Positions 1 through 38,837 of a DNA stretch of 38,837 nt are shown piece by piece. Both the position numbers and the translations under genes were made by a program. Each line of letters begins with the position of its first letter. The stretch's first letter is position 1. Source of the stretch: a gamma proteobacterium HTCC5015 (GTDB taxonomy: Bacteria > Pseudomonadota > Gammaproteobacteria > HTCC5015); the NCBI GenBank assembly GCA_000155715.1, contig DS990611.1, forward strand, positions 1-38,837. The letters are read 5' to 3'. The notes under the pieces are model-generated. The model had not been told where the DNA came from. It did not search any database and saw nothing but the letters and a program-made list of their open reading frames with translations.

Positions 1-1309
1 TTTTTTGGATTCTAAAAACCCAAGACATAAGGTCATTCAAGACGAAGATGAAATAATAAAAGAGCTAATCAAGGTCACTAAAGGTGGCGTTTTGAGAATG
101 GCTGAAGATATTGCAGAGAACGGGCTTAATCAGAGTGAGCTTTTCTGGTTGATTGAAGGTGAAAATGGTGAACTTATAGTAACTGAAGGCAATCGTCGCT
201 TATGTGCGGTAAAGATACTGAATGACCCAGATCGCTGCCCTTCAGACCATAGAGACAAAATCAAAAAGCTAGCAGAAAAAAACGCTGAAAATATACCCGA
301 TGAAGTGGCCTGCAGCATTTTTAAAAACAGAGATCAAGTAGACTTTTGGTTAGATAGAAAGCACAACGGCGCACAAGATGGTCGTGGCTTCGTGCCGTGG
401 GATGCGGAAGCTAAAACTAGATTTGCCAATAGAAAGGAAGAGGGGCCCTCAAAAAGCCGAAATAGCTTGCCTTTAAGTCTTTTAGATTATGCAGTGAGAA
501 GGAATTTGATATCAAAAGAGGAAAGGGAATCATTAAAAATCACAACACTTGCTCGCTTTCTTGGAAATAGTTTTTTAAGGGAAATGATGGGAATAACCAG
601 CCCATCAACGTCAGCGCAAGTTGAAATTAATGTGTCGGACGCTGAATTTGAAGCCTGCTTAAAGTACTTTCTTGAGGATGCACTAAGGGAAGATACCCCT
701 GTTAATTCTCGGGCCAAAGCCCCTGAAGTTGTAAAATATGCGAAAGAAATGTCACAGAAAGGGCATACCCCTAAATCTCATGACGATGAGCCTCACACAC
801 TAAGTGTAAGCAAGAGTGATGATGACTCTAAAGATGATGCAGATAATTCGCGCAGCAAAGAAAAATATAGGGGGATTACTCTCGTTCCTAAGCAGTTCAA
901 AGCAAGCACAGGAAGTAAAACACAGGACAGAATTTTAAAAGAGCTGAAATCTTTAAACTGCAATACATTCCCTGCAGCGAGCGCGGTGCTTTGCCGAGCT
1001 TTCTTGGAAGATACCTATATCTCATTTTTAGAGAAGAAAGATGGGAAGAAGCCCCAATTTAGTAAATCTTCTGACTTGCTTAATAAAGTGGTAAAAGCTA
1101 TTCAGCCAGAGAAGAGTAATTTGGGAAGAAATCAAGATAAAGCATTTCAGGCTCTAAGGCGTTTGTCTATGCAAAACTCAGGCAGCTTTTTGGCGCCTGC
1201 TTCTCTGGGGGCTCTAGCTCATGGAACATATTACCCTGACGGAAAAGCACTTCAGACGGAATGGGATAATATCGAGGAAATTGTTCGATATATGCTAATA
1301 AATTCCTAG
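1..1309 (+). CDS. ParB/Srx-fold N-terminal domain protein, 5' end outside window
   Basis: The reading frame is open to the window edge. The first possible start is a TTG at 5, so the true start probably lies upstream. Counting from that TTG (434 aa), residues about 30-75 carry a ParB-like signature, with V-T-E-G-N-R-R-L-C-A-V-K at about 59-70 matching the GNRR-type box of ParB/Spo0J-like domains. A Ser/Asp-rich linker follows at about 255-285. The C-terminal part, about 305-434, looks helical and ends in a conserved-looking FLAP-SLGALAHG stretch near 395-408; I do not recognise this domain. ParB-fold proteins in accessory elements bind DNA or act as nucleases, and this one sits 62 bp upstream of a DNA adenine methyltransferase gene, so a role in DNA modification or defence is possible but inferred. 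The AT-rich composition fits acquired DNA. Confidence 0.6.
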   Translation, partial: FLDSKNPRHKVIQDEDEIIKELIKVTKGGVLRMAEDIAENGLNQSELFWLIEGENGELIVTEGNRRLCAVKILNDPDRCPSDHRDKIKKLAEKNAENIPDEVACSIFKNRDQVDFWLDRKHNGAQDGRGFVPWDAEAKTRFANRKEEGPSKSRNSLPLSLLDYAVRRNLISKEERESLKITTLARFLGNSFLREMMGITSPSTSAQVEINVSDAEFEACLKYFLEDALREDTPVNSRAKAPEVVKYAKEMSQKGHTPKSHDDEPHTLSVSKSDDDSKDDADNSRSKEKYRGITLVPKQFKASTGSKTQDRILKELKSLNCNTFPAASAVLCRAFLEDTYISFLEKKDGKKPQFSKSSDLLNKVVKAIQPEKSNLGRNQDKAFQALRRLSMQNSGSFLAPASLGALAHGTYYPDGKALQTEWDNIEEIVRYMLINS

Positions 1310-1312
1310 CCA

Positions 1313-1337
1313 AATTCAGTGGTGGCCACCAATTCAG
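1313..1337. promoter_or_regulatory. Palindromic operator-like site before the first methyltransferase gene
   Basis: A perfect 12-bp palindrome, TGGTGGCCACCA (1320-1331), is flanked by two direct copies of AATTCAG (1313-1319 and 1331-1337). It occupies the 62-bp gap between the ParB-like gene and the D12 methyltransferase gene, where a dimeric repressor or a modification-sensitive regulator could bind. No clear -35/-10 pair is visible. The assignment as an operator is inference. Confidence 0.35.
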
Positions 1338-1371
1338 CCCTCTTGTACAATGGGTCAAAAGAGAGGTTTTT

Positions 1372-2229
1372 ATGGCAAATAGTCCTTCACCTTTGAGGTA
1401 TCCAGGCGGAAAAACACCCATACTTTCTATGGTCACGGATATTCTTAAGGCTAACAAGCTAGAGCGTGGTCATTATGTCGAGCCATATGCCGGCGGCTGT
1501 GGTTTAGCTTTGTCTCTTTTGTTCGGTGGTTTTGTCAGGGAAATTCACATCAATGACATCGATCGATCAATATGGGCTTTTTGGAACGCCGTTTTAAATC
1601 AAACAGAGGAACTGGTGGCCAAAATAGAAGGTACTCCTGTGACTATTGAGGAATGGGAGCGGCAGAAAGCTATATGGCGATCTGAAAATGTTGACGACTT
1701 TGATTTAGGTTTTTCGGCTTTTTATCTTAACCGAACAAACCGCTCTGGAATCATTCGAAAAGCTGGTGTTATCGGAGGTTTATCGCAGTCAGGAAAGTAT
1801 AAAATTGATTGCCGTTTTAACAAGGAGGGTCTCATCCAGAGAATAAGAAGGGTCAAAAAATATGGCAGCAAGATTCATTTGTACAATGAAGATGCCGTCG
1901 ACTTCATAAAATCCTCGGACTCCCAGCTTCCACCTGAAACGCTTTTTTGTATTGATCCACCTTATTACGATAAAGGTTCAGCCTTATATACTAATTTTTA
2001 TAAACCTGAAGACCACGCAGGCCTTTCTCAGGTAATCATTGATATAGATCATCCTTGGATACTAACTTACGACAATGTTGAAGCAATCAAAAAGCTTTAT
2101 CGGCGTCGTCGCCAGTATAACTTTGATTTAAATTACTCCGCCGCCAACAAAGGAAAAGGAACTGAAATACTGGTGGCTGGTAAAGGCGTCAAAATTCCGA
2201 CCAAATTAGACCTACAAAAAGTGGCTTAG
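1372..2229 (+). CDS. D12-class N6-adenine DNA methyltransferase (Dam-like), first copy
   Basis: The 285-aa product transfers a methyl group from SAM to adenine N6 in DNA. It has the class features in order: R-Y-P-G-G-K at 9-14, the SAM-binding motif YVEPYAGG at 35-42, and the catalytic DPPY at 195-198. The start ATG at 1372 has GAGAGG (1361-1366) at good spacing. Length is normal for the MethyltransfD12 family. It lies 62 bp after the ParB-like gene, in the same direction and with the same AT-rich composition, so the two probably form one cassette. No cognate restriction endonuclease is visible in the window, so it may be an orphan (self-protecting or regulatory) methyltransferase, or its partner may lie upstream. 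The recognition site cannot be read from the sequence. Confidence 0.88.
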   Translation: MANSPSPLRYPGGKTPILSMVTDILKANKLERGHYVEPYAGGCGLALSLLFGGFVREIHINDIDRSIWAFWNAVLNQTEELVAKIEGTPVTIEEWERQKAIWRSENVDDFDLGFSAFYLNRTNRSGIIRKAGVIGGLSQSGKYKIDCRFNKEGLIQRIRRVKKYGSKIHLYNEDAVDFIKSSDSQLPPETLFCIDPPYYDKGSALYTNFYKPEDHAGLSQVIIDIDHPWILTYDNVEAIKKLYRRRRQYNFDLNYSAANKGKGTEILVAGKGVKIPTKLDLQKVA

Positions 2230-2263
2230 TTGTAAGTTTTACTTTTACAGCCCGCAAATGTTG

Positions 2264-2440
2264 CCCCCTATTCTAGGGGGGATATCCTCCCATTGTAGAT
2301 AAAGACAGCGACGCTACCGAATGCGCCAACATTCGGTGGCGCCATCGATCCACGGTGCAAACACCACCGTGAGCCGACCAGGGCTGCCCTGCTGTGCACA
2401 GCGCAGGGAGCGTACCACAAATCTAACAAGGCTCACGAAA
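2264..2440 (+). promoter_or_regulatory. Hairpin-rich leader of the second methyltransferase gene (candidate structured RNA)
   Basis: This gap holds a chain of inverted repeats. H0: CCCCCTA-TTC-TAGGGGG (2264-2280). P1: CGCTACCGAATG (2312-2323) with CATTCGGTGGCG (2330-2341), 12 bp with one G-U pair and a 6-nt loop. P2: CACGGTG (2351-2357) with CACCGTG (2365-2371). P3: CAGGG-CTG-CCCTG (2379-2391), which competes with P3': CCCTGC (2387-2392) with GCAGGG (2403-2408). P2': CGTGAGCC (2368-2375) with GGCTCACG (2430-2437). P2 and P2' share 2368-2371, so they exclude each other. P2' covers the second half of the Shine-Dalgarno AAGG (2428-2431) and the bases before the ATG at 2441. The layout fits a two-state translational switch, but no known riboswitch class is recognised. 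Confidence 0.5.
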
Positions 2441-3247
2441 ATGCATAAACCAATCATTCCATGGATGGGCGGAAAAGGCCGCCTCATCGACTGGATTATC
2501 CCTAAATTTCCAGAGCACCAATGTTATGTCGAAGCGTTCGCCGGCGCGGGCGCCATTTACTTTGCCAAGCCGCCGACGCGCGTAGAGATCCTCAATGATG
2601 TGAATAACGAGCTGGTAAACCTTTACCGAGTGCTAAAGCACCATCCCGAAGAGCTCGTGCGCCAATTTAAATGGGCTCTCTCTAGTCGCAAAATCTACGA
2701 ATGGCACCAGGCCACACCGCCCGAGTCACTCACAGACATTCAGCGAGCCGCCCGTTTTTACTACCTCCAAAAGTTGGCTTTTGGTGGCAAGGTCGAAGGC
2801 CAGTCCTTTGGCACTGCTACCACATCACCGCCGCGGCTAAATCTCTTTCGCCTGGAAGAGGATCTCAGCCAAGCTCACCTGAGATTACAGTCCACCTATA
2901 TCGAGCACCTGAGCTGGGAAAAAGTGGTGCAAAAGTACGATAGAGAGCACACGCTCCATTATCTGGATCCGCCGTACTGGGACACGGCAGGCTATGGGGT
3001 TGATTTCGAGTGGCATCACTACGAAAAAATGGCCGAAATGTCCAAGTCAATAAAGGGGAAGATGATCATTAGTATCAATGATCACCCAGATATCCGCGCG
3101 CTTTTTAATGGCTGTTATATGGAGTCTCGTCCATTCCGCTACACGGTGGGTGGTGGCTCGGGAACTGACTGCAACGAGCTGCTCATTTGGAATGAGGCAG
3201 CCAATAAAGCCCCCAAAATGCAGGCCGATTTACTCGCTCAGCTCTAA
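2441..3247 (+). CDS. D12-class N6-adenine DNA methyltransferase (Dam-like), second copy
   Basis: The product (268 aa from ATG 2441) is a SAM-dependent adenine methyltransferase with PWMGGK at 7-12, YVEAFAGAG at 29-37 and DPPY at 176-179. An upstream ATG at 2321 would add 40 residues, but it lies inside hairpin P1 and the added residues do not resemble the family. ATG 2441 has AAGG (2428-2431) nine bases upstream and starts right before the conserved N-terminal motif. Protein sequence and base composition differ clearly from the first methyltransferase, so the two were probably acquired separately. Its last 18 bases overlap the 3' end of the convergent integrase gene. It resembles phage and prophage Dam proteins; specificity is unknown. 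Confidence 0.87.
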   Translation: MHKPIIPWMGGKGRLIDWIIPKFPEHQCYVEAFAGAGAIYFAKPPTRVEILNDVNNELVNLYRVLKHHPEELVRQFKWALSSRKIYEWHQATPPESLTDIQRAARFYYLQKLAFGGKVEGQSFGTATTSPPRLNLFRLEEDLSQAHLRLQSTYIEHLSWEKVVQKYDREHTLHYLDPPYWDTAGYGVDFEWHHYEKMAEMSKSIKGKMIISINDHPDIRALFNGCYMESRPFRYTVGGGSGTDCNELLIWNEAANKAPKMQADLLAQL

Positions 3248-4306
3248 CGTTAGCCAGCTCCAGCCTTGGTATTTGTCAAAGTGCTCAAGTTGTAGAAGGT
3301 GGGTATATCGCTGAAGGCTTGCCCAGCTCTTGTGGCCACTAATCTTAGCTACCACAGGAATTTGCTGGCCAATCTCAAATTGGTGGGTGATGGCTTCATG
3401 TCGCAAGTCGTGAAAGTGTAAGTCCTCGATGCCCAGTATCTTGCAGGTTCGTGTAAATGCTGAGCCTACCGATTTAGAGTTGTAGGGAAATATCCTCTCA
3501 TCGATCTGCGGCATTTGATCAATGATTGCCATAGCCCGAGCGGGCAGGGCGCACCACGTATCGGTCTTTTCTCGAGGGTGTTTCATATCTCTAACCAGTA
3601 CCCGAGAGTTGGCGCGATCGAGGTCACTCCACTGGATTCTGCAAATTTCATCTTGTCGGCGGGTCGAAAATAGCGCAAATAGAGTGATAGGCACCATTGG
3701 TATGGTGGCGCGCTTGTCACGGCTCGAGAAGCTTTCGAGTAGTTGATCCAGTTCGAGAAGCTCGGGGCGCCTATCTCGCTTTTTCGACGCCGCAATGAGC
3801 CGTTCTTTCTTTGCGATGACCTGAGCCTCTTTTATGGATGTTAGCTTTAAAGTCAGGTTTCGCGCGGCCGACACAGACTGGAAGGCTGTGCTCAGCCAAA
3901 TTAAGTCATTCTTCACGGTCGCTGGCCCGGCACCCGAAGCGCGTCTATCGCGGACATGCTGCAATACCTCGGCGGTAGTGAGGGTGGTTGCATCTTTGTC
4001 GGAAATGTCGTGGTTGATTAGCTTTTTCAGGTCGGCCAGCTTGCTGCGGCCAAACGCCATCAGGTCTTGGTAGTCCTCCAAGTAATACGTTAGTACATTG
4101 CCAACACTCGGTCTTTCAGCGGTGGCCGCCGCTAGGCCGCCCGGTTTCATGAGCTCAGCTTCACGCTGAATGGCCCATTCCTTTACAATACTGCGCTTGT
4201 CGGCAGAGAAAGACTCGCTATAGGGGCGTAGGCCCTTGCGATTGATTCGGATCTGCGCGGTATAGCGGATTCCTTTCTTGGTTTTCCGTGGTGTAATTGT
4301 TGCCAT
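3230..4306 (-). CDS. Tyrosine recombinase / integrase of a dusA-targeted island
   Basis: This 358-aa site-specific recombinase has the catalytic set R...HxxR...H...Y: Arg in STRRQDEIC (about 217), H-D-L-R (about 299-302), His in SGHKS (about 325) and Tyr in LQRYTHL (about 334). The N-terminal 55 residues form a basic arm-binding-like domain, followed by a SAM-like core-binding domain. I chose ATG 4306; a TTG at 4315 would add three residues. The gene reads away from dusA, with its start 86 bp from the dusA start. That geometry is typical of the known integrase family that inserts elements into the 5' end of dusA. A TATAAT box at 4346-4351 (minus strand) lies within a repeat cluster that could mediate autoregulation. 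Confidence 0.93.
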   Translation of the reverse strand: MATITPRKTKKGIRYTAQIRINRKGLRPYSESFSADKRSIVKEWAIQREAELMKPGGLAAATAERPSVGNVLTYYLEDYQDLMAFGRSKLADLKKLINHDISDKDATTLTTAEVLQHVRDRRASGAGPATVKNDLIWLSTAFQSVSAARNLTLKLTSIKEAQVIAKKERLIAASKKRDRRPELLELDQLLESFSSRDKRATIPMVPITLFALFSTRRQDEICRIQWSDLDRANSRVLVRDMKHPREKTDTWCALPARAMAIIDQMPQIDERIFPYNSKSVGSAFTRTCKILGIEDLHFHDLRHEAITHQFEIGQQIPVVAKISGHKSWASLQRYTHLLQLEHFDKYQGWSWLTLELSE

Positions 4307-4317
4307 TGTGTTCAAAA

Positions 4318-4365
4318 AATTTGCTTACAGAATTTCTCTAAGCAAATTATAAGCACCGATAAGCA
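4318..4365. repeat. TAAGCA repeat cluster overlapping the integrase promoter
   Basis: A perfect 10-bp inverted repeat, AATTTGCTTA (4318-4327) and TAAGCAAATT (4339-4348), has an 11-bp spacer. Two further direct copies of TAAGCA start at 4350 and 4360, so three same-strand copies are spaced 11 and 10 bp, about one helical turn. On the minus strand the integrase -10 box TATAAT (4346-4351) overlaps the cluster. Such phased repeats fit arm-type binding sites for the integrase or an excisionase, or a repressor operator; which one is inference. A TATAAG at 4348-4353 could serve as a plus-strand -10 for dusA. Confidence 0.5.
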
Positions 4366-4391
4366 ACAAATAACAGAAAATAGTGTAAAAA

Positions 4392-5435
4392 GTGGCAAAA
4401 CCAGCAACAGCAAAAAAACCTGTTAAATCAGGCAAAAGCCCCGTCAAATCAGCGTTTCCGCTAGATCGCACTCTATCCGTCGCGCCCATGATGGATTGGA
4501 CGGACCGTCATTGCCGCTATTTTCACCGCCTGTTGTCACCTCACGCGTTGCTCTACACAGAAATGGTCACCACAGGGGCTTTGTTGCACGGTAATGTGTC
4601 GCGTCATTTGGCGTTTCACAGTGATGAGCATCCTGTGGCGCTACAGTTGGGTGGGTCGGAGCCCGAAGCGATGGCGCGCTGCGCAGAGCTGGCTGAGCGC
4701 TGGGGCTACGATGAAGTGAATATCAATGTCGGTTGTCCGAGTGATCGAGTGCAGTCGGGAGCCTTTGGTGCTTGCCTGATGGCGGAACCCGATACGGTGG
4801 CCTCCTGCGTGGCGGCGATGAAGTCGGCGGTATCGATTCCCGTCACCGTGAAAACGCGCATCGGTATCGACGACATGGATGACTATCAGAATTTGTTTGA
4901 TTTTACGGCTAAGGTGATCGCCGCCAACTGCGACAACCTCACCGTGCATGCTCGCAAGGCTTGGTTAAAGGGGTTAAGCCCGAAAGAGAACCGAGACATT
5001 CCTCCACTGATGTACGACAAGGTGTACCAACTCAAGCGCGATTACCCCGAGCTGGAGGTGTGCATCAACGGTGGTATTACGGACTCGGCTTCGGTGTCTG
5101 AGCATCTGCGCCACACGGATGGCGTCATGATCGGTCGCGCGGCGTACCAAAACCCTTGGTGGTTAGTGGAGTTGGAGCAAAACTTGTTTGATGAATTACA
5201 TCGACCGACGCAGCACGAGGTGGTTGAGGGTATGTTGGAGTATATCGAAGCCGAATTGCTGGCGGGTGGTCAGCTCAAACATATTACTCGGCATATGTTG
5301 GGCTTGTTTCAGGCGGTTCCCGGTGCCAAGCAGTGGCGGCGGCACTTAAGTGAAAATGCGCACTTGCCTGGCGCTGGGCCCGAATTACTGAGAGCGGCTG
5401 CGGCGAAGGTCTCGCCGGAGCCTGTCTCTTGGTGA
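4392..5435 (+). CDS. dusA: tRNA-dihydrouridine synthase A
   Basis: DusA reduces uridine to dihydrouridine in the tRNA D-loop using FMN and NADPH. Visible family features are [13 protein letters not shown] at about 31-43, [10 protein letters not shown] with the catalytic Cys near residue 115, [10 protein letters not shown], and the DusA-specific [17 protein letters not shown]. The 347-aa product is close to the usual length. The GTG start at 4392 gives a Lys/Ala/Pro-rich tail of about 27 residues before the conserved fold; no strong Shine-Dalgarno is seen. The neighbouring integrase indicates that the present promoter and first codons come from the inserted element, which then restores an intact reading frame. 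A start at ATG 4488 is possible but would remove a conserved beta strand. Confidence 0.95.
4480..4515. other. Likely attachment site core inside the 5' end of dusA
   Basis: Known dusA-targeting integrases recombine in the region coding for the conserved [13 protein letters not shown] segment. Here that segment is encoded at about 4476-4517. It contains an odd palindrome, GACGG-A-CCGTC (4499-4509), as expected for paired core-binding sites of a tyrosine recombinase. The second attachment site should lie beyond the left edge of the window, so the exact crossover cannot be set here. Confidence 0.45.
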
Positions 5436-5508
5436 CGACTTTTCTTGCGAGCGTTTATTCTGCGCCGCAGCTTGGGTAGTATCCTTTCTTTTCTCAAGAG
5501 TTTTTCCT

Positions 5509-6330
5509 ATGGCTAAAGCCAAAAAAACATCGTCGCCCTCGATGGCGGATCAAGCGGACCGCCACGATTTATACGAGCAGGCGGTACAGTGCTCTGAGTT
5601 TGAAATTGACTGGGTGGTGGATCACTTCCAAACGCTTCGCGGCCGCCCTTTGCGCGAGATGCGAGAAGATTTTTGCGGCACGGCAAATGCTGCCTGTGAG
5701 TTTGTTGCGCGGCACGCTGATAATCGTGCCGTCGGTGTCGATCTCGATCCCGAGGTACTTGAGTGGGGGCGACGCCACCGAGTGGAGCCTCTAGAGGAGG
5801 CGGGCGGACGCGTCGAGCTTATTGAAGGCGACGTGTTGGCGGTGGATACGCCACCCGTTGATGCGCTTCTGGCAATGAACTTTAGCTACTGGTTGTTTAA
5901 ATCGCGCCCGCAGCTGCTCGCTTATTTTAAGAAAGCGCGCGGGCAGCTCAAGGACGACGGTGTGTTGTACATGGACGCCTTTGGCGGTTACGACTGCTTC
6001 AAGGACGATGAGGAAGAGGAGACGGAGCACGACGATTTTACCTATGTGTGGCATTTGTCGAGCTTTAATCCAATCACTCACGAGGCAACTTACTACATTC
6101 ATTTTCGGTTTGACGATGGGTCGTCGCTAGAGCGCGCCTTTGAATACCACTGGCGCCACTGGGGCTTGCCCGAGATTCGCGAGTTGTTGGAAGAGGCGGG
6201 TTTTTCTCGCGTCACGATTTACATGCAGGCTTGGGATGACGAGGAGGATGAGCCCGCAGATGAGTTTGTCGCCTGTGAGGAAGCGGATGCCGATCCCGGT
6301 TGGGTGGCCTATATTACAGCGGAGAAGTAG
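5509..6330 (+). CDS. Class I SAM-dependent methyltransferase, substrate unknown
   Basis: The 273-aa product has a Rossmann-like SAM-binding core. Motif I appears as EDFCGTANAA at about 53-62, an FCGT form instead of the common DxGxG. The acidic loop GVDLD is at 76-80, followed by a motif II/III region at about 105-140. The C-terminal part is very acidic (runs of D and E at about 245-262). The start ATG 5509 lies 73 bp after dusA. A one-residue match to a named enzyme is not possible, so no substrate is given. Its place between dusA and rnpB does not by itself show an RNA role. Confidence 0.8.
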   Translation: MAKAKKTSSPSMADQADRHDLYEQAVQCSEFEIDWVVDHFQTLRGRPLREMREDFCGTANAACEFVARHADNRAVGVDLDPEVLEWGRRHRVEPLEEAGGRVELIEGDVLAVDTPPVDALLAMNFSYWLFKSRPQLLAYFKKARGQLKDDGVLYMDAFGGYDCFKDDEEEETEHDDFTYVWHLSSFNPITHEATYYIHFRFDDGSSLERAFEYHWRHWGLPEIRELLEEAGFSRVTIYMQAWDDEEDEPADEFVACEEADADPGWVAYITAEK

Positions 6331-6364
6331 ACTGTACCTATAGCGTTTTACTGTCGAGGAAAAC

Positions 6365-6631
6365 ATGGAACTTGCAAAAGTTAGAGCTGAGTTGGAAGTG
6401 ATTTATCTGGAGCTTGAGCATCTAGAGTCGAGCGATGTTCACCGCATTGCGGCAGTTCGAGATCAGCTGGGGCAGGTGATTGCCAATTTGCCGAGTGGCG
6501 AAACCGAGGGCGACGAGTTGTCGCCGAGTGAGCAGTTGAGAGCGGCAGTGACTCGCTTTGAATCTGAGCACCCGACGCTGGCGCGGACAACCGAAGAAGT
6601 CATCAATGCCCTGTCGCGGATGGGGATTTAA
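6365..6631 (+). CDS. DUF4404 family small protein
   Basis: This 88-aa soluble protein is mostly helical, with heptad-like Leu/Glu spacing in residues 1-35 suggesting a coiled coil. It ends with the family-like pattern R-F-E-S-E-H-P-T-L at about 63-71 and an LSRMGI C-terminus. ATG 6365 has GAGGA (6356-6360) upstream and begins 34 bp after the methyltransferase stop, so the two may be co-transcribed. The function of DUF4404 proteins is not known. Confidence 0.75.
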   Translation: MELAKVRAELEVIYLELEHLESSDVHRIAAVRDQLGQVIANLPSGETEGDELSPSEQLRAAVTRFESEHPTLARTTEEVINALSRMGI

Positions 6632-6642
6632 ATAAAGCACTG

Positions 6643-6651
6643 TGGCATAAT
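6643..6651 (+). promoter_or_regulatory. Extended -10 promoter of rnpB
   Basis: TG-G-CATAAT (TG at 6643-6644, hexamer at 6646-6651) forms an extended -10 element 7-8 bases before the predicted RNase P RNA 5' end. It starts 12 bases after the DUF4404 stop codon. No good -35 is seen, which is usual for extended -10 promoters. Confidence 0.6.
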
Positions 6652-6658
6652 CCGCGCC

Positions 6659-6998
<340 letters not shown>

Positions 6999-7006
6999 TC
7001 GATATT

Positions 7007-7036
7007 AAAGGCGCCCAAGGGGCGCCTTTGTTGTTT
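7007..7036 (+). terminator. Intrinsic terminator of rnpB
   Basis: AAAGGCGCCC (7007-7016), loop AAG, and GGGCGCCTTT (7020-7029) form a perfect 10-bp stem, followed by TTTGTTGTTT. It starts 9 bases after the RNase P RNA 3' end. Confidence 0.92.
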
Positions 7037-7220
7037 CCTGTGCGCGGGCTTTGTCGTCAAAAAGTAGTTTGCCTCTAAAGTTAAAGTAGATTCTTAGCTG
7101 TTTGAGTTAAGCGTTTGAGTCTGTTTGTCTTCCTCCGTAAGTCAGTTTTTCGAAATTCGCCCCACTTTGAGAAGAAACGCTAAGTGCTTGTCCTGTAAGG
7201 GAAAAAATACATAGCCTTGC

Positions 7221-7249
7221 TTGCAAAAGGGCTTTTTCAGGCCTATAGT
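7221..7249 (+). promoter_or_regulatory. Sigma70 promoter of the dcw cluster
   Basis: TTGCAA (7221-7226), a 17-bp spacer and TATAGT (7244-7249) make a near-consensus promoter, predicting transcription from about 7256 and a 45-nt leader to mraZ. It is the only strong promoter-like pair in the 265 bp between the rnpB terminator and mraZ; the rest of that gap (7037-7220) shows nothing recognisable. Confidence 0.75.
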
Positions 7250-7281
7250 GCATCAAAGTGCACTTAAGTGGGGCGAAGTGT
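7247..7281 (+). promoter_or_regulatory. MraZ operator: four AGTG repeats with 10-bp period
   Basis: AGTG occurs at 7247, 7257, 7267 and 7277, exactly 10 bp apart. Three of the copies are in AAGTG context. MraZ is known to repress its own operon by binding short direct repeats of this type (AAAGTG/GTGGG-like) with about one helical turn spacing. The first repeat overlaps the -10 hexamer, so MraZ binding should block transcription of the whole cluster. Confidence 0.72.
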
Positions 7282-7301
7282 CCCAAGGATCCTGAAAGCC
7301 A

Positions 7302-7787
7302 ATGTTCATGGGAACCTCCAATTTGACGCTCGATAGCAAGCATCGCATGGCGATGCCGGCGCGCTATCGCGAGCGCATCAAAGAGGAGAGTGGCGGGCAG
7401 ATGGTAGTAACCGCCGCTCCGCCCGTATTTCAAGGTGGGCGCATGCTGGAAGAGGATCCCACGCTTTGGCTGTATACCGCGGCCCGTTGGAAGGATGTAG
7501 CGGACGGTGTGATGCAGATGTCGACGGCGCAACAGATAGGCCGTTTGATGCAGGAGCTGTTTTTGGGTGAGGCCGAGGAGGTCTCGCTCGATGCAGGTGG
7601 CCGCGTTTTACTGCCCGCTCGACTGCGGGATAAGGCGGGCATTGAAAAGTCCATTGTTCTATCTGGCGTGGGTGAGAAATTCACGATTAAGAGTGAGCAG
7701 AGCTGGCAGGCCAGCCAAGGCTGGGCGGCTTTAGAAGAAGTTGCCTCGGAGCAGGTGGTCGAGCAGCTGGAGAGGTTGTCCCTCTAA
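7302..7787 (+). CDS. mraZ: Transcriptional regulator MraZ
   Basis: The 161-aa product is a DNA-binding repressor of the dcw operon, built from two AbrB-like repeats. The first shows NLTLDSKHRMAMPARYRERI near 7-26 and the second SLDAGGRVLLPARLRDKAGI near 97-116, both with the family's D-x-K/G-G-R-x-x-x-P-x-R pattern. The MFMG start at ATG 7302 matches the usual MraZ N-terminus. The TAA stop overlaps the rsmH ATG by one base. The repeat array in its own promoter supports negative autoregulation. Confidence 0.96.
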   Translation: MFMGTSNLTLDSKHRMAMPARYRERIKEESGGQMVVTAAPPVFQGGRMLEEDPTLWLYTAARWKDVADGVMQMSTAQQIGRLMQELFLGEAEEVSLDAGGRVLLPARLRDKAGIEKSIVLSGVGEKFTIKSEQSWQASQGWAALEEVASEQVVEQLERLSL

Positions 7788-8716
7788 TGGCGGCAGCGCT
7801 GGAGCATGTTCCAGTCCTGCTTGCCGAGGCGATAGAGGGGTTGAGGATAGAGGAGAACGGCGTGTATCTCGACGGCACATTTGGTCGTGGTGGACATAGC
7901 GCAGCCATACTCAGTCAGCTGGGTGTGGATGGCCAGTTGCACGCTATCGATAGGGATCGGGCTGCCGTTGATGTGGCTCAGCAGCGCTTTGCCGAGGACG
8001 CGCGCTTCTCAATTCACCACGGCGAATTTTCACAGCTCGACCAGTACTGCGAGCAGCGCGGATTGGCGGGGCGCTTGAATGGCGTTTTGCTGGATATTGG
8101 GGTCTCGTCACCCCAGATTGATGATCCCGGGCGCGGCTTTAGCTTTCAGTTTGATGGGCCGCTCGATATGCGCATGGACCAGACGCGTGGCGAGACGGCG
8201 GCGCAGTGGCTCGTCTCGGCTGAGGCTTCAGAAATTGCCCGCGTGCTTAAAGAGTTCGGTGAAGAGCGCAATGCCAAGCGTATCGCGAGTGCCATTAAGC
8301 GCACTTTGCAGGAGCGTTCGATAGAGACCACGCAGGGTTTGGTGGCGGTGATCGAATCGGCGACGCGGGTACGCGATCGCCACAAGCATCCTGCCACGCG
8401 TAGCTTTCAGGCTTTGCGCATACAAGTAAACGATGAAATGGGCGCCTTGCGCCGCGCCTTAGATGCGGCGGTTCGCATGCTGGCGCCCGGTGGCCGCTTG
8501 GCGGTGATTAGCTTTCACTCGTTAGAGGATCGCATGGTTAAACGGTTCATCCGCGATGAATCGACGCCTCGAGAAGTTGCCCGTGGCTTGCCGCAGAAAA
8601 CCGATCATATTCGCCTCAAAAGTGTGGGCAAGGCAATCAAGGCGGGCGAATCTGAATTGAAGAAAAACCCTCGCGCGCGCAGTGCGGTTTTGAGGGTAGC
8701 GGAGCGATTGCCATGA
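7787..8716 (+). CDS. rsmH: 16S rRNA (cytosine-1402-N4)-methyltransferase RsmH (MraW)
   Basis: RsmH methylates N4 of C1402 in the decoding centre of 16S rRNA. The 309-aa product has HVPVLLAEAI at 7-16, the SAM motif DGTFGRGGHS at about 29-38, and the typical LDIGVSSPQIDDPGRGFSF at about 103-121, with RALRIQVNDEMGAL and FHSLEDRMVK in the C-terminal half. It starts inside the mraZ stop (TAATG) and its own stop overlaps ftsL, so translation is probably coupled. Confidence 0.97.
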   Translation: MAAALEHVPVLLAEAIEGLRIEENGVYLDGTFGRGGHSAAILSQLGVDGQLHAIDRDRAAVDVAQQRFAEDARFSIHHGEFSQLDQYCEQRGLAGRLNGVLLDIGVSSPQIDDPGRGFSFQFDGPLDMRMDQTRGETAAQWLVSAEASEIARVLKEFGEERNAKRIASAIKRTLQERSIETTQGLVAVIESATRVRDRHKHPATRSFQALRIQVNDEMGALRRALDAAVRMLAPGGRLAVISFHSLEDRMVKRFIRDESTPREVARGLPQKTDHIRLKSVGKAIKAGESELKKNPRARSAVLRVAERLP

Positions 8717-8991
8717 GCGCTTGGCAGGCCAATTTTTTGATCGTGGGGTTGGTCGTTCTGTTGTTGGTGTCGGCCATTGGCGTGGTGCTCTCGCGGCACT
8801 ACAGTCGTGCGGCCTTTGTCGACCTGCAAGCGGCCAAAGGCGCGAGAGATGACTTGAGCATTGTCTACGGTCAGCTGCAGCTGGAGCTGAGTACTTGGGG
8901 AGCTCACGGGCGCATCGAACAGATGGCTCGCGAGCGTTTGAATATGCGCCGTCCCGATCAGGATGGCGTGGTGTTGATGCAGCAGAGGTAA
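8713..8991 (+). CDS. ftsL: Cell division protein FtsL
   Basis: This is a small (92 aa) bitopic inner-membrane protein of the divisome that forms the FtsQLB complex and helps activate FtsW-FtsI. One transmembrane helix spans about residues 8-28 (FLIVGLVVLLLVSAIGVVL), followed by a periplasmic coiled coil at about 35-80 and ERLNMRRPD near the end. The ATG overlaps the rsmH stop by four bases (ATGA). Assignment rests on size, topology and position between rsmH and ftsI. Confidence 0.92.
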   Translation: MSAWQANFLIVGLVVLLLVSAIGVVLSRHYSRAAFVDLQAAKGARDDLSIVYGQLQLELSTWGAHGRIEQMARERLNMRRPDQDGVVLMQQR

Positions 8992-8994
8992 GTC

Positions 8995-10713
8995 TTGAGT
9001 TCACTGCAAAGACAATGGGTGTGGCGTCGTCGTTTAGTGCTGGGTGCACTGGCGGTTGCCGGCCTGTGTCTAGTGGGTCGAGCGGTGCAGCTGCAGGTGC
9101 TCGACCGCGAATTCTATGTGGGGCAGGGCGATGCGCGCCAGCAGCGCACCGTGCCCCTGCCTGCTCACCGCGGCATGATTGTCGACCGCAACGGCCAGCC
9201 GCTGGCTATGAGTACGCCCGTTGATTCAGTGTGGGTCAACCCCAAAGATGTGCTGAACGAGATGCATCGCTTGCCTGAGTTGGCTCGCATTTTGGATGTG
9301 CCTGCTGAAAATTTGGCCGAGCGAATTGCGCGGGGTAAAAGTCGAGAGTTCGTCTATCTGAAGCGCCACCTGCCGCCGCATATTGCGCAGGCAGCCCTCG
9401 ATTTAGAAGTGCCCGGAGTCTCACTGCAGCGCGAGTATCGACGCTATTACCCCACGGGTGAGGTGAGTGGTCACTTGCTGGGATTCACGAATATCGATGA
9501 TGTGGGACAAGAGGGGCTTGAGCTGGCGTTTAACGACTGGCTGAGCGGTAAAGAGGGCGCCAAGCGGATTTTGCAGGACCGTCTAGGTCAAACGGTATCT
9601 GATTTGGGTCAAATCGAGGCGGCGCGCCCCGGGCGGGATCTCGCGCTTAGTATTGATCGTCGCGTCCAATATTTGGCGTATCGCGTACTCAAATCAACGG
9701 TGCAGAAGTATCAGGCGAATGCAGGCTCCGTGGTGTTGCTGGATGCGACGACGGGCGAGGTTATTGCGCTGGCCAATCAGCCGGGTTTTAACCCGAACAA
9801 TCGCCGTGGCCTAGTGGGATCTCACTATCGCAACCGCGCAGTGACGGATGTGTTTGAGCCCGGCTCTACCATGAAGCCGATTACCGTGGCCGCTGCGCTT
9901 GAGGCGGGTAAGATTGCCGTCGATAGCAAAATTCGTACAGCACCTGGCTACTTGCGCGTCGGCAATAATGATGTTCGCGATACGCGCGACTACGGCGTGC
10001 TCGACCCCGCGGGCGTTATCATGAAATCAAGCAATGTGGGGGCGGCCAAAATTGCTCTCAGTATGGAAACGGAATATCACTGGGATGTGTTGACGCGCTT
10101 CGGCTTTGGCCAGCCCACGGGCAGCGGCTTTCCCGGTGAGACAACGGGCTACCTGCACGGCTACCACACGTGGAGTGAGTTCGAGCAGGCGACCATCTCG
10201 TTTGGCTATGGCCTGTCCTCAAGTGCCTTGCAACTCGCTCGAGCCTACACGGTGTTGGCTAACGATGGGGTGCTTTATCCCGTGTCTTTTCAAAAGGGTG
10301 GTCTCGACGGAGTGAGGCCTTCGCGTGTGATCTCCTCTCAAACGGCTCAGACAGTGCGAGACATGATGCAAACCGTGGTGACGCGGCAGGGTACGGCATT
10401 TAAGGCCCGCATTCCCGGTTATACGGTGGCGGGTAAGACGGGCACCGCTTACAAATACAGTCGCTCCGGTGGCTACGATAAAGATCGTTACACCTCGGTT
10501 TTTGCTGGCATGGCGCCCGCAACGAACCCTCGTTTTGTGGCGGTTGTTATGATCGACGAGCCTCAGCGAGGTCACTACGGTGGCGTGGTCGCCGCGCCCG
10601 CTTTTGCTGAGCTAGTGGGCGATGCACTGCGGTTGTTTGATGTGGCTCCGGACGATCTGCCGAAGGGGCAGCGACTGGCGGGGCAGCAGGCTGACGAAGG
10701 AGGTGCGGCGTGA
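8995..10713 (+). CDS. ftsI: Peptidoglycan transpeptidase FtsI (PBP3)
   Basis: PBP3 cross-links septal peptidoglycan and is the target of several beta-lactams. The 572-aa product has a transmembrane anchor at about 12-30, a non-catalytic pedestal domain starting with HRGMIVDRNG, and the transpeptidase motifs S291-T-M-K, S345-S-N and K481-T-G. The start is a TTG at 8995, three bases after the ftsL stop, with GAGGTAA just upstream; no ATG fits better. The stop overlaps the GTG of murE. Confidence 0.97.
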   Translation: MSSLQRQWVWRRRLVLGALAVAGLCLVGRAVQLQVLDREFYVGQGDARQQRTVPLPAHRGMIVDRNGQPLAMSTPVDSVWVNPKDVLNEMHRLPELARILDVPAENLAERIARGKSREFVYLKRHLPPHIAQAALDLEVPGVSLQREYRRYYPTGEVSGHLLGFTNIDDVGQEGLELAFNDWLSGKEGAKRILQDRLGQTVSDLGQIEAARPGRDLALSIDRRVQYLAYRVLKSTVQKYQANAGSVVLLDATTGEVIALANQPGFNPNNRRGLVGSHYRNRAVTDVFEPGSTMKPITVAAALEAGKIAVDSKIRTAPGYLRVGNNDVRDTRDYGVLDPAGVIMKSSNVGAAKIALSMETEYHWDVLTRFGFGQPTGSGFPGETTGYLHGYHTWSEFEQATISFGYGLSSSALQLARAYTVLANDGVLYPVSFQKGGLDGVRPSRVISSQTAQTVRDMMQTVVTRQGTAFKARIPGYTVAGKTGTAYKYSRSGGYDKDRYTSVFAGMAPATNPRFVAVVMIDEPQRGHYGGVVAAPAFAELVGDALRLFDVAPDDLPKGQRLAGQQADEGGAA

Positions 10714-12254
10714 TCATGCCAGCATTTCCTAGAGCGCAGACGTTAAAGGCGTTGCTACACGGTATTGCAGAAGTGTCTGCGGCAGCGGATCGTCCTATTC
10801 GCTCAGTGTGCACGGATAGCCGAAAAGTGTCAGCTGGCGATGTGTTTCTAGCGGTGAATGGCGCCCGAGTGAACGGTTTAGATTTTGCGGGTCAGGCGAT
10901 AGAGCAGGGCGCTGTGGCTGTACTGAGTGAGCAATCCATTGAGGAGCCGTCTCTGTTGGAGTCGGCATCGGCTCATCAGGTAGCGCTGCTGTGGTTGCCT
11001 TCGCTGCCCCAGCAAGTCAGTGAGTTGTCGGCCCGAGCGCTTGGACACCCGAGTCACAATATGACGATAACGGGTGTGACGGGCACGGATGGAAAAACAT
11101 CGGTGGCTCACTTTTTGGCACAGGCTCTGACGGCGCTCAATCCCCCCGTTGCACTCGTGGGAACACTGGGCTCGGGAAATCTTGATCAATTGCACAAGAC
11201 GCAGAACACGACGCCGGGAGCGGTTGAGTTGCAGCAATTGTTTAGCGATTTTCGCGAACAAGGAATCCGACATGTTGCGATGGAAGTGTCCTCTCATGGA
11301 TTGGATCAAGGGCGCGTCAATGGGGTGGCCTTCGACTTGGCCGTGCTCACTAATTTGGGTCGAGATCATCTCGATTATCACCGCAGCATGGCAGATTATG
11401 CCGACGCCAAACGCCAGCTCTTTTATAAGTCTGGATTGAAGGCGTCTGTGCTGAATTGCGATGATGACTTTGGCTGCATGCTGGCGCTGGAGCTAGAGGA
11501 GCGTCTACCTGTTTACGGCTATGGCTTTGATGGGGATATGAGCCCCCAAATGACGGCGCGGGTGCGTGGTCACAATTTACAGTTAACCGTTGACGGCTTG
11601 CGTTTTGATGTTTCAAGCGGTGGTCAGCGCTATACCGTGGATGTGGCTTTAATGGGACGGTTTAATGCCAGCAATGTGCTGGCGGTCATTACCTCGTTAC
11701 TCGCGCTGGGCGTGCCGTTGCCAGAAGCGGTAGAGGTGGTGAGCCGTCTCCAGCCCGTGCCGGGTCGCATGGAGTGTTTGAAACTGCCGAATGGGGCTGT
11801 GGCTGTCGTCGACTATGCTCACACACCGCAGGCACTGGAACAGACATTGAGTTCGCTCAGAGAGCACAGTGGCGGACGGTTGTTCACCGTGTTTGGCTGT
11901 GGTGGCGATCGCGATAAAGGGAAGCGGCCCTTGATGGGACGCGCTGCGGAGCGCTTTAGTGATGCATTGTGGTTGACCGATGACAACCCACGCAGTGAAA
12001 AGCCCGAAGCGATTATCGACGATATCTGCGAAGGTCTAGACGCACCTCAATTGGCACATCGTATTCACAGCCGCGAAGCGGCCATTCAAGCGGCCCTAGA
12101 ATCCGCCGCGCCAGGTGATGTGGTGTTAATTGCCGGCAAGGGTCACGAAAGTGAGCAAGTGGTGGGTCAAGAAGTGATTGCCTTTAATGACAGTGAAGTG
12201 GTGGCGTCTTGGACGCGATCGCAGAACGGGCAGCTCGCGGGAGGTCAAGGATGA
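10710..12254 (+). CDS. murE: UDP-MurNAc-tripeptide synthetase MurE
   Basis: MurE adds the third stem-peptide residue to UDP-MurNAc-L-Ala-D-Glu. The 514-aa product shows the Mur ligase ATP-binding loop TGVTGTDGKTS near 127-137 (Asp replacing the common Asn) and a DNPRSE motif in the C-terminal domain. DNPR is the known signature for meso-diaminopimelate specificity, as expected for a Gram-negative. The GTG start overlaps the ftsI stop; an in-frame ATG two codons later is an alternative. Confidence 0.96.
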   Translation: MIMPAFPRAQTLKALLHGIAEVSAAADRPIRSVCTDSRKVSAGDVFLAVNGARVNGLDFAGQAIEQGAVAVLSEQSIEEPSLLESASAHQVALLWLPSLPQQVSELSARALGHPSHNMTITGVTGTDGKTSVAHFLAQALTALNPPVALVGTLGSGNLDQLHKTQNTTPGAVELQQLFSDFREQGIRHVAMEVSSHGLDQGRVNGVAFDLAVLTNLGRDHLDYHRSMADYADAKRQLFYKSGLKASVLNCDDDFGCMLALELEERLPVYGYGFDGDMSPQMTARVRGHNLQLTVDGLRFDVSSGGQRYTVDVALMGRFNASNVLAVITSLLALGVPLPEAVEVVSRLQPVPGRMECLKLPNGAVAVVDYAHTPQALEQTLSSLREHSGGRLFTVFGCGGDRDKGKRPLMGRAAERFSDALWLTDDNPRSEKPEAIIDDICEGLDAPQLAHRIHSREAAIQAALESAAPGDVVLIAGKGHESEQVVGQEVIAFNDSEVVASWTRSQNGQLAGGQG

Positions 12255-13609
12255 TCGATAGCAAGTTATCTCAGATTACACGCGTGCTGCGCGGCGAGTG
12301 GCACGGCGATGACTGTCACGTCAAAGGCGCTTGTATTGATACGCGGGCGCTGCAGAAAGGGCAGCTGTTTTTTGCGCTTAGTGGCACACAGCGCGATGGT
12401 CACGAGTTTGTGGCGCAAGCGGCAGAGGCAGGCGCTTCTGCAGCAGTGGTCGAACGCTATTTAGAAGATGTGGACTTGCCACAGTGTGTTGTGAGTGATG
12501 CGCGATTAGCGCTGGGACACTTGGCGGCATGGTGGCGTGCGCAGTTAAACGAAACGCGTTTTGTCGCTCTGACTGGCAGCAATGGAAAGACCACCGTTAA
12601 GGAAATGTTGAAACAGATTCTAAGCGCGGTGGGCAGCACTTGCGCCACTCAAGGTAACTTTAATAACGATTTGGGTTTGCCTCTAACGCTACTGCGAGTG
12701 GGGCGTGAACACCAGTTCGCCGTGTTGGAGATGGGGGCGAGTCAGTTTGGTGAGATTGAATACCTCACTCAGGTCGCCAAGCCCGATGTGGCGCTCGTGA
12801 ATAACGCAGGTCCCGCTCATCTCGATGGCTTTAAGGACATCAGTGGTGTCGCTCGCGGTAAGGGCGAAATTTACAACGGCCTAGGTGAGAAGGGTATTGC
12901 CATCATCAACGCAGACGATATTCACGCCGATTACTGGCGTTCTCTGTGTGCTGACAAAACGGTGGTGAGTTTTGGTTTAGAAAATAGCGCCGATGTACAG
13001 GGCCAGTGGTCTTCACAAACGAAGACGCTGAATTTGCAAGTCGGTGGCGACAAGCTGGACAGCGGTTCGGTGTTGATCAAATTACCGTTGTCGGGGCGAC
13101 ACAATGCTCGCAATGCCGTGGCTGCGGCAGCAGTGGCGCTGGCGGCGGGCGTCGATCTCGACGCTGTGGAGAAGGGCTTGTCTAAAGTTCGCCCCGTGGC
13201 GGGTCGCATGGTGCCGATGACGGCTCGAGGTGGATTTTACTTGATTGATGACACCTACAACGCCAATCCCGCGTCTCTCATGGCAGGTATTGATGTGGCT
13301 TTGGATATGCAGCGCCCCGTTTGGTTGGCTCTCGGCGATTTGGCTGAGCTTGGCGACAACAGCGAGACGGTTCACGCCCAGCTTGGAGAACAGGTTCAAC
13401 AGCGCGGCGTTCAGCGCCTGTTTACCTTAGGTGAGCAGAGTAAAAATGCAGCTGAACGTTTTGGTGAAGGGGCGGCAGCTTTTGATTCGCCAGAAGCTTT
13501 GGCGCAACAAATTGAAACTTTGGCAACGCGGGATGTGGTGTTGCTAGTCAAAGGGTCGCGATCTAGCCGCATGGAGCGGGTGGTGCGATTGTTGAGTGAG
13601 GAATCCTAA
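12251..13609 (+). CDS. murF: UDP-MurNAc-tripeptide-D-Ala-D-Ala ligase MurF
   Basis: MurF joins D-Ala-D-Ala to the tripeptide precursor. The 452-aa product has the ATP loop [14 protein letters not shown] near 105-118, followed by [13 protein letters not shown] and the [10 protein letters not shown] stretch. The open frame extends to 12209, but ATG 12251 overlaps the murE stop in the usual ATGA arrangement and follows GGGAGGTCAAGG, so I used it. Its stop overlaps the mraY ATG. Confidence 0.96.
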
Positions 13610-14691
13610 TGCTGCTGTGGCTGGCTGAATATTTGCAACAATACTACAGCGCGTTTGGCGTGTTTCAGTATCTGACGCTGCGGGGCATCCTCGGAGCGCT
13701 GACGGCGTTGGTGATTTCCTTCGTGGTGGGGCCCAGAATGATCGATTGGCTGACTCACTTAAAGGTGGGGCAGGCCGTGCGCGACGATGGCCCGCAGACG
13801 CATCTCGCTAAAACGGGGACGCCCACGATGGGCGGTGCTTTGATTCTTGTTGCCATCGCCATCAGTACGCTGCTGTGGTCGGATTTGGGAAATCGGCAAA
13901 TGTGGGTTGTGATTCTCACAACGCTGGCCTTTGGGCTTGTGGGCTGGGTCGATGATTATAAAAAAGTGGCTTTGCGCGATCCCAAGGGCTTGGCCTCTCG
14001 CTGGAAATATTTTTGGCAGTCAGTCATCGGTTTGGTGGCGGCGTTCACAATTTTTTACTTGCGCGAAAGCGATGCCGAAATCACATTGCTCGTGCCCATT
14101 TTTAAAGAGTTGAGTTTGAATTTGGGCTGGTTCTTTGTGCCTTTCGCTTATTTTGTGATTGTCGGCTCTAGCAACGCGGTCAACCTCACGGATGGCCTCG
14201 ACGGTCTCGCTATCTTGCCCTGCGTTTTAATCGCGGGGGCGCTCGCCGTATTTGCCTATGTCACGGGCAATATCAAGTTTGCCGATTATCTAGGCTTTGC
14301 CTTTCTGCACGGAAACGGTGAGTTGGTGGTTTTTTGCAGCGCTTTGATGGGAGCGGGGTTGGGCTTTCTCTGGTTTAACACGCATCCCGCCATGGTGTTC
14401 ATGGGCGATGTGGGCGCTTTGGCTTTGGGAGCCGCACTGGGCGTTCTGGCCATTTTAGTGAGACAAGAGCTGGTACTGGCCATTATGGGCGGCGTGTTCG
14501 TGATTGAAACACTGTCGGTCATGATTCAAGTGGCCTCTTTCAAAATGACTGGGCGGCGCGTGTTCCGCATGGCGCCGTTGCACCATCACTACGAGCTTAA
14601 GGGATGGCCCGAGCAGCGTGTCGTGGTGCGCTTTTGGATTATTACCGTCATTCTCGTTTTAGTGGGCTTGGCTACGTTGAAGATTCGTTGA
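13609..14691 (+). CDS. mraY: Phospho-MurNAc-pentapeptide transferase MraY
   Basis: MraY makes lipid I by moving phospho-MurNAc-pentapeptide to undecaprenyl phosphate at the inner membrane. The 360-aa polytopic protein has about ten hydrophobic segments. Motifs seen are [18 protein letters not shown] (about 58-75), the Asp-rich GWVDDYKK (about 111-118), [10 protein letters not shown] (about 192-201) and [13 protein letters not shown] (about 322-334), all active-site landmarks of the family. It starts within the murF stop (TAATG). Confidence 0.98.
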
Positions 14692-16034
14692 TGAGTAAAT
14701 TCGCACAACAATTGGGACAAACGCTGATTGTTGGCCTTGGCGCCACGGGGTTGTCCTGTGCGCGCTTTCTGGCAGCTCACGGCGTTGAATTTTCTGTGGC
14801 CGACAGCCGCGAGTGCCCCGCTTTGTTACCCGTGTTGCGCGAAGAGCTACCTGAGGTTTCTGTTCAGTTGGGGGCGTTTTCTCTGCAGCAGCTTCAGGGG
14901 GTAGAGACATTGCTGTTGAGCCCAGGTGTCGACCCGCGTCAAAGCTTGGTGCAAGAGGCGATATCGCGCGGGGTGAATGTGCTGGGCGATATTGAATTGT
15001 TTGCCCGCTGCGCCCAAGCGCCGCTAATAGCCATCACGGGTTCGAACGGCAAAAGCACGGTAACGGAACTCGTGGGGTCAATGGCGCAAAGTGCGGGCAT
15101 GACGGTTGCCATTGGCGGCAATTTGGGCACACCAGCATTGGAGATATTGGCTCCTGCTGTTGATTTGTACGTTTTAGAACTGTCGAGTTTTCAGTTGGAA
15201 ACCGTGCAGTCACTACGGCCCAAGGCGGCCACGGTGCTAAATATCAGTGAAGATCACATGGATCGCTACTCGAGCATTGAGGCCTATGCAGCTGCAAAAG
15301 CAGCGGCGATTTCTCATAGTGAGGTCGCGGTCATCAATCGCCAAGACAAGCGTGTTGCCGCCATGTTATCGGATGGTGAGCGCGTTACCTTCGGTAGCGA
15401 TAGCAGTGAGGCTGGCTATGGCTTAGAGCGCTTGGCAGGTACTGTTTGGTTAACCGCTCAGGGCGAGCGCCTGATTGAAGTGTCAGACCTAAAAATCTGT
15501 GGTGAGCACAACTGGCTTAATGCGCTGGCTGCATTGGCATTGGCCGATGCGGCGGGTATCGCTCGTGAGGCCTCGCTGGCGGCTCTCAAAGAGTTTGCTG
15601 GCTTGCCGCATCGCACCGAGTGGGTGGCCGAGCGCAACGGTGTGATTTATATCAACGACTCAAAGGCGACCAATGTCGGAGCGACTGCGGCGGCAGTGAC
15701 GGGATTTGATCAACCCTTGGTGTTGATCGCAGGAGGCGTGGGCAAGGGACAGGATTTTGCGCCACTCAAAACGTCGTTAAAAGCGCGTGCTAAAGCCGTC
15801 GTTCTATTGGGACACGATGCAGAATTGATCGGGCAGGCCTTGGGAGATGAAGTCGCACAATACCGTGTCGCTAGCATGAGTGAAGCCGTGAGTCGCGCGA
15901 CGGAATTGGCGGAGTGTGGCGATGTGGTTTTACTGTCACCCGCCTGCGCAAGTTTTGATCAGTACCAAGGGTTTGAGGCGCGGGGCGAAGATTTTGCTCG
16001 CTGCGTCGCGCAACTCGGGGAGGTGTCGGCATGA
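14691..16034 (+). CDS. murD: UDP-MurNAc-L-alanine-D-glutamate ligase MurD
   Basis: MurD adds D-Glu to UDP-MurNAc-L-Ala. The 447-aa product has a Rossmann-like start, LIVGLGATGLSCARFL (about 12-27), the ATP loop ITGSNGKSTVTEL (about 113-125), and NDSKATNVGAT in the C-terminal domain. The open frame begins at 14604 inside mraY, but ATG 14691 shares its first base with the mraY stop and fits the family N-terminus. It overlaps ftsW by four bases. Confidence 0.96.
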   Translation: MSKFAQQLGQTLIVGLGATGLSCARFLAAHGVEFSVADSRECPALLPVLREELPEVSVQLGAFSLQQLQGVETLLLSPGVDPRQSLVQEAISRGVNVLGDIELFARCAQAPLIAITGSNGKSTVTELVGSMAQSAGMTVAIGGNLGTPALEILAPAVDLYVLELSSFQLETVQSLRPKAATVLNISEDHMDRYSSIEAYAAAKAAAISHSEVAVINRQDKRVAAMLSDGERVTFGSDSSEAGYGLERLAGTVWLTAQGERLIEVSDLKICGEHNWLNALAALALADAAGIAREASLAALKEFAGLPHRTEWVAERNGVIYINDSKATNVGATAAAVTGFDQPLVLIAGGVGKGQDFAPLKTSLKARAKAVVLLGHDAELIGQALGDEVAQYRVASMSEAVSRATELAECGDVVLLSPACASFDQYQGFEARGEDFARCVAQLGEVSA

Positions 16035-17263
16035 GCGCAGCAAGACGCACTGCTCGCAAGCCTCTCGCTCTGGCGCAGAACATGGATTACACCTTGTTGC
16101 TGGTCGCGGTTTCGATTTTGCTGTTTGGCGTGGTCATGGTGACATCGGCCTCGGTGTCAGTAGCGGATCGAGAGCTCGGTAATCCACTTTACTTCGGTCA
16201 AAAACAATTGATTTTTGCGCTCTTAGGTTTGTTTTTAGGCTTTTGTGCCATGCGTACCCCCAGCGACTTCTTAGATCGCTACAGTTTTGTTTTCTTGGGC
16301 TTGGCACTCGTGAGCTTGGCGGTTGTGTTACTTCCCGGCGTCGGGCGAACGTTCAACGGATCACAGCGCTGGATCGGTATAGGCGGCTTTACCATTCAGG
16401 TCTCGGAGTTTGCGCGCCTCGGCCTAATGGTTTATCTGGCTTCGTATTTGGTGCGCCAAGAGAAAGACGTTCAGGGTAGTTATTTGGGCTTCGTAAAACC
16501 CATGCTGTTTTTAGCCCTTGCGGCTGGATTGTTGATCGCAGAACCCGACTACGGGGCGACCGTGGTGTTAACGACCGTTGTATTGGGGACGATGTTTCTG
16601 GCGGGCGCGCGTTTAATGCCCTTTATTATTAGTTTTGGCGTGGCGGCAGTGTTTGCCGTTGCTTTGATTTACTCCTCGCCCTATCGCGTCGAGCGGCTGG
16701 TGGCTTTTTTGGACCCTTGGGGTAACGCCTTTGGCTCGGGCTATCAGTTAACCCAGTCGCTGATTGCCTTTGGCAGTGGGGGTTGGGATGGTCTCGGCCT
16801 AGGTAGCAGTGTGCAGAAGCTGTTCTATTTACCCGAGGCGCACAACGATTTTCTGTTCGCCATTGTCGGTGAGGAGTTGGGCCTGCTGGGTGTTACTGCC
16901 GTGTTGGCCTTGTTTGCGACGCTCATCTACCGCTGTTTTGCCATTGCCAGTGAATCGTTGGCGCTGGGAGCACAGTTTAGAGCGTACCTTTGTTACAGCG
17001 TCGGCGTTTGGGTGTCGTGCCAAGTGTTTGTGAATACGGGCGTTAGCATGGGTATGCTGCCCACTAAAGGCTTGGCTCTGCCGTTGATGAGTGCGGGTGG
17101 CAGTGCCGTGATGTCCGCATGCTTGGCCGTTGGCATGGTGTTGAGAGCTCACCTTGAAAATCAGATGGCTCAGAGCCAGGCGATGCCCGCGGCCAAGTCA
17201 CCTAAACGACAGCGTGTGGAAGCGAGTGCTGCGCCCAGTGAGGAGGTGCGTCATGCCGCGTAG
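16031..17263 (+). CDS. ftsW: Septal peptidoglycan glycosyltransferase FtsW (SEDS family)
   Basis: FtsW polymerises lipid II at the septum together with FtsI. The 410-aa product has about ten transmembrane segments and the SEDS signatures GSQRWIGIGGFTIQVSEFAR (about 113-132) and MGMLPTKGLALPLMSAGGS (about 338-356). The C-terminal 35 residues are basic and cytoplasmic. The ATG overlaps the murD stop, and its 3' end overlaps murG by 11 bases. Confidence 0.96.
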   Translation: MSAARRTARKPLALAQNMDYTLLLVAVSILLFGVVMVTSASVSVADRELGNPLYFGQKQLIFALLGLFLGFCAMRTPSDFLDRYSFVFLGLALVSLAVVLLPGVGRTFNGSQRWIGIGGFTIQVSEFARLGLMVYLASYLVRQEKDVQGSYLGFVKPMLFLALAAGLLIAEPDYGATVVLTTVVLGTMFLAGARLMPFIISFGVAAVFAVALIYSSPYRVERLVAFLDPWGNAFGSGYQLTQSLIAFGSGGWDGLGLGSSVQKLFYLPEAHNDFLFAIVGEELGLLGVTAVLALFATLIYRCFAIASESLALGAQFRAYLCYSVGVWVSCQVFVNTGVSMGMLPTKGLALPLMSAGGSAVMSACLAVGMVLRAHLENQMAQSQAMPAAKSPKRQRVEASAAPSEEVRHAA

Positions 17264-18347
17264 TACCACGCATCAGCGCCCCGTAATGATTATGGCCGGT
17301 GGCACGGGAGGACACATATTTCCTGCACTGGCCGTGGCTCGTTTACTGCAGGCTGACGGTGTCCCTGTGGTTTGGCTGGGTACGCGCCGCGGTCTAGAAA
17401 GCCGCATTGTGCCCCAAGCGGGCTTGCCGATTGAGTGGCTGAGCATTTCTGGTTTGCGAGGTAAGGGCAAGCTGACGTTGGCCTTGGCGCCGTTCAAACT
17501 CGCTTTGGCCTGTTGGCAATCGCTGCGCGCTCTTCTGCGCCACCGTCCCCGTTGCGTATTAGGAATGGGGGGCTTTGTGGCTGGCCCCGGTGGCTGGATG
17601 GCGAAATGGGTCGGCGTACCATTGGTGATTCATGAACAAAACGCTGTTGCGGGCCTGACCAACGTCAAGCTGGCGCCGAGGGCCTCAGCGGTGTTGGAGG
17701 CTTTTCCTCACACGTTTGCTCAGCGTTACCAAGCCGAGTGTGTTGGCAACCCCGTGCGCCAGGAGATCCTCGCTATTCCAGAGCTGCGGCTAGCGGCGGA
17801 TCGGCCTCTTAAACTATTGGTGATCGGCGGCAGTTTAGGTGCGATGTCTCTCAATCAAATGATACCGAAGGCGATAGCGGCACTGCCCGAGAATGCGCGC
17901 CCTCAGGTGCGTCATCAAACGGGGCAACACAGCCACAAACAAACCATCGCCGACTATAGAGAGCTCGCCGTCGAGGCGCAGGTAGATGCCTTTATAGAAG
18001 ACATGGCGGCGGCTTATCACTGGGCGGATGTCGTGATTTGCCGCGCTGGTGCTATGACTGTATCCGAACTGGCGGTAGCGGGCCGCCCGGCCTTGTTTGT
18101 GCCGTATCCCTTTGCGGTTGACGATCATCAACGCTTTAACGCCGCTTACTTGGCGAATGCGGGCGCAGCGGTGTGCATCACTCAAAAGGACTTGACCGTC
18201 GAGGGGCTGACGCAACAGCTGAGTGATTGGCACGCTGACAGAGACGCATTGTTAAGTATGTCCCAAAAAGCGCGTGAAAAAGCGTTGCCCCACGCCGCGC
18301 AACGAGTGGCTGAAGTGGTACTGACGGCGGGAGGTACTAATGAGTAA
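17253..18347 (+). CDS. murG: Lipid II synthase MurG (GlcNAc transferase)
   Basis: MurG transfers GlcNAc from UDP-GlcNAc to lipid I on the cytoplasmic face. The 364-aa GT-B protein has the glycine-rich donor loop [14 protein letters not shown] near 15-28, IHEQNAVAG near 125-133, and a C-terminal [22 protein letters not shown] segment that binds UDP-GlcNAc. The frame is open from 17154, but ATG 17253 has GAGGAGG (17240-17246) and gives the normal length. The gene overlaps ftsW and murC. Confidence 0.97.
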
Positions 18348-19779
18348 TTCGCAACCCAGTTGGCACAATCCCATGCGCCGCATCGAGACCATTCATTTTG
18401 TGGGTATTGGTGGTGCAGGTATGTGTGGCATTGCCGAAGTGCTCTTGAATCTGGGGTACTCGGTATGTGGCTCTGATATGCATCAGAGTGCTAACACTCG
18501 CCGACTTGAATCCGCGGGCGCTCGCATTTTTATTGGTCACAGCGCTGCGCATATTGAAAACGTGGATGTCATTGTTGTGTCTACGGCTGTTGGCGAGGAC
18601 AACCCCGAGGTGGTGGCTGCCCGCGAAGCGCGTATTCCCGTCGTTCCCCGTGCGGAGATGTTGGCGGAACTGATGCGTTTCCGTCAGGGCATTGCAGTGG
18701 CAGGTACCCACGGCAAGACAACTACAACCAGCTTAACGGCATCGCTGCTGGCCGAGGGCGGACTAGATCCGACGTTTGTTATTGGCGGGAAGCTCAATAG
18801 TGCGGGTACCAATGCTCGCCTTGGCAGTGGGGATTACTTGGTTGCTGAAGCCGATGAGTCTGATGCTTCATTCCTGATCTTGCAGCCCGTCATGTCGGTT
18901 GTAACGAATATTGAGCCCGACCATTTGGCAACCTATGGCGGTAGCTTTGAAAAGTTAAAAGACACCTTTGTCGAATTTTTGCACCACTTGCCTTTCTACG
19001 GTTTGGCGGTGATGTGTGTCGACGATCCTGTGGTGAGAGAGATTTTGCCGCGCGTGACCTGTCAGACCCTAACCTACGGCATTCAAGAGGGTGCTGACAT
19101 TCAAGCGATCAATTTGCGCTTTGAAGGGGCTACGAGTGTGTTTGACGTGGCCTTGCCCAACGGTAAGCGGCTCGATGGCATTACTTTAAACATGCCAGGT
19201 GAGCACAACGTGCAAAATGCTCTGGCGGCACTCGCCATTGCCCACGAGCTGGGCGTATCGGGCGATAGTATTTCAAGTGCACTGCAGTCTTTTGGAGGTA
19301 TTGGTCGCCGCTTCCAATTGCTCGGCGACATCCAATGTGGCAACGGCAGCGTGACACTGGTCGATGACTACGGCCACCACCCCAGTGAAATGTCGGCGAC
19401 ACTGCGTGCGGCGCGCAATGCCTGGCCCGATCGCCGCTTAGTCGTTGCGTTTCAGCCGCACCGCTATAGCCGCACACAGGATTTGTTTGAAGATTTTGCC
19501 TCGGTATTGAGCGCAGCGGATGCACTGTGCCTCACCGAGGTCTATGCCGCAGGAGAGCCCGCTGTGCCCGGAGCCGATGGCCGTTCATTGGCTGCAGCAG
19601 TGAGAGCGCGGGGTCAAGTAAATCCTGTGTTTGTCGAGTCGGTGGAGGCTTTGCCAGAAGTCTTACAGGGCGTGCTGGAAGAGGGTGATGTGTTGTTGAC
19701 ATTGGGCGCTGGCAGCATTGGTGGTCTCGCCGCCACACTGCCCGAGCGCCTAAATCAACTGGGAGGGCAGAATGCGTAG
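18340..19779 (+). CDS. murC: UDP-MurNAc-L-alanine ligase MurC
   Basis: MurC begins stem-peptide synthesis by adding L-Ala to UDP-MurNAc. The 479-aa product shows [15 protein letters not shown] (about 18-32), the ATP loop [12 protein letters not shown] (about 124-135), EADESDASF, and DDYGHHPSE in the C-terminal domain. It overlaps murG by eight bases and ddlB by eight bases. Confidence 0.97.
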
Positions 19780-20704
19780 AGAATTGCCTTCAGCACAAGC
19801 ATTTGGCCATGTCGTCCTTTTAAAGGGCGGTTGGGCGGCTGAGCGAGAGGTGTCCTTGGTCAGCGGCGCTGCTTGCGAGGCGGCGCTAGAGCGCTCGAAT
19901 ATTGAGTTTACCAGCGTGGATGCCAGTCCAGAGGCGATTTTACAGTTGAGTGCTCAAAACTTTGACCGTGCGTTAAATGTCGTGCACGGCCGCGGTGGCG
20001 AAGATGGTCAGTTACAGGCAGCTCTGTCGCTGGCAGGCATTCCCTGCTCGGGGTCTGATGTGCTCGGCTCGGCGCTGGCCATGGATAAATTGCGGACTAA
20101 ATATCTCTGGGCAGGGGCGGGCTTGCCCACGCCGCTTTATCGACAAATAGGCAGTGTGGAGGAGGCGCTCAGTGTGGCCGAGGAGCTCGGTTTGCCACTG
20201 ATGGTTAAGCCGGCTCTAGAGGGTTCGAGTATTGGCATGAGTAAGGTGAATGACGTCGAAGACATGGCGGCTGCTTACGAATTGGCCGCTCAATATGGAG
20301 AGGTTTTTGCCGAGCAATGGATTGTTGGAAAAGAATATACCGCTGCCATTTTAGGGGATGAAACACTGCCCTTAGTACGACTAGAGACCGACCAAGATTT
20401 TTACGATTACGCCGCCAAATACGAGCGCAATGACACGCGCTACCACTGCCCTTGTGGCTTGGACGACACAGCGGAAAGAAATCTTCAGCATTTAGCTCAA
20501 CAAGCGTTCGACACCGTGGGTGCCAGTGGTTGGGGGCGAGTAGACTTGATGGTGGATGAGGCGGGTCAGCCGTGGTTGATTGAGGTGAATACCGTACCGG
20601 GGATGACCGATCACAGCCTAGTGCCTATGGCGGCTAAGCAGGCGGGTATGAGCTTTGATGAGCTCGTGTTACGGATTTTGATGACGGCTGAGGAGGCTTG
20701 CTAA
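19772..20704 (+). CDS. ddlB: D-alanine-D-alanine ligase DdlB
   Basis: This ATP-grasp enzyme makes the D-Ala-D-Ala dipeptide used by MurF. The 310-aa product has [13 protein letters not shown] near 16-28 (Gly-rich N-lobe with the conserved Glu), the phosphate loop [14 protein letters not shown] near 147-160, and the metal-binding [18 protein letters not shown] near 267-284. [13 protein letters not shown] stretch replaces the more common HGxxGEDG form with little change. It sits between murC and ftsQ, the usual place for ddlB in gammaproteobacteria. Confidence 0.96.
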
Positions 20705-21537
20705 TGGCGGTTTTATCTCCTTTTAAACGTCAAAAGCAGCGGCCTCAGCGCGGCGCGGTTCGTCGCGATGGCGAGCCGAGTAAAGGCTTGAGCCGAGCCA
20801 GTGTGTTGCTAACCACGGTGTGTTTGGGTGTGGCTACACTCGCGCTGTCGTGGTGGCTGTGGCCCGAGTCGATTTTGCAACAAGCGGGCGCCAACGACGT
20901 GGCGGAGACCACTCGGCCAATGGCCATTAAGCGCATAGAGATTACCGGCGAGCGCCGTTATTTGAGCAACGAGGATGTGATTGCGGCGCTCCAGCATTTT
21001 GCCGAAGGCGAGTTCTTTGAGATGGATATCGAATCGGCGCGGCAATCTTTGATGGCCCTGCCTTGGACAAGAGAGGTGTCTCTGCGTCGAGAGTGGCCAG
21101 ACACACTGCATGTGCAAATTGTTGAGCAGCGCCCTGTGGCGAACTGGCAGGGCGAACAAGATCAGTTGGTTATGGTGAATGGTTACGGTGAGACATTCTC
21201 TGCTTCCGTGCCTCAGAACCGCCTGCCGCTACTGGGTGGCCCCAAAGGCAGCACTCGCCGAGTGTTAGAGGCCTATGCGGCGATAAGAGAGCAGCTGGGA
21301 GAGATCGGCGGAGGCGTCGACTCTTTGCTGCTTGATGCCAGAAATACCTGGTTGATGACTCTGCGCAATGGCGCAGAAGTGCGTTTTTTAGAGCGCAATA
21401 AGCAGGATGCTTTAGCGCGCCTGCAACTGGCCTTTCGCTCTTTTGACGAGGAGCGCCAACAGGCCATTCAACGTATTGATTTGAGATATAGCAATGGTTT
21501 TGCCATTGCCTGGAAAAAGGGGCATTCCGATGTCTAA
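20704..21537 (+). CDS. ftsQ: Cell division protein FtsQ
   Basis: FtsQ is a bitopic protein of the FtsQLB divisome complex. The 277-aa product has a basic cytoplasmic tail (residues 1-33), a transmembrane helix at about 34-53 (VLLTTVCLGVATLALSWWLW), a POTRA domain starting at IKRIEITGERRYLSNEDV (about 75-92), and the PWTREVSLRREWPDTL segment at about 119-134. The ATG shares a base with the ddlB stop (TAATG); an upstream TTG would add only two residues. Confidence 0.94.
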   Translation: MAVLSPFKRQKQRPQRGAVRRDGEPSKGLSRASVLLTTVCLGVATLALSWWLWPESILQQAGANDVAETTRPMAIKRIEITGERRYLSNEDVIAALQHFAEGEFFEMDIESARQSLMALPWTREVSLRREWPDTLHVQIVEQRPVANWQGEQDQLVMVNGYGETFSASVPQNRLPLLGGPKGSTRRVLEAYAAIREQLGEIGGGVDSLLLDARNTWLMTLRNGAEVRFLERNKQDALARLQLAFRSFDEERQQAIQRIDLRYSNGFAIAWKKGHSDV

Positions 21538-22762
21538 ACAGCATGAAAACGAAATGATCGTTGCCCTCGATGTGGGCACTTCGAAAATCACGGCCATCGT
21601 GGGTGAGATTACCCAAGAGGGCGAGGTGGAAATCGTCGGCTTTGGCTCCCATCCCTCGCGAGGACTGAAAAAAGGCGTGGTGGTGAATATTGAGTCGACC
21701 GCGCAGTCGATCCAACGCGCTGTGGAGGAGGCCGAGCTGATGGCAGGTTGCCAAATCCACTCAGTGTACGCGGGTATCGCGGGCAGCCATGTGCGCAGTA
21801 TGAATTCGACTGGGGTCGCTAACGTCACTGATCGCGAGGTTAAGCAAAGCGACATCGACCGAGCGATGGAGGGCGCACGCGCCTACAACATTCCCGGAGA
21901 TCAGCGCGTGCTTCACGCCATGCCACAGGAGTTCGTCATTGATCACCAAGACGGCATCAAAGAGCCGATCGGCATGTCGGGGGTTCGTCTAGAGGCCAAG
22001 GTGCATCTGATTACTGGCGCTGAAAGCGCCGTTCAAAACATTGTGCGCTGCGTAGAACGATGTGGTCTCGATGTCGATGATGTGGTGCTGGAACAAGTGG
22101 CCTCTAGCTATTCAGTGCTGACCGAAGATGAGAAGAACCTCGGCGTCTGCATGGTCGATGTGGGAGGCGGTACAACCGACATAGCGGTGTTTGTCGATGG
22201 TGCCATCCAACACACGGCAGTGATTCCAATCGCCGGGGATCAGGTGACTAACGACATCGCCGTCGCCCTGCGCACGCGTACCCAAGATGCTGAGGACATC
22301 AAGGTGCGTTACGGCTGTTCGCTGCGCCAGCTGGCTGGCGATGAAGAAACTATAGAAGTGCCTGGTATAGGGGGGCGTCCCGCCAGCAAGCTGCGGCGTA
22401 TGACCCTAGTAGATGTGATACAGCCACGCTACGAAGAGCTGCTGACGCTGATTCAGGCCGAGCTGCGCCGCAGTGGCTTCGAACAGCATATTGCAGCAGG
22501 CATCGTTATGACGGGTGGCAGCTCGAAGATGGAAGGTTTAATCGACCTTGCCGAAGAGATTTTTAACATGCCCGTGCGCCTCGGAGTGCCGCGCCATGTT
22601 TCAGGGCTGTCCGATGTGGTCAGCAACCCTATTCACGCCACTGGTGTGGGTCTGCTCTTGGTGGGTAACGACACCAAGCGCAGTTATTCGAAGCGCTTTA
22701 AAAAAGATCGTGAGCAAACAGTTTGGGAAATCATGAAATCTTGGTTTAAAGGCGAATTTTGA
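21530..22762 (+). CDS. ftsA: Cell division protein FtsA
   Basis: FtsA is an actin-like ATPase that anchors FtsZ to the membrane and recruits later divisome proteins. The 410-aa product shows the phosphate-1 motif IVALDVGTSKITAIVG near 8-23, VDVGGGTTDIAVF near 203-215, IVMTGGSSKMEG near 324-335, and a C-terminal amphipathic end, VWEIMKSWFKGEF, that serves as membrane anchor. ATG 21530 overlaps ftsQ by eight bases. A longer frame from 21494 would add an unlikely 12 residues. Confidence 0.97.
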   Translation: MSKQHENEMIVALDVGTSKITAIVGEITQEGEVEIVGFGSHPSRGLKKGVVVNIESTAQSIQRAVEEAELMAGCQIHSVYAGIAGSHVRSMNSTGVANVTDREVKQSDIDRAMEGARAYNIPGDQRVLHAMPQEFVIDHQDGIKEPIGMSGVRLEAKVHLITGAESAVQNIVRCVERCGLDVDDVVLEQVASSYSVLTEDEKNLGVCMVDVGGGTTDIAVFVDGAIQHTAVIPIAGDQVTNDIAVALRTRTQDAEDIKVRYGCSLRQLAGDEETIEVPGIGGRPASKLRRMTLVDVIQPRYEELLTLIQAELRRSGFEQHIAAGIVMTGGSSKMEGLIDLAEEIFNMPVRLGVPRHVSGLSDVVSNPIHATGVGLLLVGNDTKRSYSKRFKKDREQTVWEIMKSWFKGEF

Positions 22763-22824
22763 GAAACAGTCGCACGGTCACGACTTTTAAATTTTGACTG
22801 AATGAGGAAAAGAGGAGAGAGAAA

Positions 22825-23994
22825 ATGACAGGTCAAATGCCATTTGAGATGTTAGATATGAATGCGGATGCGGTCATTAAGGTGATCGGTGTCGGTGGTG
22901 CCGGCGGTAACGCGGTTAAAGATATGTTGGAGGCCAACATCGAAGGGGTGGATTTTATCTGCGCCAATACCGATGCCCAAGCACTGCGAGCTATTGATGC
23001 CCAAAACCTGCAGATTGGGCAAAACATTACCAAGGGCTTAGGCGCAGGAGCCAACCCCGAGGTCGGCCGTCAGGCTGCGCTTGAAGATCGCGAATTGATC
23101 CAAGAGGCGATTAGCGGCGCTGACATGCTATTTATTACCGCCGGTATGGGCGGTGGCACAGGTACTGGGGCCGCGCCTGTGATTGCCCAAATCGCCCGGG
23201 ATATGGGGATTTTGTCGGTGGCCGTCGTCACAAAGCCATTTGGCTTTGAAGGCAAGCGTCGCAATGCTTTTGCCGAGGAAGGCCTGCGCTTGCTGAGTGA
23301 AAACGTTGATTCGCTGATTACGATTCCCAATGCGAAGTTGCTGGAAACGTTGGGCGCTAGTGCCACAGTGCTGAAAGGCTTTGCTGCAGCCAATGACGTT
23401 TTACGCAGTGCGGTCCAGGGCATTTCCGAGCTTATTACTGTTCCCGGTATGGTTAATGTCGACTTTGCCGATGTGCGTACCGTGATGTCCGAAATGGGCA
23501 TGGCGATGATGGGCGCCGGTTCGGGTACGGGTGAGAATCGCGCCGCTGAAGCTGCCGAGATGGCGATTTCGAGTCCCTTGTTGGAGAATATTAATCTCAA
23601 AGGTGCGCGCGGTATTTTGGTCAATGTTATATCGGGCTACGATCTCACATTGGGGGAACTCGACACGATTGGCGAAATGGTCCAAGGCATTGCTTCGGAC
23701 GAAGCCCAAATCATTATTGGCTCAGGCTTTAACACCGAAATTCAAGACGAAATTCGCATTACGATTGTCGCTACAGGCTTAGGTAAGCCCGAAACGGCGG
23801 CGAAACAAGAGGAGCGACCTCAGATCAACGTGGTTCCCAGAGACTCGCAGGGAAATGTTGATTATGGAGAGTTGGATCGTCCCACGGCCATTCGTCAGCA
23901 GGGTCGTGTCGCAGGCAGTGACATGGTCGAAACGACCACGTTGGATGATGACTATTTAGACGTTCCCGCTTTTTTGCGCCGACAGGCGGATTAA
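22825..23994 (+). CDS. ftsZ: Cell division GTPase FtsZ
   Basis: FtsZ is the tubulin-like GTPase that forms the Z-ring. The 389-aa product has GVGGAGGNAV near 22-31, the tubulin signature GGGTGTGAAP near 109-118, the T7 loop region NVDFADVRTVM (catalytic Asp), and the conserved C-terminal peptide DDDYLDVPAFLRRQ used to bind FtsA and ZipA. The 62-bp gap after ftsA is the only real gap in the cluster before lpxC. It holds the strong ribosome binding site AGAGGAGAGAG, in line with FtsZ being made in larger amounts. Confidence 0.98.
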   Translation: MTGQMPFEMLDMNADAVIKVIGVGGAGGNAVKDMLEANIEGVDFICANTDAQALRAIDAQNLQIGQNITKGLGAGANPEVGRQAALEDRELIQEAISGADMLFITAGMGGGTGTGAAPVIAQIARDMGILSVAVVTKPFGFEGKRRNAFAEEGLRLLSENVDSLITIPNAKLLETLGASATVLKGFAAANDVLRSAVQGISELITVPGMVNVDFADVRTVMSEMGMAMMGAGSGTGENRAAEAAEMAISSPLLENINLKGARGILVNVISGYDLTLGELDTIGEMVQGIASDEAQIIIGSGFNTEIQDEIRITIVATGLGKPETAAKQEERPQINVVPRDSQGNVDYGELDRPTAIRQQGRVAGSDMVETTTLDDDYLDVPAFLRRQAD

Positions 23995-24161
23995 GTCTGG
24001 GTGGCTGAAAGCGTGAGGTGCTTCACAAATCGTTACTAAAAACTGGAACTAAATCAGGCTTTTATAGGACGAACAAAGCGGTGATAGAGGGTGTATATGC
24101 TAGATTTTTTAGCAATTTATCTGTAATATGTGCGCCCATTTTGCACCGTATTAGTGCGTCC

Positions 24162-24176
24162 CTTTAGGGGCTAAAG
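24162..24176 (+). promoter_or_regulatory. Hairpin just upstream of the lpxC ribosome binding site
   Basis: CTTTAG-GGG-CTAAAG forms a perfect 6-bp stem with a 3-nt loop, ending six bases before the lpxC Shine-Dalgarno AGGA (24182-24185). It could shape mRNA stability or translation. A TAATAT at 24124-24129 is a possible -10 for lpxC, but no matching -35 is seen. The rest of the 199-bp ftsZ-lpxC gap shows nothing clear. Confidence 0.3.
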
Positions 24177-24193
24177 AGTACAGGAATATCACT

Positions 24194-25111
24194 ATGATTA
24201 GACAGCGTACGCTGAAAAATATCATTCGAGCGACGGGTGTGGGGCTCCACACCGGCGAGAAGATCTATCTGACTCTGCGTCCCGCACCAGTCAATACAGG
24301 GATTGTATTCAGACGCACTGATTTAGAACCAGCAGTGGATATTAAGGCCTCTGCCGACAATGTGTCGGAAACGACTCTCTCCACGACCATTGGGACGGGA
24401 GAGGTAAAAATATCCACAGTGGAGCACTTGCTTTCAGCCATGGCGGGCTTAGGCATCGACAACGCCGTGGTTGAGCTGACTTCGGGGGAAGTCCCCATTA
24501 TGGACGGCAGCGCCGGCCCATTTGTGTTTTTGCTACAGTCCGCGGGTGTTCAAGATCAAGATGCGCCCAAAGAGTTCATTCGCATAAAACGCCCTGTCGA
24601 AGTACGCCACGAAGATAAGTGGGCGCGTTTCGAACCATTTGATGGTTTTAAAGTGGGTTTTAAAATTGAGTTTGATCACCCCGCTTTTAATAGCGCCTCT
24701 CAATTTTCAGAAATCGATTTTTCGACCACTTCCTTTTTGAAGGAGGTGAGTCGCGCTCGAACCTTTGGTTTTACGAAAGACATTGAGCAGCTTCGCGAAC
24801 AAAACCTCGCCTTGGGCGGTAGCATGGAAAATGCCATCGTCGTGGATGACTATCGAGTGCTCAACGAAGACGGTCTGCGCTATGACGATGAATTTGTGAA
24901 ACACAAAATTCTCGATGCTATCGGTGATCTCTATTTGTTGGGCAACAGTCTCATCGGCGCCTATATGGGCCACAAATCGGGTCATGCGTTGAATAATGCG
25001 CTGTTGCACGAGTTGCTGCGTAACGAGGACGCCTTCGAGCGCGTTAGTTTTGAAAGCGAGGCTGAGGCGCCCATTTCATACGCCGAATCCTTGGTGGGTG
25101 TTGGGGCGTAA
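24194..25111 (+). CDS. lpxC: UDP-3-O-acyl-GlcNAc deacetylase LpxC
   Basis: LpxC carries out the committed step of lipid A synthesis, a zinc-dependent deacetylation. The 305-aa product has [18 protein letters not shown] near 15-32, [17 protein letters not shown] with the zinc His near 78, [11 protein letters not shown], and [19 protein letters not shown] plus [15 protein letters not shown], which hold the remaining zinc and catalytic residues. It follows ftsZ as usual in gammaproteobacteria. Confidence 0.98.
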
Positions 25112-25179
25112 TTCAGCCGATCCTGCACCGTATCTTGCGGAATTTGCGAGACTTGAAATGCGCAGAGAATGATTAAACT

Positions 25180-25641
25180 TTACTCGGGTTTCTGATTGAC
25201 GGGGCCATGTTGCGCGAGGCGTTGCATGGCCTTTTTCAATTCGGGGTCTTTGATTTGCTGGGCGGCCTGTTGCAAGTAGCGCTGGGTATTTGCGCTAATG
25301 GGCGGAGGGCCCGATGACTTTTGGGGCGCTGGTTCGATATTGCTTAACCGCGGTGGTATAACCTTGATCGTGAGTTGTTGTTCGCCAAATTGATATTGCA
25401 GTTTCGGCAGATAATAGCGCAGTTGGTTGGCAACAGCGGGGCTAGAGACGCCGAGAGTAATGCGCTCGCGATCGGCGTGAATGACTTCGGCCTCGTTGAC
25501 AAATTGGGTGGGCAGCAGCAAGCGAATGCGCCGAGTGATCGCGCGGAATTGCTGGGCGCGCCGCAAAAAAGAGCCTGAAATGTGTTGATGAATGGGATCC
25601 ATTGGTAAGCCAATAATGCCCGTTAATCCGCCTAAACGCAC
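25180..25641 (-). CDS. DUF721 family protein, DciA-like
   Basis: The 153-aa basic protein has a DUF721-type core at about residues 25-95, with LLPTQFVNEAEVIHADRE and SSPAVANQLRYYLPKLQ matching the family pattern. A Pro/Ser-rich linker and a short helical C-terminus follow. Several DUF721 proteins are DciA, which helps load the DnaB replicative helicase, and a DUF721 gene near lpxC/secA is usual in related bacteria. The assignment to DciA is therefore plausible but not proven. The GTG start at 25641 and an ATG at 25602 both lack a good ribosome binding site. It is divergent from the peptidase gene. Confidence 0.75.
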   Translation of the reverse strand: MRLGGLTGIIGLPMDPIHQHISGSFLRRAQQFRAITRRIRLLLPTQFVNEAEVIHADRERITLGVSSPAVANQLRYYLPKLQYQFGEQQLTIKVIPPRLSNIEPAPQKSSGPPPISANTQRYLQQAAQQIKDPELKKAMQRLAQHGPVNQKPE

Positions 25642-25724
25642 GAAAGTCGCGCAAAAAGTGCAAATATTTGTTAATACAGTGGATAAATCGTATCATTAAC
25701 GGCTCGTAAGCCCTTGAAGTACCT

Positions 25725-26639
25725 ATGAATATTTTAGTTTACACCAGTCGCGGAGGTAAGCCGCGCAGCTTGCATTTACGCCATTGGTGGCAGGGACTCC
25801 TGCTAAGCACCTGCATTGTCGCATTTTTGGCAGGCCTTGTTGGCGCCGGTTTTTGGTTGGGTGCGCAGCGTCCGCCAGAGGCGTATGTGCTGGCGTGGCA
25901 GGATGATATTCGCAGCCAGCGCGAGGCTCTAGAGGAAATTCGCCACCAAGCCGGAGCGGATATTAACGCCTTGTCGGCGCGCATAGGCCAACTCCAAGGG
26001 CATGTGACGCGCATCGATGCCTTGGGTTCTCGCCTCGTTAAAATGGCGGATATTGATAGCGGTGAATTTGATTTTGTTCAGTACCCCGCCTTTGGTGGCC
26101 CCTCGGATGAAGTGGAGGAGAGTGCGGCTGACTTGGATCAGCTCGAACAAGCCATCGTTTCATTGGATATTGAGTTGAAGGATCGCGCTGCCCAGCTGTC
26201 CGTGCTTGAGCAGGTGATTACGGAGCAGAAACTTAACGATGAGGTTTACCCTCAAGGGCGTCCCATCAAGAAGGGCTGGCTTTCCTCTAATTACGGCTGG
26301 AGAACCAATCCATTTGGCGGCAATAAAGAGTTTCACAAAGGCTTAGATTTTGCGGGGCGCGAAGGCAGTGATGTCGTCGCTGTCGCCGGCGGCGTGGTGA
26401 CGTGGGCAGGATCGCGCTACGGCTATGGCAATCTTGTGGAAATTAGCCATGGCAATGGCTATGTCACTCGCTATGGCCATAACAAGTCGGTCTTGGTAAC
26501 AGAAGGACAGGCGGTTAAAAAGGGCGAAGTGATCTCTAAAATGGGATCAACAGGGCGCTCGACGGGGCCGCACGTGCATTTTGAAGTGATACAGAATGGT
26601 CGAAAAATCGATCCTGTGAAATACATTTCCCAGCGCTAA
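25725..26639 (+). CDS. M23 (LytM-type) peptidoglycan endopeptidase, membrane anchored
   Basis: The 304-aa product has one transmembrane helix at about 26-48 and a periplasmic coiled coil at about 60-170. The M23 domain at about 195-300 carries the zinc motifs HKGLDFAG (His and Asp near 205-209) and GPHVHFEV (HxH near 284-286). All metal ligands are present, so an active D,D-endopeptidase acting on peptidoglycan cross-links is expected. It stands where secM lies in E. coli, between lpxC and secA. Confidence 0.9.
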   Translation: MNILVYTSRGGKPRSLHLRHWWQGLLLSTCIVAFLAGLVGAGFWLGAQRPPEAYVLAWQDDIRSQREALEEIRHQAGADINALSARIGQLQGHVTRIDALGSRLVKMADIDSGEFDFVQYPAFGGPSDEVEESAADLDQLEQAIVSLDIELKDRAAQLSVLEQVITEQKLNDEVYPQGRPIKKGWLSSNYGWRTNPFGGNKEFHKGLDFAGREGSDVVAVAGGVVTWAGSRYGYGNLVEISHGNGYVTRYGHNKSVLVTEGQAVKKGEVISKMGSTGRSTGPHVHFEVIQNGRKIDPVKYISQR

Positions 26640-26700
26640 ACGCGTTTCTTGTCGCCGTGGAGTGACGGGGCGTGGAAACCCGAACCAATCTATATATACT

Positions 26701-26735
26701 AGTCGGCCTCAGTATTAGCTGGGCCGACTTTTTTA
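26701..26735 (+). terminator. Intrinsic terminator after the M23 peptidase gene
   Basis: AGTCGGCC (26701-26708) pairs with GGCCGACT (26722-26729) in an 8-bp stem, followed by a run of seven T residues (26729-26735). It ends transcription before secA, so secA probably has its own promoter in 26736-26817, where none is obvious. Confidence 0.9.
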
Positions 26736-26817
26736 TAGGTGTGCATTGAATTATTTTATTTGCCCCACAGATCATTGGCTTGGCCTGACGGCATTCGTAT
26801 TTTCTTAGAGACATTTC

Positions 26818-29634
<2,817 letters not shown>

Positions 29635-30861
29635 ATGGCCGTTCAGCTCAGTGCCCCGAATGCCGAAGATCTGCTCCCCGTAAAAGGGGTTCGGCTTGCT
29701 AGCCACTATTGCGGAATTAGAAAAGCCGAGCGGGATGATCTCGTCTTACTGGAACTCGCGGAAGGCAGTGCGGTGGCTGCTGTGTTCACGCGCAATGCTT
29801 TTTGTGCTGCTCCTGTTCAAGTGGCTCGCGAGCATAGGCGAAACCAGCCAACACGCTTTCTATTGATTAACGCGGGTAATGCCAATGCGGGTACGGGTCA
29901 GAGGGGTTTAGAAAGCGCACGGGCAAGCTGTGCTGCTGTTGCCGAGGCCGCCGGAGTTGACGCGGCAGCAGTGCTGCCATTTTCGACGGGGGTTATCGGT
30001 GAATATTTGCCCACGGATAAAATTCAGCAGGCGGTGCCAACACTGTTGAGTCATTTGCAGGCGTCCCATTGGCTTCAAGCGGCTGAAGGGATTACGACAA
30101 CGGATACGGTGGCTAAGGCGGCGAGTCAACAAGTCGAGCTGACTGATGGGCGGCAAGTTCATATAACCGGTATGGCCAAAGGTGCCGGCATGTTGTGCCC
30201 CGATATGGCGACTATGCTGGCTTATGTCGCGACCGATGCTCCGATTGATCAGGAGCGCTTGCAAACACTGCTCCAGCAGTTGGCCGACGATTCCTTTAAC
30301 AGCATTACAGTCGATGGCGACACGTCGACGAATGATGCCTGTGTACTTGTGGCGACGGGGCAGGTTGGCGGAGATACGATCGCGGCCGATTCACCGGATG
30401 AGGAAAAGCTGCTCACAGCGCTGCGCACGGTGTTTTTAACGCTCGCCCAAGCCTGTATTCGAGATGGCGAAGGCGCGCAAAAATTTGTGGAGTTGCGGAT
30501 TGATCGCGCTCGGGATCGCCAAGAGGCGCGCCAGTTGGCCTATGCCATCGCCCACTCGCCACTGGTGAAAACAGCCCTGTTTGCCAGCGACCCCAATTGG
30601 GGGCGCATTCTGGCCGTTGTGGGGCGCGCGGGGCTGGTGGATTTGCAGCTTGATCAAGTGGATATTGACTTGAATGGCGTCGCAATTGTGCGCTCTGGTG
30701 AACGCGCCGATGACTACACGGAAGCAATGGGGCAAGGTGCCATGGACGCCAGTGAACTCATTATTCAAGTGGCCTTAGGGCGAGGCGATGCGTCAACCTC
30801 GGTGTGGACCTGCGATTTTGGCTACGACTATGTGCGCATCAATGCTGAGTACCGCACTTAA
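29635..30861 (+). CDS. argJ: Glutamate N-acetyltransferase / ornithine acetyltransferase ArgJ
   Basis: ArgJ moves the acetyl group from N-acetylornithine to glutamate in the cyclic arginine pathway. The 408-aa precursor self-cleaves before a Thr nucleophile; here the site is in KGAGMLCPDMATMLAY (about 181-196), giving alpha and beta chains. NAGNANAGTG near 80-89 and ASDPNWGRILAVVGRAG near 318-334 match the family. The ATG directly follows the secA stop, so the genes are probably co-transcribed. Confidence 0.96.
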   Translation: MAVQLSAPNAEDLLPVKGVRLASHYCGIRKAERDDLVLLELAEGSAVAAVFTRNAFCAAPVQVAREHRRNQPTRFLLINAGNANAGTGQRGLESARASCAAVAEAAGVDAAAVLPFSTGVIGEYLPTDKIQQAVPTLLSHLQASHWLQAAEGITTTDTVAKAASQQVELTDGRQVHITGMAKGAGMLCPDMATMLAYVATDAPIDQERLQTLLQQLADDSFNSITVDGDTSTNDACVLVATGQVGGDTIAADSPDEEKLLTALRTVFLTLAQACIRDGEGAQKFVELRIDRARDRQEARQLAYAIAHSPLVKTALFASDPNWGRILAVVGRAGLVDLQLDQVDIDLNGVAIVRSGERADDYTEAMGQGAMDASELIIQVALGRGDASTSVWTCDFGYDYVRINAEYRT

Positions 30862-31820
30862 TGGTTGAACGCATTGAGGTAGTGGCGGCGGCCATTCTCG
30901 ATGGCAGCGGGCGCGTATTGATTTCTCGTCGCCCTCAGCATGTTCACCTAGGAGGGAAGCTGGAATTTCCCGGCGGTAAACGCGAGTTACCCGAGAGTAC
31001 CGAGCAGACATTGGCTCGAGAGCTAGAAGAAGAACTCGGTATTCGTCCCACAGCGTCGCAGCCCTTGATTCGCCTCGACTATGACTACCCGGACAAGTCC
31101 ATCCGGCTTATTGTCTACCGTGTGCACGGCTTTGTGGGAGAGCCCCAAGGTCGCGAAGGGCAAGAAGTGGCATGGCTCGATATTCTCTCATTAAATTCGG
31201 GCGACTTTCCCGCCGCTAACGGCCCGATTATCAATGCCTTGAAGCTGCCTGAGAGTCTGTTAGTGACGCCCGACATTCCGTGGACGGGTGATGGGGCGTC
31301 TGTGCCGCTTGAGGCCCTCTCAGAGCTGATAGAGAAGAGGCAACCCCAAATAGCTCTACTCAGGCAACCGCGTTGGCCCGAAGCCATTTATCGCCGCATT
31401 GCCACTGTATTGTCAGAGCGACAGGCAATAAATTGGCAGTGGAAGAGTTCTGCTTTGATGGGTGGGGCGCTGCCTCAGAATGTCGGCCTACATCTCAGTG
31501 CGAGGGAATTGTGGGATTACGCTGAGCGGCCCGCTGAGCTGAGTGATCAGCAGTGGTTTTCGGCGTCGGTGCACAATTTATCGGAGTTGGCGCGAGCTGA
31601 AGAGGTGGGCGTCGACTTTGTCGTTTTAGGTAGCGTGTTAGAAACGCCGACACACCCGAGTGAGCCAGGGTTGGGCTGGGAGCGCGCCCAGACTTTGATT
31701 GAAAAAGCGCATGTTCCCGTTTATTTAATCGGCGGTTTGGGGCTTGAAGATATGGCTCGAGCGCACAGGGCGGGGGCGCAAGGGATCGCTGGGATTCGTT
31801 GCTTTAGTCAAGCGTCGTGA
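30861..31820 (+). CDS. Nudix hydrolase fused to a ThiE-like domain
   Basis: The 319-aa product joins two domains. Residues 1-130 are a MutT-like Nudix domain, with GGKRELPESTEQTLARELEE... fitting the Nudix box GX5EX7REUXEEXGU at about 38-60. Residues 175-315 form a TIM-barrel domain like thiamine phosphate synthase, with LHLSARELW, FSASVHNLSEL, DFVVLGSVLETPTHP and VPVYLIGGLGLEDM. Such fusions are known next to secA/argJ in gammaproteobacteria; the Nudix part probably cleans oxidised nucleotides (8-oxo-dGTP), and the role of the ThiE part is uncertain. The ATG overlaps the argJ stop. Confidence 0.92.
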   Translation: MVERIEVVAAAILDGSGRVLISRRPQHVHLGGKLEFPGGKRELPESTEQTLARELEEELGIRPTASQPLIRLDYDYPDKSIRLIVYRVHGFVGEPQGREGQEVAWLDILSLNSGDFPAANGPIINALKLPESLLVTPDIPWTGDGASVPLEALSELIEKRQPQIALLRQPRWPEAIYRRIATVLSERQAINWQWKSSALMGGALPQNVGLHLSARELWDYAERPAELSDQQWFSASVHNLSELARAEEVGVDFVVLGSVLETPTHPSEPGLGWERAQTLIEKAHVPVYLIGGLGLEDMARAHRAGAQGIAGIRCFSQAS

Positions 31821-31822
31821 GT

Positions 31823-32090
31823 TAGGGCCTGTTAACACAAATTTTATGATCTCTGCTGGAAGCCATTTTCCTGCCCAGCAAGGCAGAAGGAGTGCCGTGT
31901 AGTACGTCTACACAAACAACTGATAACGCAGCTGGGCGGAAATAGCTCCAGCCCTTCGGGTTGTGGCTAAATAAGCGCCACTCATCGTTGCTCGTCGCTC
32001 ATTTGGATTCACCAAACCACGCTCCTTGCGCCTTGATTGGCGCTTATTTAGTCACAACAGTGACCATCAAATTTGTGTTAACAGGCCCTA
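31823..32090. mobile_element. MITE-like element with 22-bp terminal inverted repeats
   Basis: The 268-bp non-coding element starts TAGGGCCTGTTAACAC and ends with the exact complement; the repeats are perfect over 22 bp (31823-31844 and 32069-32090). The outermost TA on each side could be a TA target duplication, as made by IS630/Tc1-type transposases. A second inverted repeat lies inside: 31960-31980 pairs with 32038-32058, 21 bp with one mismatch. Smaller hairpins include GTGTAG-TACGT-CTACAC and GTCAC-AACA-GTGAC (32051-32064). No transposase gene is present. It separates two convergent transcription units and could act as a terminator. Confidence 0.8.
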
Positions 32091-32098
32091 GCAGCCTG

Positions 32099-32878
32099 CT
32101 AGACGCCACAGCTTGAGAGAGAGAACTCGATGTCGTCTTCGCAGGGCACTGGGCGCTCATAGGTATCAGGCAGCTGGAAAAAGCGGATGCTAAAGCGGTG
32201 TTTGCCAGCGCTGATTTCCGGGTAGCAAGCGAGATCTCGGCCAATAATGACACGCAGTAATTGTGGTGGACGGCGCGTATCGAGCGTTTGGTTATAAAAG
32301 CCTTGTTCGGCAACTAAGGTCTTGCTCTGAGCACTCAGTCGCAGTACCTCAAGACACAGACTGATGGCTTCGCGGGCGTGCTCGAACGGCGCCGTCCACT
32401 CCTCGACTTTCTGAATGCGCTGCGCCAGCGGCTGGCAGAGCCATAGGTGGTAGGCGGGCAAATCGAAGTCGCAGCCGCCGCCGGGCATACAGGTGCGCTG
32501 CTGTATGGCGGCAATCAATTCATCGGAACGCATGCGCTGTGTCATGCGCCCGTCGGTATTGTAGATGGATGCTTGTAGAGCCTGTTGCCGCTCTAACAGG
32601 GCATCGAGGCGCGAATGATCGATGCTGGGCTCGTCCATGAGCGGCTTGAGTGCACTGAATTGGCGCTCAAGCTCTTTGATAATATCGGTTTTGAGGTCGC
32701 CGCGGTTGGCGATTTCACAGAGTTCGACCAAATAGCGAATACAGGCCTGAGAATCCCAGTGGGAATCCATATTGGTGTGGTGCTCGATGCGATGGAACAA
32801 GCGCTCTAGACGTAGAAAGAGCCGTGTTCTTTCATTGAGCGGTTGTTCGAAAATGATCGGGTCGAGCAAACGAGCCAC
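32099..32878 (-). CDS. zapD: Cell division protein ZapD
   Basis: ZapD bundles FtsZ filaments and stabilises the Z-ring. The 259-aa product starts with the conserved FEQPLNERTRLFLRLE (about 9-24), followed by a helical domain and a C-terminal beta-rich domain containing PQLLRVIIGRDLACYPEISAG broken into typical strands. The start is GTG at 32878. It is the last gene of the pilB-pilC-pilD-coaE-zapD string, 37 bp after coaE, the usual place for zapD. Confidence 0.93.
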   Translation of the reverse strand: MARLLDPIIFEQPLNERTRLFLRLERLFHRIEHHTNMDSHWDSQACIRYLVELCEIANRGDLKTDIIKELERQFSALKPLMDEPSIDHSRLDALLERQQALQASIYNTDGRMTQRMRSDELIAAIQQRTCMPGGGCDFDLPAYHLWLCQPLAQRIQKVEEWTAPFEHAREAISLCLEVLRLSAQSKTLVAEQGFYNQTLDTRRPPQLLRVIIGRDLACYPEISAGKHRFSIRFFQLPDTYERPVPCEDDIEFSLSSCGV

Positions 32879-32915
32879 CTAAGTGTTCAAAGCGTAAAGC
32901 GGCATTGTAACCAGT

Positions 32916-33533
32916 TCAGGCGTTGACTTCATCCGCGTATTCGGCGGCGTATACCGAGTAGAGGCCGTGCAGGTGCGCGACTTCTTTGCGTAGATGGTCT
33001 AGGCCGTGATTGTTTTGGATAATATCATCGGCTGCGGCAAGTCGCTCTTCGCGGGAAATCTGGGCATCAAAAATATTGCGCACCTGTTCTTCACTTAGAG
33101 AGTCGCGCTGCATCACGCGCTCCAGTTGGCTGTGCTCATCGACATCGACGACCAGTACACGATCAATCATTTCCCAGTGACCGGTATCGATGAGCAGTGG
33201 GATGACCATCAGGGCGTATTCGCTCTCGCACTGTTTCAGTTCTTCCATCATATGTTGACGGATGGCGGGGTGGGTAATGGCCTCAAGCTCTAGGCGTTTT
33301 TCAGGCGCCGAGAACACAATATCTCTTAGAGCTGCTCTATCTAGGTGGCCATCGGCATCGAGTACTTGCTCACCAAATTTGGCAACAATACGGCTGAGGG
33401 TGGGCTGTCCGGGCTCGACGATTTTTCGCGATGCAATATCGGCGTCGATAACGGGGATGCCGAGTTCGTCAAACAAGTTTGCCACTGTCGTCTTGCCGCT
33501 GCCGATGCCACCAGTAATGCCAATTACATACAT
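32916..33533 (-). CDS. coaE: Dephospho-CoA kinase
   Basis: CoaE phosphorylates dephospho-CoA in the last step of CoA synthesis. The 205-aa product has the P-loop GITGGIGSGKTTVANLF at about 5-21, DADIASRKIVEPG near 30-42, the lid-like LSEEQVRNIFDAQIS near 148-162, and ADDIIQNNHG near the C-terminus. The gene lies 24 bp after pilD and is commonly linked to it. Confidence 0.97.
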   Translation of the reverse strand: MYVIGITGGIGSGKTTVANLFDELGIPVIDADIASRKIVEPGQPTLSRIVAKFGEQVLDADGHLDRAALRDIVFSAPEKRLELEAITHPAIRQHMMEELKQCESEYALMVIPLLIDTGHWEMIDRVLVVDVDEHSQLERVMQRDSLSEEQVRNIFDAQISREERLAAADDIIQNNHGLDHLRKEVAHLHGLYSVYAAEYADEVNA

Positions 33534-33557
33534 GTTCGCCCCCCTGAGAGTGAATCC

Positions 33558-34442
33558 CTAGAAAGTGGCTAGGTAGGAGTCCATGATACGGTCTCCCCAG
33601 AGAAAGGCAATCCAGCCAGCAATGGCCAAATAGGGACCAAAGGGCATGGGCTGAGCTTTGTCTCTCCCCTGTATCAAAATTAGACCGAGCCCAAGGATAG
33701 CGCCCGACATGGCAGACAGCACAATGACCAGTGGCAGCATTGATGGCCCAGTCCAAGCACCGATCAGCGCGAGCAATTTGAAGTCGCCGTAGCCCATACC
33801 TTCTTTACCCGTGACCAGCTTGAACAGCCAGTAAACACTCCAAAGCGAGAGGTAGCCCAACGTTGCCCCCAAAATAGCTTGGCTGGGGTCGACAAACAGA
33901 GGCTTGAGGCTGAGTAGCAATCCGAGCCAGAGCAAGGGAAGCGTCATGGCATCGGGTAGCATTTGAATCTTGATGTCGATGCCGCTCATCGCGATGAGGT
34001 AAAGCGTTAATACGGCCGCCGCTAGAAAACCCCAAGAGGGGCCAAATTCGATTGCCGTGACGGTCACTAGAGCTGCAGTCAACAACTCCACCGCAGGGTA
34101 CTGCAATGAAATTTTACTTTTACAGCCTTTGCAGCGCCCTCGCAGCATAAGGTAGCTGAGCACGGGAATGTTTTGCCACGGCTTAATACTGTGCCCGCAG
34201 TGCGGGCAACAGGAAGCCGGTTTGATTAAATTAAAGCCCTCTTGGTCCACGCCCGATTGCTGAGCAGGACACTCTGTGCCGAAATAGTCTTCGCAGCTCT
34301 CTTTAAATTCGCGCTCCATCATGATGGGGAAGCGATGGATCACCACATTGAGGAAGCTGCCAACACAGAGGGCAAAAATAAAAACGATGGTGTAGAAAAA
34401 AAACGGGTTCTGTTCGAACCCGTGGATAATATCTAGCAACAT
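33558..34442 (-). CDS. pilD: Type IV prepilin peptidase / N-methyltransferase PilD
   Basis: PilD cuts the leader of type IV prepilins and methylates the new N-terminus. The 294-aa inner-membrane protein has two CxxC pairs, CPHCGHS (about 73-79) and CKGCKSK (about 102-108), the aspartates of GIDIKIQMLPD (about 150-160) and GYGDFKLLAL (about 217-226), and about seven transmembrane segments. It starts nine bases after pilC. It should process the two pilins encoded at the end of the window. Confidence 0.96.
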   Translation of the reverse strand: MLLDIIHGFEQNPFFFYTIVFIFALCVGSFLNVVIHRFPIMMEREFKESCEDYFGTECPAQQSGVDQEGFNLIKPASCCPHCGHSIKPWQNIPVLSYLMLRGRCKGCKSKISLQYPAVELLTAALVTVTAIEFGPSWGFLAAAVLTLYLIAMSGIDIKIQMLPDAMTLPLLWLGLLLSLKPLFVDPSQAILGATLGYLSLWSVYWLFKLVTGKEGMGYGDFKLLALIGAWTGPSMLPLVIVLSAMSGAILGLGLILIQGRDKAQPMPFGPYLAIAGWIAFLWGDRIMDSYLATF

Positions 34443-34451
34443 GATAAAGCC

Positions 34452-35678
34452 TTATCCGCCAACCACTTGGCCCATTTTGAAAATGGGAAGATACATTGCG
34501 ATCACTAAGCCGCCGACCAAAACACCTAGAACCGCCATAATCATAGGCTCCATGAGGGAACTTAAGTTGTCCACAGTGTTGTCAACTTCTTCTTCATAAA
34601 AATCCGCTACTTTTAGTAGCATGCTGTCAATCGAACCCGATTCCTCGCCGATTTGAACCATGGCCAACATCATGTTGGGGAATAAATTTGTTCGGCGCAT
34701 TGACGCTGTGAGTGGGTCACCAGAAGAGATTTCGTCTCGAATTTGGTAGATGGCTTGTTCGTAAACATGGTTGTTCACAGCGCCGGAAATGGAATTCATC
34801 GCTTCAACCAAAGGGACACCAGCAGCAAACATTGTGGCCAGTGTTCGTGCAAAGCGTGCATGAATGGATGTGTTTAAAATCCCACCAAAAATTGGCAGCT
34901 TGAGGGATAGCTTGTCCAAGTAGATGCCAACTGCTGGAACACGCTTTTTTAGCTGAATGAAGCCAAAGCCCAGCCCTACTGTTATGGCGATGAGAATGAA
35001 AATATTGCTTCTCATCCAACGTGAGGCGTCTACGACTAACTGAGTGAAGGCCGGTAAATCCGCCCCAAACCCTTGGAAAATAGATTCGAATTGCGGTACG
35101 ACGAATACCATCAAAATAACTGTGACTACAGCAGCCATGACCATTACAGCGATTGGGTAAGTCATCGCCTTCTTAATCTTTTTCTTGATGGCTTCACTCT
35201 TCTCTTTATAGGTAGCTACTTTATCTAGCAAAGTTTCTAGCGTACCCGAAGCTTCGCCTGAAGCTACGAGGTTCACAAATAAACTGTCAAAATGGTCTGG
35301 ATGGGCGGCAAGAGCATCGGCAAAGTTGGCCCCACCCTCTACGTCATTTTTAATGTCGTAAATGAGCTTTTTCATCCGCGGATTGTCTGCGCTACTGCCA
35401 ACAATTTCAAAAGCTTGTACCAAGGGAACGCCTGAAGACATCATGGTCGCCATTTGACGAGCAAAAACGGCAATGTCGGAAGCTTTAATTTTCTTTCCAG
35501 TGTCGCCTGAACTGAAGAGAGGCTTCGGTTTTTTACGCACGCTTTGTGGGGTAATGCCGCGTTGGCGTAATTGGGCTTTTACCATATCGCCGTTAATACC
35601 GTCGATTTCACCTTCGACCTTGCGGCCCTTACGATCCATCCCCTTGTAGCTAAAAGTTACTTTGGTTTTTTCTGCCAT
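34452..35678 (-). CDS. pilC: Type IV pilus platform protein PilC
   Basis: PilC is the inner-membrane platform on which the PilB and PilT motors act. The 408-aa product holds two T2SS-F domains (about 75-198 and 280-400), each with a hydrophobic segment; FARQMATMMSSGVPLVQAFEIV near 77-98 and FARTLATMFAAGVPLVEAM near 279-297 are the paired repeat starts. A short gap of four bases separates it from pilB, so the genes are coupled. Confidence 0.96.
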   Translation of the reverse strand: MAEKTKVTFSYKGMDRKGRKVEGEIDGINGDMVKAQLRQRGITPQSVRKKPKPLFSSGDTGKKIKASDIAVFARQMATMMSSGVPLVQAFEIVGSSADNPRMKKLIYDIKNDVEGGANFADALAAHPDHFDSLFVNLVASGEASGTLETLLDKVATYKEKSEAIKKKIKKAMTYPIAVMVMAAVVTVILMVFVVPQFESIFQGFGADLPAFTQLVVDASRWMRSNIFILIAITVGLGFGFIQLKKRVPAVGIYLDKLSLKLPIFGGILNTSIHARFARTLATMFAAGVPLVEAMNSISGAVNNHVYEQAIYQIRDEISSGDPLTASMRRTNLFPNMMLAMVQIGEESGSIDSMLLKVADFYEEEVDNTVDNLSSLMEPMIMAVLGVLVGGLVIAMYLPIFKMGQVVGG

Positions 35679-35682
35679 TGTC

Positions 35683-37395
35683 TTAATCCATGGTCACGCG
35701 GTTACACTCAGCAAGGCTTGTTACGCCTTGCTTAACTTTTAACAGACCCGAGCGGCGTATGTCGTTAATGCCCTCTTTGGCCGCCTGTTCGCCCAACTCA
35801 ATGGCATTAGCGCCTTGCATAATGAGTTTTGAAGTGGCTTCGGAGATCGGCATCACTTGATAGATGCCCACACGCCCTTTGTAGCCTTCATTACAACTGG
35901 GGCAACCAACGGCTTTATACAATTTTAAATCATCGACTTCGTCCTCTTTAAAGCCTGCTTCTAGCAGCGCTTCACGGGGAATGTCGTCGGGCTCTTTGCA
36001 TTCGCTGCACAAGCGACGCGCAAGGCGCTGAGCAATAATTAAGTTGACTGCAGTAGCCAAGTTAAAGGCGGGCACACCCATGTTAATCATGCGCGCTAGG
36101 GTTTGAGGGGCGTCGTTAGTATGCAGTGTCGACATTACCATGTGACCCGTTTGGGCCGCTTTAATGGCAATGCTGGCGGTTTCTAGATCACGGATCTCGC
36201 CGACCATGATGATGTCGGGGTCTTGGCGTAGAAAGGCTTTCAACGCCGATGAAAAGTCGAGGCCCTGCTTGGGGTTGACGTTGACCTGATTGATGCCGGG
36301 CAGGTTGATCTCGGCGGGATCTTCCGCTGTGGATATGTTGCGCTCTTCGGTATTGAGAATATTTAGTCCCGTGTAGAGCGATACGGTTTTGCCGCTTCCC
36401 GTAGGGCCTGTGACCAAAATCATGCCGTAGGGGTTGTTTAGAGCCCTCATGTAGGCCTCTTTTTGCTCGGGCTCGTAGCCCAGCATGTCGATACCTAGGT
36501 TGGCGCTGCTGGGGTCGAGAATTCGCAATACAATTTTTTCACCGAACAGGGTGGGGCAGGTATTAACGCGAAAATCGATGGCGCGGGTTTTGGATAGCTT
36601 GAGCTTAATACGGCCATCTTGGGGCACGCGGCGCTCAGAAATATCCATTCGCGACATGACTTTAATTCGCGCAATAATCCGCGGCGTCATGCTGGTGGGG
36701 GGCTTGTTGATTTCTTTCAGCATGCCATCCACGCGAAAACGCACGCGGGTAAATTTTTCATAGGGTTCAAAGTGAATATCTGACGCCCCCTTGTTGATGG
36801 CGTCGAGCAGTACCTTGTTGACATATTTAACGACGGGCGTGTCATCGGCGCCCGCCGCAGGGTCGCTGGCGTCGCTCTCTTGTTCTTCTTCAGCGAGGTC
36901 TAGGTCTTCCAAGTCGTCGTCTAAATCGTCTAACCCAGAGCCCGTGTCATTTTCGATGGATTCTAGGGCCGCCAGTAGCTTGTCATGCTCGACGAGAATC
37001 GGCTCGGTGGTTAAACCGGTGTTGAACTTAATGTCGTCAACCGCACTGAGCTTTAGTGGGTCGGAAATGGCTAGAAAGAGCCGAGAACCTCGTTTAGCCA
37101 ACGGCACGGCTTGATGTTTTTTTAGAAGTTCATGGTCAACTAACTTGGTCGTTTCTGGATCAATGTCGATAGCAGCAAGGTCGCAGCTAGGCAGCCCGAA
37201 TTCTTGGCTGGCAATACCTGCCACAGCCTTGGCGGAGACCACTTTTTTGCCAACGGCGTAGTCAATGAAGGATTGTTTGTTTTTCTGTGCTTCGGCGAGA
37301 GCCTGCTGTGCCGCCTCTTCCGTCAGCACTTCCTTTAGCACTAATTTGCGTGGAAAGCCCGTTAGTGGGGGTAGCTTTTTTTCAGTAGTAGCCAT
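35683..37395 (-). CDS. pilB: Type IV pilus assembly ATPase PilB
   Basis: PilB is the hexameric motor for pilus extension. The 570-aa product has an N-terminal MshEN-like domain, an acidic linker (DDLDDDLEDLDLAEEEQE, about 157-174), Walker A GPTGSGKTVSLY near 334-345, Walker B-like IIMVGEIRDLETA near 397-409, and a zinc-type tetracysteine pair, CSEC and CPSC, near 465 and 500. The start is ATG 37395. It is first in the pilBCD-coaE-zapD string, 77 bp after the second pilin gene. Confidence 0.97.
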   Translation of the reverse strand: MATTEKKLPPLTGFPRKLVLKEVLTEEAAQQALAEAQKNKQSFIDYAVGKKVVSAKAVAGIASQEFGLPSCDLAAIDIDPETTKLVDHELLKKHQAVPLAKRGSRLFLAISDPLKLSAVDDIKFNTGLTTEPILVEHDKLLAALESIENDTGSGLDDLDDDLEDLDLAEEEQESDASDPAAGADDTPVVKYVNKVLLDAINKGASDIHFEPYEKFTRVRFRVDGMLKEINKPPTSMTPRIIARIKVMSRMDISERRVPQDGRIKLKLSKTRAIDFRVNTCPTLFGEKIVLRILDPSSANLGIDMLGYEPEQKEAYMRALNNPYGMILVTGPTGSGKTVSLYTGLNILNTEERNISTAEDPAEINLPGINQVNVNPKQGLDFSSALKAFLRQDPDIIMVGEIRDLETASIAIKAAQTGHMVMSTLHTNDAPQTLARMINMGVPAFNLATAVNLIIAQRLARRLCSECKEPDDIPREALLEAGFKEDEVDDLKLYKAVGCPSCNEGYKGRVGIYQVMPISEATSKLIMQGANAIELGEQAAKEGINDIRRSGLLKVKQGVTSLAECNRVTMD

Positions 37396-37472
37396 AGCTT
37401 CTGTGATTTAGCTCATGTGATTTATGAGCCTAGTCTATAGCACAGCCTGCGGAATGGGTAGGGGCAAATAAA

Positions 37473-37814
37473 TTAAGGCACAGAGCAGTAAACGGTTGCC
37501 ATATTGCAGGTAATTGTCGCGTTCCCAGGTACTTGGGCAGTGGGCTGTAGAGTGCCTGTGTTGCTTATTGGTACAGTCTGTGTAGACCAGTTACAAGCCC
37601 CATTGCTGGGAAAGTTGGGGGCGGCATTGCCACTGCTGATGTTTGCAAATGCGTAGGTGGCGTAAGACTTTGCTTCGCTGAGGCAGGCGTTGTTTGCTGC
37701 ATCCACGGTGTACTGGTTGTAAGCGGGTAGCGCGATAGCGGCGAGGATGCCAATAATGGCAACAACAATCATAAGCTCAATGAGCGTAAAGCCCTGCTGG
37801 TTTTTATAGTTCAT
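37473..37814 (-). CDS. Type IV pilin, second tandem copy
   Basis: The 113-aa prepilin has the leader MNYKNQQG cleaved before [14 protein letters not shown], with Glu5 of the mature chain present. The hydrophobic helix is followed by a small C-terminal domain with Cys near 36, 67, 97 and 107 of the precursor; the last pair probably forms the disulfide-bounded D-loop. It is nearly identical to the upstream pilin in the first 55 residues and different after that. At 113 aa it is short for PilA. A strong terminator lies between the two pilin genes, so this gene may be expressed at a different level. It could be a minor or alternate major pilin. Confidence 0.9.
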
Positions 37815-37856
37815 GGTTTTGCCCGTATTGTTATTATTTATTGTATTTTTATGATT

Positions 37857-37887
37857 AAAAAAGCCGCGATAAATATCGCGGCTTTTT
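37857..37887 (-). terminator. Intrinsic terminator between the two pilin genes
   Basis: GCCGCGAT (37863-37870), loop AAAT, and ATCGCGGC (37875-37882) form a perfect stem bordered by A's on the left and T's on the right. On the minus strand, the direction of the pilin genes, the stem is followed by six T residues (37857-37862 complement). It lies 24 bp past the stop of the first pilin gene. The symmetry would also stop plus-strand transcription. Confidence 0.93.
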
Positions 37888-37910
37888 GTCTTACAGCGTA
37901 AGCATGGAGC

Positions 37911-38261
37911 TTATGGCAGAGAGCAGTTAGAGCTAGTCATGTCACAGCTTACTGTTTGGACGCCAGGAGAGGCGGGCGTAGCTGTGAAGTTGCTTGCTGC
38001 AGTTAAGTCTGTAGGAGCTGTGGCTGGAGCAAAGCTGTCACAGGCGTTACCCGCAGTTGGAGGGTTGGGCGTGTTGCCTTGGCTGAGCTCTACAAAGGCA
38101 TAGCCGGCGTATGACTTGGCTTCTGCTAGGCAGGCGTTCTCAGCAGCGTTGATAGTGTAGTTGTTGTAAGCGGGCAGCGCAATGGCGGCCAGAATACCGA
38201 TAATCGCAACAACGATCATGAGTTCGATCAGGGTGAAACCTGCTTGAGCTTTCTTCATCAT
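37911..38261 (-). CDS. pilA: Type IV major pilin, first tandem copy
   Basis: The 116-aa prepilin has the leader MMKKAQAG, cleaved by PilD before [14 protein letters not shown], with the conserved Glu5. The hydrophobic N-terminal helix forms the filament core. A small C-terminal domain rich in Ala, Thr and Pro carries Cys near 36, 72, 107 and 114. The ribosome binding site AGGAG lies eight bases before ATG 38261. A sigma54-type promoter and an intrinsic terminator frame the gene, so it makes a strong single-gene transcript, as expected for the major pilin. The symbol is given for family role; which of the two pilins dominates is inference. Confidence 0.92.
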
Positions 38262-38335
38262 GGTAGTTCTCCTAAAGAGTCATTTAGCCAGTAGCTGGCG
38301 GTTAGTGGTTGATGCTTCAACCTTGCAAGAATTAA

Positions 38336-38351
38336 AGCAGATGCTGTGCCA
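38336..38351 (-). promoter_or_regulatory. Sigma54 (RpoN) promoter of the first pilin gene
   Basis: Read on the minus strand, TGGCACAGCATCTGCT matches the -24/-12 pattern, with GG and GC separated by exactly 10 bases. The predicted start is near 38326, giving a leader of about 65 nt before ATG 38261. Sigma54 promoters driven by PilR are the known mode of pilA control in Pseudomonas and relatives. Confidence 0.82.
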
Positions 38352-38596
38352 ACCTTTCAAGGTGTTTTTGTTTTCTCTTGTTTATCAGTGGCTTATCTTG
38401 ATTTTGTGGTGGGTGGTGCGTTTTTTCGGTATTCGTTTCAGCTTCACATTATCTGTGCTGCTGACAAAAAATGTCACTTTTTGCCACGCAAGGTCCTGTG
38501 GATTGGGGTGGATTAGCCGCAGAGGGCACATAGCGCACAGAGGAAGGTCTCGACCTCTGTGAATGGGGGCGCCTTTTGTAGGAGCGTGCATGTCGT
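38352..38596. other. Non-coding stretch upstream of the pilin promoter
   Basis: With the promoter and pilin leader this makes a gene-free gap of about 335 bp (38262-38596). It is T-rich on the plus strand near 38367-38440. It contains TGACA-AAAAA-TGTCA (38462-38476), placed about 110 bp upstream of the sigma54 promoter and possibly an activator site. It also has a perfect 8-bp hairpin, CACAGAGG (38536-38543) with CCTCTGTG (38554-38561). The 3' end, TGTAGGAGCGTGCATG (38577-38592), resembles the start of REP-type repeats of Pseudomonas relatives. No convincing gene is seen. Confidence 0.45.
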
Positions 38597-38837
38597 CGCA
38601 GCCAAGCCCCCGTCTACATCCAGGGGGAATCGGGTACGGGTAAAGAATTAGTTGCCCGCGCGATTCACAGCCTTAGCTCACACAACGAATCTCCCTTTGT
38701 TCCCGTCAACTGCACCGCCATCCCGAGTGAGTTGCTCGAAAGCGAATTTTTTGGCCACGTTAAAGGCAGCTTTACAGGCGCCACAAGCGACAGACCGGGA
38801 CTATTCCGCTCCGCCCAAGGCGGTACACTATTTTTAG
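38597..38837 (+). pseudogene. pilR: pilR-like AAA+ fragment lacking its N-terminal part
   Basis: From 38597 the plus strand encodes RSQAPVYI, then Walker [37 protein letters not shown], the sigma54-contact loop GSFTGA (the GSFTGA form of GAFTGA) and [13 protein letters not shown], running out of the window. This is the central domain of an NtrC-family activator and looks closest to PilR. The receiver domain that should precede it is missing. An in-frame TAG lies at 38579-38581, and no ATG, GTG or TTG occurs in frame between that stop and the Walker A motif. The copy is therefore a fragment, unless the junction is an assembly error. Sequence past the right edge would show whether the rest is intact. 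Confidence 0.65.

Follow-up and report, generated by a model that had tools for sequence, protein, structure and literature searches.

Some late genes of phage T4 are timed by hairpins that hide the ribosome binding site, depending on whether the transcript is an early or a late one. The M.EcoGII-like adenine methyltransferases encoded by prophages of E. coli, which are about 350 amino acids long, are silent in lysogens (PMC12707154). The accessible portions of PMC12707154 and PMC11551740 contain no mention of an RNA leader for these enzymes. Here, we describe a structured leader upstream of a DNA methyltransferase gene in the window, by which we mean the whole stretch of 38,837 nucleotides that was analysed and which is a complete contig of a 2.6-Mb genome. 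The leader probably acts in cis as a translational switch with two states, by which phage DNA-modification enzymes are kept silent in the prophage until they are needed. As judged from sequence comparisons, the two-state fold and its association with these genes are well supported; from them we infer that the leader affects translation, that its default is OFF and that its trigger is lytic, as well as the nature of that trigger.

The leader and its surroundings

A gap of 211 bases in the window separates two adenine methyltransferase genes of the D12 class, dam1 (1372-2229) and dam2 (2441-3247), and no Com-like ORF was found between them. These tandem genes differ from each other, and only the second carries the leader. 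The leader and the neighbouring genes contain the following features.

2301-2443, plus strand: conserved leader RNA, whole element, up to the dam start codon (covariance model R1, 87.5 bits, E 2.9e-26, the window itself being among the 16 seeds of R1; R2, 85.9 bits)
2306-2309, plus strand: 5' arm of P1, CAGC, state A, partner 2383-2386 (sequence; family helix 1, double-sided changes in 6/6 pairs)
2310-2343, plus strand: P2 hairpin, 12 pairs and one A-C mismatch, both states (sequence; family helix 2, double-sided changes in 12/12 pairs)
2351-2357, plus strand: 5' arm of P3, CACGGTG, state A, called P2 in the earlier note (sequence; family helix 3, double-sided changes in 5/5 pairs)
2365-2371, plus strand: 3' arm of P3, CACCGTG, of which 2368-2371 is common to P3 and P3' (sequence)
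2368-2375, plus strand: 5' arm of P3', CGTGAGCC, state B, called P2' in the earlier note (duplex permutation test)
2383-2386, plus strand: strand common to P1 and P1', pairing with 2306-2309 in P1 and, through 2383-2385, with 2409-2411 in P1' (covariation for P1; permutation test for P1')
2387-2408, plus strand: P4 hairpin around the perfect 12-bp palindrome GCTGTGCACAGC at 2391-2402 (family helix 4; palindrome statistics)
2409-2411, plus strand: 3' arm of P1', AGC, lengthening P4 in state B (sequence)
2430-2437, plus strand: 3' arm of P3', GGCTCACG, overlapping the Shine-Dalgarno sequence AAGG at 2428-2431 (sequence; duplex test)
2441-3247, plus strand: the controlled gene, D12-class adenine DNA methyltransferase, 268 amino acids (PF02086, 100 bits; phrog_56)
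3230-4315, minus strand: phage integrase gene

The product of the controlled gene also matched TIGR00571 dam with 103 bits, slightly below the cut-off of 114.85. Beyond the integrase gene, a gene starting at 4392 encodes what we take, from its own sequence, to be a putative DusA-like protein, and with these two genes downstream the surroundings of the dam genes resemble the border of a prophage or island. A class A bacterial RNase P RNA is located at 6658-7002 (Rfam RF00010, 322 bits).

An earlier note on this DNA had described five or more stems here and proposed a possible two-state switch, and the stems it described are present. The 12-pair stem corresponds to P2, in which 2310-2322 pairs with 2331-2343 around the A-C mismatch, and P1 comprises just four pairs in the window member. 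The two helices said to exclude each other, 2351-2357/2365-2371 and 2368-2375/2430-2437, both use 2368-2371, and the perfect 8-bp helix between CGTGAGCC and GGCTCACG lies over part of AAGG at 2428-2431, so that the ribosome binding site is partly masked, as had been suggested. The second exclusive pair consists of CAGC 2306-2309 with GCTG 2383-2386 versus GCT 2383-2385 with AGC 2409-2411, the latter lengthening the hairpin at 2387-2408. The extent of 2264-2440 given in the note has to be revised: its stems are where it placed them, but the conserved element spans 2301-2443 and excludes the CCCCC/GGGGG hairpin CCCCCTATTCTAGGGGG at 2263-2281, which precedes the leader and has no T run. The stretch 2250-2460 folded with a predicted energy of -73.7 kcal/mol, compared to -57.6 ± 4.8 for dinucleotide shuffles (z -3.37), and none of 200 shuffles was as good.

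BLAST searches of phages and 143 relatives with the DNA of the leader as query returned chance matches only, and the family became apparent only from the homologs of the downstream gene. The regions upstream of 80 phage homologs of dam2 showed the same leader anatomy in most cases. Covariance model R1, which represents the state A structure, was built from 16 hand-picked aligned leaders and identified 79 leaders among 91 sources at E < 1e-6. A non-redundant set of 94 leaders that are at most 85% alike was used for the tests below, and another covariance model, built from 94 sequences, was applied to two additional draws of 369 and 397 genomes, which partly overlapped earlier draws. Six weak genome matches of 24-28 bits (L321, L332, L333, L337, L338 and L340) had no reference Dam or Com relative nearby and were treated as chance.

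On its sequence, the leader in the window is one member of a conserved leader RNA of about 140 nt that is absent from Rfam 15. At the gathering thresholds of Rfam release 15, the leader was unmatched in the window, in 20 dam loci and in 14 further loci, and a search at permissive E-values gave chance hits only. No description of the leader was found in the open-licence literature, and an earlier one may exist elsewhere. A conserved upstream ORF, as expected of a leader-peptide attenuator, was not found, a closed ATG uORF being present in 20/96 and an in-frame open start in 17/96.

Covariation of two competing helix sets

The state A helices P1, P2, P3 and P4 covary strongly. In the 94 leaders, all 29 modelled pairs showed double-sided changes, 90.0% of the cells held standard pairs, and the covariation was 0.533, compared to 0.149 ± 0.006 with shuffled partners and at most 0.087 when slid; the absolute values are biased towards the model because the alignment was fitted to that structure, and it is the shuffled and slid controls that carry weight. 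A second alignment of 34 sequences gave 0.576, compared to 0.170 when shuffled. The earlier note had named a lack of compensatory changes in homologous leaders as grounds for rejecting its idea, and the compensation turned out to be strong. Few unpaired positions are conserved at 90% or more and the conservation of the junction is modest, and the positions CC-A-G and A---UA are conserved outside the helices. Positions 1 and 6 of the P2 loop (columns 29 and 35 of alignment A5) co-vary between C-A and U-G, the pattern expected of isosteric wobble pairs.

The state B helices were left out of the covariance model and tested independently as duplexes by permutation. Across the 94 leaders, P3' formed within the same leader had a mean energy of -11.3 kcal/mol, compared to -7.7 kcal/mol with the pre-start regions of other leaders (z -15, 0/2000 permutations), and P1', a weak helix that uses the 3' strand of P1, gave z -4.3 (0/2000), while five control pairings that were expected to be absent gave z-values from -1.3 to +1.2. 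In 18 further loci from genome searches that did not make use of dam, P3' had z -5.3 (0/2000) and P1' z -2.6 (14/2000). A blind scan of overlapping window pairs in half of the leaders ranked P2, P4, P3, P1, P3' and P1' at the top, and it also contained one weak pairing of the segment downstream of P4 with the bases preceding the Shine-Dalgarno sequence. Variation among the 14 lambdoid leaders, which are closely related, was too low for a test of P1' and P3'; by eye, a T/G change in their shared arm is mirrored in the partners.

Two or more bases of the P3 arm are used by P3' in 91 of the 94 leaders, and the downstream arm of P3' has median positions from -13 to -3 relative to the start codon. 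The shared arm of five bases occurs in more than ten versions, nearly all of which have a matching 5' competitor and most of which also have a matching competitor before the start codon. An exact complement of four bases of the shared arm precedes the start codon in 63% of the leaders, compared to 33 ± 4% with permuted partners. Complementarity to two competitors is thus maintained in one and the same strand, as a switch requires. The leaders contain two mutually exclusive conserved folds, one of which sequesters expression signals, as is characteristic of riboswitches. The covariation of both helix sets in the 94 non-redundant leaders, together with the link to DNA-modification genes, accordingly supports the earlier note's proposal of a methyltransferase gene whose ribosome binding site is hidden by a switch, and the translational control itself is inferred from this.

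That the structure is a by-product of composition, or serves another function at the DNA level without controlling translation, is extremely improbable: the centre of P4 does behave as a DNA dyad, but P3' covaries with the region before the start codon and keeps a steady distance from it. An RNA thermometer, in which P3' melts with temperature, would likewise sequester the Shine-Dalgarno sequence. However, it would not need a conserved competitor helix, yet both P3 and P1 are conserved by covariation, and we consider a thermometer very unlikely.

With standard energies, state B was predicted to be more stable in 78 of the 94 leaders and state A in seven, with a median difference of 5 kcal/mol, and the values for the window were -55.5 for state B and -50.5 for state A. 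These predictions leave aside tertiary contacts and co-transcriptional folding, which makes state A first. The greater predicted stability of state B in most leaders favours OFF as the default. In the proposed switch, state A would be the ON state, in which P1, P2 and P3 meet in a three-way junction that P1 closes, P4 is separate and the Shine-Dalgarno sequence is free. In state B, which is the predicted default, the 3' strand of P3 would pair with the Shine-Dalgarno region as P3', leaving ribosomes unable to start, and the 3' strand of P1 would lengthen P4 as P1'. The start site would be opened in the lytic cycle by a signal that acts in trans and stabilises the P1-P2-P3 domain; the likeliest candidates are an RNA-binding factor of the host or phage and a small molecule.

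The centre of P4 is a perfect palindrome with zero spacer but variable in sequence, for example CCCGGG, TCGCGA, TGTACA, ACCGGT and GTGCAC. Self-complementary loops of four bases, in eight different sequences, were present in 66 of 90 leaders, compared to 17.4 ± 3.3 expected. The column pair with the strongest covariation in the whole alignment encloses a loop of 2 nt, and covariation was also seen between two adjacent nucleotides. A single RNA cannot form these central pairs within itself, which leaves pairing between two RNAs or a function of the feature at the DNA level, and the diversity of the palindromes argues against a single DNA-binding protein. It is conceivable, although rather doubtful, that P4 is a site of self-association at which two leader RNAs pair via their palindromic centres, so that the switch would read the concentration of its own mRNA, low in the lysogen and high after induction. 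If P4 does mediate dimerisation, it would represent a new principle for an mRNA switch.

Genes behind the leader and LexA boxes in leaderless relatives

The 200 hits to R1, 121 of which came from searches blind to dam (by the P1-P4 DNA pattern or in genomes), were followed by dam in 170 cases and by com and dam in 26. Another two, L191 and L286, precede com with other downstream genes, and the last two run into the end of their contig, in one case after com. The genes downstream of com in L191 and L286 encode a protein that weakly matches both an ABC-type ATPase and an acetyltransferase, and a formyltransferase-like protein; these com cassettes are possibly DNA-modification cassettes. The Mu-like phage B3 and many com-dam phages carry the leader upstream of com, and com is present in a minority of the homologs.

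The further genome draws added more dam and com-dam loci, as well as leaders before two kinds of PF01555 methyltransferase. The first kind is represented by L310, where P3' is GTGAGAC/GTCTCAC and the enzyme, as we read it, may also have a ParB-like N-terminal part. None of 16 loci with viral-contig relatives of this methyltransferase contained the leader, and the link to the L310 type rests for that reason on a single genome locus. The second, lambdoid type was found behind the leader in L330 and L336, and 79 of 80 phage loci with relatives of the L330 enzyme contain the leader, reaching to the start codon. Among the named phages with this type of enzyme is SfV, in which orf48 is located between Q and holin. 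In E. coli, the lambdoid-type stretch of leader plus gene was present with at least 80% query coverage in 1139 of 5426 complete genomes, about a fifth, and the KP12-type stretch in 521 genomes.

Some loci differ from this pattern. The dam reading frame behind the leader in L328 appears broken, and this copy may be decaying. In L331, a leader-like match of 41 bits lacks a methyltransferase downstream. In Pseudomonas phage Bise (L108, 1-2768), an annotated reverse transcriptase gene adjoins the leader and dam, with a four-helix-bundle protein nearby, and is possibly part of a diversity-generating retroelement.

As the leader is common to different enzyme families and to the com cassette, the common factor is phage DNA modification rather than one gene product. 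This bears on the idea that the leader is an operator bound by the product of its own gene, Dam or Com, for autoregulation. Com is a zinc-ribbon protein (PF10122), and Com of phage Mu is a translation factor for mom (papers cited in PMC4461284). However, the same RNA precedes D12 Dam, two types of PF01555 enzyme, and com with or without dam, with no product common to all, and such an operator is unlikely.

The leader is absent from 12 of 80 dam loci. A LexA-type box, CTGT-N8-ACAG, was identified upstream of dam in ten of these 12 loci and in none of the 68 with the leader (p 4e-11, a value that is too small because several of the ten loci are closely related). The loci with the box are L023, L026, L027, L029, L033, L047, L049, L060, L073 and L092, and it is placed at positions -31 to -40 in nine of them and at -80 in L092. 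We read the leader and the LexA box as what may be two ways of keeping the gene off in the lysogen.

The replacement by LexA boxes shows that timing matters, which would also fit a control that depends on the transcript and needs no ligand. As in some late genes of T4, long transcripts that read through and those from a nearby promoter would then fold differently and expression would follow promoter use, or, in a variant, state A would form first and decay to state B, giving a short burst of translation. The strands of P1 to P3 are all made before the Shine-Dalgarno strand, yet state B is predicted to be more stable, and the gene in SfV is early in the late region, after Q. However, the leader has no outstanding promoter and the window gave near-chance promoter matches only, and a purely kinetic device would have no obvious need for the conserved CC-A-G and A---UA. 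We regard this alternative as possible but less probable than not, and a switch set by a trans-acting signal as the preferred reading.

Comparison with known regulatory systems

Similar to translational riboswitches, the leader contains a junction domain closed by P1 and an alternative helix over the ribosome binding site, it covaries strongly, and it has a fixed position before one functional class of genes. It differs from them in that the genes are phage genes, P4 is palindromic, no ligand is known and the conservation of the junction is modest, being lower than in most small-molecule aptamers. The late genes of T4 are similar in that masking of the ribosome binding site in a subset of the transcripts sets the timing in the phage, but the leader differs in being a conserved RNA family with two pairs of competing helices.

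The com-mom operon of phage Mu, which the earlier note had cited as a precedent, is also a case of a phage DNA-modification gene controlled at its start site. The logic of the precedent fits, but Mu com-mom has no copy of the leader RNA: positions 33500-36717 of Mu gave no match to the leader model, and Mu was rejected as a member of the family. In other phages, com genes are often located directly behind the leader, which, unlike the situation in Mu, precedes com, or dam without com.

That unrelated enzymes are preceded by one and the same RNA, and that relatives carry a LexA box in its place, points to a common timing problem with two solutions. If the proposed switch is correct, the leader represents a new and widespread RNA family that restrains phage DNA-modification enzymes, which harm the host, until the phage needs them. 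The enzyme of the L330 type resembles M.EcoGII in its length and its split catalytic domain (PF01555), a likeness by description only, taken from PMC11551740. The switch would thereby offer an explanation for the silence of prophage methyltransferases such as the M.EcoGII-like enzymes in lysogens, a question that is directly testable in laboratory strains of E. coli.
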